Assembly (NCBI GenBank): GCA_022563535.1
Contig: JADFNE010000030.1
Span: forward strand, 1-53,840
Source: Myxococcales bacterium
Lineage (GTDB): Bacteria > Myxococcota_A > UBA9160 > UBA4427
Direction: 5' to 3'
DNA length: 53,840 nucleotides
The first letter of the stretch is position 1. The number at the start of each line of letters is the position of its first letter. The translations under genes and the position numbers were made by a program. Positions 1 to 53,840 of this stretch are shown here, piece by piece. Under the pieces are notes generated by a model. It did not search any database, was not told the DNA's origin, and was given only the letters and a program-made list of their open reading frames with translations.

Positions 1-2
1 CC

Positions 3-305
3 CGGCCCAACGATCCGGTGAGCCTCGTCCTGGCCGGCCACATTGCTAAAGGGGAAAAGCGCTTTGACGATGCCCTTGAACATTTCTTGGCGCTGCTGAA
101 GATGCGTCAAGATCAAAGGCTTCTCGCGGAGCTCGTGGACCTGGTACTGATCAGGGGAGATCACGAAGGCGTACTGGACCGGCTCGAGGAGTGGGGCAAA
201 CGGAGCAATTATTCTTCGCCGCTGTTTTTGGGCCAGGTCGAACTTGCTTTGGGTCATCGCGCCAATGTTGTAGTGAACCCCCGGCACAGTGCTGAGTTCC
301 TGTGA
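3..305 (+). CDS. C-terminal end of a TPR protein (cut by window edge)
   Basis: The frame is open from the first bases of the window, and the residues before the first possible start (RPNDPV) read as the turn of a tetratricopeptide repeat, so the gene begins upstream and only about 100 residues are visible. The segment GHIAKGEKRFDDALEHFLALLK is a helix-turn-helix typical of TPR units, followed by a second less regular helical pair (QRLLAELVDLVLIRGDHEGVLDRLEEW). The last 20 residues are not repeat-like. Such proteins are usually scaffolds; the actual role cannot be judged from the fragment. The following 261 bases up to the response regulator contain no convincing gene. Confidence 0.6.
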   Translation, partial: RPNDPVSLVLAGHIAKGEKRFDDALEHFLALLKMRQDQRLLAELVDLVLIRGDHEGVLDRLEEWGKRSNYSSPLFLGQVELALGHRANVVVNPRHSAEFL

Positions 306-566
306 TAATCCCGAGACTGCACGATCAGCGGCAAGGATTGAATCACTTTTCAGCGCGGACAACCCTCAATTGCTCACATGTCAAAATGTAGCCCATGCCG
401 ACCGGCGGGCGCAGCGTATTTTGCTGGCCATGATTACCAGTGAAAACCCGGGACTGCCTCGACTCCGGGCACCTGGAAAATCGACTGGCCGGTCAATTTC
501 GCCGCAATCGTCCAATGGGACACAGGGAAATGATCCAGTCGCCGCAATCTTGGGTACTCTATTGAA

Positions 567-1208
567 GTGATATCGATCCTCGTAGCCGACGACCATGGAA
601 TTGTGCGAGAAGGTCTGCGCCGTCTGCTTGACGCGGAGAGTGACTTTCATGTGTGCGGCGAGGCCCTCGATGGACGCGAGGTCCTCGAACAAGTTGAAAA
701 GTACGAGCCCGATGTGGTCGTGCTGGATATCACAATGCCCCGACTCGGCGGCCTCGAAACCCTCGAACGATTGCGCGTAAAGCACAGCAACGTAAGAGTG
801 ATTTTGCTCTCGGTGCACAGCGACCCGCCGTTCATCCAGAGCGCCATTTCCCTGGGCGCCGATGGCTACGTGCTCAAGAACGGCAAGGCGGGCGAGGTCG
901 TCTCCGCGATCCGCGCCGTAACCCGGGGCGGCAGCTACTTCAGCCCGGCGGTGGCACGCGAGATCGTGCAACAATTGCGCGCCCCAAAATCGGCGGGCGA
1001 CGAGCCCTTCACTCTGCTCTCCGGGCGTGAGCGCGAAGTTCTGCACTTGATTGCCGAAGGCCTCTCGGCCAAAGAAGTTGCAACGGAGCTCAATATCAGC
1101 ACGAAGACCGTTGAAGCTCATCGCACCAGCCTGATGCGAAAGCTCGGTGTGCGAAAGGCCACCGAACTCGTGCGCTACGCCCTGCGCCACGGTTTGATCG
1201 AACCCTGA
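567..1208 (+). CDS. NarL/FixJ-type response regulator
   Basis: 213 aa, the usual two-domain length. Residues 1-120 form a receiver domain: acidic pair D8-D9, phospho-acceptor D54 in VVLDITMP, and conserved K104 in YVLKNG. Residues about 148-208 form a LuxR-type helix-turn-helix (LSGREREVLHLIAEGLSAKE, then TVEAHRTSLMRKLG). It should bind DNA as a phosphorylation-dependent transcription factor in the cytoplasm. The start is GTG at 567; the ORF has no better upstream choice. No sensor kinase is adjacent, so it is an orphan in this window; the only other two-component kinase lies at the far right end. It converges on the RlmD-type gene across a 45-bp spacer made largely of a 12-bp repeat. Confidence 0.9.
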   Translation: MISILVADDHGIVREGLRRLLDAESDFHVCGEALDGREVLEQVEKYEPDVVVLDITMPRLGGLETLERLRVKHSNVRVILLSVHSDPPFIQSAISLGADGYVLKNGKAGEVVSAIRAVTRGGSYFSPAVAREIVQQLRAPKSAGDEPFTLLSGREREVLHLIAEGLSAKEVATELNISTKTVEAHRTSLMRKLGVRKATELVRYALRHGLIEP

Positions 1209-1216
1209 TCTTCCGT

Positions 1217-1252
1217 CTTCACCAAGCGCTTCACCAAGCCCTCCACCAAACC
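1217..1252. repeat. Three imperfect 12-bp tandem repeats in a convergent spacer
   Basis: Three consecutive 12-mers, cttcaccaagcg, cttcaccaagcc and ctccaccaaacc, fill nearly the whole gap between the response regulator stop and the RlmD-type gene stop. No hairpin or T-run is present, so it is not an obvious terminator. It looks like slippage-generated sequence. Confidence 0.7.
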
Positions 1253-1253
1253 C

Positions 1254-2597
1254 TTATCCCGAGCGGTCGAGCACTGCCAGGGCTTCGACGTGGGGCGTCT
1301 GCGGAAACAGATCCAGACCCGCGAGACGCGAGAGTTGGTAGCGCGGGCGCTCACTCCCGGGATCGCTGCAAATGATTTTCAGATCCCGGGCCAAGGTTGC
1401 GGGATCGCAACTCACGTAGGCAATTCGCGACGCTCCCAGCGCGGCCAGTTGTTCGGCGGCTCCGCGCGCCAGTCCGGCACGAGGCGGGTCGAGCAATACG
1501 ACGTCGGGTTTGCTACCCGCCATTTTTGCGAGTGCAGTTTCGACCCGCGCCGTTCGCACCTCTACCCCGGTAAGTCCGGCACTGGCGAGGTTGCGCGCGA
1601 GATCCCCGGTCGCCGTCGAATCGGATTCAATGGCAATCACGTGCTTGAAAAGTTGCGCCAGACCCAGCGTGAAGAAACCCGCGCCAGCAAACAACTCCAA
1701 CAACTCTTCACCAGGTACACCGCTTACGGCTTCGGCTACGAGCGAATACAGAACTTCGAAAAGAAGTGGGTTGCCCTGGGCGAAAACCCCGGGCGAAATG
1801 CCGATGCGCGCGCCCCCCGCTTCGATTTCGATACGCGTGTCTGACACCGGGACCTCGATCGCGTGCTCAGCCAACGCCGTCGTGCGCACCTGCCCATCGG
1901 CTCCAAGGGCCAGCTCCCATTCGCAAGTGTCCGATGCGACGGCGACCTCGGTGTCGGTGCTTTTGATGTCGGTGATGTAGGTCGGAATCCTGGATCCCAG
2001 TGCAGCGAGTTCTACTTCGAGTTCGGGCATCAGCACTGGACACGCGGTTATGGGTTCGATCTCGTGATCTCGAAAGCGTCGATACCCGATCTTCCCCGGC
2101 GCGCTCAACAGGCGTGTTCGACCGCGATAGCCATAGGCCTTGGGAGAGGCGATGAACTGGATCGGCGGCAGATCACGAAATTTTCCGATTCGCTCGAGCG
2201 CGTCGCTCAGGATCTGGCGCTTGGATCGAACCTGAGCGGAGTACGAGACGTGTTGCCATGCGCAGCCGCCGCATTCACCAAATACCGGGCACTCGGGTTC
2301 GACCCGGTCGGGGCTCGCCTGCAGAATCTCGACAGCATGGGCCCTGACGAATCGTCCACCGGTATCGAGCGCCGCGATGCGAACGCGATCTCCTGGAACC
2401 GTGAAGCGCGCAAATACCACCCGGCCGTCGGCCAGATGCCCCACACCGTCCCCCCCAGCAGCCAGGGAGTCGATTGACACTTCCTCGTCTATGGCTTCGC
2501 CGCTGGCGTTGGCTGCGTCTGTGACCCTGCTCGGACCCTGTTGAATTTTGGGTCGCCGCGAGTGGGGTTTTGATCGCCCTCGCCGCCGTTGACTCAC
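1254..2597 (-). CDS. rlmD: 23S rRNA (uracil-5-)-methyltransferase, RlmD/RumA family
   Basis: 447 aa from the chosen start. N-terminal TRAM domain (about residues 40-95), then iron-sulfur cysteines C103-x5-C109-x2-C112 with a fourth at C186 (TACPVL), then a Rossmann methyltransferase (LELFAGAGFFTL, DPPRAG near 370). The catalytic cysteine is C397 in SCDPATLARDL. It should methylate C5 of a uridine in 23S rRNA using SAM; tRNA U54 (TrmA) is the alternative target in this family, and the cluster plus TRAM domain favour RlmD/RlmC types. The frame extends to 2714, but a GTG at 2597 overlaps the upstream gene's TGA as GTGA, so translational coupling makes it the likelier start. The first 30 residues are basic and low-complexity. 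Confidence 0.9.
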   Translation of the reverse strand: MSQRRRGRSKPHSRRPKIQQGPSRVTDAANASGEAIDEEVSIDSLAAGGDGVGHLADGRVVFARFTVPGDRVRIAALDTGGRFVRAHAVEILQASPDRVEPECPVFGECGGCAWQHVSYSAQVRSKRQILSDALERIGKFRDLPPIQFIASPKAYGYRGRTRLLSAPGKIGYRRFRDHEIEPITACPVLMPELEVELAALGSRIPTYITDIKSTDTEVAVASDTCEWELALGADGQVRTTALAEHAIEVPVSDTRIEIEAGGARIGISPGVFAQGNPLLFEVLYSLVAEAVSGVPGEELLELFAGAGFFTLGLAQLFKHVIAIESDSTATGDLARNLASAGLTGVEVRTARVETALAKMAGSKPDVVLLDPPRAGLARGAAEQLAALGASRIAYVSCDPATLARDLKIICSDPGSERPRYQLSRLAGLDLFPQTPHVEALAVLDRSG

Positions 2598-3097
2598 TGC
2601 GCGTCCAAATGCGTGGGAAGTTCCTCTTGCTCGTCCTGCTGAGCGACTGTCTCGTGCGACACGACAGGTCGGATGCGAATTGCGACGGAATTTGAAGAGC
2701 GCACGGAACCCCAAATGCGATCTGCCAACCCGTACTTCTGCGCCATCGCCCGATTGAGCAGGGCCTGGAGCTTCAGGTCGTGTTCCACCTCGGTCTCAAT
2801 TTCGATCATCCGGCCTTCGCGCTCCAGATACGACCGATCGCTGGACTCGAGTCGGGCCAGCCAGTTGACCCTTGGACTGGCCGCACGAAAGTAGATCTCG
2901 CCCTCGACCTCGGCGATCCAAAGATCGGTATCGCGTTCTTGCCCTTCGGCGTCTCGGGTCGTGAGTCGGACGACTTCTCCCTTGTCGGGAATGGTCACCG
3001 CGAACAAGATTGCAGCCGTCAAGCAGCCCACGGCCAACATGCCACCGCGCACCGGAAACGATTCACTTACCGGCACTCCATTTCTCCATGACTGCAT
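2594..3097 (-). CDS. Small membrane-anchored protein, possible split-barrel flavin/F420 fold
   Basis: 167 aa. Residues 18-36 (GGMLAVGCLTAAILFAVTIP) form one membrane segment or uncleaved signal anchor. The rest reads as beta-rich: VVRLTTRDAEG, TDLWIAEVEGEIYFRA, NWLARLESS. This pattern resembles the split-barrel pyridoxamine-oxidase/deazaflavin-nitroreductase superfamily, where a strand pair is followed by a 'no-transfer' arginine segment. I cannot confirm a cofactor motif, so function is open. It lies between CorC (45 bp upstream) and RlmD (GTGA overlap), so the three are probably one transcript. The ribosome binding site is weak; a later ATG at M20 is possible but would cut into the membrane segment. 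Confidence 0.65.
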   Translation of the reverse strand: MQSWRNGVPVSESFPVRGGMLAVGCLTAAILFAVTIPDKGEVVRLTTRDAEGQERDTDLWIAEVEGEIYFRAASPRVNWLARLESSDRSYLEREGRMIEIETEVEHDLKLQALLNRAMAQKYGLADRIWGSVRSSNSVAIRIRPVVSHETVAQQDEQEELPTHLDAQ

Positions 3098-3142
3098 TTG
3101 GCGAAAAAGCGCTCGCGGCGGAGCCGCGGTCGTCGCTGGACC

Positions 3143-4432
3143 TCAGGTCGAAGCTGACTTGTCGCCAAATTTCGAATCGTCATCCGCGGTTTTCTGGATC
3201 ACGCGGAGTCGGGTGATCCGACTGCCGGAAACGTCAATACATATCAGTTCGTACCCGGACAACTCGACACTCTCGCCGCGCCGAGGACTTCGGCCCAAGG
3301 TATTGAAGAAGAGCCCCGCCAGGGTGTCTCCCTTTTCGGCGGTGATGCGCCAACTTGTCTCGCGATTGAAGTCCAATACCGAGACTCGTCCCAACACTTC
3401 GTAGCTTTCGTCGCCCAGCTTGCGAATGGTCAACAGTTCTTCGAAATCGAACTCGTCGCGAATCTCACCGACGATCTCTTCGAGGATGTCCTCCTGGGTG
3501 ACCAACCCCAGGGTCACACCGAACTCATCCTTCACCAGCGCAACGTGACAGAACGATCGCTGCATATCGGCCAGCAGGCGCAGAATGGGTTTTCGCTCGG
3601 GCACCCGGAGAATCGGTTTGAGAATCCCTCGAACATCACCTCGCTCGTCGTTGACCAGCCGAATCACGTCCTTGAGGTGCGCAATTCCGAGAACGTGATC
3701 GATCGACTCCTCAAAAATTGGAACGCGGGTATAGCGCTCGTCGAGCACGCTTTCGAGCAGGGTTGCTGGAGGCGTGTCAACGGAAAAAGCGACGATCTCG
3801 GTGCGCTGCACCATGATCTCGGTCACGTCCATTTGCGCGGCGTCAGACGTGGCGCCGATGATCGCGAGCGGTGAGCCGAACTGGTCGCCTTCACGCGCCT
3901 CCCGGGCGAAACGCAGGACGCCTTCGGCGGAATGCCGGTCGGCTGCATCCCCCGATACGTGTGCGATGCGCTGCACAACGGGTTCGATGATGCGATCAAA
4001 GAGCGAGTGCACCGGACGCATCAACCCGTGAAAGATGTAGAGCGGCAAGCCGATCGTCCGCGCCACGATCACGGGGTGTTGTGCCGCCACGGCCTTGGGA
4101 AGGACTTCGCACAGAACCAGCACCAGGATCGTCATCACGACGGTCGAAATGACGATTCCGAGTTGGGGTCCGAAATGGCGAATCGAGAGCGCGGCAGCCG
4201 CCGACGCACCCAGGATATTGACGACGTTGTTTCCCAGTAGAATCGTAACCAGCAGACGAGACGACGAAGACAAGAGATCGCGCACGGCGACTGCAGCCGG
4301 ACCCCGGGCCGATTCGATCTCCTTTTCGATCTCGTGGGAGCGCAGGCGGAACAGTGCAGTTTCGCTGCCGGAAAAGAAGGCAGAAATGACGATGCAGACC
4401 ACGATGATGGTCAGATAGATCAGATCCGACAC
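3143..4432 (-). CDS. CNNM/CorC (HlyC) family transporter with CBS domains
   Basis: 429 aa, normal family length. An N-terminal DUF21 membrane domain (segments near residues 5-22, 58-80, 88-110 and 122-135, with FFSGSETALFRL and the LGNNVVNI motif) is followed by a CBS pair (about 195-320, including the segments RYTRVPIFEESIDHVLG and HVALVKDEFGVTLGLVTQED) and a C-terminal CorC_HlyC domain (about 335-415). Members act at the inner membrane in magnesium or other cation efflux; 'hemolysin' is an old annotation. The start is GTG with GAGGG six bases upstream. It is the first gene of a three-gene minus-strand set. Confidence 0.92.
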   Translation of the reverse strand: MSDLIYLTIIVVCIVISAFFSGSETALFRLRSHEIEKEIESARGPAAVAVRDLLSSSSRLLVTILLGNNVVNILGASAAAALSIRHFGPQLGIVISTVVMTILVLVLCEVLPKAVAAQHPVIVARTIGLPLYIFHGLMRPVHSLFDRIIEPVVQRIAHVSGDAADRHSAEGVLRFAREAREGDQFGSPLAIIGATSDAAQMDVTEIMVQRTEIVAFSVDTPPATLLESVLDERYTRVPIFEESIDHVLGIAHLKDVIRLVNDERGDVRGILKPILRVPERKPILRLLADMQRSFCHVALVKDEFGVTLGLVTQEDILEEIVGEIRDEFDFEELLTIRKLGDESYEVLGRVSVLDFNRETSWRITAEKGDTLAGLFFNTLGRSPRRGESVELSGYELICIDVSGSRITRLRVIQKTADDDSKFGDKSAST

Positions 4433-4875
4433 GAATGGCCCTCGAGGACTGACACACTAATGGTGATCGATGCGTGGGAGGCGATCAGAGCACACACCAA
4501 ACGGCTTGGGGACGGATCCTCCGAGGCTATCGGAGAGGAAACAGAAGAGGCAACAGGACCCGGGCTCGTGCTGGACTCGCATTGTGGACTTGGCATGGCG
4601 CCTTTCGATCGTCCTTCTTTACTTTGCTTTACTTTGCAATCAGCCTTCGTTGTCCGTCGCTAAAACCAACCGTTACAGCAAACAAACGCTAACGCGACTC
4701 ACCAATGCCGGCAACAATTCGACCCTACACGCAACACGAAGGCAATTCGCCAGTGGGAACCCTCCCCTGGCGGCCCGTTGAAAAACCCTTCGGTCGCCTG
4801 AGTTTCGAGAATTCCAAGCTACACGAGCTACGCACACAAGCTCGCTGACCCCGAACTCAGACAGTCGGCCCTACA
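4433..4875. other. Intergenic region, 443 bp
   Basis: No gene is convincing here. The stretch separates the MoeA-fusion stop on its right from the CorC start on its left, both on minus, so it should hold the CorC promoter. It contains a perfect 10-bp tandem duplication (tttactttgc twice, 4618-4637) and lower GC than its surroundings around 4610-4740. The short ORFs in it have no recognisable protein content. Confidence 0.6.
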
Positions 4876-6792
4876 TCAAGACGATGGTGAACGGAACCCC
4901 ATTCCTTCGAGCGTCTTGCGCAACTCGGATCCAGGCTCGAGCAGCCTTCGCAGCGCCACCACTGCGGGACGATCCCAGCGATCCTCGGGAACCGCAAAAT
5001 CGTACTGCTCGTCCGTGAGGGGTTGGAAGCGAAGACCCGCCTGCAGGGCGACGGTTTCGATGGTGACGCCCCAGTCCGCCCGCTCTTGCGCTACCGCGGC
5101 TGCAACGGCGTAGTGCGATCGCGGCTCATGTGGAAAGCCGGGGGGCTGCAAGTCGCCGAGCAGTTGATCGATCAGGATGCGAGTGCCGGACCCGCGATTT
5201 CGATTCACCATGCGCAACCGACCGTCGGCGAGCAGCGCTTCGACACTTCGTTGTTCGTCGACTCGGGTCACGACGCCCTGCATGCGTCGATAACCGGATA
5301 GCAGGCGCAACCCCTCGTCGAGAAATGGCGCGTTGTATTCGCCCGATTCCGGGTCCAGTAGATGCAAGGGTGCAACATCACACTCGCCGCGTCGCGCTGC
5401 GGCGAGTCCGCCTAGACTTCCCACGGCGAGCAATTTGATCCGAAACCCCTCCTTCGAGAGCGCGCTCGCGATGGCGTCGAGTCCCGCGCAATGGCTTCCG
5501 ATCATGACCATGTCGGCGACGGGCACTTCCCGGCCAATGCGAGTCACCTTCACGGGTTCAGAGGCTTCGACAATTTCAGTGTTGCGACCCACGCGAACGA
5601 ATCCGTCTGCACGACTGAACGTCGTGACGCTGCCACTGCCCTTTCCCATCGGGTACGCGCGCAATCCGCCAGTAGCGCTCTCGACCAATCCCACGAGCAG
5701 ATACTCGAGCCGCCCCCGCTCCGACACCACTTGCTGCGCCATCAGGGCTTCAACCTCTTCAGCACGATCCGCTGGAAGACCCGCCATCATGCGAATGACC
5801 GGCGCGACAAACTCGTGAAACGTGAAAATCGCCGAGGTCGGGAAGCCCGGAAGAATGACGACGGGTTGACGGTGATGGGAAGCGAGGCAAATGGGCTTGC
5901 CGGGTTTCAACGCGACTCCATGCACGGCAATCCCTGGATCGAGTTCCGCAACCACCAGCCCGTTGAGATCGCCTTCACCCTTTGACGTCCCGCCCGAGAG
6001 CAGCACGAGATCGGCGGATTTGATCGCGCGGGTGAGTGCGCCGCGGAGCGCGTCGAGGTCGTCGCGAAAGGCACCGTAGAAATCGGGTTCCCCGCCGAGT
6101 TCGCGAACCGCGTCGGCGAGAATTCGGCCATTGCTGTCGTAGACCAGTCCCGGGCGCATGGCTTCTCCCGGTTGAACGATCTCGTCACCGGTCGAAATGA
6201 TTGCGACGGTTGGACGCCGCCAAACCAGGAGTTCTTCCCGCCCGATCGCCGCCAGCAGTCCGGTTTCGCGTGAAGTCAGCAGCGTCCCCGAGAACAGCAC
6301 CGTCTCGCCGCGCCCCATATCAGTCCCCGCAAACGAGAGTGCCGCCCCAGGAACCCGGGAGTGGCGAACGACGAGCACCCGCTGCGAAGGGGAATCGCCG
6401 GCTTCTTCAATGTCCGTGTGTTCGACGGGTACGACCGCGTCGGCGCCCCGGGGCAGCATGCCCCCGGTGGCGATCATGGTTGCAGTTCCTGCGCGAACTT
6501 CTTCTTTTGGTATTACGCCTGTGGGAATCGTTTCTTGATTCAGCCGAAGTCGCACGGGCTTTTCTTCTGAAGCACCGAAGGTATCCGCGGCAAGCACCGC
6601 AAAGCCGTCCATGTTCGACCGGTCGAACCCGGGAACATCGACTTCCGAGCGCACATCCTCTGCCAGAACCCGGCCCAGCGCACTTTCGAGTGCAACGGTT
6701 TCGATTCCAACTGGCGCGAAATCGATCACCTCATGCCAGCGCCTTTCGGCTTCGTCGCGATCGATGACGTCGAGAAACTGTGTCTGCTTCAC
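4876..6792 (-). CDS. MoeA-like molybdopterin molybdenumtransferase fused to a periplasmic-binding-protein-like domain
   Basis: 638 aa. Residues about 1-390 are a full MoeA: DVPGFDRSNMDGFAV, the MPT-binding core (ISTGDEIVQPG, LLSGGTSKGEGD, PGFPTSAIFTFHEF). Residues about 395-630 resemble the PBP_like domain found behind MoeA in some bacteria and archaea (MIGSHCAGLDAIASAL, GSLGGLAAARRGECDVAPLHLL, NRNRGSGTRILIDQLLG). That domain is a ModA-type binder without a signal peptide, thought to sense or deliver oxyanion in the cytoplasm. A GTG at 6792 overlaps the preceding moeA stop (GTGA) and has GGGAG eight bases upstream; the ATG at 6807 has no such site. It is last in the AOR operon, so tungstate or molybdate insertion for that enzyme is the likely job. 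Confidence 0.9.
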   Translation of the reverse strand: MKQTQFLDVIDRDEAERRWHEVIDFAPVGIETVALESALGRVLAEDVRSEVDVPGFDRSNMDGFAVLAADTFGASEEKPVRLRLNQETIPTGVIPKEEVRAGTATMIATGGMLPRGADAVVPVEHTDIEEAGDSPSQRVLVVRHSRVPGAALSFAGTDMGRGETVLFSGTLLTSRETGLLAAIGREELLVWRRPTVAIISTGDEIVQPGEAMRPGLVYDSNGRILADAVRELGGEPDFYGAFRDDLDALRGALTRAIKSADLVLLSGGTSKGEGDLNGLVVAELDPGIAVHGVALKPGKPICLASHHRQPVVILPGFPTSAIFTFHEFVAPVIRMMAGLPADRAEEVEALMAQQVVSERGRLEYLLVGLVESATGGLRAYPMGKGSGSVTTFSRADGFVRVGRNTEIVEASEPVKVTRIGREVPVADMVMIGSHCAGLDAIASALSKEGFRIKLLAVGSLGGLAAARRGECDVAPLHLLDPESGEYNAPFLDEGLRLLSGYRRMQGVVTRVDEQRSVEALLADGRLRMVNRNRGSGTRILIDQLLGDLQPPGFPHEPRSHYAVAAAVAQERADWGVTIETVALQAGLRFQPLTDEQYDFAVPEDRWDRPAVVALRRLLEPGSELRKTLEGMGFRSPSS

Positions 6793-8036
6793 TGGGAAGG
6801 CTCCCATGGTTCGTCGTCATAGAGCAATACTTCGACCTCGTCGCCCGGTGCTACACCCTCGAGTTCGCGCGCAATGATCACGGCGCCAATCGCACGCACG
6901 GTAGAAGAGAGAATCGAAGCACCGGACGTCGCGAGTGGGACGATCTTGCCGCCTTCTTCCCCAACTCTCACGTAGTCCGTTCTGCCAATTTTTGACGCGA
7001 TCTTGCGGGCCAGGGGTAAGCGAATGCGTCGGTGGGGCCAGGCGCGACTTCGCCCCCCCATGGCACGCAAACTCGGACCCGCAAAGAATTCGTAGGCACA
7101 CAGACAGCTCACGGGGTTTCCCGGAAGTAGAAAAACCAGTCGCTCATCGATGCGCCCGACACCCGCCGGGCTCGACGGACGCATCGAAATCCCGTGGAAA
7201 TCGAGACTCCCCATCTCGTCGAGCAATCTCGGCGCAAAGTCCTCCTTGCCCACACTGCTGCCCCCGGAAACGAGCACGACGTCCGCCAGCGGGTCTGCCA
7301 TGGCGCGGGCAATGGGATCGGGTTCGTCGGGCAAGATTTCAAAGGGCAGTAATTCTGCGCCGTCGCGCTCGAGCAACCCTCGCAACACCACCGAATTGCT
7401 GTCCACGATCTTCGAGCCGCCTGGTTGACTACCCGCCGGTAAAAGTTCGTTGCCCGTGACGACCAGTCGCACCCGGGGTCGGCGCACACAGCGAGGATTG
7501 CCCACGCCAATCGAAGACAGGAGCCCCGCATCTTGCGCCCGCAAGCGTCGTCCGGCGCGCAAGACAATCTCGCCTTCACGAATGTCTTCGCCAATCTCGC
7601 CCACGTTCCTCTGCGGTGCGACCGCTTCGCTCACTTCGACGTGGCCCGCTTCTTCGTTGCAGACTTCTGCCATTACGACCGCATCCGCTCCGACGGGCAC
7701 GGGGGCGCCCGTCATGATCCGAACGGCAGAACCCTTGGCCAGTGCGCCCTCGAACGGTTGCCCCGGCATTGATTCGCCGATGATCTCGAATCGGATTGGA
7801 TTGTAGGAAGACGCACCAAAGCTCTCTTCTCCGCGAATCGCGTAGCCGTCCATCGCCGAACGGGGAAAACCGGGAACGTTGACGACCGCCCTCACCTCTT
7901 CAGCGAGAACACGCCCCACGCACTGCGAAAGATCGACTTCTTCGGGCTCACATTGCCGAGTGTGTTCCACCAGGAAACGCTCGACGTCTTCGACGTCGAC
8001 GCGCGTAGCGAAGCCCTTCATACGAACATCGCGCAT
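6789..8036 (-). CDS. moeA: Molybdopterin molybdenumtransferase MoeA
   Basis: 415 aa from the ATG at 8036, which has GGAGA about 11 bases upstream; the frame runs 22 codons further without a better site. MoeA I/II/III signatures are present: VNVPGFPRSAMDGYAI near 55-70, RIMTGAPVPVGADAVV near 105-120, VTGNELLPAGS, LVSGGSSVGKEDF and LPGNPVSCLCAYEFF. It should insert molybdate or tungstate into adenylylated molybdopterin in the cytoplasm. The gene lies 78 bp downstream of the aldehyde oxidoreductase and overlaps the second, fused MoeA. Two MoeA paralogues next to a tungsten-type oxidoreductase is a known arrangement in organisms that handle both metals. Confidence 0.95.
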   Translation of the reverse strand: MRDVRMKGFATRVDVEDVERFLVEHTRQCEPEEVDLSQCVGRVLAEEVRAVVNVPGFPRSAMDGYAIRGEESFGASSYNPIRFEIIGESMPGQPFEGALAKGSAVRIMTGAPVPVGADAVVMAEVCNEEAGHVEVSEAVAPQRNVGEIGEDIREGEIVLRAGRRLRAQDAGLLSSIGVGNPRCVRRPRVRLVVTGNELLPAGSQPGGSKIVDSNSVVLRGLLERDGAELLPFEILPDEPDPIARAMADPLADVVLVSGGSSVGKEDFAPRLLDEMGSLDFHGISMRPSSPAGVGRIDERLVFLLPGNPVSCLCAYEFFAGPSLRAMGGRSRAWPHRRIRLPLARKIASKIGRTDYVRVGEEGGKIVPLATSGASILSSTVRAIGAVIIARELEGVAPGDEVEVLLYDDEPWEPSQ

Positions 8037-8114
8037 CGATCTAGAGTCTCCAAATGGAAAGCGGGCAGAGAAGCCAACGCCCCCCGCCCGCAATCCAACC
8101 AAATGCGCAGCGAA

Positions 8115-9848
8115 TCAGCCGGCAGCCTTCGCCATGAACAACTCATCGCGGTTTTCGAAGCGAACCTTCGCCTGGGCGATGATCTCTGGACCTATATCAA
8201 ACTTGAGCGAGTGATCCGGGCCAATGCCCTCCTCTACCAGGCAGTCCGAGAGCTTGTCGTCCTCATCCTTCCAACCCGCCTTGGCGTTGAAGCTCCATTC
8301 ATCCTGGAGAATCTCCCAGCCCATATCGGCGATCTGATCCCGCGTTACTTCCTCGCCGTACAGCAAGCCGTAGTACTCTCGGATCATGTCGAGGTCTGGC
8401 CCGAGGAACTGGCAGAAGCCCGACGAATCGCAGACCGCATTCACGAGCTGCACTTCTTGCGCCGCTCGAGCCATGTCCTCGGGCGCCATGGCGGGGTTCA
8501 CGATCAAGCCGGCTGTGTGATCCGCGCCCATCGAACTGGTGCAGTAGGAAACGCCCGTCGCCTTGAGGGGACGGGGATCCCAGGCGGGAATCGCCTGGCC
8601 GCGTCCGTGGGGGACGCGCTTGTGACCCGTGCGCTTGCCCACCGCAACTGCGCCGTTCCCCACCGCGCGACCGAGGTCGGTGCCCTCGGCAATTTCGTCG
8701 AAGAGCTTCTTCGCGGCTTCGGCGTCACCCCATTTCATTTCACCGGCGTCCATCAGGATCGCGATGGCAGCCCCCGTTTCGATCGTATCGAGGCCGAGTT
8801 CGTCACACAATCGATCGAGATCGGCAACATCTTCCCAGCTCTCCATTGCGCAGCTCGCACCCAATATGGTGAGGGTCTCGAACTCGAGGGCCGAGGTCTT
8901 GTAGTTGCCTTCTTTGTCGTGGACGATGTTCGAGCAGCTTATGATGCAGCCCGTCAAGCAATTGTGCATGCCTCCGCCGTAGGTCTCGAAGCTCTCGATG
9001 ATGCGCGCGCCGTCGAGTTCGTTGACGTTGGGCGATTGGCCCTCTGTGCGGTTCTTGTATACGAACGTGTTGAGCATGTTCGCGACCGGAACCACCCCGG
9101 ATGTGCCGGTCTTGAACATCTGCGGGCCGGCCAGGTATTCCTTCGACTTGCTCTTGTTCAACGCCGTAAAGCCCTTGTTGTCCGCTGCCTTTCGGAGTGG
9201 CGCCTTGGCGGGATCGATCAGCACCCACTTGAGTCCCTTGGAGCCCATCACCGCCCCCAAGCCACCGCGAGCTGCATGACGTGCGGGGCGGCGTTCCTTG
9301 TCCTGGTCCGTGCACGCGACTGAAGCGCCCGAGAGCATGTGCTCGCCTGCCGGTCCGATCGAAATTACCGAAGCGGTCTTGGGTTCATTCGCGAGCAGCT
9401 TCTCGCAGAGTGCGTAGTTCCACATGCCCTTGTATTCGTCGGCCTCTACGACTTCGACCGTGTCGGCACTGATCCGCAGCCCGTAGCGCTTGTTGCGGTC
9501 GGCGGGCTGGCCCTTCACGATCACCCCTCTAAAGCCGAGCTTCATCAGGTGCTGAGAGGGATTGCCGCCGGCGTTGGCCTCTTTGATGCCGCCGGTCAGC
9601 GGGCTTTTGCCACCGATCGAGATACGACCCGAGGTCGGTGCGGACGTACCCGAGAGCACGCCCGGTGCCATCACGAGAACGTTGTCGGGGCCCAGCGGGT
9701 CGCAGGTCGGGTCACAGTCTCGTGTCAAAATCTTTGCCGACAGTCCTCGCCCTCCGAGCAACTTCCACTCCGCGGGGAAGTCTTCGAACGTTACTGTTTG
9801 CGTGGTCATGTCGACGTGAATCAGGCGATCGCCTTCCGGTCCAGCCAT
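8115..9848 (-). CDS. Tungsten-dependent aldehyde:ferredoxin oxidoreductase family protein
   Basis: 577 aa, normal for the family. The N-terminal AOR domain has the bis-pterin-binding signature (LLGGRGLSAKIL at 30-40, GRISIGGKSPLTGG, ARGGLGAVMGSKGLK near 193-207). Iron-sulfur ligands are visible as C297-x3-C301-x3-C305 with a fourth at C473 or C479. Classical AORs have C-x2-C-x3-C, so the first spacing is one residue longer here. It should oxidise an aldehyde, or reduce a carboxylic acid, with ferredoxin, or belong to the BamB/other-substrate branches; the substrate cannot be inferred. Start ATG has GGAG seven bases upstream. The gene sits between a MoaD-like carrier and two MoeA proteins, forming a cofactor-plus-enzyme unit. 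Confidence 0.93.
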   Translation of the reverse strand: MAGPEGDRLIHVDMTTQTVTFEDFPAEWKLLGGRGLSAKILTRDCDPTCDPLGPDNVLVMAPGVLSGTSAPTSGRISIGGKSPLTGGIKEANAGGNPSQHLMKLGFRGVIVKGQPADRNKRYGLRISADTVEVVEADEYKGMWNYALCEKLLANEPKTASVISIGPAGEHMLSGASVACTDQDKERRPARHAARGGLGAVMGSKGLKWVLIDPAKAPLRKAADNKGFTALNKSKSKEYLAGPQMFKTGTSGVVPVANMLNTFVYKNRTEGQSPNVNELDGARIIESFETYGGGMHNCLTGCIISCSNIVHDKEGNYKTSALEFETLTILGASCAMESWEDVADLDRLCDELGLDTIETGAAIAILMDAGEMKWGDAEAAKKLFDEIAEGTDLGRAVGNGAVAVGKRTGHKRVPHGRGQAIPAWDPRPLKATGVSYCTSSMGADHTAGLIVNPAMAPEDMARAAQEVQLVNAVCDSSGFCQFLGPDLDMIREYYGLLYGEEVTRDQIADMGWEILQDEWSFNAKAGWKDEDDKLSDCLVEEGIGPDHSLKFDIGPEIIAQAKVRFENRDELFMAKAAG

Positions 9849-9961
9849 CTGTCATCTCCATTCGTATTGCGATGGTTCCTGAATCGACCGTGTTCGATTC
9901 AAGTTTCTAGCGATCGAATCCCACCGGAGTTGGATCCGAAACATTAACAAAGCCGATGTGT

Positions 9962-10237
9962 TCAGCCTCCCGCGACGGCGGCCAACACCTCGAGCCGATC
10001 CGCTTCACCGATCTCGACGGACAGCGTATCCGGGGACACGTCGAGCTGAACTTCGTTCACGAAGAACTTCAGCCAGCGCTGAGCCTGGCCGTGCTCGTCG
10101 AGGCAGAGTTCCAGAAACCCCGGTGCCTGAGCGCCCACGCTTTCGAGGCAATCCCTGATGCTGCCGGCCGGCACGACCACCTCGCCGGCACCCTGGGTGG
10201 TGCCCCGAAAGGCTTGCGGAATTACGACGACCGGCAT
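9962..10237 (-). CDS. MoaD/ThiS-like ubiquitin-fold sulfur carrier
   Basis: 91 aa with a beta-grasp layout: an opening strand (VVVIPQAFR), a helix region (SIRDCLESVG), WLKFFVNEVQL, then EADRLEVLAAVAGG. It ends in the exposed Gly-Gly needed for adenylylation by MoeB and thiocarboxylate formation. In this family the tail donates sulfur to molybdopterin. It lies 113 bp upstream of the aldehyde oxidoreductase on the same strand, the same small-subunit position seen in many AOR loci. No moeB or moaE is nearby, so those must be elsewhere in the genome. It could alternatively serve thiamine or another sulfur pathway, but the context argues for the pterin cofactor. Confidence 0.85.
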   Translation of the reverse strand: MPVVVIPQAFRGTTQGAGEVVVPAGSIRDCLESVGAQAPGFLELCLDEHGQAQRWLKFFVNEVQLDVSPDTLSVEIGEADRLEVLAAVAGG

Positions 10238-10323
10238 TTGCGTTTGCTTGCTCCACTGATTCGTACGGCGCGATCGGCGATTCTAGCCCGCATTCGTGCG
10301 ACGGTCGTGTCAACGCGAGCGAA

Positions 10324-11952
10324 TCAATCGGGGCGGATAGCCCCGGGGGCGACGCGTGGGAGAGAGTAACTTGGGTCCCGAGTGAAGCGCTGATCCGGGC
10401 CGAAGGGATTTACCGAATCGGGAGCCTCCGGCGCGTCCATGGCGGTAGCCGGGGTGTAGTGTTCACGAACCGCGATCTTCAGCAGCGTCCCGACCACAAG
10501 GGGATCGCCCAGCGTAAGTCCATTGACGACCGCGGTCCGGTTCAGGCTCCAGTCGTTCCCCGTGCGCTCACTGATTTGGGCCAGATCCTCGCCCTCTCTC
10601 ACGGTGGCGATCCGCAGCCGCAGTTCGTCGATGACAGCCGCCTCACTCGGCCGCAAGCTGCGAAAACTTCGCGCGAAGCCGCGGAAGATCCCGGCGTGCC
10701 TCGAAAACTGGCCCTCCGGTGCGCCGGCGGACAAACGGTAGATATGCCCCTGATAGGCGATGAAGGTCAACTCCATTTCGAAGTAACCAATGGGGGTGGA
10801 GAGCAGACCTCTCACCCGCAGCGCCTCGAGGGGGCCAATCCGGATCGAGTCGCCCGCCGTAAAGCGCAACCTTTCCTCGGACGCGTACTGCATGGCGGCG
10901 GCGCGCGGATCCATTCCTGGCCCTTGCAACTCGAGAATCACGACTCCGTTCTGACCCGGCGCGACACCCAGTACCCGGGAGCGCTGGTTGTCGACCTTCC
11001 AACCGTGCGGGAAAGCCAGGGAGACCCTCAGATCGGGGTGTAGGAAGCGCCCGTTACGCATCACCCCCTCGCTTGCGGGTTTGCCGATCGCGAGACCGTC
11101 GAGCTTCGCAAAAAATTCAGCCCGGCTGGGGGCCAAACCAAACGTGGGCTTCCAGCGCAGAACTGCGGCGCGGGTCGTCGCTTCGGCCACGCGTTCTGGA
11201 GTGCTGGGATGGGTATCGAAAAAACCCGCGGACCTGGAAAAGCCGCGTTCGAGACGTGTAGTTTTGTCTAGCGTGCGCAAAAAGTCGCTCATCCCCCTGG
11301 GATTCACTCCGGCGGATGCCGTCAGGTCCTGGGCGATTCGGTCGGCCTCGCGCTCCTGGTCGCGCCCATATGCCGACATCATTCCCGCCCCCAACATCTG
11401 CACCCCGGCGACTGCGCGACCGTCGGCCCCGGCCATTACGGCACCCACCGTGCCCAGGATCGTCGCAAGCCCGACTGTCTTGCTCCGCATGTCGCGCTGC
11501 GCTGCGTGGCGCGCGACGACGTGACCAATTTCGTGACCGAGCACGTTGGCGAGTTCGGCTTCAGAGTTCGAAAGCACGAGCAACCCGCGCGAGACGTAGA
11601 TATGACCACCCGGAAGCGCAAATGCGTTCGGCACGTCCATTTCTACGATGTTGAAGTGATAGTCGAGCTGGCGGCGCGGAGCGTGGGCCGCCATCGCCTG
11701 GCCGAGCGCATCGACGTAGGCCGCGAGTTCGGGGGCATCCACCAGGCCCAATATCTGCTCGACCTTGCGCGCCTCTCGTTCGTCGATGACACGCTCGTCT
11801 TCTTCGGACATTAAAATGACTTGCCGGCGACCCGTCACCGGGTTCACAGCGCACGCCATCTGGAGCAGCAGCATGGATGCCAGCAGCGCTCGGACGTGGA
11901 TTCGCCGACGCGACGAACTCGCGAATGTTGCTTCAGCTGTCGTTGCATACAT
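10324..11952 (-). CDS. M48 family metalloprotease lipoprotein with C-terminal LysM-like domain
   Basis: 542 aa. A signal segment ends at a lipobox-like LLQMAC (C34), followed by the NPVTGRRQ stretch typical of envelope M48 proteases. The zinc motif is H140-E-x2-H144 (LGHEIGHVVARH), with a downstream glutamate in READRIAQ as third ligand. After a middle region without a recognised motif, residues about 450-500 (VREGEDLAQISERTGN) look like a LysM or LysM-like peptidoglycan-binding unit. It is probably an outer-membrane or periplasmic quality-control protease of the BepA/LoiP type. It is the first gene before the MoaD-like gene (86 bp gap), but nothing suggests a shared function. Confidence 0.9.
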   Translation of the reverse strand: MYATTAEATFASSSRRRIHVRALLASMLLLQMACAVNPVTGRRQVILMSEEDERVIDEREARKVEQILGLVDAPELAAYVDALGQAMAAHAPRRQLDYHFNIVEMDVPNAFALPGGHIYVSRGLLVLSNSEAELANVLGHEIGHVVARHAAQRDMRSKTVGLATILGTVGAVMAGADGRAVAGVQMLGAGMMSAYGRDQEREADRIAQDLTASAGVNPRGMSDFLRTLDKTTRLERGFSRSAGFFDTHPSTPERVAEATTRAAVLRWKPTFGLAPSRAEFFAKLDGLAIGKPASEGVMRNGRFLHPDLRVSLAFPHGWKVDNQRSRVLGVAPGQNGVVILELQGPGMDPRAAAMQYASEERLRFTAGDSIRIGPLEALRVRGLLSTPIGYFEMELTFIAYQGHIYRLSAGAPEGQFSRHAGIFRGFARSFRSLRPSEAAVIDELRLRIATVREGEDLAQISERTGNDWSLNRTAVVNGLTLGDPLVVGTLLKIAVREHYTPATAMDAPEAPDSVNPFGPDQRFTRDPSYSLPRVAPGAIRPD

Positions 11953-12894
11953 AACGGTAGGCAGAGTTCTAGATATCCCGATCGGCGACGTGTGTCTGGT
12001 TGTTGGGCCCGCGTCTCCAAGGATATCTCACTACGGACTTCTCGGGGTCGAGACACGATTTCGCATTTGCAGCGCAATCAGGTCCGGGCTCGGCGCAGTA
12101 GCCGGGGTCTTGTTCAGGATCGGTTGTTTGAGGTGTTGCAGTGCGGCGGGGAGTGGTCACACGGCCCTTTTATAATTGAACCAGGACCCGAAGTGGCGGG
12201 AGTCTTCCCAGGCCTCCGACGAGGCTCAGCGCCTTATACGGCTGCGACGAAGCGGCTCGTTTGAGATCGATCCCAGATCTGAACATCGAGAGATACGGAA
12301 CGTATCCCGAGTGCGATGCTGACACGCGCCTCCAATTCAGATCTGTTGGAACCTATTTTCTGGTCGATCCCCTTTTCGAACCCTTGGAGAAACTCGGAAC
12401 ATCATCATCGGGTTGAAGGAGATGACAGAGACTGCTCTCCTCCGGCTGCTGGCCCCACGATTGATGAGGTCTCGAGCGAAATCTCCTGTAACTTCGCCCT
12501 TTGATTGGAGCTCCCGGGTCTGGGAAGTCCTCCCGCACCAAACGGCACTACACGGACGTTTCACTGGATTCGCACCGGAGTTATCGACTACGGCATCGAC
12601 TTGCGGTGCAAGGACCGGGCCGTGCAGTGCTTTCGCCCTACCCCATCGACGCGGTTCGGAGTACATCGGCGACTGAGGTGTGAATTCGGTCGGTGGGATT
12701 GGGGCTTCGGTCTCCTATGCACCCCGCTCCGATGTACGAATTCAACTTAAAACAGTGCCACCGGTGGGCAATCCGGTGAATCCCCTAAACCCCAGTGATT
12801 TCTCGCGCGCCCGGTATTCACCGCGACAAGCACATGAGAATTGACACAATTACGTGCATACCACGACAGAATCAGGCAGACGTTCGGTAGCGGG
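11953..12894. other. Gene-poor region, 942 bp, with a possible kinase remnant
   Basis: No complete gene is convincing. On the plus strand at 12501-12545 the frame reads LIGAPGSGKSSRTKR, a good Walker A (P-loop) sequence, followed by about 45 open codons resembling the start of a polynucleotide-kinase-like domain; a TAA sits four codons upstream, so if real it is a relic. An inverted repeat pairs gtacatcgg at 12661-12669 with ccgatgtac at 12729-12737, and tgaattcg at 12681-12688 pairs with 12737-12744. The region should also carry the promoter of the M48 protease. I see no tRNA or other RNA gene. Confidence 0.45.
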
Positions 12895-13770
12895 TTACTG
12901 GTAATACCGACGGCGCGCCGGGATTCGCCAAAACCGAACATCGGGCACCTTGAATTGATCGGATTGGACCGACCCGTCGTCGTTCGAAGCGAATACTTTG
13001 GGCAGCCACGCGGTCAGATACCCATCGCGGCCCCGTTGATGGTGCACACAGCCCGTGTCCAGGCCGCGCAGACCTGCGGCGACATGTAGTCCCTGCACCG
13101 CCCAGTGTCCGTACACAACACCGTAGTCGTGCCCCCGCTCGGACCAGGCTGCATGCCAGGCCCGCGAAGGGGCTTCGGGTACGGCACTCATCCATTCGTT
13201 GGCCAGGTCCACGCTGCGACACCGGGTCAGTCGTCCCAGGGTGTCGCGATCTTCTGCGAGGCTCGCGTCGGACGTCGGCTCATCTACATTCAAGAGCGCG
13301 CGCAACTCGGACTTGTCTTTGGACGAAAGACGCGCCTCTACGCGCTGCGCTTTCGCTTCGAGTTCCTCGAGTGACCAGTCGGGATGCACAGAAGCGTGCA
13401 CCATGGCGTAGCTCGACCCCTCTAATTCGCCACAGATGGCGACGCGCTGAGAGCAGATCCAATCGATCCAACCCTCGTGCGGGTCGTCCTCCAAAACCTG
13501 CGCGAAGGTGTCCCGGGGAGCCAGGTCTCGCAGGCCGAGCCAAACTCGAAGCAGGTTGATTTCGTGGTTGCCCAACACGTAGAAGCCCCGCCCCGCCAGG
13601 ACGAGTTCCCGCACACTCCGCAGTGCCAGCAGATTTTTGGGGCCCCGATTGAGCAGATCTCCGACGCACCAGAGTTCGAATTCCGCGCCGTAGGTTTGGC
13701 TCGCCCGGGTGAGCAACTCTTCGAGTTCATCCCCACAGCCCTGGACGTCGCCAATGAATATCTTCTGCAC
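12895..13770 (-). CDS. apaH: Symmetrical diadenosine-tetraphosphatase
   Basis: 291 aa, close to the E. coli enzyme. All PPP-type metallophosphatase signatures are present: GDVQGC at the N-terminus, VGDLLNRGP, LGNHEINLL, and the C-terminal VYGHWAVQGLH with GLDTGCV. These place two metal ions that hydrolyse Ap4A to two ADP; ApaH is also known to remove Np4 caps from bacterial RNA. The start is GTG, 45 bp downstream of the Smr-domain gene on the same strand, so the two are probably co-transcribed. The C-terminal tail (RFWRIPARRRYYQ) is basic and not conserved in my memory of the family. Confidence 0.92.
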   Translation of the reverse strand: MQKIFIGDVQGCGDELEELLTRASQTYGAEFELWCVGDLLNRGPKNLLALRSVRELVLAGRGFYVLGNHEINLLRVWLGLRDLAPRDTFAQVLEDDPHEGWIDWICSQRVAICGELEGSSYAMVHASVHPDWSLEELEAKAQRVEARLSSKDKSELRALLNVDEPTSDASLAEDRDTLGRLTRCRSVDLANEWMSAVPEAPSRAWHAAWSERGHDYGVVYGHWAVQGLHVAAGLRGLDTGCVHHQRGRDGYLTAWLPKVFASNDDGSVQSDQFKVPDVRFWRIPARRRYYQ

Positions 13771-13814
13771 AGAATTCTCAGCTCGCTTGGATATCGAAAT
13801 ATTGTGTCACGTGA

Positions 13815-14186
13815 TCAGTCACGAGACGAACCGCCCGATCCGTCGCCAGGATTCCTCAACCACGCGAGCGTCGCACCCCAGCCACCGCGATCGGCCGGGG
13901 ACTCGCCAAACCGCTCGACCCTGGGGTCGCGCTCCAGGAACCTGCGAATGTTCGCACGCTGCACTCCCTTGCCGCGTCCGTGGATGAGTCGAACTTCTCG
14001 AAACCCGGCCTCGAGCGCCGCTTCAATATAGGCGTCAACCACTGCGAGAATCTCTTGCGGCCTGAAGTGGTGGAGATCGATCGATTCCTCGATGGGGACG
14101 ACGTAGAGATCCGTCTCGTCGCAGCTTCCGGGGGCCGGGGGCTCCTCCGTGTCGCGTGTTCCGTCTGCATTCGCTGCGTCGATCAT
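13815..14186 (-). CDS. Stand-alone Smr domain protein
   Basis: 123 aa. After about 30 unstructured, acidic residues, the Smr fold starts at IDLHHFRPQEILAVV (the usual LDLHG motif appears as IDLHH), continues with a long helix, then VRLIHGRGKGVQRANIRRFL (the HGxG motif) and ends with GGWGATLAWL. Smr domains, best known from the C-terminus of MutS2, are nucleases that nick or cleave branched DNA or RNA; small stand-alone forms such as SmrA/SmrB act on DNA or on mRNA in collided ribosomes. It is divergent from the DHH phosphoesterase gene across a 291-bp gap that should contain both promoters. Confidence 0.88.
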   Translation of the reverse strand: MIDAANADGTRDTEEPPAPGSCDETDLYVVPIEESIDLHHFRPQEILAVVDAYIEAALEAGFREVRLIHGRGKGVQRANIRRFLERDPRVERFGESPADRGGWGATLAWLRNPGDGSGGSSRD

Positions 14187-14477
14187 TCCGGGCCATTCTA
14201 CCAGGAGTCTCGATCGAGATCTCGGCCTGGTATCGGCCCCGTAGCCTTCGGGACCCGTTCGACACTTCAGGCTAGACTCGCCGATCGGGTTTCAATTTCA
14301 CTCCCCCTTGAATTTTCCTCATTTGGTCGAATCGCTTGGACTTTGTGCCACAGCCACTCGCATTAGCGACCGATAGACGACCGACAACATGTCCTCGCCA
14401 GCACGTGGTGCCCTGTCTTGGCAACCCGTTCGGGCGGGAGAAGTGGCCGCGAACTACGAGTACGGGGTAGGGGGATC

Positions 14478-15872
14478 GTGCGACGCCGCATCATCGTCTG
14501 TGACGGAGCTGACAATGCGCGCCTGTGGACGCGCATTGGCAAACTCGATCACGAAGAGCTCACCTGGGTTCCGCGCGAGGAAGAGTCGAACCTGCGTCCG
14601 CCCGGGTTCCGTGCGCTATCGGGCGGGTTGAGCGTCGACGCCATCAGCAAACTCAACCCGCAGCCCGGCGAGGGGTTCGCACTCGTATGTGACGATGGTC
14701 CCTGGGTTCGCACGGCAATTCCGATGATCGCCAAGGCAGCGCCCGAATCCCCGATCCTGCTCTTGACCGATATGCTCAGCGTTGAAGATCTTCCCGATCA
14801 CCCGTGTCTGCGACTGGCCGGGCTCAAGACCCTGATCCGCGACGACATCAGTATGGAGTTCGACCACCTGGACAATCTTCAACGGGTGGCCCGGCTGCGA
14901 GAACTTCTCGGACCGCGCGAAAAAGTCGCGGTGTTGTTGCAACCCGATCCCGATCCGGACGGCATCGCGTGCGGCTACGCCCTGCGTGTCATCCTCGGCC
15001 GCAACAAGACCACGGCACCGTTGGTGTCGTTCGGGGAAGTCCAACGACCCGAAAATCGCGCCCTGGTTCGGGCACTCGGCATCGACATTCAAACCATCTC
15101 GCCCGAAGAACTGGATGAATTCGACGGCCTGATGCTGGTCGACGTTCAACCGAACGTCTTTGGCGATGAGCCGCCTCCCCGGTTGCGTTCGGTGGACGTC
15201 GTGATCGATCACCATCCCGAGCGCACTGGATACGACAGCGTCATCAAGGACATCCGTCCCAGCTACGGTGCCACTGCGACCATTCTCACCGAGTATCTGC
15301 GGGCATCGGGAATTGAAATTGGACCCCGACTCGCAACCGCCCTGCTCTACGGCATCAAGAGTGACACTCAATTGCTCGGCCGCGAAACCAGCCCGCACGA
15401 CATGCTGTCCTTCGCCTACCTTCACGCATCCCATAGCCCCGCACTGCTGCGCAGAATCGAACGACCGGCGCTGCCCCTCGACGGGCTTCGCGCCCTGGGA
15501 CGCGCGCTGAGTCACGCCGAAGTGCGCGATGGGATCCACATCCTCGTGCTCGGTCGCGTTCGAGAAGATGTAATCCCGCAGGTTGCAGACATGGGCCTGC
15601 AGGCCGAAGGCGCCGAATGGGCGATCGCCGCTGGCATTGTCGGATCGAATCTCGTCTTCTCAGTGCGCAACGTCGGCTATGTACGCGCCGCGGGCGATGT
15701 CGTGCGCGCCGTAGTCGAAGACCTGGGTGTTGGCGGCGGGCATCGTTCGATGGCCAAGGGCATCATTCCGCTAAAGGCCTTCCGCAAGGTCTACAAGAAG
15801 GCGGATCGCGCGACGATCGGTCGAGCGCTTCACGATGCATTCATCGCTGCAATTCACGGTGAGAACGCGTAG
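14478..15872 (+). CDS. DHH/DHHA1 phosphoesterase with N-terminal Rossmann-like domain
   Basis: 464 aa from GTG 14478, which has AGGGGG five bases upstream; the frame is open 20 codons further but that part is not protein-like. Residues 1-140 resemble a TrkA-N/NAD-binding-like fold without a clear glycine-rich loop. Residues about 150-320 carry the DHH motifs DPDPDGIACGY, LVDVQP and VIDHHP; the C-terminal DHHA1 part ends with GVGGGHRSMAKGIIP. This combination belongs to the NrnA/GdpP/RecJ-like superfamily and would hydrolyse oligoribonucleotides or cyclic dinucleotides. No membrane or GGDEF-like domain of GdpP is present, but the neighbouring gene makes or breaks cyclic di-GMP, so a role in degrading pGpG is a reasonable guess. 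Confidence 0.85.
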   Translation: MRRRIIVCDGADNARLWTRIGKLDHEELTWVPREEESNLRPPGFRALSGGLSVDAISKLNPQPGEGFALVCDDGPWVRTAIPMIAKAAPESPILLLTDMLSVEDLPDHPCLRLAGLKTLIRDDISMEFDHLDNLQRVARLRELLGPREKVAVLLQPDPDPDGIACGYALRVILGRNKTTAPLVSFGEVQRPENRALVRALGIDIQTISPEELDEFDGLMLVDVQPNVFGDEPPPRLRSVDVVIDHHPERTGYDSVIKDIRPSYGATATILTEYLRASGIEIGPRLATALLYGIKSDTQLLGRETSPHDMLSFAYLHASHSPALLRRIERPALPLDGLRALGRALSHAEVRDGIHILVLGRVREDVIPQVADMGLQAEGAEWAIAAGIVGSNLVFSVRNVGYVRAAGDVVRAVVEDLGVGGGHRSMAKGIIPLKAFRKVYKKADRATIGRALHDAFIAAIHGENA

Positions 15873-15949
15873 CCAACCCATCCAGCTAATTTCCGTTATC
15901 GGGTCAAGCGCAATTCTACAAATTCCGATTAGTAGGATTGGGAGCGTCC

Positions 15950-18076
15950 ATGCTTGGCCCGCTAGACAGCGATAGAACACCGCGAATCCTCGTCGTAGAC
16001 GACGACGCCACTTTCTTGCTCATGACAAACAAGACGATGAAGGCTTCGGGTTTCTTGGTCTACACCTGCAAAACTGGCGAGGAAGCGCTCGAAATCTTCA
16101 GCGAAGTGCAACCTGACATCGTACTGCTCGACGTGCGTCTTCCGGGCATCGACGGCATCGAGGTTTGCAGAGAGCTGCGCAAAGTTGCTGACGAAATGAT
16201 GCTTCCAATTCTGCTCGTCACCGGTGGCGTCGAGAAGGATGCCGTGGCTCGGGGCTACGCAGCCGGCGCCACCGACTTCATCGCGAAACCCGTGAATTGG
16301 GTTCACTTCGCACACCGAGCGGATCACCTGGTGCGCACCAGTCGTGGCTTGAGTGAACTGCGCTTCAACCGCGCGTCTCTGGCGACCGTACAGCGCATCG
16401 CGAAGCTTGGCAGCTTCACCTACGACCCGGAGACGACAGAGACGCGTTGGTCCGAGGAGTTGTGCTCGATTCTGGATCTCGACGTAGGTGCAGGAAATTC
16501 CGAAACCGATCTCTTCACCGACATGATTCATCCCGAAGATAAAGAACGCGTGGTCACCGTCAGCCAGGAAGCGTTGGACGCCGGCAAGAGCTTCACCGTG
16601 GACCACCGGCTGATCTTGCCCAACGGACAGGTGCGGCACGTACGTTACTGCGGCGAACTTCTCGACGATGGAATCGGTCGCAGCCTCGTGACCTGCATCG
16701 TTCAAGACAACACCCATCACACAAGGGCGTTGGATCAAATTCGCTATCTCGCCAATTTCGACGGATTGACGGGCCTCACGAACCGAAGACAGTTCAACGC
16801 CCGCCTGGTCGACACACTGAAACACGCGAAATTGAGCAAGAATCTCGTCGCCGTCTTGATCCTCGATGTCGATCGTTTCAAGGTCATCAATGACACCCTT
16901 GGTCACACCGCGGGCGATCGGATCCTGCAGGTCGTCGCCGATCGGGTCAACAATCAGGTGCGAGCCAGTGATTGCGTCGGGCGCACCCTGTCCCCTGGCC
17001 CCAGCGCAGAAGTTGCGCGGGTAGGCGGAGACGAATTTACGCTGTTCCTTCCCAGGATTGCGCATCCCACGGACGCGGGCCGAGTCGCAAAGCGCATCCT
17101 GGAGGCGATACCCGAGCCCATCGAAGTCGACGGACAACACTTGACCCTGACGGCCAGCATCGGCATATCGGTATATCCGCTCGACGGCCAGGACTCCGAA
17201 TCGCTCTTGCGTCAAGCGGGCCGGGCCATGACCTTTATCAAGTCCCAGGGCGGAAACAATTTTCAGTACTACACCGAGTCACTGAATCAGACCTCGCTAC
17301 GCCGGCTGGTGCTCGAATCCAAACTGCGTGAAGCAGTGGACCATGGAAGCTTGCATCTGGTCTATCAACCGAAGTGCGATCTTCGATCTGGAGAGGTAGT
17401 CGGGATGGAGGCGCTGTTGCGCTGGCATGAGCCCAACCTCGGCCTGATTCCCCCCGATGAGTTCATTCCTCTCGCCGAGGAAATCGGCTGCATCTCCAAG
17501 ATCGGTCAATGGGTTCTGCATGAAGCCACTCGGCAGAACAAGGCATGGCAGGACCGCGGACTGAAGCCGATCCCGGTGGCGGTGAATGTGTCGAGTCGGC
17601 AGTTTTCGGACACTAATCTTTTGGAAGTCGTCAAAGATATTCTGCAAGAAACTCAACTCGATCCACGTTTTCTCGAGCTCGAGATCACCGAAAGCGCCAT
17701 GCTCGAAGACGAAGACAAAACCACCCGTGCGCTCGAACAAATTCGCGAACTCGGCATCCGAATATCGCTCGACGATTTTGGCACCGGCTTCTCGTCGCTG
17801 AGTTATCTGAGAAGACTTCCCCTCGACACCCTCAAGATCGATCGCTCGTTCGTGATGGATCTGCCCGACGATCCAGACGCCAACGGAATTGTCGAAGCCA
17901 TCATCGCCATGGCCCACGTACTCAAGTTGCTCGTCATCGCCGAAGGGGTCGAGACCCAGGAGCAGCGCGATTTTCTGCGCAGCATCGAGTGCGACGAGAT
18001 GCAGGGCTACCTCTTCAGCAAACCCGTCCCACCGGACGAGTTCACCAAGTTCCTGCAAATGGAACCGACTCGCTGA
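15950..18076 (+). CDS. REC-PAS-GGDEF-EAL cyclic-di-GMP signalling protein
   Basis: 708 aa, cytoplasmic. Receiver domain at residues 11-125 (phosphorylatable D61 in LLDVRLPG, K113), PAS at about 140-260, GGDEF at about 270-440 with an intact RVGGDEF (358-363), and EAL at about 455-700 (MEALLRWHEP, ISLDDFGTGFSSLSYL, EGVETQEQ). Both catalytic motifs look intact, so it may synthesise and/or hydrolyse c-di-GMP under control of phosphorylation. An insertion of about a dozen residues (after ASD at 340) precedes the GGDEF turn, and no RxxD inhibitory site is seen there. The ATG at 15950 follows GGGAG at good spacing; a TTG four codons earlier is less likely. It follows the DHH gene by 77 bp. Confidence 0.93.
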   Translation: MLGPLDSDRTPRILVVDDDATFLLMTNKTMKASGFLVYTCKTGEEALEIFSEVQPDIVLLDVRLPGIDGIEVCRELRKVADEMMLPILLVTGGVEKDAVARGYAAGATDFIAKPVNWVHFAHRADHLVRTSRGLSELRFNRASLATVQRIAKLGSFTYDPETTETRWSEELCSILDLDVGAGNSETDLFTDMIHPEDKERVVTVSQEALDAGKSFTVDHRLILPNGQVRHVRYCGELLDDGIGRSLVTCIVQDNTHHTRALDQIRYLANFDGLTGLTNRRQFNARLVDTLKHAKLSKNLVAVLILDVDRFKVINDTLGHTAGDRILQVVADRVNNQVRASDCVGRTLSPGPSAEVARVGGDEFTLFLPRIAHPTDAGRVAKRILEAIPEPIEVDGQHLTLTASIGISVYPLDGQDSESLLRQAGRAMTFIKSQGGNNFQYYTESLNQTSLRRLVLESKLREAVDHGSLHLVYQPKCDLRSGEVVGMEALLRWHEPNLGLIPPDEFIPLAEEIGCISKIGQWVLHEATRQNKAWQDRGLKPIPVAVNVSSRQFSDTNLLEVVKDILQETQLDPRFLELEITESAMLEDEDKTTRALEQIRELGIRISLDDFGTGFSSLSYLRRLPLDTLKIDRSFVMDLPDDPDANGIVEAIIAMAHVLKLLVIAEGVETQEQRDFLRSIECDEMQGYLFSKPVPPDEFTKFLQMEPTR

Positions 18077-18186
18077 ACTGCACTAGAACGCGTGCGTTCG
18101 TCGACAAAGCGGCGCTGGAACGCTCACACGGCGGAGCTATAGTCGCGGTGCCGCGAACCATTGCAGCAAGGAACCCCCCGGAAACC

Positions 18187-18654
18187 ATGGCCATTCCCAT
18201 CGTCATTCCCGACATCGCCTCCCTCAAGAACTACATCGGCAAGCCGCTGGGCCAGAGCGACTGGATCACTGTGACCCAGGAACAGATCCAACACTTCGCC
18301 GAGGCGACTGGCGATCACCAGTGGATCCATGTGGACGTCGAGCGCGCAAAGACAGATTCGCCTTTTGGCGGCACCATCGCCCACGGGTACCTGACGCTCT
18401 CCCTGACCCCGACGCTGCTGCCACAAATTGTCCGAGTCGAGAACGCGTCGCGCACCATCAACTACGGCATCGACAAATTGCGTCTGCCGGTTCCGGTTCC
18501 CGCGGGCGCGCGAGTGCGTCTTTCCGCCGAGATCAAGCACGTCCGCAATGTCCCGGGTGGTGCGGCGCGGGTCACGTTCGCAGTCAAAATCCATCTCGAA
18601 AACACGACCAGGCCCTGCTGCACCGCCGACGCGATCTACGTCTACTTTCCGTAG
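18187..18654 (+). CDS. MaoC-type (R)-specific enoyl-CoA hydratase
   Basis: 155 aa, a single hotdog domain of standard length. The hydratase-2 signature FAEATGDHQWIHVDVERA carries the catalytic Asp/His pair, followed by SPFGGTIAHGYLTLSL. It would hydrate trans-2-enoyl-CoA to (R)-3-hydroxyacyl-CoA, or act as a dehydratase in fatty acid or polyketide metabolism. The ATG at 18187 was chosen because the conserved domain begins there; the frame is open upstream but without family similarity. The next gene, nadE, follows after 48 bp, but no functional link is evident. Confidence 0.93.
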   Translation: MAIPIVIPDIASLKNYIGKPLGQSDWITVTQEQIQHFAEATGDHQWIHVDVERAKTDSPFGGTIAHGYLTLSLTPTLLPQIVRVENASRTINYGIDKLRLPVPVPAGARVRLSAEIKHVRNVPGGAARVTFAVKIHLENTTRPCCTADAIYVYFP

Positions 18655-18702
18655 CCGCCAAGCAGCCCCGAAGACTCCCGATCGAAGGTATGCTCACCCG
18701 CG

Positions 18703-20379
18703 ATGAAGATCGCATTGGCCCAAGTGAATCCCACCGTCGGCGACCTGGTCGGCAACCGCAGACTCGTCGAGGAAGCGGCCGACAAGGCACGACGTGCGGG
18801 CGCAGACCTGGTGGTGTTGCCCGAAATGGTGCTCACCGGATACCCGCCCATGGACCTGCTCGAGCGGGACGGCTTTGTGCGGGATCAACTGCAGGAGCTC
18901 GAGAACCTGTTGCCGGCCTCGAACGGGATCGCGATCGCCCTCGGTGCGGTGCTGCGAGAGAACGACGGGCGACCATCCGGCGCAAGCGACCTGGTCAACG
19001 CGGGCGTTCTGCTCGAGAACGGCAAGCAGGTCCACATCCAATCCAAGACACTGCTGCCGAGTTACGACGTGTTCGACGAAAAACGCTACTTCGCCCCGTC
19101 GCAAAAACGCGAGATCGCTCGGGTCAATGGGACCGCCCTGGGAATTGCGATCTGCGAGGATACCTGGTGCGAACAAATCCCCTACGACATCAATCCCGTC
19201 GCAGAGATGGTCAGGGCGGGCGCTTCACTGATCCTCAATCCATCGGCTTCACCCTGGCATGCGGGCAAAGCGGCAGAGCGACGGCAGATGCTGGTCGACC
19301 TCGCCAGGAATCACCAGGTCCCCATCGTGTTCGTCAACCAGGTCGGGGGCAACGATGAACTGATCTTCGACGGCGGATCCTTTGTAACCGATGCGAGCGG
19401 ACGCATCTCGGGCCTGTTGCCGAGCTTTGAGTCGGGCCTTTCCTTTGTCGATATGGAAATGCCCGGCGGTTCGATCAGCGATCCGGTCGACGACGTTGTT
19501 GATGACGTAGTAGACGTGGTCGATCTCGACAACGCCGCCCAACTCGAAGCCGGGTTGGTGCTCGGGATCCGCGACTACTTCCACAAACAACAGCTGCCCC
19601 CCGGCGCCGTTATCGGACTTTCGGGCGGGATCGACTCCGCCGTCACCGCCCATCTCGCAGTAGAGGCGTTGGGAGCCGATCGAGTGCTTGGGATCGCGAT
19701 GCCGGGCCCCTACTCGTCAGACCACAGCGTCGATGATGCCCACGCGCTCGGAGAGTTGCTCGGGATCGAAGTGCGCGAGGTGTCGATCGCGACGATCTAC
19801 GAAGGCTACAGAAGCGTGTTCGCGGGACTCTTCGGCGAACAGGACGACTACGGACTCACCCAGCAGAACATCCAGTCGCGGATTCGCGGGGCCATCTTGA
19901 TGGCGGTGTCCAATCACGAAGGACGCCTGGTTCTCGCCACTGGAAACAAGAGCGAGCTTTCCGTCGGCTACTGCACTCTCTACGGTGATACGGTCGGGGG
20001 ATTGTGCGTGCTCGGAGACGTATACAAACACGACGTCTACGCGATCGCGCGCCACGCAAACCGCAAGCAACCGCACATCCCCGCAAACACCATCACCAAA
20101 CCACCCTCTGCCGAACTCGCCGCAGACCAACTGGACAGCGACGACCTGCCCGATTACGACATCCTCGATTCACTACTCGAACAGTGCATCGAAGGAGAAC
20201 TGGGAGCGACAAGTGTTCAGATACCCGATGGATGTCCACCGGAAGTCGCTGAGAAAGCAATAAGAAGACTGGATCGCAATGAATACAAACGCAGGCAGGC
20301 GCCGCTCGTGCTTCGCACTACAGCGAAGGCTTTCGGTACAGGGCGCCGCATGCCGATTGTTCATCGATATTTGCGGTGA
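18703..20379 (+). CDS. nadE: Glutamine-dependent NAD+ synthetase
   Basis: 558 aa, the two-domain form. Residues 1-255 are a nitrilase-type glutaminase with the Glu-Lys-Cys triad in LPEMVLTGYPP, SKTLLPSYDVFDEKRYF and IAICEDTWCEQ. Residues about 275-558 are the ATP-pyrophosphatase synthetase domain with the P-loop GLSGGIDSAVTAHLAV and ATGNKSELSVGYCTLYGD. It amidates deamido-NAD using ammonia channelled from glutamine. The linker between the domains (around 262-278) is an odd, repetitive acidic string rich in D and V (VDDVVDDVVDVVD). A REP-like hairpin repeat starts 11 bp after the stop codon. Confidence 0.96.
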   Translation: MKIALAQVNPTVGDLVGNRRLVEEAADKARRAGADLVVLPEMVLTGYPPMDLLERDGFVRDQLQELENLLPASNGIAIALGAVLRENDGRPSGASDLVNAGVLLENGKQVHIQSKTLLPSYDVFDEKRYFAPSQKREIARVNGTALGIAICEDTWCEQIPYDINPVAEMVRAGASLILNPSASPWHAGKAAERRQMLVDLARNHQVPIVFVNQVGGNDELIFDGGSFVTDASGRISGLLPSFESGLSFVDMEMPGGSISDPVDDVVDDVVDVVDLDNAAQLEAGLVLGIRDYFHKQQLPPGAVIGLSGGIDSAVTAHLAVEALGADRVLGIAMPGPYSSDHSVDDAHALGELLGIEVREVSIATIYEGYRSVFAGLFGEQDDYGLTQQNIQSRIRGAILMAVSNHEGRLVLATGNKSELSVGYCTLYGDTVGGLCVLGDVYKHDVYAIARHANRKQPHIPANTITKPPSAELAADQLDSDDLPDYDILDSLLEQCIEGELGATSVQIPDGCPPEVAEKAIRRLDRNEYKRRQAPLVLRTTAKAFGTGRRMPIVHRYLR

Positions 20380-20390
20380 GTCTTTGTCCT

Positions 20391-20430
20391 GTTGCGGGGC
20401 TTTGGGGGTGAGCCTCGGGAGCTTCCTTCT
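20391..20430 (+). repeat. REP-like hairpin repeat, copy 1
   Basis: This sequence begins gttgcggggctttggg and matches 53803-53840 at roughly 32 of 38 positions. Both copies can fold into a stem of CGGGGC(T) with (A)GCCTCG, 6-7 bp including one G-T pair, around a 9-11 base loop. Both follow a gene's stop codon closely. The stem is preceded by GTTG, reminiscent of the conserved tetranucleotide that RAYT transposases read at the foot of REP hairpins. A RAYT gene lies 183 bp downstream. There is no T-run, so a plain terminator role is less likely. Confidence 0.6.
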
Positions 20431-20578
20431 ACTGAGCGTGTTGCCATTTGGGCATTGAGGGGAAGGGTCGTTGTGGAGGTGGTAGTTGTTGACGGGTATG
20501 GCGGCGGCGCGGACGGAGGTGAATCAAAGTTCGCGAATTGTAGTTTTGTTTATTTTATTTATCTGACGCATTATTAGG

Positions 20579-20606
20579 TTGACCGGGGCGCTGGTCCTGC
20601 TATAGT
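20579..20606 (+). promoter_or_regulatory. Sigma-70-type promoter giving an almost leaderless RAYT transcript
   Basis: TTGACC (20579-20584), a 16-bp spacer and TATAGT (20601-20606) form the best promoter match seen in the window. The RAYT ATG starts at 20613, where transcription would be expected to begin, so the message would be leaderless or nearly so; no ribosome binding site precedes this ATG. The spacer holds a small dyad, GACC-N8-GGTC (20581-20596), overlapping the -35 box, which could be an operator. The 232-bp gap before the gene also has an AT-rich run at 20540-20575. Confidence 0.55.
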
Positions 20607-20612
20607 ACAGGC

Positions 20613-21326
20613 ATGGCAGTAATCAAGCAGCTCGAACTCGCTGACTATGTCTTGCAGGAGAGAATGACCTCTGGGCATGGCGGCCCGCGCAAAGGGGCTG
20701 GGGCCAAGCGAGTTGGGCGGGGCCAGGAACCTCATCGACAGCGAGTTGGATTTCATAAACTTACTCCGGCCCATGTGACGTTGCGTGTTGTGAAGGGGCT
20801 CTCGAACCTTCGGCAACGATCACTCGTAATGGAAGTGCGCAAGACCTTCGCCCAGGGGTGTGAGCGCGGCGACTTTCGGTTGGTTGAGTATTCCATCCAG
20901 CACAATCATCTTCACATGATCGTTGAGGCGGAGTCTCAGGATGCCCTCTCTCGGGGCATGAAGTCGATTGCGGCTCGTTTTGCACTGGCTGTGAATCGTG
21001 TCTTCAAGCGCACAGGTAAGGTGATTGCAGGGCGTTATCACGTTCAGCTTCTCACTTCGCCCCAGCAGGTGCGCAACGCGCTTCGCTACGTACTTCTCAA
21101 TATTAGAAAGCACTTCAAACAGCGGAACGGTCATGCGCCGCAGGTGAAGATCGACGAAGCCTCTTCGGGCAGCCAGTTCGACGGCTGGCGCGCAAGCTCA
21201 AAGAGCTTGCGAGTGAAGGCATCCACCCAGGAAGAAGATATAGGAGTCGCCAAGGCAGCAAGCTGGCTCCTCAGCAAAGGCTGGCGCAGACGAGGCCTAA
21301 TCAACCTCTCCGCAATACCTGGCTGA
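20613..21326 (+). CDS. REP-associated tyrosine transposase (RAYT, Y1/IS200-like)
   Basis: 237 aa. The N-terminus (KQLELADY, then HGGPRKGAGAKR) and the stretch PAHVTLRVVKGLSNLR are typical of the RAYT family. The HUH metal-binding motif is HNHLHMIVEA, and the probable nucleophile is the tyrosine in NALRYVLLNIRKH. These proteins cut and join single-stranded REP hairpins and are usually single-copy, domesticated genes rather than mobile IS elements. Starting at 20613 keeps the conserved N-terminal motif; an ATG at 20664 with AGGAG upstream would lose it. REP-like hairpins lie before the gene and at the window's end. It converges on the alcohol dehydrogenase gene with a 17-bp gap. Confidence 0.9.
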   Translation: MAVIKQLELADYVLQERMTSGHGGPRKGAGAKRVGRGQEPHRQRVGFHKLTPAHVTLRVVKGLSNLRQRSLVMEVRKTFAQGCERGDFRLVEYSIQHNHLHMIVEAESQDALSRGMKSIAARFALAVNRVFKRTGKVIAGRYHVQLLTSPQQVRNALRYVLLNIRKHFKQRNGHAPQVKIDEASSGSQFDGWRASSKSLRVKASTQEEDIGVAKAASWLLSKGWRRRGLINLSAIPG

Positions 21327-21343
21327 AAACTCTCCCCCCCCCA

Positions 21344-22300
21344 CTATCCCCCGCAATCAATCAATACCTTCAACACCCCGCCTTCCCCTGCCTTCGCCAA
21401 AGCATCCTCCGCCTGCTCCAGCCCGTAACGCTCCGCAATCATCGCTTCCACCTCCACACTTCCATCCTCCAACGCCGCAAGCGCCGGGGCGAAGGGTCCG
21501 CAGCGCGAGCCCACTACCTGGATTTCGTTGATGACCAGCGGAGAGAGGTCGATTGCTTCGGGGTGTGCAACCGTGCTCTTGAGCACCATGGTACCGCGTG
21601 GCCGAGTCGCGGCGATTGCCCGGGCGAAGCCCGCCGAACTGCCCGTGGCTTCTACCACGATGTCGCCCAGCTCGGAACTTGCGTCCCAATCTGCGAGTAG
21701 ACACGTTGCGATGCCTCGAGCTTCCATCAGTGCGAGTTTCTCGGGATGTTTTCCGATCGTCGTGACCGAGGCTCCGGTCGTCTGCATGACCTGACTGATG
21801 AGCAGGCCCAGGCGGCCGTCGCCGAAGACCAATACTCGGTGCTCGGGTCGAAGCTTGACTTGTTCGAGGATTTCGAATGCTGCCGCGAGCGGTTCGGTGA
21901 AGACTGCGGCTTCGTCGGGTACCGAGTCTGGAACTCGGTGTAGATTGCCAATCGGCATGGCGATGCGCTCAGCGAAGGCGCCGTCTGCACCCAGAATGCC
22001 GATCACGCTTCGGTTGGGGCAGTGGCGCCCAAGGTTCTGGCGACAACTCGCGCAGGTGCCGCACGCGATGTTGATCTCTCCGACCACCCGAGATCCGATC
22101 CATTCGGTGGGGCCTTCTTCCACGCACCCCACGAATTCGTGACCCAAAATTCCGCGGTAGTCCATGTATCCGCGAGTGATTTCAAGATCGGTGGCGCAGA
22201 CGCCGGCGAGACTGACTCGAACGCCGACGCGTCCCGCGAGAACTGGATCGGGCCGCTCGACCACCCGCGCTTGCTCGCCGTCAAAATACAGTGCTCGCAT
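21344..22300 (-). CDS. Zinc-dependent medium-chain alcohol dehydrogenase family protein
   Basis: 318 aa, slightly short for the family. GroES-like N-terminal domain with the catalytic-zinc region GVCATDLEITRGYMDY and GHEFVG, and four structural-zinc cysteines in CGTCASCRQNLGRHC. The Rossmann domain starts at LVFGDGRLGLLISQVM; the nucleotide-binding loop is GDGRLG rather than GxGxxG, a tolerated variant. It should oxidise an alcohol or polyol with NAD(P)+; the substrate is not evident. It is 58 bp downstream of the RND exporter on the same strand, so possibly co-transcribed. Confidence 0.92.
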   Translation of the reverse strand: MRALYFDGEQARVVERPDPVLAGRVGVRVSLAGVCATDLEITRGYMDYRGILGHEFVGCVEEGPTEWIGSRVVGEINIACGTCASCRQNLGRHCPNRSVIGILGADGAFAERIAMPIGNLHRVPDSVPDEAAVFTEPLAAAFEILEQVKLRPEHRVLVFGDGRLGLLISQVMQTTGASVTTIGKHPEKLALMEARGIATCLLADWDASSELGDIVVEATGSSAGFARAIAATRPRGTMVLKSTVAHPEAIDLSPLVINEIQVVGSRCGPFAPALAALEDGSVEVEAMIAERYGLEQAEDALAKAGEGGVLKVLIDCGG

Positions 22301-22358
22301 GTGCTTGACCCCGTCGTGGATCTGATCTTGGTCCGCAGCTTTTGCGCTCAGCGTTCGG

Positions 22359-25037
22359 TCAGCTTCGCAAGCGACGAAGTTTGAGCAGCGCGGGCAGAAT
22401 CACCAGGTTGGTAAAGACAGTCAGGACCATGCCCCCCGTCAGCAGGATCCCGAGACTCGAAAGCCCGTTGTGGCCGGAAAAGGCGAGAGTTCCGAAGGCG
22501 ACGGTCGTCGTGAGCGCACTGTAGAAAACAGCCCTCGCGGTGGTCGTACCCATCAACTCGGCGGCATCGTCCTTCAGGTTTTCCGCGCGGTGGACCAGGT
22601 GGATGCCGCTATCGACGCCGATGCCGAGCAGCAGGGGGATCACGATCACATTGGCAAACTGAAACGGCAGGTCGAGCACCGCCATCATCGCGCAAATGAG
22701 CAGCGAACTGAGGAGGAGCGGCGCGGTGGCGAGCAAGATGGGAGCGGGCCGTCGCCAGAGAAGCCAAAGCAGCGCCCAGATCACCAGGATGGCAGAGATC
22801 AGCGCTTGGCGAAATGAATCGCGTATCGCCTTGGCGAACCCAACCAGGTTGACCGCCACTCCGGCCGCTTTTGGATCGATCGTGAGCACGGCATTGACGA
22901 ACCGGGTGAAGGACGCCTCGGTTTGCATGGTCTCGGCGGGAAAGACTTGAATGCGCGCATGGCCGTCTTCAGTGAGCATCCGCTTCACGAGGCCATAGGG
23001 AAGATCCTTCATCGTGATCCCGGTGGTGTTGAGCGATGCGTGCAGTCGCGCAATTTGATCCGGCAAATTGGAAAGCAAGATGTCGTCGAGGCTCGCCAGT
23101 GCGTCGTCGGGAGATTCGTCTTGTTCGACCCGCGCCAAAAAGACTTCCAGTCGCTCGTTCAATATGCGCATGCTTTTCGTGAGCGGGCTTTGCTTGTCGG
23201 GGAACTCGGTCGAGAGAAAACTGTGCAGATCGCGGATTGCCGCGACCTGCATTTCCACCGAGAAGGGTTTGCTGTCGGTTTCGTCCCCACCGCCCGGCGT
23301 CTCCAGCATGAAGGCGATGTCCGAAAGAATTTCGAGCTTCTCTTCCTGATCCTCGGGAATGTAGTCACTCAGGATGATCGTCTGTTCGACCTCGTCGAGG
23401 GCCGCAAACTGATCGGCTCGCTCACGAGCGATCTCGAGGTTTGGGGCGACCGAATTGATGAACCAGGGCGATGAGGTCCCCGCCTGGGCGAGCAGATCGT
23501 CAAACGCCTGTACCGAAACCGCTGCGGGATTGCGCATGTTGATCACGTTGGGATCGAATCGCAGATAGGGGAACGCGGCCAGCGAGATCAGGCCGGCCAA
23601 GCCTCCAAAGATCGCCACTCTCCCGGGCATGCGTTCGAGCGGCGCCCACCAGGGATGTTGAAATCGGAATGATGTATTCGCGACGGACTGCGGACTCACA
23701 TGCATCACGCTCGTGAGCATCGCGGGGAACAGCGTCATGGTCTGGAATAGAAGGATGAACATACCGCCGCCGGCGATCAGTCCCAACTCGGCGATTCCGA
23801 GGTACTGGGTGGGGACGAAGACGAAGAAACCGACGGCCGTTGTCATTGCGCAGATCAAGAGAGAGCTTCCCACGCTCTCGGCCGATCCGCGCATCGCTTC
23901 TTCGTGGCTGTGACCCTGCTGCAGCAGGTCGCCGTAGCACATCCCGAGATGAATGCCGAAGTCTACGCCGAGCCCGATGAACAATACCGCGAAGGACATC
24001 GAGACGATGTTGAGGTGGCCGATCGCAATCGCGGCGAACGCGCCGGTCCATATCAGGCCCGTGAGCAGTGATACCAGGCAGGCAATGACGATTGGAACCG
24101 AGCGCAGTGCAAAGTACAGGACTACCGCCACCACGAAGAAACAGAAGATGCCGCCAATCCCAATCTCCCAGATGATGCCGAACATTTCTTCGTAGTTGAG
24201 CGCCGGGTTTCCGGTGATGCGGACGACCACACCCGCTTCGGGATCGAGATCGAGTTCGTCTGCGATTTGGTGAATCATCTCCATGGGGCGAGCAGCAGAA
24301 AAGACGTTCTTGAAATCGAGAATGGGATGAACGACCAGGACCCGGCGGGTAACTGACTCGATCGCCGAGCCTTCAAGCAGCATCTCTTCCCAAGAGATGG
24401 CGACCGGGAACTCCGTAAAGACCGCAAGGGTCGCGTCGCCGAAACGTTCGAGCACTGAAGGCCAGTTCTCGACCCCCAGGCCTTCGTCGCGGGCGGCCTC
24501 GAGGCCCTGGGTCAGCAAGCTGGTCATGTTGGCGAGGCTCGGATCCTGATCCAGAGCGGCGATCAGCGGTTGGACTTGCGCCATCTGGTCCGCAAAATCG
24601 TCGAGCTGTTCTGGAGTCTGGTAAAGCAAACCATTGCGCTCGAAGAAGCTTCCCCCTCCCGGCGCGTAGACGTCAGAAAAATAATCTGGAAGTCGACGCA
24701 TGCGATGCCCGAGCTTGAGGGCCGCCAGCCTGGAGAGCTCCGGTGTCTTGGCGTCGATGACTACGAAGAGGGCGTTTTCGAGGTTTGGAAAGAGACGGGT
24801 GAATGCTTCGTGATTGATCCGAGCGGGTAGATCTTCGGAGATGAGGCTCACGGCGTCAGAGTTGATACTCAGGTTTTCGAACGTGTAGCCGAGCAGGACA
24901 AGGGTGGTTACGAGGATTGCCACGACGAAACGGCGCGCGTGCCGCATGACGAGCGACACCCAGCGCACGATTTTTTCTGACAGGTAGCCGTCAATTCGGT
25001 CTTGTACGCTGATCGATTGTGAATGACGATCACTCAC
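22359..25037 (-). CDS. RND/MMPL-family exporter, HpnN-like
   Basis: 892 aa with the duplicated RND layout: one N-terminal membrane helix (about 36-52), a large periplasmic domain, a five- or six-helix bundle (about 285-450), a second periplasmic domain and a second bundle (about 730-885). The motifs FIGLGVDFGIHLGMCYGDLL and LLGIGVDSGIHLVHR each carry the Gly-Asp pair of the proton relay. Length and layout fit the hopanoid-associated HpnN transporter that moves hopanoids to the outer membrane, but no hopanoid-cyclase genes are in the window, so substrate is inferred. GTG start with AGGAG six bases upstream. Confidence 0.88.
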   Translation of the reverse strand: MSDRHSQSISVQDRIDGYLSEKIVRWVSLVMRHARRFVVAILVTTLVLLGYTFENLSINSDAVSLISEDLPARINHEAFTRLFPNLENALFVVIDAKTPELSRLAALKLGHRMRRLPDYFSDVYAPGGGSFFERNGLLYQTPEQLDDFADQMAQVQPLIAALDQDPSLANMTSLLTQGLEAARDEGLGVENWPSVLERFGDATLAVFTEFPVAISWEEMLLEGSAIESVTRRVLVVHPILDFKNVFSAARPMEMIHQIADELDLDPEAGVVVRITGNPALNYEEMFGIIWEIGIGGIFCFFVVAVVLYFALRSVPIVIACLVSLLTGLIWTGAFAAIAIGHLNIVSMSFAVLFIGLGVDFGIHLGMCYGDLLQQGHSHEEAMRGSAESVGSSLLICAMTTAVGFFVFVPTQYLGIAELGLIAGGGMFILLFQTMTLFPAMLTSVMHVSPQSVANTSFRFQHPWWAPLERMPGRVAIFGGLAGLISLAAFPYLRFDPNVINMRNPAAVSVQAFDDLLAQAGTSSPWFINSVAPNLEIARERADQFAALDEVEQTIILSDYIPEDQEEKLEILSDIAFMLETPGGGDETDSKPFSVEMQVAAIRDLHSFLSTEFPDKQSPLTKSMRILNERLEVFLARVEQDESPDDALASLDDILLSNLPDQIARLHASLNTTGITMKDLPYGLVKRMLTEDGHARIQVFPAETMQTEASFTRFVNAVLTIDPKAAGVAVNLVGFAKAIRDSFRQALISAILVIWALLWLLWRRPAPILLATAPLLLSSLLICAMMAVLDLPFQFANVIVIPLLLGIGVDSGIHLVHRAENLKDDAAELMGTTTARAVFYSALTTTVAFGTLAFSGHNGLSSLGILLTGGMVLTVFTNLVILPALLKLRRLRS

Positions 25038-25348
25038 CGCTCTCTCCTGTCACTGCTTTTCGATCATGCGTTTGGGCCTGACGGGCGCCCATGAGGCCCA
25101 TGAGATAGCAAACCTCGTGATGTGGCGAGCCGGTGATCATCAGACCCGTATATGACGAAGAAACGTTTGCGGGGTGTTCGCGGGGTCAACTCGCAGGCAT
25201 CACACGAATCATCAGGCGGAGTGCGGGCCCCGCGGCCCCGCGGGGTTCGCGCGTTTCCATCCCCTGATACCCTTTTCTTTCGCGTTTCTCTTTCTGGTAT
25301 CACGGAGTCTGGGGCTGGAGAATAGGATCCTCGCCATGGCCAAGGCCG
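25038..25348. promoter_or_regulatory. Divergent promoter region with two inverted repeats
   Basis: This 311-bp gap lies between the RND exporter (minus) and a glycosyltransferase (plus), so it should hold both promoters. It contains a perfect GC palindrome, ccccgcgg-cc-ccgcgggg (25228-25245), and a 7-bp inverted repeat TGATACC/GGTATCA (25265-25271 and 25296-25302) around a pyrimidine-rich centre. The second could be an operator. No convincing -35/-10 pair stands out. Confidence 0.4.
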
Positions 25349-26116
25349 ATGAATGTCCGACAAATCGGCGCGCCGCACATGAATAACGCGAATCGCCGCG
25401 CACTGATCATCCTCCCCACCTACAACGAGAGGGACAATGTCCTCCCCCTGTTCGAGGAGATTCTCTCCGTATCCGATCAGGTCGAGATTCTTGTTGTGGA
25501 TGACTGCAGTCCCGACGGCACCGGTGACGTCGTTGCCGAAGCGCAGGCCAAAGAGCCCCGGATCCACTTGATCCGGCGCGAGGGCAAGTTGGGGCTCGGC
25601 ACCGCCTATCTCGCGGGCTTTCTTCGCGGAATCGAAGAAGGCTACGACTATATCTTCACGATGGATGCGGACCGAAGCCACAATCCGCGATATCTGCCGG
25701 CGTTGCTCGATTTGCTCGAACACGACGACATGGTGATCGGCTCGAGATACGTGCCCGGTGGTGGGATCGAGAACTGGCCAATCCACCGCCGGGCGCTCTC
25801 GAAGTTCGCCAATTTTTACACCCGGACGATGCTGCGAATTTCCGTCAATGACTGTACGTCGGGTTTCCGAGGCTACCGCCGGGAAGTACTGGAAGCCGTT
25901 GACCCGTTTCAGGTCAAGTCCAGCGGCTACTCATTTCTATACGAGATGGTTTGGCGCGTCTCTCGCGCCGGCTATCGCATTGGCGAGGTTCCCATCATTT
26001 TCGAGCAGCGCATCGCCGGTCATTCAAAGATCAACTCATCTGAAATCTACTTCGCCGCTGTGCGTGTTCTCGTCACTGCATTTTCGCGGCACGGTGTGCC
26101 GAAGCGCCCTTCCTGA
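25349..26116 (+). CDS. Polyprenol-phosphate mannosyltransferase-like glycosyltransferase (GT2)
   Basis: About 255 aa. The GT-A catalytic core is clear: IILPTYNERDNVLPLF, VVDDCSPDGTGDV, the metal-binding TMDADRSHNPRYLP and VIGSRYVPGGGIENWPIHRR. These are the DPM1/dolichol-phosphate mannose synthase hallmarks: transfer of a sugar from a nucleotide donor to a membrane polyprenyl phosphate. There is no C-terminal membrane domain. Either ATG 25349 (AAGG just upstream) or ATG 25379 may be the start; the conserved core begins soon after the second. Its 3' end overlaps the convergent membrane glycosyltransferase by 44 bp. A second DPM1-like gene is at 30839-31555. Confidence 0.92.
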   Translation: MNVRQIGAPHMNNANRRALIILPTYNERDNVLPLFEEILSVSDQVEILVVDDCSPDGTGDVVAEAQAKEPRIHLIRREGKLGLGTAYLAGFLRGIEEGYDYIFTMDADRSHNPRYLPALLDLLEHDDMVIGSRYVPGGGIENWPIHRRALSKFANFYTRTMLRISVNDCTSGFRGYRREVLEAVDPFQVKSSGYSFLYEMVWRVSRAGYRIGEVPIIFEQRIAGHSKINSSEIYFAAVRVLVTAFSRHGVPKRPS

Positions 26117-27809
26117 GTAGTCCCAACCAGGTCTCACCGCCGCCCTGAATCTTTTCCATCATCCGATAGTTCGTCTCGATGTAGAGATTGAGCTTTGGAA
26201 AGAGTTGACGAAACGGAGCGAACTCGGGGTACATCACCGGGTTGTACACAATGCATCTGGTTTGCGAGGATTCGAGTGATTCGATGATGCGATGGCCCAG
26301 GACGTTGCCGGGGATCGTCAAGTCGTAGCGAGAAACATTGCTTCGACCGGTAAGGAAGTAGACCACTGGCATGTAGGGTGCGACGAAGATGGCTTCGTCA
26401 TCGGCTGCGCATCGGTTCACAAAGGCTACGGCGTTGCGATACAGCTCGGCTTGACCGGGGCTGACCTGAAGATCGGCCCTTGGAAGTTCGAGCGGGGTCG
26501 AGTGCCAACGCGCGATGTCGGCAGAAGCCGCGACCCCGGCGATCGAGCCGGCTACGACCAGGGCGGCAACCCCGCAACGCAGGGCATTGGATCCGATGCC
26601 GGCGCGCTGCTTGAGCGCCGCGTCGCAGCGCGCCGCGAGCAGCCCCGCCGCGAGCAGGATCGGGGGCAGGACAAAGGCCAGGTGAGACCAGATCGCGGAT
26701 GGAAAGATCCCGAGAGAAAAGAGCAGTGCGAAGATCCCCACGACGCGCACATCGCGTCGATCGCGCGCGCTGCTGCTTCCTACCCGAAACCAACCCATGA
26801 CAAGTGTCATGAACAAGGTTGCGAGCGCAATCCCGTAGGAGAGTCGGATGGCAATGCTCTGCACGGTGGTGTCGACCTGAATGCCGAATAGAGGTTCGCC
26901 GTGGTACATCTTGTTGAACAGGTAGGGGGGCGAGTAGAGAAATACGAAGCGCGGGTCTTCGAGGGGATGATATCCGAGCACCGGCGGGATCGGATTATTG
27001 AACGATTCCAGCTGATCACCACCCAATTGGATCATGGTGGCGCTGATGAAATCCATCGACGTGCCGGTGGCGACGAAGTAGATGGTGAAGACAAGCGTGA
27101 TCGCGAGACCCGAACTGGCGATCGGCAGTAAGATGGCGATCCAACCGCGGTCTGCCAATCTAGAGTGGCGGCGGTTCCAGAGCAGGCCGATCAGAACGGC
27201 GGCGAACGCGAGCGCGCCGAAGTTCTGTTTGCAAAATACACCCAGTGCGAGAGTTACGCCGAGCCCGATGGCAGACGACATGCGGCCCTTGTCCAGCAGG
27301 TCGATCAGCAGGTAGAGGGAAGTCATGCAGAGGGCGAGTGCGAGGGATGAGTAATTGAACATGGCCAGCACGGGGAAGCTCATCGGTATCAATGCGAGAT
27401 AGAGCGCCGGAGCCACGACCGCCCAGCCGCGGGGCATGATCCTCACACCGGTGAGCCAGAGGCAGACCGCGATCGCGGCATTTACAGCGACCTGGGCCCA
27501 GCGGGTCACCAGCAGATCGTCTCCAAAAACCGCAAAGAGCAATGTCGTCAATTGATAGATACCCGGGAAAATTCCGGTATGGAGATCTCGGTAGAGAGCC
27601 TTCCCCGAAGCCATCCAGCTGGCGAGGGCCGCCAGATGTCCTTCGTCCATCGGAACAATGCTGCGATCGAAACTCTGGAGTTGCAGCAAAACCGCGAAGA
27701 CAAGGACTGCGAGGGTGCAGGCACTTTCCTTCGACCAGATATTTCTGCCCCAACTTTGTTTGCTACCGCTGGAATCGAGTGTCGCGTGCGGCCCGCTGGG
27801 GGTTCGCAT
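26073..27809 (-). CDS. GT-C-type membrane glycosyltransferase (PMT/ArnT-like)
   Basis: 578 aa from ATG 27809, nine bases after the upstream stop; the frame is open 118 codons further but that overlaps the methyltransferase gene. About 11-12 hydrophobic segments cover residues 30-420. The first periplasmic loop carries PMDEGHLAALASWMASGK and LYRDLHTGIFPGIYQL, the acidic 'DEG' loop of polyprenol-phosphate-sugar-using transferases. A soluble periplasmic domain (about 430-575) follows. It would transfer a sugar from polyprenyl phosphate, plausibly made by one of the two nearby DPM1-like enzymes, to a lipid or protein at the outer face of the inner membrane. Confidence 0.82.
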   Translation of the reverse strand: MRTPSGPHATLDSSGSKQSWGRNIWSKESACTLAVLVFAVLLQLQSFDRSIVPMDEGHLAALASWMASGKALYRDLHTGIFPGIYQLTTLLFAVFGDDLLVTRWAQVAVNAAIAVCLWLTGVRIMPRGWAVVAPALYLALIPMSFPVLAMFNYSSLALALCMTSLYLLIDLLDKGRMSSAIGLGVTLALGVFCKQNFGALAFAAVLIGLLWNRRHSRLADRGWIAILLPIASSGLAITLVFTIYFVATGTSMDFISATMIQLGGDQLESFNNPIPPVLGYHPLEDPRFVFLYSPPYLFNKMYHGEPLFGIQVDTTVQSIAIRLSYGIALATLFMTLVMGWFRVGSSSARDRRDVRVVGIFALLFSLGIFPSAIWSHLAFVLPPILLAAGLLAARCDAALKQRAGIGSNALRCGVAALVVAGSIAGVAASADIARWHSTPLELPRADLQVSPGQAELYRNAVAFVNRCAADDEAIFVAPYMPVVYFLTGRSNVSRYDLTIPGNVLGHRIIESLESSQTRCIVYNPVMYPEFAPFRQLFPKLNLYIETNYRMMEKIQGGGETWLGLLRKGASAHRAAKMQ

Positions 27810-27817
27810 GGGCGCAC

Positions 27818-28750
27818 TCAAGGAGCCACCCCTTCGGCCGCTTTGGTATGGGTGCGCCGCAGATTTTTTCGACAGACGGCCAATAGATCGATATCTGCCG
27901 GGTTGGCGGGAGCGATCGGGAAGTCGCCAACGTACGCATTCGGCAACCCGTCGTCGCTGTTCCGGATGCTGCGCCGAACCCAAAGCGCCCCCTTTGCGAA
28001 AAGCCACGCGACCCAGGCCTTGGGCAGGAGATTGCGAATTCCGAGCGGGTCGATTCGCATGATTTTGGCGATGCGCTCGAGGCGTGCATCGAAATAGGGT
28101 CTGACGGCTTTGGAGAGCCCGACTCCCTGCATCACCACTTCGTCGAAGTACGGCGCGAGGCAAGCGCGCAGCTCTTCGGATTCGTACTCGTGTACGTGAT
28201 ACGGATTGATCTTGTCCGAGGTCAGGATGTTCGGTGTGGTGATGATCGCCGTTCCACCGGGGGCGAGGAGCCGTGCGATCGACTCCAGGTAGACCTGCGG
28301 ATCGTCGAGATGCTCGATGACCTGAAAACTCACAATGAGATTGAACGAACCCGGCGCAAGGGGATTGGCGCGGAGGTCCGCTCGCACCCAGTCAATGTTG
28401 TCACGAGAGTTTTTTGCGTCGTGAGTAATGCGATCGAGTCCGACGACCCGGGGTAGGGCGTCCGCGAGTTCGGCAGTTCCGTAGCCCGAGCCACAACCGA
28501 GGTCGAGCACTCGCGGAGTCTCCTCGCGTTTACGGGGGCCGAATCCGACGCTCAAAGCAGCGCCGGGACTGGTTCTGGAATCGGAGTCGGAATTGGCCCC
28601 TGAATTTGCCCCTGAATTTGCCCCTGAATTTGCCCCTGAATTTGCATAGTCGAGAGCGTAGAGGTAGGGAGCGCGGTGTCGCGCTAGGTCGACGCCAAAC
28701 AGCGAACTCCCCGCGTGCAATCTCTCACCGGTAAACGCGACCTGACTCAT
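27818..28750 (-). CDS. SAM-dependent methyltransferase with an NSGA-repeat linker
   Basis: 310 aa. Class I fold: VLDLGCGSGYGTAELA, VGLDRITHD, WVRADLRANPLAPGSFNLIV, FQVIEHLDDP, then LLAPGGTAIITTPN. An unusual spacer lies between the N-terminal segment (GERLHAGSSLFGVDLARHRAPY) and the domain: four exact Asn-Ser-Gly-Ala units followed by NSDSDS. Substrate is unknown; in a surface-polysaccharide block such enzymes often methylate sugars. It overlaps the flippase-like gene (ATGA) and is followed nine bases later by the GT-C gene, so it is part of the same transcript. Confidence 0.88.
   Translation of the reverse strand: MSQVAFTGERLHAGSSLFGVDLARHRAPYLYALDYANSGANSGANSGANSGANSDSDSRTSPGAALSVGFGPRKREETPRVLDLGCGSGYGTAELADALPRVVGLDRITHDAKNSRDNIDWVRADLRANPLAPGSFNLIVSFQVIEHLDDPQVYLESIARLLAPGGTAIITTPNILTSDKINPYHVHEYESEELRACLAPYFDEVVMQGVGLSKAVRPYFDARLERIAKIMRIDPLGIRNLLPKAWVAWLFAKGALWVRRSIRNSDDGLPNAYVGDFPIAPANPADIDLLAVCRKNLRRTHTKAAEGVAP
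28596..28643 (-). repeat. Four perfect 12-bp tandem repeats inside the methyltransferase gene
   Basis: The plus-strand unit gcccctgaattt is repeated four times without change (48 bp). On the coding strand each copy encodes Asn-Ser-Gly-Ala in frame. Because the unit is a multiple of three, copy-number change would lengthen or shorten the linker without a frameshift. Confidence 0.95.
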
Positions 28751-29721
28751 GCTTCCTCTTCAAACGGTTCATCCTCAGACAGGGTACTGACAGACAACGT
28801 TTTCGCATCCCAAGCGGCGTCGTAGACCTCACGGCTGAACTCGCGTGCAAAAACGACACCGATCAGCGCGCGCATCACGATCAACCCCGCCGACATTGCG
28901 ATGCTACAGGCCAGAAGGTTATCCGCCGTGCCGTACGCCCGAAAGAATTCGACCATCGCGATCTGGCTTGGTCCGATGCCCGCGATCGACGGGAGCATCG
29001 CAACCAGGGCCACCGCCGAGAAGCTTACCAGCAAGGCACCAAATGGGACCTCGATTTCAAATGCATACAGCGCCGCCCAGCCCACGAGTTCAAAGCCCAT
29101 GACGAAGGCGAGACGAAGTACGGCCAACTCCACCAGGTCTCGCGTCGCGATCATACGCGCGGTGTGGAACAACTCGAGATTGCGAATCCGATCGAGGAGA
29201 CCGAGCGAAAAGGGAGCGCGGAGTAGCGCGAGCCCCCCAGCAATGAACGCAATGACGCCGAGGATCAGGCCCAACTGCAACTCCACTTGCGTTTCCGAGA
29301 CGAGGGTGACGCCGACGACCACTAGCGAGAGCACCATTCCGAGATCGAACATCATGATCAACATGACGATCCCGGCAGATTTCGCGACGCCAATACCGGC
29401 GCGACGACGGAGCAAGAGCGTGAGCGTCGCGGCACCGAGGGCGTAGTGCACGAGTGCCACCAGATAGCTTGCCGCCTTGACCCGTGCTGCAGTGATCAGG
29501 CCGAAGTCACTGCGACTCACGTGTGTCAGCCGCCGCAGTGTGATGGCTTCGATGAGGAGGCTCCAGGCGCCGTAAACGATCAGCGCCGCGACGAGGATCG
29601 CTGCCGCCCTCAGAGTGAGGTGGGCTCTCACGCCCTCAAAGTCGATGATGCGCGCGAGGTAGACGATCGCCGTGGCGCTGATCGCCGAGGGGATGCCCCA
29701 TTTTGAAAAATTGTTCTTCAC
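28747..29721 (-). CDS. Lysylphosphatidylglycerol-synthase-type (UPF0104) flippase-like membrane protein
   Basis: 324 aa with about eight hydrophobic helices and the AglD/LPG-synthase-TM pattern, including the late motif SIAGIGPSQIAMVEFFRAYG (typically PGGLGxxE). The catalytic C-terminal aminoacyl-transfer domain of MprF is absent, as in the stand-alone family thought to flip lipid-linked sugars or assist glycosyltransferases. GTG start overlapping the GT4 gene's stop (GTGA) indicates coupling. Placed between a GT4 and a methyltransferase, it probably serves the same surface-glycan pathway. Confidence 0.82.
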   Translation of the reverse strand: MKNNFSKWGIPSAISATAIVYLARIIDFEGVRAHLTLRAAAILVAALIVYGAWSLLIEAITLRRLTHVSRSDFGLITAARVKAASYLVALVHYALGAATLTLLLRRRAGIGVAKSAGIVMLIMMFDLGMVLSLVVVGVTLVSETQVELQLGLILGVIAFIAGGLALLRAPFSLGLLDRIRNLELFHTARMIATRDLVELAVLRLAFVMGFELVGWAALYAFEIEVPFGALLVSFSAVALVAMLPSIAGIGPSQIAMVEFFRAYGTADNLLACSIAMSAGLIVMRALIGVVFAREFSREVYDAAWDAKTLSVSTLSEDEPFEEEA

Positions 29722-30830
29722 TGCGATTGCCGCGCGTCTTCGATCGTTTCCGCCATTGCGTCCGCCGCGGAGTCCCAGTCGAAGTTCTTCGACCAGGCGA
29801 GCGCGCGTTCGGACATCTGGATCGCGAGCGCATCATTGCCGAGTAGTTCGCCGATGCGCGATCGAAAACCGTCCACGTCGCGACTCGCGACCAGGAAGCC
29901 GGTTTCACCGTCAAGCACACTGTCCCGCAGTCCGTCCGCGTCGGTTGCCACCACCGGAGTGCCCAGAGCGTTGCTCTCGATGATCGTGAGTCCCCATCCC
30001 TCTTTTTCGGAAGGACATACACACACACGAGTCTGCGAAATCAGTTCGTCGCGTTCACGGTCGTCGATGAATCCGGTGAAGCGTGTGCGCTCTTGGATCC
30101 CCAGTTCTATCGCGAGTGCTTCGAGGGAATCCCGCGCCGCTCCGCGGCCAATGACGAGGATCTCGAGGTCGGGGAACTGCTCGACCAGTGAAGCGCATGC
30201 GCGAAGCATGATGTCGACATTTTTGTACACCTCGAGTCGCCCCAGGTAGGCGACCCGCATTCCGCGTGGCCTCTTGGTGTCGATCTCGGGATGCTGAATT
30301 CCACAGTGATCGACGCGGATCCTGTCTGAATCGATTCCCCGCCGAATCAGATCCGAGCGAGTGCTCTCGGAGATGGAAACGAATGGAAGCTGCTTGTAGA
30401 AGAAGGGGATCAACCGCTCGGTGATCCAAACGGTAGCGGCCACGGGCCAGGAGACCTGCTGGAATGCGACTTCGCCGAACAGGTGGTGGCATACCACCAA
30501 CACGGGGACCGCCGAGTAGATGGGCGAATAGAACGGCACCTTGTTCAGGCATTCGACGACGATGTCAAACTCGCCGTTGCGGGTTGCTCGCGCGGTAGTC
30601 CAGGCTACGCGGGGGTAATAAAATCGAAGTCGCCCGAGCCGCCAGATCCGTATCCCGTCGATCTCGTCTTCGGTTTTGCAACCGGCAAAACTCGAAGCGG
30701 CGAGGGTGACTTCATACCCACGTGCGACGAGTCGACGAAAAACTTCGGCGACGTGGATCTCCGCGCCACCAGCTCTGGGGTTTTGAGGGTCGCGCTCGTT
30801 GAGGACGAGTACCCGACAGGGTGACGTCAT
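29718..30830 (-). CDS. GT4-family glycosyltransferase
   Basis: 370 aa from ATG 30830, nine bases after the previous stop. GT-B fold: N-terminal NERDPQNPRAGGAEIHVAEVF (acceptor-side glycine-rich loop), linker, and C-terminal nucleotide-sugar domain with VAYLGRLEVYKNVDIML, CVCPSEKEGWGLTIIESNALG (the EX7E region) and TPVVATDADGLRDSV. It adds a sugar from a nucleotide donor with retention, cytoplasmic or membrane-associated. Acceptor unknown. It is in the middle of the minus-strand surface-glycan set. Confidence 0.92.
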   Translation of the reverse strand: MTSPCRVLVLNERDPQNPRAGGAEIHVAEVFRRLVARGYEVTLAASSFAGCKTEDEIDGIRIWRLGRLRFYYPRVAWTTARATRNGEFDIVVECLNKVPFYSPIYSAVPVLVVCHHLFGEVAFQQVSWPVAATVWITERLIPFFYKQLPFVSISESTRSDLIRRGIDSDRIRVDHCGIQHPEIDTKRPRGMRVAYLGRLEVYKNVDIMLRACASLVEQFPDLEILVIGRGAARDSLEALAIELGIQERTRFTGFIDDRERDELISQTRVCVCPSEKEGWGLTIIESNALGTPVVATDADGLRDSVLDGETGFLVASRDVDGFRSRIGELLGNDALAIQMSERALAWSKNFDWDSAADAMAETIEDARQSQ

Positions 30831-30838
30831 TGCCAAGC

Positions 30839-31555
30839 CTAGATGCGACCGAGTGCGTCGCTGATGCGCAGCCACCAGACGATCCAGAAAGCTTCGAATG
30901 CGATGTTCAAGCTGAGTTTAGATTCTCCGAGTGTTCGATCTACAAAGAAAAAGGGCAGTTCCTTGATGCGGGCGCCGTGTTTTTCGAATCGATAATTCAT
31001 CTCGATCTGGAACGCATAACCGTCGGAGCGAATGCTCTCGAAGCCAATCTGTTCGAGCAACTCGCGGCGAACGCAACGGAAACCCCCGGTTAGATCCGTA
31101 ATCGACAGCCCGGTGACGAGCCGGGCGTACACCCCCGCGAAATAGCTGATCAGGATGCGCTCGATCGGCCAGTTCACCACCGTGATGCCGTTGACGTAAC
31201 GCGAGCCCATCACGATGTCGTGGTGCTCGATTTCGTCCAACATTTCCGGGATGGTCCCGGGTGGATGCGAAAAATCGGCATCCATCTGGATCACGATCTC
31301 CGCGCCGAGTTCCAGCGCCATCGCGATTCCAGCGCGATAGGCGGAACCCAGTCCAGCTTTCTCGGGCCGGTGAAGTACGTGGACTCGGCCCGTCCGCTTT
31401 TGCAAGTCGTCAGCGACCTTTCCCGTTCCGTCCGGTGAGTTGTCATCCACGATCAGAACTTCGATCTGATGATCCTGTTCCAGTACTTCCGCAACGATGA
31501 GCGGCAAGTTCTCCACTTCGTTGTAGGTTGGGATGACGACGATCACGCTTGACAT
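30839..31555 (-). CDS. Polyprenol-monophosphomannose synthase-like glycosyltransferase (GT2)
   Basis: 238 aa. VVIPTYNEVENLPLIV, IVDDNSPDGTGKVADDL, IQMDADFSHPPGTIPEML and VMGSRYVNGITVVNWPIER are the signature of bacterial Ppm/DPM1 enzymes. The core is close in pattern to the gene at 25349 but clearly a separate paralogue (GGFRCVRRELLEQIGF versus SGFRGYRREVLEAVDP). It would charge undecaprenyl or decaprenyl phosphate with a hexose at the cytoplasmic face. It is first in the minus-strand set, with ATG 31555 chosen because the conserved core begins immediately; the gap to the divergent membrane protein is 210 bp. Confidence 0.93.
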   Translation of the reverse strand: MSSVIVVIPTYNEVENLPLIVAEVLEQDHQIEVLIVDDNSPDGTGKVADDLQKRTGRVHVLHRPEKAGLGSAYRAGIAMALELGAEIVIQMDADFSHPPGTIPEMLDEIEHHDIVMGSRYVNGITVVNWPIERILISYFAGVYARLVTGLSITDLTGGFRCVRRELLEQIGFESIRSDGYAFQIEMNYRFEKHGARIKELPFFFVDRTLGESKLSLNIAFEAFWIVWWLRISDALGRI

Positions 31556-31765
31556 GAGTGCTCCCGAGAGTGAGCGATAGCTTAGTCCTTTCGCCGGTCG
31601 ATGCACGGATGAGACGCGCTTGTTCGTGATGTTGCAACGCAACCGCATGGCGATTGCCGGTTGCTTGAACTGCTCTGCGTATGTCTGTCATCTGCGGCCC
31701 CTCGACGGCACAGGCGTTCGCTACGCTTCTGCCTCTATCGAAATTCAACTGCGAACGGGTGATCA

Positions 31766-34057
31766 GTGGACGGTTCCTCACACAGCTCGACGCAGAACGG
31801 CAAGACCGAGAGCCGCATCGACGCGCATTGCGCAGCCGTAATCTTCGCTGGGTCGGGGTTGCTCTTCGTAGTCGCGCTCTCGCTCTATCTTGCAGCGGCG
31901 CCAACCTTCACGAACGATTTCTGGTTTCACCTGAAGATGGGAGAGGTGTATTGGCTCGAGGGCCTGTGGCCGGATGCTGATCCCATGCTCCATACCGCCC
32001 TCGCCAGTGCACCCATCCAACACGAATGGCTCTTCGGCGTGCTGCTCCACGGACTCGAACGAACGACGGGGTTCTTCGGCATTCGAGTCGCCCATGCCCT
32101 GGCAGTTCTCGCCATCATTGGATTCGGTTACGCGATCGCGCGGAAAACTTCCGCCAATACTCTGGTCGCATGTCTGATCGCCACGGCCTTCGCGATCCTG
32201 GCCTGGACTCGTCTCTATCAACTGCGTCCCGATCTGTTGAGCATCCCCGCAACGCTTGTGACCTGCATGCTGTTCATGGCTTCGTATCGTGTGCCGACCC
32301 GGCGTGAGTGGTTTGCGTTTGCATGCATGATGTTGGTCTGGGCGAATTCACACTCGCTCTTCGCACTCGCTCCCCTGCTCCTGTTTGCGGGTCTGCTCGG
32401 AACAGGCTTGCGCGCGGGTGCAGAGTGGTATCTGTTCGAAGCGGGCGATCGTCGCACTGCCCTGGCTGCCACGCGCCGTATTGCCTTGGCGCTCATTCTG
32501 GCGATCGGTATTTCTGTCTTTGTATCGCTGTTGAATCCTCGCGGGATCGAACAACACCTCACCTTCTTTGCATCCTCGCAAGATGCGGCCATCTGGTCGG
32601 TCAAAGATGAATGGTCGCACTTCGATCCATGGGTAGCGTCGAACAACCCGGGTACGGTCAGTCCACTCCTCTTTGGATTGATGGACGGCATTCTGATCGC
32701 GTTCGGCTTGACGTCGATTGCGGGAATCTGGGCAATCTTGCGCCGGCGGGCTCGAGCTCTCGAAACATTCGACCCCATCGCGTTCGGTCTCTCGCTCGCG
32801 AGCATCGTGGCGATTTTTGTTTCGGTTCGTTTTCTATGGCTGGCGATCTTTCCGATGTTGTTTGTCGGTCGAGCGCTCGGCAGTGCACTTGTGCAGTCGC
32901 GCATGCGATCCGACAGCCGGGAGATCGTGTGTTGGATACTTGCCCTTGCGACGCTCGGTTTGGGAATCCAGTTTTACAGGGTCGGGGGCTATCAGACGAC
33001 CGCCGACAGATTGCCCGATAGCGTTGCTGAGTATTTTTCGACGCCCTATCTCTCGCGGAAATTCCACGTCGCCGGTGTCCAATTTCTTCGCGACGCCGAA
33101 GTCGAGGGACGGTTGTTCAACAGCTATGGGATGGGCGGATTTCTCGGGTATTGGTTGTCACCGAAACTCTCGACCTACATAGACAGTCGGACCGAGCACT
33201 ACCCTCCTGAAGTCGTCACTGAATACACTCGCATCACTCGGATGCGGGAGTTGGGAGGCCGCTTCAGTTATCTCGATACCCTGGACAGCCGGGAAATCGA
33301 CTTCTTCTTTGGCGTTGGAATGCCGGTCGGGCTTGTGACCCGCGCGGGACCGAGCACGACCGCTCATCTCGAGGGCATGCCCAATTGGGTTCCGGTGTCC
33401 CGGTCCCTCAATCACGCGATCTACCTTCGCGATCATTCTCGCAACGACGAAAATTTTGCAAAGATCGAGCGCTACTACGCAGCTCGCGGTATCGCGTTCG
33501 ACCGCCATCACGGCATCGATGTTGCGGCCACGGTTGCTTCCAACATCGATTGGGCGCTGGCCAACGATTTATTGACCCCTGGCCAGGCCCAGAGGATCAC
33601 GTTGCGCACGAGCGCTGACCCGGTGGAACGGGCGGCTGCCCTCGAAGCGCTCGCCTGGGTCTATACCCTGGGTGGTTCGTATTCGGCAGCAGGTGGAGTG
33701 GAGCGTGAACTCGCGCAGCTGAAGCGAGTTTCAGATTCATCGCTGCGCAGGCAGGTGTACAGCGCCATGAAACTCGATCGACCCGAAGAGGCCAATCGAG
33801 CCGCTGCGGAACTCGTCCGCAAGTTTCCCAAAGAGGCGAATGCACGCGTCGTGCAACAGCTCGCGATCGCTTTCGCCGAAGTGTCTCGCTTGACCGCGGG
33901 CCGCATGGAGGTCGGGGCGAGAAACGTCGCGCTCGGACGCGTCGCTCAACAGCTTCCATTGCTGACCCCGTTCGAAGCCGGTTTGATCGAATGGGGCATG
34001 CCGGGTGAGCCACAGGTTGAAGTTTCTGAAGCGTTGGTGCCAAAATTTCGGCGCTAA
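31766..34057 (+). CDS. Large membrane protein with GT-C-like N-terminus and helical-repeat tail
   Basis: 763 aa. After a short polar N-terminus come about 10-11 membrane helices (residues 24-410). The first extracytoplasmic loop, TFTNDFWFHLKMGEVYWLEG, followed by QHEWLFGVLLH, resembles the acidic loop of GT-C transferases or O-antigen/oligosaccharyl enzymes. Residues about 430-600 form a periplasmic domain; the last 150 residues (ALEALAWVYTLGGSYSAAGG and similar) look like TPR or other alpha repeats. I do not recognise a named family. GTG start with a weak binding site. Its neighbour on the left is the divergent DPM1-like gene, so a role in the same glycan pathway is likely but inferred. Confidence 0.72.
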   Translation: MDGSSHSSTQNGKTESRIDAHCAAVIFAGSGLLFVVALSLYLAAAPTFTNDFWFHLKMGEVYWLEGLWPDADPMLHTALASAPIQHEWLFGVLLHGLERTTGFFGIRVAHALAVLAIIGFGYAIARKTSANTLVACLIATAFAILAWTRLYQLRPDLLSIPATLVTCMLFMASYRVPTRREWFAFACMMLVWANSHSLFALAPLLLFAGLLGTGLRAGAEWYLFEAGDRRTALAATRRIALALILAIGISVFVSLLNPRGIEQHLTFFASSQDAAIWSVKDEWSHFDPWVASNNPGTVSPLLFGLMDGILIAFGLTSIAGIWAILRRRARALETFDPIAFGLSLASIVAIFVSVRFLWLAIFPMLFVGRALGSALVQSRMRSDSREIVCWILALATLGLGIQFYRVGGYQTTADRLPDSVAEYFSTPYLSRKFHVAGVQFLRDAEVEGRLFNSYGMGGFLGYWLSPKLSTYIDSRTEHYPPEVVTEYTRITRMRELGGRFSYLDTLDSREIDFFFGVGMPVGLVTRAGPSTTAHLEGMPNWVPVSRSLNHAIYLRDHSRNDENFAKIERYYAARGIAFDRHHGIDVAATVASNIDWALANDLLTPGQAQRITLRTSADPVERAAALEALAWVYTLGGSYSAAGGVERELAQLKRVSDSSLRRQVYSAMKLDRPEEANRAAAELVRKFPKEANARVVQQLAIAFAEVSRLTAGRMEVGARNVALGRVAQQLPLLTPFEAGLIEWGMPGEPQVEVSEALVPKFRR

Positions 34058-34271
34058 TTTGCCGACCTCCATTCGAGTCGCAGGCATCCCTCTGGGGGAA
34101 ATACGTCTTCTCACCTTTCAGCGAAGTTGGTTGCATCAATTTTGGTGGTTCTCGTCATCTTATTTCAATAATCCCGTGTGTGTGCCCGCCGCAACGCTAT
34201 GATTTTTACACCGCCCCCCTCTAGAAACTCGCTGGTGATGACGATTGTGAGGATCAGACGGAGGTGACGTG

Positions 34272-35612
34272 ATGGGGCGCGAGCTCCGAAAGGTTCATTT
34301 GGATGGCACGCTCCATCCAGACTTTCAGAAACTGGCGACCATCCTCGAACGTATTCTGGAGCGACAGACGGGCGGCGCCGCCCTCTGTGTCTACCACCAT
34401 GGCAAATGCGTCGTGGACCTCTGGGGTGGCTATCTCGATCGCGAAAAAACTCCCTGGCAGCGCGACACGATGGCGTGCAGTTTCTCGACGACGAAGGGTG
34501 TGACGTCCACGCTGATTCACATGATGAGTGATCGGGGACTGATCGACTACGACGCCAAGGTTGCCGACTACTGGCCAGAATTTGCCCAAAATGGCAAAGC
34601 AGAGATCACCGTTCGCCAGATTCTCACTCACCAGGCTGGCCTCTATCACATCAGGCAGATGATCGACGACGCATCACGCATGCGCGACTGGGGCTACATG
34701 GTCAACGCTCTCGAACGCGCGGAACCAATTCATGTACCCGGCGAAAGAACCGGCTACCACGGTCTGACTTTTGGATTCCTGGTCGGTGAGCTTCTGCAGC
34801 GCGTCACGGGCAGTTGCTTTTCAGAGCTTGTCCAGCAGGAGATCGTGCGGCCGTTGGGCCTTGACGGAATGTACGTGGGGGCGCCCGAAACCGAGCTGCA
34901 TCGCGTGGCCGAACTGATCTGGTCCCGGCCGAGCCGAGTGCTTCAAGGATTCCCCCATGACGCCATCCCGACCTGGCTGTCGGAAGCCGGAGAAACGGCC
35001 ACATCCTTGATGAGCTACGGATTCGGGATGGTTGGGATCGATCTCGATTTTGCGAGTGCCATAGACGCTTTCGCGCCCAAGGGAATTTCCGATTTTTCCT
35101 TCAACGACGCCGAATCACTGAAAGCAACGATCCCGGCGGGCAATGGCCTGTTTACGGCTCGATCCCTGGCAAAGATGTACGCCGCGTTGTCTCAGGGCGG
35201 AGAGATCGACGGCGTGCGACTGCTCTCGCGTGACACGCTGGCCCGGGCAATCGAACCGCAGCCCGAGGCGGAGGGACGTTCGGTGCTGCCGATCAACATG
35301 GGCTGGAGCCTGGGATATCACGGCGTGCCGACAACCCATGGCTTTCCCAAGCGGGCGTTTGGACACTTTGGTTTCGGCGGCTCGGGAGCCTGGGCAGATC
35401 CGGTTCGCGAGCTTTCGGTCGCCTTGACGGTCAATTGTGGGACCGGCACGCCGCTCGGCGATCTCCGCATCGTGCGGTTGGGAGGGGCGGCGCTGGCAGC
35501 AGCCAGCCGCCGCGACGGCCAATACGTTTCACCGGTCGTGCAACAACTCGACGCATCGTGGTCAAGGGCGCGCTCCTGGTTCGATCGCCGAAGCGCCGCC
35601 AGCTTCTACTGA
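34272..35612 (+). CDS. Beta-lactamase-fold serine hydrolase (class C / EstB-like)
   Basis: 446 aa. The active-site S72-x-x-K75 lies in CSFSTTKGVTS; the second tyrosine motif appears as GYHGLTFG, where YxN is usual for beta-lactamases and YxG-type variants occur in esterases. The C-terminal HFGFGGSGAWADP matches the third motif area. Such proteins hydrolyse esters, amides or cell-wall peptides; no signal peptide is seen, so it is likely cytoplasmic. ATG 34272 has GGAGG at ideal spacing (34260-34264); a GTG codon directly before it is in frame but less likely. Confidence 0.9.
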   Translation: MGRELRKVHLDGTLHPDFQKLATILERILERQTGGAALCVYHHGKCVVDLWGGYLDREKTPWQRDTMACSFSTTKGVTSTLIHMMSDRGLIDYDAKVADYWPEFAQNGKAEITVRQILTHQAGLYHIRQMIDDASRMRDWGYMVNALERAEPIHVPGERTGYHGLTFGFLVGELLQRVTGSCFSELVQQEIVRPLGLDGMYVGAPETELHRVAELIWSRPSRVLQGFPHDAIPTWLSEAGETATSLMSYGFGMVGIDLDFASAIDAFAPKGISDFSFNDAESLKATIPAGNGLFTARSLAKMYAALSQGGEIDGVRLLSRDTLARAIEPQPEAEGRSVLPINMGWSLGYHGVPTTHGFPKRAFGHFGFGGSGAWADPVRELSVALTVNCGTGTPLGDLRIVRLGGAALAAASRRDGQYVSPVVQQLDASWSRARSWFDRRSAASFY

Positions 35613-35742
35613 GCTTCCGCTCCGCACGCCCACATGCCTGGACTCGCGTTGGCAGCGGAATCGCCGTGGTTCTACTCTCCGCGCCACAAGGAGATGCGAT
35701 TTCGATGTCGATCCAAGTCGAACCGAAGTGGCGGGCGCTCTG

Positions 35743-37221
35743 ATGGATCCAAGAACTCCCTGCATCGTCGGCGTCGCGCAAACGACCTATCGCGATGTCG
35801 ATCGAGACGCCCCCGAGCCGTTGCAAATCTGGGCGGCCATGGCCAAGCAAGCCGCCGAAGACAGCGGTGGCCATGACATATTGAGTTCGGTGGATTCGCT
35901 TCACGTCGTCTACCCAATGAGTTGGCAATACGACGATGCGCCAGCTCGACTGGCCGCGCAGCTGGGTCTCAAAGATGGCTTGCGCTTCTATTCGGGGATC
36001 AGCGGCACGACTTCGCAACAGTTCGTCAATACTGCAGCCCGGAACATCCTTGCCGGCCACAGCGAGATGGCCCTCATCACCAGCGGTGAAGCGCTCGCGA
36101 CAAAGAGGCGCCTGAAGCAGCGCGGACACGAGCCCGATTGGAGCCATCGTCTCAGCGAAGAGCGACCCCTGCCCTTCAATGATCCCATCCATCCCGCGGA
36201 ATTGGCGCATCATGTTTTTAAGCCCTATGTGAGTTATGCGATCTTCGACGTAGCGCGGCGAGCGCATCTGGGGCTGAGTCCGGACGAAAACCGCCAGCGC
36301 GACGGCGAAGTGCTTGCACGCTTGACGGGCATTGCGTCGAACAATCCCAATGCCTGGTTTCCGATCGTGCAGTCCGCCCGGGAACTGATCGAGGTTTCGC
36401 CGCAGAACCGGATGGTTTCGTATCCCTACACGAAGAACATGGCTTCGATCATGGACGTCGACATGGGCGGTGCGATTCTAGTCACCAGTTATGGCAAGGC
36501 GGACGCGTTGGGAATTCCAGTCGATCGTCGGGTTGCGCTGCGAGGCTTTTGTGCGGCGCAAGATCCCGCCTACGTGGCACAACGCGACGAGATGTGGCGC
36601 TCCCATTCGATGGCGGAGGCCTCGGCGGAAGCGCTTCGATGTGCGGGGATCGCGGTGGACGACGTCGCACACCTGGATCTCTACAGTTGCTTTGCGAGTT
36701 CGGTAAATTTTGCCCTCGATGCCCTGGAAATCTCCGAGCAGGACACGCGTCCGTTGACGGTGACCGGTGGCTTGCCGTACTTCGGGGGCGCGGGGAACGG
36801 TTACACGACGCATTCGATCGTCTCGATGGTCGAGAAGTTGCGCGAAAAACCGGCCGAGTATGGCCTGGTGAGCGGGGTGGGGATGCATATGCAGAACCAC
36901 GTGTTCGGCATCTATTCGGGGACCCCCGGCCCCTTGGAGTTACCCGATGAAGACGCCGTCCAGGCCCGGGTCAACCAGGCAAAGGTTCGCGTGATTGAAA
37001 ACCGGGCAACCGGAGCGGCCAACGTCGTGGCCTACTGTGTTGTTCACGATCGAGAGGGTCCGAGCCATGGTGTCGCGGTTTGTGACCTGCCGGACGGGGC
37101 GCGCTGTTACGCAAATGTTTCGGATTTGGACATCATGGCGAGCATGCAACAAGAAGAATGGGTCGGACGCCCGGTCGAGTTGATCCCGGGAGACGGAGAG
37201 GTCAATCTGCTGACTGCGTAG
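35743..37221 (+). CDS. Thiolase-like protein type 1 (SCP-x/acetyl-CoA acetyltransferase-like), no nucleophilic Cys seen
   Basis: 492 aa from ATG 35743. Thiolase fold: PCIVGVAQTTYRDVDRDAPEPL, FYSGISGTTSQQFVNTAARNI, SGEALATKRR, CAGIAVDDVAHLDLYSCF, and GGLPYFGGAGNGYTTHSIV. The position where thiolases carry the acylated cysteine reads ISGTTSQQFVN, with no cysteine. The C-terminal part (GAANVVAYCVVHDREG onwards) matches the additional domain of thiolase-like protein type 1. Members of this subfamily are linked to acyl-CoA or sterol side-chain metabolism but many lack clear thiolase activity. It lies 130 bp after the serine hydrolase and its end overlaps the convergent beta-propeller gene by 20 bp. 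Confidence 0.85.
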   Translation: MDPRTPCIVGVAQTTYRDVDRDAPEPLQIWAAMAKQAAEDSGGHDILSSVDSLHVVYPMSWQYDDAPARLAAQLGLKDGLRFYSGISGTTSQQFVNTAARNILAGHSEMALITSGEALATKRRLKQRGHEPDWSHRLSEERPLPFNDPIHPAELAHHVFKPYVSYAIFDVARRAHLGLSPDENRQRDGEVLARLTGIASNNPNAWFPIVQSARELIEVSPQNRMVSYPYTKNMASIMDVDMGGAILVTSYGKADALGIPVDRRVALRGFCAAQDPAYVAQRDEMWRSHSMAEASAEALRCAGIAVDDVAHLDLYSCFASSVNFALDALEISEQDTRPLTVTGGLPYFGGAGNGYTTHSIVSMVEKLREKPAEYGLVSGVGMHMQNHVFGIYSGTPGPLELPDEDAVQARVNQAKVRVIENRATGAANVVAYCVVHDREGPSHGVAVCDLPDGARCYANVSDLDIMASMQQEEWVGRPVELIPGDGEVNLLTA

Positions 37222-38431
37222 TTGTTGTAGTTGTTCTAGTTGTTGGTTTTGTAGCAGTCGTGCCGACGTTCTTTTCCAAAAAGGCCGCTACCGGCTGATC
37301 GCCCGACCATGCTGGCATCCAATTCGGCATGACTCCGCTGGTTTCGAATAGAAGCCTTCCCTGGCGGTCAATCACGCGGATCTTGATCGCGGCGTGATTT
37401 TTCTTTTCCGCCAGATAATCGTCTTTGGGCACGACGATGTATGCGATGCGCTCTCCATCGGGCGACCAGACTGGATCGAGATCCGCGTCCGTCGAATTCT
37501 TGGTGAGATTCACTGGCGGTGTTCTACCGACGAGATCGGCGAGAAACAGGTCGGGCGATCCATCGCGATCGGATACGAACGCAATCTCGTCCCGAACCGG
37601 AGATGGCGCCGCCGAGAAATCGTCTGATCGGGGATGGCTCGCCAAACGACTGGCTCCCGATCTTTCTCCGAGGCCAATCACCATGACATCGCGCGGACGC
37701 GATTCGTTGACGCGAACGGTGAACACCACCCTCTGGTTGTCTCGCGTAAACCTTGGCTTTTCGTAGGTACCGTGAGGAATTCGCCTGATGGGTTGGGGAG
37801 GCTGACCCGGGCCCAATATCCAGAGCTTGTCATTGCGCGGTTTGCCGTACTCTGTGCCGTGCGCCACGATCTTGGCGCCGTCGCTCGAGTATGCGAGGTA
37901 TTGCATACGATGCTGGATCGACTCGACCTTGGCGATGACGACCCGGGTCGCTCGCTCGAGATTCACGATCACGGTGCCCGAGTCTGTAATGAACTTCTCA
38001 TCGGAGGAAGGAATTCGGAACGTGTGGGCGATCGACTTGCCGTCGGGTGCCCAGACGTGGGTGCGTTGAACGAAGTCGGGAGTTGGTCCAATGCCACTCT
38101 CTTTGCCGGTCTCGATGTCGAGAGTTTTGATGATCGACTTCATGGTGCCGACGGTGTTGCGGGCGATGAACGCGATACGCTTTGCATTCCCGGACCAGGC
38201 CGGCCAGCGCTCCTCCTGATCTCGAGTCGCGCTAACTCGCTGCAGCGCTTTGTCCGCCAGCCGCGCCCGCCAGATTTCCATTCCGGTTTCGTTCGACACG
38301 ACGAACACGAGTCCCTCGGACTCGCTGCCAGCGATCATGTCGGAAGCCCTGGCCGTCGAGGCGATCCAGGCGCTGGCGATGCTTGCAGCCGCGATGATCA
38401 AGATTGTCTGGGGGGAATGTCGTCGATTCAT
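37202..38431 (-). CDS. Secreted TolB-like beta-propeller protein
   Basis: 409 aa from ATG 38431. Residues 9-29 (TILIIAAASIASAWIASTARA) form a signal peptide with likely cleavage after ARA. The mature part has repeated propeller blades of the PD40/WD40-like type: RWPAWSGNAKRIAFIA, HVWAPDGKSIAHTF, LAYSSDGAKIVAHG, FVSDRDGSPDLFLADL and DPVWSPDGERIAYIV. These are typical of TolB and related periplasmic or surface scaffolds; no peptidase domain follows. The C-terminus is a low-complexity Thr run encoded by tta/gtt-like repeats at 37216-37250. Confidence 0.87.
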   Translation of the reverse strand: MNRRHSPQTILIIAAASIASAWIASTARASDMIAGSESEGLVFVVSNETGMEIWRARLADKALQRVSATRDQEERWPAWSGNAKRIAFIARNTVGTMKSIIKTLDIETGKESGIGPTPDFVQRTHVWAPDGKSIAHTFRIPSSDEKFITDSGTVIVNLERATRVVIAKVESIQHRMQYLAYSSDGAKIVAHGTEYGKPRNDKLWILGPGQPPQPIRRIPHGTYEKPRFTRDNQRVVFTVRVNESRPRDVMVIGLGERSGASRLASHPRSDDFSAAPSPVRDEIAFVSDRDGSPDLFLADLVGRTPPVNLTKNSTDADLDPVWSPDGERIAYIVVPKDDYLAEKKNHAAIKIRVIDRQGRLLFETSGVMPNWMPAWSGDQPVAAFLEKNVGTTATKPTTRTTTTTTQSAD

Positions 38432-38660
38432 GGGTTCGTCTCCGTACGCGCCCCGGTCCGTTGCCCCGGTGCACCGCTCGGGCGCGGCACACTGTAGACG
38501 ATGTGGGAATTGAAGGGTGGGGCTGTGGCTACGGCGAGCCATGGCTGGGAGGACGCTGGGAGGACCTCGTTGCCAATCTCACGACCGCTAAAACACCCAA
38601 TTATTTGAGGGATTGATTCCCTAGATTTTGTTCGATTTTACTGCAGCCGCAGACCGGAAA

Positions 38661-38861
38661 TCACTCAAGCCCATAGGTCATTACACCGAAAGTTGCACCA
38701 GTGCGCGGGATGCGGGCGTGTTGATTGGCGCTGATTCGAATGTCGCCGTTGTCACAGTTGAAGCTGATCTTGCTGACGTTGTAGCCGTAGTTCCCGTAGC
38801 TGCCCTGTTGATCTGAATGGCCCGGTACCCGCGCACGCCAACGTCCGTTCTTGCTTCGTCC
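38661..38861 (-). pseudogene. Coding remnant without a start codon
   Basis: A 66-codon frame runs from just after a TAG (38862-38864) to a TGA at 38661. It has no ATG, GTG or TTG start, but its codons are strongly C/G-ending and the peptide reads like a folded domain: WRARVPGHSDQQGSYGNYGY, then SKISFNCDNGDIRISAN and HARIPRTGATFGVMTYGLE. The tail ends with the kind of beta-rich pattern seen in secreted proteins. I recognise no family. It could be the 3' part of a decayed gene, or the upstream part may be in another frame. The 11-bp near-duplication ctatcgaacg(t/c) at 38862-38883 lies right at the break. Confidence 0.4.
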
Positions 38862-39212
38862 CTATCGAACGTCTATCGAACGCTGCCCCCTGTAACAGCG
38901 TTCCCTAGAGATTGAAAAAGAGGGGAGAGGGCGATCAGTAGGGCGTCTACATCTTCCTCGGCGGGTCTGCCATTGAGTCATGTTGACACCCAATGTTCTG
39001 CTCATCGTCAGCAACAAATACCCCAAATCGCCCCCTCCAGGCTTGCACACTCGCGGTCGTCCGACCTCGTTGCACCGCGCTTCTCAACGCCTTGCGGGTC
39101 TGTCCACCCGCGTCGGTTCAGTATCAACTTGGGCTTCAATTGCTCTTCGAATCTTGTGTAATCAGCGGGATCCGAGTCCATTGCTACCTTCGCGTGAGCT
39201 TCTGCTGCAAAT
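38862..39212. other. Gene-free stretch, 351 bp
   Basis: No gene or RNA could be supported. It begins with a near-perfect 11-bp tandem duplication (ctatcgaacgt, ctatcgaacgc) at 38862-38883. Together with the remnants on either side, it looks like a decaying or inserted segment with lower GC than most of the window. Confidence 0.5.
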
Positions 39213-39452
39213 TCAGATTGTCGTTGAAGCGGTGCTATTCCGAACGACTTTGCCTTTTACCTCCTTAAACTCTCCAATCTGGTTTGTCTGGTTAGAGTTG
39301 ATTCCAGGTAGAGCAATCTGCGTGCCAACTTGAAACCAGACAGCCTTGGAGCTTGGAAGGCGATTGACGGATTTAAGAACGCGCTTTCTCTTTGTCGGAA
39401 AGTGTGTTCTTAATGGAGGAAATTGTTTTCCTTGAATGGAAATCTGATCCAT
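39213..39452 (-). CDS. Small AT-rich hypothetical ORF
   Basis: 79 codons from ATG 39452, starting MDQISIQGKQFPPLRTHF and ending in a basic, beta-like stretch (FKEVKGKVVRN). Codon choice (AGA, TTA, CAA, AAA) is clearly unlike the GC-rich neighbours, and no good ribosome binding site precedes it. It may be transferred DNA or chance. A role cannot be suggested. It lies 26 bp beyond the stop codon of the DCC-family gene on the same strand. Confidence 0.25.
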   Translation of the reverse strand: MDQISIQGKQFPPLRTHFPTKRKRVLKSVNRLPSSKAVWFQVGTQIALPGINSNQTNQIGEFKEVKGKVVRNSTASTTI

Positions 39453-39478
39453 ACAAACGGGCCTAAAACGCAACGTTT

Positions 39479-39835
39479 TTATCGATGAAAGAGCAGCCGA
39501 TCGAAGAAAGCCCGATTCGACGCGACAATTCGATACCCGAGCTCGACAAACCAAATCATTGGCTGTAGCGAAAAAAACACAGAAGTGCGCCGCCAACCCA
39601 GTCCGGAGAGGACGTAGAGAGACGCCCGTCCAGCGCGCAGCACCCGACCGTCAGCGCACAGGACATGCACTTCACGCTCGCAGGCCGCGGCGAGTTCCGG
39701 GGTCATCGGGGGATTGGCTACTGCCTGAAAGGGCTGCGGATCGAAGCGCTCGCCGTGGTCATGCCGCCTGATCCAGGCGACTAGGCGACCTCAAAATCCG
39801 CAGTCACCGTCCCAGAGAACGAGTTCTCGCGCCAT
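39479..39835 (-). CDS. DCC-family (DUF393) thiol-disulfide oxidoreductase with in-frame TGA: candidate selenoprotein
   Basis: Reading from ATG 39835 (GAGGA about ten bases upstream) gives 118 codons to a TAA, with one internal TGA at codon 15 (39793-39791). Around it the frame reads MARELVLWDGDCGF-TGA-GRLVAWIRRHD, the DCC-family start, with TGA at the second cysteine of the CxxC redox pair. Downstream the family pattern continues intact to the end (PPMTPELAAACE, VHVLCADGRVLRAGRASLYV, LSGLGWRR, FVELGYRIVASNR), with no other damage. Length is normal for the family. A SECIS-like hairpin follows the TGA directly, so CxxU with selenocysteine at residue 15 is my preferred reading; a point nonsense mutation is the alternative. 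It is 78 bp downstream of the VOC gene, third in a set with a cytochrome c lipoprotein. Selenocysteine machinery is not in the window. Confidence 0.7.
39757..39790 (-). promoter_or_regulatory. SECIS-like stem-loop directly after the in-frame TGA
   Basis: On the minus strand, GGTC immediately after the TGA (39790-39787) pairs with GACC (39760-39757). An asymmetric internal loop follows, then a 7-bp upper stem GTCGCCT/AGGCGGC (39781-39775 with 39769-39763, one G-T pair). The apical loop is GGATC (39774-39770), with G at its first two positions and about 16 nt between TGA and the first loop G. A short stem-loop just downstream of UGA with an early loop G is what SelB recognises in bacteria. The match is by eye; no folding energy was computed. 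Confidence 0.6.
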
Positions 39836-39913
39836 TGCTGCCAGTTCCTCAATGTTGTGGTCTTCACCGTCATCGCACTGGGTGTGTCGTCTCGCCGAGT
39901 TTTAGAACCCGTA

Positions 39914-40324
39914 TCACTCTTCAGCACCCGGTCCTAGCGGCTGCCCATAACTAAACTCGACGATGTTTCCATCTGGGTCACGAATACCGCAGTAGTACCC
40001 GACCGGGTAGGGCTCTCTGTATGGCGGCCAGACTAGGCGGCCCTCGGACTTTGCATGGGAAGCCAGTTCATCGACGCGTTCGCAGCTTTCCACCGCGAAT
40101 CCCAGATGACCGAAATCTTCGGCCGCCTGGGGTGAGCTCTTGCCTCCATCGATCACCACGATGATGAACTCGCGCTCCTTGCCCGGTTCGCTGAGCCAGA
40201 CGACGCGCGAGTGGTCGTCCCCTCGTTGATGGCAAACTGACATCCCGCAGTAGCGCTCATAGAACGAGATGCAGGCTTCGAAATCGTTCACGTGCAATGC
40301 GATGTGGGTCAAGGCTGTACTCAC
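39914..40324 (-). CDS. VOC (glyoxalase/bleomycin-resistance) superfamily protein
   Basis: 136 aa, one paired beta-alpha-beta-beta-beta domain. LTHIALHVNDFEACISFYERYCG opens the first module, with metal-ligand His in HIALHV; FGHLGFAVESCERVDEL opens the second, and YYCGIRDPDGNIVEFSYG carries the final Glu ligand. It is probably a metal-dependent lyase or dioxygenase; a glyoxalase I-like reaction is possible. GTG start with AAGGAG seven bases upstream, and that site overlaps the stop of the cytochrome gene 12 bp away, so translation is coupled. Next downstream is the DCC-family gene. Confidence 0.9.
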   Translation of the reverse strand: MSTALTHIALHVNDFEACISFYERYCGMSVCHQRGDDHSRVVWLSEPGKEREFIIVVIDGGKSSPQAAEDFGHLGFAVESCERVDELASHAKSEGRLVWPPYREPYPVGYYCGIRDPDGNIVEFSYGQPLGPGAEE

Positions 40325-40336
40325 GTCGAGTCTCCT

Positions 40337-40786
40337 TCACCTCGCCAGGAAGGTCACGATCGCAGCGAGATCGTTTTCCAGATACGGAAGGGCGATCATC
40401 GCGCGGGTGTCACGCTTTGGCGTGTATCCTTCGGGGTACTCGTTGCGCATGACTCTCGCTTCGATGAGTGCGAGGGACGATCCCGCGATCGCGGGCCCGA
40501 TCCCCCCGTCCATCGATGGATCGGGATTGTGGCAGGCGATGCAATTGGCCGAGTAGACCGCCTGGCCTCGGCTCCTGAGGGCTGCGGGATCGTCGGGTGC
40601 TGGTTCCGCTGGTGTCTCGGGATCGCCAGCTGTAGGAGGCGTGGTCGGGGTCTGCTCAGGGGTCTGCCCAGGGGGTTGTTCAGAGGGTTGCGAAGCAGGC
40701 TTGCCAACAGGCGCCTTCTCGGACTCCGAGCATGCGAAAAGGGCGATGACCGCGATCGCGAGAGCCATTCGAAGCAGCACATTCAT
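40337..40786 (-). CDS. c-type cytochrome lipoprotein
   Basis: 149 aa from ATG 40786, chosen so that a lipoprotein signal (MNVLLRMALAIAVIALFAC, lipobox cysteine at residue 19) leads. A Pro/Gln/Thr-rich linker of about 45 residues built from near-repeats (SEQPPGQTPEQTPTT) precedes one class I cytochrome domain with CxxCH in NCIACHNPDPS and a likely distal Met in RDTRAMIALPYL. It would carry electrons at the periplasmic face of the outer or inner membrane. The frame extends 47 codons upstream without signal-like content. It leads the VOC and DCC-family genes, linking that set to redox chemistry. Confidence 0.88.
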   Translation of the reverse strand: MNVLLRMALAIAVIALFACSESEKAPVGKPASQPSEQPPGQTPEQTPTTPPTAGDPETPAEPAPDDPAALRSRGQAVYSANCIACHNPDPSMDGGIGPAIAGSSLALIEARVMRNEYPEGYTPKRDTRAMIALPYLENDLAAIVTFLAR

Positions 40787-40911
40787 GGAAATAGAAACCC
40801 CTGGGCGAGATGCCGTGTGCATCGTTGTTTTCGAATTGTCGTTTACAGAATCATTGTTTACGGAACCGCTCGGTCTAGAACTTAGCCAGCCGGCTGTTCG
40901 CGCGCCTGAAC

Positions 40912-41919
40912 TCAGTGCTCGTTCCAAAAACGATAGACCGTGGTCTGGTCATAGAAGCTTCCGGGGGCGAGCTCTGGACTGGGAAAGTGGCGATGATTCG
41001 CCGCGTTCGGAAAATTCTGGGGACATAGACAAAGACTGAGTTTGCGCTCTTCCGATCCTGGCGCCGCGCTGGTCTCGAAGCGAATGCCGGGCTGAGTGGT
41101 CGCAAGTTCGACGTTGCGTCCAGATCCGGGGTCCCTGAGCCGAGCGACCGCGCGCATGCTCGAGCTGGGTCGGCGCAACACGTAGCAATCATCGTAGTCA
41201 CCGCGCGGGCGGTTCGATGCCCGATTCTCCGCTCCAACTTCTCTCGCCGACCGGAAGTCCATCGAGCTCCCTGCGACCGGCAGGAAATGGCCCGTTGGAA
41301 TTCCCTCTCGATCGACCTCGACAATCTCGTCTGCGGCAATCGAGAGTTCGTGGCCGAGAACCGAGCTGCGGCCACCATCGCGCAGATTGAAGTAGATCTG
41401 GCTCGCGAGATCGACGACGGTCCGCGCATCGGTGGTGGCCCGATGCGTTACCCGAAGGCTGCCGGCCTGATCGAGCCGATACTCGACGCTGCATTCGAGC
41501 TTGCCGGGGTATCCGTCTTCACCCTCCGGACTGCTGTAATGGAAGCGCACACCCTCGCTCAGCGCTTCGCCCCACCACACCGGGCAATTCAAACCCGCCG
41601 CGTTTCTGTGCAGTTTGTGCGGAGCCCCGGGTCCATCCAGCACGCGCAGTTCGAGCTGCGCCCGAGGCGGTCTGTCTCCGACGCGTCCGGCGTAACGGCC
41701 CAGGGTAATGCTCTGGGGATGGGTAGCTTCGAGGTAGGGGGCGAGATTGTCGAACCCCGGGACGATGGGTCCAGCTCTGCCTTTGCGATCGGGTGTTTCA
41801 ATCGAGACGACTGCGGCGCCCAGTTCCATGACGCTTACCGAAACCCCAGCGCTGCTCTCGAGACGAAAGACATGGATCGGAACCCCAGTGGGGGTCGTGC
41901 CAAAATACATTCGCCGCAT
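40912..41919 (-). CDS. galM: Aldose 1-epimerase (mutarotase) family protein
   Basis: 335 aa from ATG 41919 (AGGGG seven bases upstream); the longer open frame runs into the divergent gene and is not protein-like. GalM pattern: SVMELGAAVVSIETPDRKG, VPGFDNLAPYLEATHPQSITLGRYAGRV, HKLHRNAAGLNCPVWWGEA, THRATTDARTVVDLASQIYFNLRDGG and RFETSAAPGSEE near the end. The first catalytic His is in the HKLHRN area; the canonical NLSGHG-like loop reads NLRDGG, so the second catalytic His may be displaced to THRAT. It would interconvert anomers of a hexose. It is divergent from the zinc-ribbon gene and about 125 bp upstream of the cytochrome gene. Confidence 0.85.
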   Translation of the reverse strand: MRRMYFGTTPTGVPIHVFRLESSAGVSVSVMELGAAVVSIETPDRKGRAGPIVPGFDNLAPYLEATHPQSITLGRYAGRVGDRPPRAQLELRVLDGPGAPHKLHRNAAGLNCPVWWGEALSEGVRFHYSSPEGEDGYPGKLECSVEYRLDQAGSLRVTHRATTDARTVVDLASQIYFNLRDGGRSSVLGHELSIAADEIVEVDREGIPTGHFLPVAGSSMDFRSAREVGAENRASNRPRGDYDDCYVLRRPSSSMRAVARLRDPGSGRNVELATTQPGIRFETSAAPGSEERKLSLCLCPQNFPNAANHRHFPSPELAPGSFYDQTTVYRFWNEH

Positions 41920-42084
41920 CGGCTGCCCCTCTCGATACCCGCGGTTCGGGTGAGCCCTGAATATCACCTGCGCATTCTCGCAAAGCAAGGAATTCGTGAA
42001 TTCTCTTGGCGCTGATCTGCCCCCGCGGTGGGACTTTTCCGAATCATTCGGGTTAAGCTCACGCCTGACTTTGGGAGATCGAGC

Positions 42085-42804
42085 TTGCAAGAAATTCTGC
42101 GTCAGTTGATCGAGACCGAAAAGTTCGATGGGGAGATCGATCTCCTCGATGAAAAATTGGCGAAGTTTCCAGCCGAAATTGCGCGGGTCGCCAGCGATAT
42201 TGCACAGGCCGAGCAGCAGGTCGCCAGTGAGCGTAGTGTGCTCGAGACCGAAGAATTGGAAGAGCGCAGGCTCGAGAGTCAGATGCGCGTTCAAGAAGAG
42301 CTGATCCTGAAGCTGAACCATCAAACCGCCCAGGTGAGTTCGAACCAGGCCTATACCGCGTTGCAACACGAGATTGACGCCGCTGAAACCGCCAAGACCG
42401 AGTTTGAAACCCTTGCCCTCGAACACATGGAATCGATCGACCGGGCCAAGCAGGCGCTCAAGGCTGCCCAGGGGCAATTGCTGGATCTCGAAGAAGCCAG
42501 TCCCGACAAGCTCGTTGAGATCGACACGCGGCGCGAGAGCGTCGAAGCGGAGCGCTCGAAGGTCACCGCGTTACGCGAAGGAGAATGCGCTGGCATCGAA
42601 GCCGGGATCATGAAGCGCTACCAGGCGACCCGAAAGAAAAAGCGGCCGGCGATCGTGGTCTTGAACGGCGACTCGTGTCCTCACTGCAAGATGGTGCTTC
42701 CGAGGATTCGCGTGAGTGAGGTCAAGCGACTCGAAGACATTTTCGAGTGTACGAACTGCAAACGGTTGCTCGCGCCCGCCAAGATCTATCCAGCTCAGGA
42801 TTGA
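42085..42804 (+). CDS. Coiled-coil protein with C-terminal C4 zinc ribbon (CT398/DUF164-like)
   Basis: 239 aa from TTG 42085, which has GGGAG seven bases upstream; a GTG at 42028 in the same frame lacks such a site. Residues about 10-165 are a long charged coiled coil (QAEQQVASERSVLETEELEERR and similar). Residues about 185-235 carry CPHCK and CTNCKR, the two Cys pairs of a C4 zinc ribbon, with the conserved segment RPAIVVLNGDSCPHC. The family is found near rpoN or flagellar/type III genes in some bacteria and is proposed to bind nucleic acid or partner proteins. Here no such neighbour is present. Confidence 0.85.
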   Translation: MQEILRQLIETEKFDGEIDLLDEKLAKFPAEIARVASDIAQAEQQVASERSVLETEELEERRLESQMRVQEELILKLNHQTAQVSSNQAYTALQHEIDAAETAKTEFETLALEHMESIDRAKQALKAAQGQLLDLEEASPDKLVEIDTRRESVEAERSKVTALREGECAGIEAGIMKRYQATRKKKRPAIVVLNGDSCPHCKMVLPRIRVSEVKRLEDIFECTNCKRLLAPAKIYPAQD

Positions 42805-42843
42805 TCCGGAAAAAACTGACCCGCCGCAATCGGAAAAGAATCG

Positions 42844-44736
42844 TCAGGCATTCGCCAGGAGTTGCTGGGTTGCAGCGGCGAGGTCTGTCGAGGAAACGAC
42901 TTCGGGGTGGACTTCGCCGATCGTCACCACGACAGTTTTGCGAAGCGAGGGTCCCGCGGATCCGCCCGGGGCCGATGCTTCGCCGTTCCGACCGATTCCC
43001 CGCAGTGCAATGGCGATGCCCGCAACCGATCTGTGGGCCAGAATCGGTTCGAGACGAGCTGCCAGAGGACCGTGGGTGTCCGGCCTCTCTGCGTTGCTTG
43101 CGTTGATCGCGCCGAACAGACATACGATTTGTCCGTTCGAAAGCGCGCGATCAATTTCTCGCAGCGCCTCTTCGACAAGCTCTTCATCGCTTTCGAGATC
43201 GCCATCGAGTTCGCCTTTGCGAACCGGAATCGCATCGAACCAGTGGACGAGTATCCAAACCAATGGGCCGCTCACTTTTGTCGTTTCGAGCACGAATCGC
43301 ACCGGTCGATCGCATGCCGTCGTGATGATCGGCCAATCGAGCCAACTCATCCGATTCGAGTACAGCAGACATGCACCCTCGCGCGGAACATTCGAACACC
43401 CCAGATAGCGGATGCGATATCGGATGAGGCCGCACAACCAGGAGAATAAGCGCAGCAAGAATTCAGAGTGCGCGATGAAGAGGGCGATTCCCGTCGCCGT
43501 ATTGAGCCCCGCGAGCACCAGGAACAGTTCCGCAGTGTCGAGACCGACGGCGTAGAGAGCCGAGACGACGATCGCGGATACCACCATGAAGATCGCCCCC
43601 GCGATGTTGTTGGCGGCAATCACCTGGGACCGAGTTTCTGGGGCTGTCCGGTGCTGAAGCAGGGCGTAGAGGGGAACGATGAAGAAACTTCCCGCCACCC
43701 CCATCCCGCATACATCAAACATGATCCGATAAATCAGTGGATCTGCTTGATTGGCGAGCAGTCCAGCCATGGTCAGCGTTTCCCTCGAAACCTGTGCGTA
43801 GTCGAGCAACCCGATGTCGAGGGGAAAGATCGTGAGGCCGATGGCGCCAAAGGGCACCATGCCCAACTCGATCCTGTCGTCCGAGAGCAGATTCGTGAGC
43901 ACCGAACCGGCCGCAATGCTCAGGGTGAAGAGAGACAAGAAAAGGATGTATATGGATTCGTCACCGTGCACGAACAACTTCACATAGTTGGGAAGTTGGG
44001 CCATCACCATGGCGCCCAGAAACCAGAACCATGAGATCCCGACGATCGAGAGAAGCACAGACGCCTTCTGGCTTGATATTCGGTAGAGGTTTCCGTACTC
44101 CGAGAGCCAATTCCAGCGGATCACGAGGTCGGGGTTCGACGGTGTCGCCGACGGAATCATGCGGCTCGAGATCCAGCCCGCCGCCGACAAGAGCACCAGA
44201 CACGCGGCCACCAGGTACTCGCTCTGCATGATCAGAACGCCGCCAACGATAGTGCCGGTGAGGATCGCGACAAAGGTCCCGCTCTCGACGAACGCCGTGC
44301 CCTCCATCAGTTCCTCATCGCGAAGATGTTGCGGGATAATGCTGTACTTCACCGGCCCGAAGAATGTCGATTGAGTCCCCATCAAAAACAAGATCGCGAT
44401 CAGGTAAGTATCTGCCCAGGGCACCCCGGCGTTCGCCATGATGAAGCCGATCGCCGCCAGCACCATGATCGCGAGTTCGAGAATCTTGACTCGGCGCATG
44501 ATGGTGGCTTTCTCGAATTTGTCTGCGAGCTGTCCCGCCAGCGGAGAGAACAGGAAAAACGGCAGGACGAACAATCCCGACGCAATGGCGATCAGGGTGC
44601 CGGTTTCGGCTTCGGACATGGTCGCCCGAAAGGTGATCATCAAGATCAGGGCCTGCTTGAAGGTATTGTCCGTGAAGGCCCCGAGGAACTGGGTCCAAAA
44701 GAACGGCGCAAAACGTTTTTCGAGTAGGAGCGCCAA
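42844..44736 (-). CDS. LplT-like lysophospholipid transporter fused to a degenerate PlsC acyltransferase domain
   Basis: 630 aa from TTG 44736, which has GGAGG six bases upstream; the frame runs on much further but overlaps the SDR gene. Residues 1-425 are an MFS domain with about 12 helices, starting RFAPFFWTQFLGAFTDNTFK and containing the LplT-like FGPVKYSIIPQHL. Residues about 435-630 resemble the PlsC/LPLAT domain of Aas proteins, but the HX4D motif reads R462-MSWL-D467 (SNRMSWLDWPI) and the usual FPEGT motif reads FGAIN (541-545). Both catalytic motifs are lost, while the surrounding residues stay conserved. The AMP-ligase domain of full Aas fusions is absent. Transport is likely; acyl transfer is not. 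Confidence 0.87.
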   Translation of the reverse strand: MALLLEKRFAPFFWTQFLGAFTDNTFKQALILMITFRATMSEAETGTLIAIASGLFVLPFFLFSPLAGQLADKFEKATIMRRVKILELAIMVLAAIGFIMANAGVPWADTYLIAILFLMGTQSTFFGPVKYSIIPQHLRDEELMEGTAFVESGTFVAILTGTIVGGVLIMQSEYLVAACLVLLSAAGWISSRMIPSATPSNPDLVIRWNWLSEYGNLYRISSQKASVLLSIVGISWFWFLGAMVMAQLPNYVKLFVHGDESIYILFLSLFTLSIAAGSVLTNLLSDDRIELGMVPFGAIGLTIFPLDIGLLDYAQVSRETLTMAGLLANQADPLIYRIMFDVCGMGVAGSFFIVPLYALLQHRTAPETRSQVIAANNIAGAIFMVVSAIVVSALYAVGLDTAELFLVLAGLNTATGIALFIAHSEFLLRLFSWLCGLIRYRIRYLGCSNVPREGACLLYSNRMSWLDWPIITTACDRPVRFVLETTKVSGPLVWILVHWFDAIPVRKGELDGDLESDEELVEEALREIDRALSNGQIVCLFGAINASNAERPDTHGPLAARLEPILAHRSVAGIAIALRGIGRNGEASAPGGSAGPSLRKTVVVTIGEVHPEVVSSTDLAAATQQLLANA

Positions 44737-44907
44737 GCGAACCCTCCGGACTTCAAGCTTGCGAGGTCTCGGGGCCTCATGCAATCCCCCACATGAACGT
44801 CTCCATCGCTGGGCCGCCGGGGCTCTTCTATGCTGGTGCCGGTGCTGACGGACGCTGAAGAACGCTGCACGATGCACAGAGGTACGGCATCTCGAGGAGC
44901 AACGAGC

Positions 44908-45681
44908 ATGGGACTCTTGGACAAAAAGGTGGGGCTCGTTACCGGAGCGAGTTCGGGACTCGGCCGCGCGACCTCGATTCTCGCGGCGCGCGAGGGTTCG
45001 AGGGTCGCGGTCGTGGACATCGACGATTCGGCAGGTCGCGAGGTAGTGGCCCAGATCGAAGAACAGGGCGGAGACGCCATCTTCGTGCATGCTGACGTGA
45101 CACAGCCAGAACAGGTCGAGGCCATGGTGGCCAAAACCGTTTCCGAGTTTGGACGGCTCGACTGGGCCTCGAACAATGCGGTCGGGGGAACGGGTGGTTT
45201 TGACTCGCTGCACCAAACCGACCCAAAGGCCTGGGACGCGACCATGGACGTAGTTCTCAACGGCGTCTTCTACTGCATGAAGTACGAGATACCGGCCATG
45301 CTCGAGGCGGGGAGCGGCTCGATCATCAACATTATTTCGGCGAGCGTCTTCAAGGGCGAGGCGATGCTCGCGGCCTACGTCGCCGCCAAGGGCGGGGTCG
45401 ACGCGCTGACCCGGACGGGCGCGGCAGAGTACGCGGCTCGAGGAATCCGCATCAATTCGGTTGCGCCAGGTGGCTTCGAAACGCCGGGGCTTGCGCGGTA
45501 CTTCGAAAGGTTTCCAGAGCACAAGGAACAGACGATCAAGCAGCACGCGATGCGCCGCATTGGTCAGCCCGAAGAGGTCGCGGAGCCGGTCATCTGGCTC
45601 GCGTCGGATCGGGCGTCGTTCATCACCGGGACCTGCATCGTGTGCGATGGCGGAATTGGCGTGAATTCGCACCTTCTCTAA
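44908..45681 (+). CDS. Short-chain dehydrogenase/reductase
   Basis: 257 aa from ATG 44908 (GAGGAG about nine bases upstream). Classical SDR: cofactor loop TGASSGLGRATS, ADVTQPEQ, NNAVGGTGG (the NNAG motif reads NNAV), active-site Ser in NIISASV, and YVAAKGG as the YxxxK pair. The C-terminal LASDRASFITGTCIVCDGG is typical. D in VVDIDD suggests NAD(H) preference. Substrate is not evident. It diverges from the LplT-like gene; a 10-bp inverted repeat lies 49 bp past its stop. Confidence 0.94.
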   Translation: MGLLDKKVGLVTGASSGLGRATSILAAREGSRVAVVDIDDSAGREVVAQIEEQGGDAIFVHADVTQPEQVEAMVAKTVSEFGRLDWASNNAVGGTGGFDSLHQTDPKAWDATMDVVLNGVFYCMKYEIPAMLEAGSGSIINIISASVFKGEAMLAAYVAAKGGVDALTRTGAAEYAARGIRINSVAPGGFETPGLARYFERFPEHKEQTIKQHAMRRIGQPEEVAEPVIWLASDRASFITGTCIVCDGGIGVNSHLL

Positions 45682-46140
45682 TCTGAGGGCCAATACCCCA
45701 CCGCCTGACCCGAATCGCAGCTTGAAAACACAATGCGACTGTGGTCGCATTGTAATTTCAACTTGGGCTACTTCGCGCTAGCCCGGTGGAATTCCACGAC
45801 TTTTCAAGTGTCTGCTCGACTCGGCGACCAGTCCGAGAGGAGCGGGGGAATTCGGGGTGAATCGTTTTGTCTGTGGTGAAAATACCCGATACGAATTAAT
45901 TTGAAATACCATTCTATTCTCGCTGCTTAAAGCTCAAAGTTGCGGCATCATGCTGGGCCGGATTTGTGACTGGAAGTCGCGAATCCCGGGCGTGAAGACG
46001 GGCGGGTCGCCGAGTCCAGGCGAAGGGCCGCGGGCAGGTTTGATTCCCGAATTCAAATGAATTTCATTTTTTGCTAGGCGACGACTGAGGGTATCTGACA
46101 GGGTGCGCCTGAGTTGAAAACACCACGCAGGAGCTGAATC
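45682..46140. other. Intergenic region, 459 bp, with palindromes
   Basis: No gene is seen. Besides the hairpin at 45730-45753, a 15-bp AT palindrome AAATGAA-T-TTCATTT lies at 46055-46069, followed by a short T run; it may be a terminator or an operator for the following gene. The 46141 ATG has AGGAG eight bases upstream. Confidence 0.5.
45730..45753 (+). terminator. Perfect 10-bp inverted repeat after the SDR gene
   Basis: ACAATGCGAC (45730-45739) and GTCGCATTGT (45744-45753) flank a TGTG loop. The position, 49 bp past the SDR stop, fits a terminator, but the T-run after it is weak (aattt). On the opposite strand it is followed by TTTT. A regulator-binding palindrome is the alternative. Confidence 0.45.
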
Positions 46141-48681
46141 ATGCTGAATGTGCAGTCCCGGTTGCAGCCGCTTTCGGGTCGGAGTCTCAAGAGCCTCCAC
46201 CGAGCGATCATCGAAGACCCGGGCAAAGTGCGGGAGTTCTTGGAAGCGCTGCGGCTGGCAGAGGTCGAGTTGGGCAATGGCGTGGACCGCAAAAGCCAGT
46301 ATCGCATCGCCCGGGTTGACGCACTTGGCGATAGCACCGTCGACCTGCGGGTCGAGAACATCACGTTTCACCCCCACGAGCAGATCTACTTCGAATTCGA
46401 GTTCAAGGGTGTGGGCTATTTCCTCGTGGCCTCGCCCCGGGCTTCACGCGAACCGGACATCATCGAGATCAGTTATCCCAAGGCGATCTACGAGGCCGAG
46501 CGCCGCGATCTGTTTCGCGAATCGGTCACGGACCGCAACGCGTCGTCCAACAACGCTTCGTCCAACCACGTCGAGTTCCACGACGGAAGCGGCATGACCC
46601 GGACCGCTGCACTGCGGGACGTCTCGTATCAGGGCTTGTCCCTCGCGGTGCCCAAAAAACACGCGCGGGAACTCCGCTTCCCGTTGGCGTTGAAGTTCCT
46701 GGACGGGGATCGCAAGGGTGAGTCGGTCTACGGCGACCTCAAACACACCCGCGGCGATACTTTGAAAAAGGGCTGGGTTCAGTTGGGCATGTCGATCAGC
46801 CGGGTCCCGACCGGAAAATTGATCGACGTCGAACGCCATCGCTCTTTGCTCGGCGGCGGTGCCGGGGCTTCGGCCTGGCGCCGGATCTCTTTTGCCGGAG
46901 CAATGGCCAAGGGAGGCTCGGCCCGGGTCGTGAACCGACTGCGGCGTCCGCTGCCGCATCCAGACATCGACGTCGTCGAGTATCTGAACAATCGAGGTCA
47001 GCGCATTCGCGCGATCATCAACCATACGGGGGACTGTCGGGGTGCTCCGGCGGTCGTGATTCCCCCCGCGTGGGGGCGAACCAAGGAGACCATGCTGCCC
47101 CTGGCCGCAACCCTGATTCGCATGTTCGAAAAGGCGGGCCAGCCGCTGGTCGTGCTGCGCTTCGATGGCACGAACCGGCGCGGTGAATCGTACATCGATC
47201 CCCGCTACTCGAACCCGGGTGACGAATACCTGGGCTTTCGTTTTTCCCAAGCAGTTGACGACATCACTGCGAGCCTCGATTTCCTTGAGCACGACTCACG
47301 CTTTGGGACCCGCGAGATGGTTCTTCTCACCATCAGCATGGGGGCGATAGAGGGGCGACGTGCGATTGCCCAGGAAACCCGCGATCGACTCAAGGGCTGG
47401 GTTTCCCTGGTTGGAATGGTCGATCTTCAGTCGGGGTTGCGATCCGTGTCGGGCGGCGTTGACTACGCCTACGGACTTGCACAAGGGTTGAAGTTCGGTC
47501 GCCATGAGTTGGTCGGCGTGACTGCGGACATGGACCTCACCGGTGGTGATGCTTTCGAACACCGGCTGGTCTTGTTCGAAGATGCAAAGCGCGACATGGA
47601 GAGAATCAAGATTCCCATCACCTGGTTGCATGGACGCTACGACGCATGGATGGATCTCGACCGAGTGCGAAACTTGCTTTCGGCCGGAGACATCAGAGAG
47701 CGCCGCTTGATCGAAGTCCCCACCGGTCATCAGTTGCGGAGCAGTCGTCAGGCCCTCGAAACTTTTCAAGTGACCAGCCGCGAGGTTTCCAGCATGCTGC
47801 TGGGTCGAGAGCTCGAGCCCGCGCTTCCGGATCTGGCGACGCTAGAAGGGCACTCAAAGGCAGAACGTTCGAGGCGACCCAAAATTTCTGTCGACCTGCG
47901 GGCCTTCTGGCGTGACTATCTGTTGGGGCGGGATCGCAATCTCGGAATCGAATTGATGACCGCGACTTCGGCCTATCGGCGGTTGATGTCTCTGCAGCTC
48001 GAAAGACTCGGGCTCGAGCGATCTCAACACGTGCTCGACCTGGGATCGGGTGCGGGAGATTTTCCACTGCGACTCGTCGAATCCTGCGGTGCCGACATGA
48101 ACCTGCGGGTTACCGAAGTAGACTTCGTCACCGAGGCGTTGCGTCGCGGTCGAACCCGCTTGCAAGATCATCTGAAGCTTGCCACGACAACAAACCAGAT
48201 CTCGACCGCTTCGGTGGCCGCCAATCTCGATATTTCGACTGGAGTTCATATTCCACTGGGAGACGAGATCGCCGACGCCGCGCTGCTCTCCCTGCTGATC
48301 AGTTACCTCGAAGATGCCGAGGGCCTGGTTCGCGAGGTCGCGAGAGTGCTGCGTCCTGGAGGGCGCCTGGTGCTGTCGAGCTTGAGCCGAGACGCGGATA
48401 TTTCCAAGATCTATGTCGATGGCATCGCGGAACTCCCCCCGGACCGGGTGCAGGCCTTGTTTGGCGAGACCGGCATGAGCGAGTTCGGCGAACTCCAGCG
48501 CTGGTTCTTGAGTGACGCGGCCAAGTTGCTCGATCTGGAAGAAGAAGGTCGGTTTCGCTTCTGGGATGCTGACGAATTGGCGGACATGGTCGCAGCCGCT
48601 GGCTTCGAACACGTTCGGTCGGAACCTTCGTTTGGCGATCCCCCTCAGGCGGTCGTGATCTCGGCCATTCGTCGGGCGTAG
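46141..48681 (+). CDS. Three-domain protein: PilZ-like, LuxD-like alpha/beta hydrolase, methyltransferase
   Basis: 846 aa. Residues about 40-235 have two beta modules; the second (RRDLFRESVTDRN, DVSYQGLSLAVPKK, GWVQLGMSISR) resembles a YcgR/PilZ c-di-GMP-binding unit, though the RxxxR and DxSxxG motifs are only partly visible. Residues about 280-560 are a LuxD-like acyl hydrolase: AVVIPPAWGRTKETMLPLA, VVLRFDGTNRRGES, probable nucleophile Ser in LLTISMGAIEGRR, Asp in HGRYDAWMDLD and His in PTGHQLR. Residues about 590-846 are a class I methyltransferase (HVLDLGSGAGDFPL, LRPGGRLVLSSL). I know of no named family with this order. It is followed after 5 bp by an MMPL exporter, suggesting signal-controlled lipid or acyl-chain handling. 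Confidence 0.8.
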   Translation: MLNVQSRLQPLSGRSLKSLHRAIIEDPGKVREFLEALRLAEVELGNGVDRKSQYRIARVDALGDSTVDLRVENITFHPHEQIYFEFEFKGVGYFLVASPRASREPDIIEISYPKAIYEAERRDLFRESVTDRNASSNNASSNHVEFHDGSGMTRTAALRDVSYQGLSLAVPKKHARELRFPLALKFLDGDRKGESVYGDLKHTRGDTLKKGWVQLGMSISRVPTGKLIDVERHRSLLGGGAGASAWRRISFAGAMAKGGSARVVNRLRRPLPHPDIDVVEYLNNRGQRIRAIINHTGDCRGAPAVVIPPAWGRTKETMLPLAATLIRMFEKAGQPLVVLRFDGTNRRGESYIDPRYSNPGDEYLGFRFSQAVDDITASLDFLEHDSRFGTREMVLLTISMGAIEGRRAIAQETRDRLKGWVSLVGMVDLQSGLRSVSGGVDYAYGLAQGLKFGRHELVGVTADMDLTGGDAFEHRLVLFEDAKRDMERIKIPITWLHGRYDAWMDLDRVRNLLSAGDIRERRLIEVPTGHQLRSSRQALETFQVTSREVSSMLLGRELEPALPDLATLEGHSKAERSRRPKISVDLRAFWRDYLLGRDRNLGIELMTATSAYRRLMSLQLERLGLERSQHVLDLGSGAGDFPLRLVESCGADMNLRVTEVDFVTEALRRGRTRLQDHLKLATTTNQISTASVAANLDISTGVHIPLGDEIADAALLSLLISYLEDAEGLVREVARVLRPGGRLVLSSLSRDADISKIYVDGIAELPPDRVQALFGETGMSEFGELQRWFLSDAAKLLDLEEEGRFRFWDADELADMVAAAGFEHVRSEPSFGDPPQAVVISAIRRA

Positions 48682-48686
48682 CCAGC

Positions 48687-50945
48687 ATGGCCGCGGTTCG
48701 CACGGGCTTGTTCGCACTCCCTCGTCGCATGGTTCGATTCGGGGTCGAAAATCCCCACTTGACGATGGGGTTCTGGATCGTCGGGTCGCTGCTTCTGGCC
48801 ATGACCCTGACGCGCCTGCATCTCGACACCTCGACTTCGACGTTTCTCGACCAGTCTGACCCCGCCTGGCAGGTCTATCAGCAAAGCCTCGACAACTACG
48901 GCGGAGACGAGTTTGTCGTGGTGGCCCTCGAGGCCCCATCTCCCTTTGCACGCGAGACCCTCGAAGAGGTGCGTGATCTGACCCGGATCATGGAGAAGCT
49001 TCCGGGCGTGAGACGCGTCGACAGTCTCTCGACCGTGCCGATGATTCGCGCCGGTGCTGAAGGCGAACTGCTGCTCGGCGCCGCACTCGAAGACGGCGTT
49101 CCAACGGACCCCGCGGTTTTCGAACAATTGCTCGTCGATTTACGCCGGGATCCCATCGCCCGGGACAGCCTCTTTTCCAGGGACGAGCGCCTCTTTGCGA
49201 TCAACGTGATGCTCGACGACGACGTGGCGGGCGATCGCACCCAGATCGTCGCTTCAATCAAACATCTCATCCAGGGGCGATCGGCTCGCGCAACTGGCGT
49301 GCCGTTGTTTCGCACCGAGGTAAATGGCCGCACCTACAAAGAAGTACTCATCTTCGTCCCCCTCACCTTGCTCTGCGTCGCAATCGTGGTGGCGTTTGCG
49401 TTCGCGAACCTGCGGCCGGTGTCGATACCGCTTGCGATCGGTGCCACGGGCAGCATCGCCTCCGTGGGTGCGATGAGCTTGTTGGGCGTATCGCTTTCGC
49501 TTTCCACAATGGTGCTTCCGTCGATCTTGCTCGCCCTCGGTTGCGCGTATTCGATGCATGTCTTGACCGCCGCACAGGGAATTGCCGAACCCGACGCGCT
49601 CAGCCGGTCGATCGAACGGGTGGCCAAGCCCGTCGCCCTGTCGGGTCTTACGACCGTGATCGGGTTCCTGGCCATGGGCGCCGTCCGCATTTCCGCCATT
49701 CAACAGTTGGCGTTCTTTGGTGCGCTCGGGGTCGCGACTCTGACGGTCGCTTCCCTCAACCTGGCGCCCGCCCTGTTGCGCTTGCGCCCGATTCCAAACC
49801 ATCAATCGGTTTTCAGCGCGTTGATCCGCGCTCGACTGCGCCCCGCCATATTGAGGCTTGCCGACCGACACCAGACCCGCGCGCTCGCGCTCTGGGGTGT
49901 CGTGCTCGTCGCGCTCACGGTTGGAATCTTTGGTCTGCGAATTTCGACCGACATCATTGTCTGGTTCCCGACGGGAACCGAGATTCGCGACGATTACGAG
50001 ATTCTTCGCGAGCGGCTATCGGGCATCTCCCCTGTAAACGTGGTTGTCAACGCGATCGGCGACCGCCCGGTGACCCATCCCGAAGCCCTCGAAGCCATTG
50101 ATGCGCTTTCGAGTTGGCTCGCAGCGCAGCCCGAGGTTGGCAAGAGCCTCTCGGTGACCGACCCCCTGCGACAAGTGCACGGCGTCTACAGCGAGAACGA
50201 CGCAGCGGGGCTGCCCACAAGTCAGGCGATGGCAGAGCAGTACCTGATGTTGCTCGAGAGTGTCGACTACATGCGGGATGTCATCACCGAAGACCGCACT
50301 GGCGCAAACATACTGCTCCGGGTGGACGACAACGGGTCGGATCGCCTGGTTGCACTCGGAGATCGGATCGCAGAGTTCTGGGCTGAAAATGGTCCCGCTG
50401 ACTTCACGGTGAACACAACCGGGTTGATGTATGAATTTGGTCGTGCCGAGGAACAGATCGCCTACGGGCAAGTGGCCGGACTTGCCTTTGCGTTGGTTTC
50501 CATTGGCGCGGTGTTGCTCTACATCCTGCGCGTCCCCAAGAACGCCTTGATCGCGCTACTTCCCAATGCGGTGCCGCTGGTCATCACCTTTGGTTTGATG
50601 GGTTTCCTGGGCATTCCCCTCGATGCCGCGACGGTTTGCCTGGGCAGCCTGGCGCTCGGGATCGCGGTCGACGACACCATCCATTTGATGACGGGCTACA
50701 CCGACCGGCGACACGCAGGAGAGAAGCCCTTGGTGGCTCTCGATCGCAGTCTGGAACAAGTTCTTCCGGCGCTCGTCTTTACCACGGCCGCCATCGTTGT
50801 GGGTTTCGCAGTGCTCGCCCTCTCGCAGTTCACATTGATCCGAAACCTCGGTCTCGTTACTTCGGGCCTCGTCTTCTTGTGTCTCGTTGCAGACATCACA
50901 TTGCTGCCACCCCTGTTGCTCCTGGCTGATCGGAAATCTCGCTAA
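48687..50945 (+). CDS. MMPL/RND-family transporter
   Basis: 752 aa with two copies of helix-periplasmic domain-five helices. First helix at about 27-43, bundle at about 215-360, third block near 395-415, and second bundle at about 595-745. Proton-relay-type motifs are LALGCAYSMHVLTAAQG in the first half, lacking the usual Asp, and LGIAVDDTIHLMTGY in the second, with an Asp pair. The family exports lipids or other hydrophobic compounds across the inner membrane. Only 5 bp separate it from the fusion protein upstream, and the histidine kinase follows after 33 bp, so the three are likely one transcript. It is shorter than the HpnN-like protein at 22359. Confidence 0.9.
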   Translation: MAAVRTGLFALPRRMVRFGVENPHLTMGFWIVGSLLLAMTLTRLHLDTSTSTFLDQSDPAWQVYQQSLDNYGGDEFVVVALEAPSPFARETLEEVRDLTRIMEKLPGVRRVDSLSTVPMIRAGAEGELLLGAALEDGVPTDPAVFEQLLVDLRRDPIARDSLFSRDERLFAINVMLDDDVAGDRTQIVASIKHLIQGRSARATGVPLFRTEVNGRTYKEVLIFVPLTLLCVAIVVAFAFANLRPVSIPLAIGATGSIASVGAMSLLGVSLSLSTMVLPSILLALGCAYSMHVLTAAQGIAEPDALSRSIERVAKPVALSGLTTVIGFLAMGAVRISAIQQLAFFGALGVATLTVASLNLAPALLRLRPIPNHQSVFSALIRARLRPAILRLADRHQTRALALWGVVLVALTVGIFGLRISTDIIVWFPTGTEIRDDYEILRERLSGISPVNVVVNAIGDRPVTHPEALEAIDALSSWLAAQPEVGKSLSVTDPLRQVHGVYSENDAAGLPTSQAMAEQYLMLLESVDYMRDVITEDRTGANILLRVDDNGSDRLVALGDRIAEFWAENGPADFTVNTTGLMYEFGRAEEQIAYGQVAGLAFALVSIGAVLLYILRVPKNALIALLPNAVPLVITFGLMGFLGIPLDAATVCLGSLALGIAVDDTIHLMTGYTDRRHAGEKPLVALDRSLEQVLPALVFTTAAIVVGFAVLALSQFTLIRNLGLVTSGLVFLCLVADITLLPPLLLLADRKSR

Positions 50946-50978
50946 ACTCTGTACTCGTGTCGGAAGGTCAAGTCGCGA

Positions 50979-53783
50979 TTGAGCGATGTCGATGCGCAGC
51001 GAATGTTCTTTCGCAGAGAGATCGATCAAGATCTCTATCTTGAATACCGCGCAATAACACGCAGCGATCACATGATCGACGCGATGCGTCGCGGCATCAT
51101 GGTCGTGATCAGCCTCAATACGCTCTTCATTCTCTTTGACCTATGGGTGTTCCCGGAGCAGTTTCGCGATCTGCTGATCACTCGCATCGTCTGGAACGCC
51201 TTGATGGTGGCGATCTACCACAGCCCGATCCCGAGAGATGGATCGGTGCGCGCGATGCTCGCCTGCCATATCACGGGGCTCGGTCTTGTCGCGGTGATCG
51301 GGGGAGCGGGCGGCGTGGACAGTGGTTATGCGCCGGGCCTGATGTTGCTCTTTTTGGGCTTGCCCGTGCTCCTTCCCATGTCCCCCGGCCAGGCCGCCCG
51401 AGTGGTGACGGTCTCGCTCGTGGCACTCGGCGCATTGCCGTTGCTCAGCGGGTCGCCGCTCTGCCTCGAGTCCTGGGGCATGAACATGTTCTTTCCGACG
51501 GCTGCCGCGATCGAGTGCATCGCCAGTTGCGCCGCGCTGGAACGCATGCGCATCGCCGACTTCTTGCAGCGTCGAGAAATTCAAAGCGCGCGGGACGAAC
51601 TCGCCGAACTCGATCAGGCAAAGTCCCGCTTCAGTGCCAACGTGCACCACGAACTGAGAACGCCCCTCACCCTGATCCTCGCTCCCATCGACGCGATCCG
51701 CTCGGGTGACTTCGGCAAGACCACTGGCCTGCTGGCAGAAACGATCGAAACCATGCACGCCAACGGTCGCAGACTGTACAAGTTGATCTCCAACCTGCTC
51801 GACCTTTCGAAACTGGAGAGCAAGCTCTTCGAAATTTACCGCGCACCCATGGATCTGCACGAACTCGTCGACGACCTCGTGACGGCTGCTCGCGGCATGG
51901 CCGAGCGAAAGCACATCAGCCTCCGACACGAAGGCATCGACACGCTTGCGAACATCAACGCGGACGCCGCGGCGGTAGAGAAGATCTTGATGAACCTGGT
52001 AGGCAATGCGCTGAAATTCACCCCGTCCGGTGGCCAGATCGTCATTTCGGGAGAAGCCGCGCCGGATGGCGTGTTGATTCACGTCAAGGACAGTGGACAG
52101 GGGATCCCGGCCGACAAGCTGAAGTCGGTCTTTGACCGTTTCGCCCAGGTAGACGGTTCCGCCACACGCGCTCACCAGGGCACCGGGATCGGCCTGTCCC
52201 TGGCACTCGAACTCGCGCAGCTTCACGGGGGCGGGATCGAGGCAAAGAGCGCGGGTCCAGATCTTGGAACCACCATGACCCTCTCCCTGCCCATTGGCGA
52301 TGCAGATGCCGGGGCCCTTGAAGACGCCGCACTGCTTCCGGATGCTGAAGACTCACTGGGGCTTGGTCACTCGATCGAGGCCGTAGAAGCAGAGTTGAAT
52401 CTCGAACGACCCGCCTCGAGTCCGGGGGGCACAAGCGAACTCGAGGGCCTCGAAGGCCTCGAAGGCAATGTCGAGCGCTGGGAGGACGACACTCAGCAGC
52501 CGCAGACGGCTGCTGAGACCGACGCCGCGTCTCAACCGAAGCTGGGCGAGATCTTGATCGCAGAGGACAACCCCGACATGCGCCGGTTGCTGGCGACGTT
52601 GCTCGGTCGCGAATTTCGCGTCCGCACCGCACGCAACGGTCTCGATGCCCTCGAACAGATCTCGCAATCGGCGCCCGATCTCGTCCTCACCGACGTCATG
52701 ATGCCGGAGATGTCGGGCCTTGAACTGTGTCGCGAAATCAAGCGGCGCGACGATCTCAGCGCAATTCCGGTGGTGCTCGTGACCTCAAAGGCGGATCACG
52801 ACATGCAGGTCGAGGGCCTGGAACTCGGCGCGGACGATTACATCACCAAGCCCTTCCACCCGCGTGCACTGATCGCTCGGGTTCGCACACTCGTGCGCGT
52901 TCGGGGACTTCAGAAAGAACTCACTCAGAAGAATGAAACCCTGCAGACGGCACTCGACGACCTCAAGCAGGCCGAGGTTCAGATCATCCAATCCGAGCGA
53001 CTGGCAGCGGTGGGCGAACTCGCCGCGGGCATCGCACACGAAGTCAACAACCCGGTAAATTTCGCCCTCAACGCCGCCCGGGCCCTCGACGTCGAGTTCG
53101 AACGCGTTCAAGAACTCGTCTCCGCCGCCGCAGATCTCTCCACCGATGAAGGTGCCCCGGACGATTTCGGGCTGGACCGCTTCCGCCACATCGCTGACTC
53201 GGCCAAGCTTCACGATCTGGCGAGCACGATTGGCGAACTCTCGGGAATCGTACGCAGCGGACTCGAGCGCACGCAAGCCCTCGTCAGCGACCTGCGCGAC
53301 TTCGCAGCACCCGGTCGCAATACCGGTCAGGTACCCAACGTCGACATCGAAAAAGGAATCCGCTCAACCGTGCACTTGTTGAATTCCGCCATGTCCCACG
53401 CAAACGCCCAGGTCACCATAGAGGTTCAGGACGACCTGCCACTAATACTGGCCGACTCCGGCGCCCTCAACCAAGTATTCTTGAACCTGATCAAGAACGC
53501 GGCAGATGCATTCGAATACCGGGCAGGAAAGCTCGACATTCGCGTTAGTCACGATGAGCACGGAGTGCGAATAGAATTCCAGGACGACGGCCCGGGGATT
53601 CCTGCGGACGTCATCTCGCAGATCTTCGATCCGTTCTTTACGACCAAGACAGCCGGGAAGGGTACGGGACTGGGGTTGTCGATCTCGCGGCAGATTATTG
53701 AGAGCCATGAAGGAAGTCTGGAAGTGGAGTGCCCGGATGTGGGCGGGGCTTTGTTTGTGGTGAGGTTGCCGGTTTCGCGTTAG
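50979..53783 (+). CDS. Hybrid histidine kinase with two kinase cores around a receiver
   Basis: 934 aa. Six or so membrane helices (residues 38-185) form the sensor. Kinase core 1: phospho-acceptor H224 in HHELRTPLT, ATP-binding N-box at about 339 (NLVGNALKF), DSGQGIP and GTGIGLSLA. Then a linker (440-520) with LEG repeats, and a receiver at 523-640 (D572 in LTDVMMPEM, K624). Kinase core 2: H687 in AGIAHEVNNPVNF, N-box NLIKNAADAF, DDGPGIP and GTGLGLSIS. Both cores look intact. The TTG at 50979 has AAGG 12 bases upstream; ATG 51003 is the alternative start. It follows the MMPL gene closely, and no response-regulator gene with output domain is adjacent. Confidence 0.93.
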   Translation: MSDVDAQRMFFRREIDQDLYLEYRAITRSDHMIDAMRRGIMVVISLNTLFILFDLWVFPEQFRDLLITRIVWNALMVAIYHSPIPRDGSVRAMLACHITGLGLVAVIGGAGGVDSGYAPGLMLLFLGLPVLLPMSPGQAARVVTVSLVALGALPLLSGSPLCLESWGMNMFFPTAAAIECIASCAALERMRIADFLQRREIQSARDELAELDQAKSRFSANVHHELRTPLTLILAPIDAIRSGDFGKTTGLLAETIETMHANGRRLYKLISNLLDLSKLESKLFEIYRAPMDLHELVDDLVTAARGMAERKHISLRHEGIDTLANINADAAAVEKILMNLVGNALKFTPSGGQIVISGEAAPDGVLIHVKDSGQGIPADKLKSVFDRFAQVDGSATRAHQGTGIGLSLALELAQLHGGGIEAKSAGPDLGTTMTLSLPIGDADAGALEDAALLPDAEDSLGLGHSIEAVEAELNLERPASSPGGTSELEGLEGLEGNVERWEDDTQQPQTAAETDAASQPKLGEILIAEDNPDMRRLLATLLGREFRVRTARNGLDALEQISQSAPDLVLTDVMMPEMSGLELCREIKRRDDLSAIPVVLVTSKADHDMQVEGLELGADDYITKPFHPRALIARVRTLVRVRGLQKELTQKNETLQTALDDLKQAEVQIIQSERLAAVGELAAGIAHEVNNPVNFALNAARALDVEFERVQELVSAAADLSTDEGAPDDFGLDRFRHIADSAKLHDLASTIGELSGIVRSGLERTQALVSDLRDFAAPGRNTGQVPNVDIEKGIRSTVHLLNSAMSHANAQVTIEVQDDLPLILADSGALNQVFLNLIKNAADAFEYRAGKLDIRVSHDEHGVRIEFQDDGPGIPADVISQIFDPFFTTKTAGKGTGLGLSISRQIIESHEGSLEVECPDVGGALFVVRLPVSR

Positions 53784-53802
53784 GGGTAGTGAGGGGGCTG
53801 TG

Positions 53803-53840
53803 GTTGCGGGGCTTTGGGAATTGGCCTCGGGCCCTTCCTT
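53803..53840 (+). repeat. REP-like hairpin repeat, copy 2 (runs off the window)
   Basis: The sequence starts gttgcggggctttggg, identical for 16 bases to copy 1 at 20391, and shares gcctcggg and cttcctt after short differences. It folds into CGGGGC/GCCTCG with one G-T pair. It begins 19 bp after the kinase stop codon, the same sort of position as copy 1 after nadE. The element probably continues beyond the window. Confidence 0.6.

Follow-up and report, generated by a model that had tools for sequence, protein, structure and literature searches.

A gene of the DCC1-like family with an in-frame UGA at the second cysteine position of its redox motif was identified in the window, a stretch of 53,840 nucleotides from the genome of a Myxococcales bacterium (G000). 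It very likely encodes a selenoprotein and thereby a new selenoprotein family, namely a presumably thioredoxin-like C-xx-U redox protein, although the incorporation of selenocysteine (Sec) and the activity are inferred from computation without experiment.

Reading frame, domain and recurrence of the UGA

The reading frame, shown by computation, starts with an ATG at 39835, ends with a TAA at 39481-39479 and is interrupted by a single TGA (Table 1). Its coding layout is MARELVLWDGDCGF-UGA-GRLVAWIRR...LLFHR-TAA, and if the UGA is read, the product of 118 residues begins with MARELVLWDGDCGFUGRLVAW.... The read-through product matches the Pfam model DCC1-like PF04134 with 53.7 bits (cut-off 27.8, E 6e-14) over residues 6-109, and the DxxCxxC redox motif of this family is present with U as the second C (DGDCGFU). 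The same model is matched by all seven Sec proteins of profile A1 (see below), whereas none of the NCBIfam models matched the product.

A previous sequence-only reading had claimed a 118-codon DCC frame with a single TGA at the second cysteine of DGDCGFC and with intact start, ribosome binding site and TAA, of which a gene caller would report only the C-terminal 75 residues. The coordinates, the ATG and the TAA were confirmed, the ribosome binding site remains putative, and the truncation held on the mechanical ORF list, which contains only the C-terminal 75 amino acids (39479-39706).

Table 1. Positions of the DCC gene and its elements in the window
Feature	Position	Strand	Remarks and basis
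DCC-family selenoprotein gene (very likely)	39479..39835	(-)	118 residues, Sec at 15 (C12-G-F-U15), TAA end; frame, PF04134 match, TGA-bearing relatives, purifying selection after the TGA
UGA codon for Sec (inferred), second redox position of DGDCGFC	39791..39793	(-)	sequence; TGA at the matching codon in 18 other genomes
TGC, first redox cysteine (C12)	39800..39802	(-)	UGA here in 16 related genes
Bacterial SECIS hairpin UCGCCUG-GAU-CAGGCGG	39764..39780	(-)	loop begins 17 nt past the UGA; all 7 pairs formed, covariation across 18 sequences, no such hairpin in 17 Cys relatives
GAGGAA, putative ribosome binding site	39845..39850	(-)	9 nt before the ATG; sequence only

In a first search of 148 relatives, reading through stops, a TGA was found inside the DCC gene in seven genomes. 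Profile A1, built from the sequences of these seven, was then applied to 379 genomes from the phylum and yielded 18 TGA genomes, to which a further class added one (G480). In total, 19 genomes from at least 11 families, all of one phylum, carry a TGA at exactly the codon of the second cysteine. Since it recurs in 18 other genomes, the TGA in the window is not due to chance. In 16 of the 19 genomes, among them G001 from the window's genus, a TGA also replaces the first cysteine codon, resulting in UxxU motifs (DGDUGFU and similar), while CxxU is found only in the genome of the window, G002 and G003. One UxxU relative (L080 in G074) is unusual in that its motif reads DGDUVPU, the two Sec being separated by VP. 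The ordinary CxxC occurs in other members of the window's family (G004, G006, G011, G014 and others), and Cys forms were also found in named genomes labelled Armatimonadetes, Myxococcaceae, Handelsmanbacteria and Latescibacterota.

A search for Sec forms in a second phylum yielded none: all those recovered from 64 genomes of the phylum Handelsmanbacteria carry Cys. A tblastn search of plasmids gave no match. Two apparent candidates were rejected, since the stop codon in question is the regular gene end in both: the TGA of L139 closes a gene with the motif CGFC, and the TAG of G446 closes one of the Cys form.

Within the genus, differences after the TGA are mostly located at third codon positions. 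The dN/dS ratio (NG86) of this part is about 0.1-0.2 in the within-genus pairs with G000, with dS near saturation, and the frame downstream of the TGA is therefore translated.

Downstream hairpin and selenocysteine machinery

A gap-free alignment of 18 Sec genes, covering 48 nt from the UGA, shows a hairpin with the consensus CCGCCUG-GGU-CAGGCGG, consisting of a 7-bp stem and a 3-nt loop (core GCCUG-GRU-CAGGC). It follows the second UGA at 17 nt and the first at 26 nt. The same stem was recovered by RNAalifold unaided, 96% of the cells are paired, and in three pairs both partners have changed (C-G to U-A, C-G to G-C). The covariation is higher than in 498 of 500 shuffles and in all slid controls. 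Of the seven pairs, five to seven are formed in the Sec genes, but at most four in the 17 Cys relatives checked. Furthermore, the arginine encoded in the 3′ arm is specified by AGG or AGA in 18/18 Sec genes, compared with 15/243 Arg codons elsewhere in those genes. It is therefore the RNA, not the protein, which sets the codon choice.

The bacterial SECIS (bSECIS) model requires a loop of 3-9 nt with a G in its first two positions, a stem of 4-16 bp, a distance of 16-37 nt from the UGA and an MFE of at most -7.5 (PMC13188914). The window hairpin meets it with the 3-nt loop GAU, 7-8 bp, 17 nt and -13.4 kcal/mol (22-nt hairpin), and both spacings, 17 and 26 nt, lie within the permitted range (PMC13188914). 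In the relative G150, the hairpin folds at only -7.0. Most relatives and the selD of the same genome have the loop GGU instead of GAU, and it is possible that the latter lowers the affinity of SelB. Taken alone, the 49-nt fold of the window is unexceptional (z -1.3), so that the case for the hairpin rests on the comparison. A scan of the window against Rfam at gathering thresholds gave nothing.

The machinery for Sec insertion was found in the genome of the window (4.63 Mb, 98% complete). It comprises SelA (540 bits), SelB (C-terminal winged-helix domain with 54.8 bits in a 690-aa frame), SelD (336 bits) and a tRNA-SeC with the anticodon tca (UCA), which scores 73.2 bits to RF01852 and on which ARAGORN agrees. 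SelB exceeded the cut-off in 18/18 TGA genomes tested, but also in nearly all Cys-form relatives tested. As it is common in the phylum even where DCC has Cys, co-occurrence of the machinery is necessary but hardly discriminating.

The selD gene (L073 / G000:C15:56143-57069 (-)) is itself a selenoprotein gene with an in-frame TGA at VPAGG-U-ARKLSAEG. This TGA is followed, 27 nt downstream, by the hairpin GGGCCUG-GGU-CAGGUCC, whose apical core matches that of the DCC gene. Further selenoproteins were looked for genome-wide with the pattern CCTGGRTCAGG in place of a full selenoproteome scan. The pattern occurs 12 times, and only at selD and the DCC gene is it combined with an upstream in-frame TGA and a long frame after it.

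The sequence-only reading had proposed a CxxU selenoprotein, which was to be refuted by the absence of selB/selC, by relatives with cysteine codons only, or by signs of decay in relatives. The proposal was supported, and none of these tests went against it: all four genes selA, selB, selC and selD were found, which rules out the absence of selB/selC, relatives within the genus and throughout the phylum share the TGA at this site, homologues with Cys aligned to it exist, and the frame after it is conserved. What had been missed is that most relatives are double-Sec (UxxU).

Alternative explanations for the in-frame UGA

The UGA could be read as Cys or Trp due to recoding or a changed code, or be passed by general readthrough. 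The product with C in place of U indeed aligns well with the Cys homologues. However, this is very unlikely, given that the genome has tRNA-SeC(UCA) along with all sel genes and that the hairpin fits both the SECIS model and the SECIS of selD. Moreover, UGA still serves as a terminator, as seen in the adjacent glyoxalase-like gene, whose stop codon is TGA.

A decaying pseudogene or a sequencing error, with the TGA as a nonsense mutation in a DCC gene, is suggested by a lone in-frame stop at a Cys codon, only one base away from TGC. This explanation can practically be ruled out, because the TGA is shared with 18 other genomes, in 16 of which the other redox Cys is likewise replaced by a TGA while further stops are absent, because dN/dS after the TGA is well below 1, and because a matched covarying hairpin is present. 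A regulated stop, giving a short peptide or a second product from the internal ATG 44, for which a frame of 75 aa exists, is likewise very unlikely, since that product would lack the redox motif and the first strand, Met 44 belongs to the PPMTPEL motif also found in Cys homologues, and the strict coupling of TGA and SECIS-like hairpin would be left unexplained.

Proposed function, evolution and known systems

Returning to the selenoprotein reading, an AlphaFold2 model (pLDDT 87) shows a strand (4-8), the motif and a helix (13-25), and it predicts C12 and U15 to be placed as in thioredoxin and glutaredoxin. The top Foldseek match was the glutaredoxin Mrx1, which is weak (E 0.016, TM 0.41), and the fold assignment hence rests mainly on the family. 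A sequence search of the PDB matched only calmodulin, which was rejected as spurious.

The DCC protein would be a small thiol/selenol-disulfide oxidoreductase with the active site C12-G-F-U15. SelB with Sec-tRNA(UCA) would bind the stem-loop downstream of UGA 15, at which the ribosome would then insert Sec rather than terminate. The protein may cycle between an open thiol/selenol form and a C12-U15 selenenylsulfide and in doing so reduce or oxidise an as yet unidentified partner, and a diselenide is possible in the U-xx-U relatives. With a single hairpin behind both UGAs, one SECIS could serve the two codons, which is also inferred.

Conserved neighbours hinting at a substrate were not found outside the genus. 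Within it, the DCC gene is preceded by two others, one for a glyoxalase/VOC protein and one for a protein resembling cytochrome c (window 39914-40324 and 40337-40927 (-)), and all four species share this order, which was not seen beyond the genus. Immediately upstream of the DCC gene (window 39870-39911 (-)), RVLKLGETTHPVR followed by a stop resembles the last codons of a KSEPFKYSWDEFVKDG... gene (EVE/PUA-like by eye). This gene is kept at the corresponding place in G001-G003 and seems to be deleted in the window, leaving a scar. Elsewhere (window 42844-45750 (-)), a 968-aa frame looks by eye like an MFS-like transporter fused to an acyltransferase, and its N-terminal extension is possibly not real.

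In the gene tree, Sec and Cys forms interleave with four changes and weak inner support, which does not settle whether there were one or several Sec/Cys switches. The genus forms a clade (99/97 support) with one UxxU and three CxxU proteins, and the Sec forms of relatives outside it are all UxxU. As most relatives are UxxU, the CxxU of the window is, in the simplest reading, likely a secondary single-Sec form in which the first Sec was replaced by Cys, the direction of evolution being inferred. A bolder reading, to which we give a slight preference over its negation, is that this DCC subfamily was ancestrally UxxU throughout the phylum, with a diselenide redox centre and one SECIS for both UGAs, and that the genus of the window is replacing its Sec residues in single steps (one species with UxxU, three with CxxU). 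If true, the genus offers naturally occurring intermediates with which to ask why both selenocysteines are retained.

The finding extends the list of selenoproteins by the widespread DCC/DUF393 domain family and pins down the redox site of this family. A small enzyme that exists naturally as CxxC, CxxU and UxxU within one bacterial family allows a direct probe of the role of Sec at each position, and the gene family makes it possible to test whether a single SECIS can serve two UGAs that lie nine bases apart. Under current annotation, such genes would be truncated, as seen in the ORF list and from the lack of an NCBIfam model. The sequence-only reading knew of no DCC-family selenoprotein, and none was found here: the family is absent from a 2026 catalogue of 119 prokaryotic selenoprotein families (PMC13188914), NCBIfam 2026 contains no DCC selenoprotein, the deep-Sep paper of 2025 (PMC12013277) does not mention DCC, and the searchable literature yielded nothing for DCC, DUF393, COG3011 or PF04134 together with selenoprotein or selenocysteine. 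Priority for a Sec-containing DCC family is thus likely but not certain, as subscription papers and preprints were outside the search.

With the DCC1-like thiol-disulfide oxidoreductases (PF04134, DUF393, COG3011), e.g., DCC1 of Arabidopsis, the window protein shares the DGxCxxC motif and a full domain match. For plant DCC1, a redox role was shown, as it reduces the mitochondrial carbonic anhydrase 2 (CA2) (PMC7598583). No described member with Sec was found, whereas the window protein has Sec at the second redox position and its relatives at both. The CxxU thioredoxin-fold selenoproteins (SelW-like, Trx7/PDZ, AhpD-like; PMC13188914) are likewise small redox proteins encoded with a UGA and a SECIS, but belong to different sequence families. 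Two Sec spaced by two residues, as in the 16 DCC relatives, are known from the UxxU selenoproteins (Prx-like thiol:disulfide oxidoreductase, NF041115 metal-binding protein, FmdB family; PMC13188914, PMC2398784), whose domains are unrelated; the window protein, in contrast, keeps Cys at the first position. Finally, SelD of the same genome is likewise encoded with an in-frame UGA followed by a CCUG-GGU-CAGG hairpin. It is, however, a selenophosphate synthetase, and the loop of its hairpin begins 27 nt downstream of the UGA, as against 17 nt in the DCC gene of the window.
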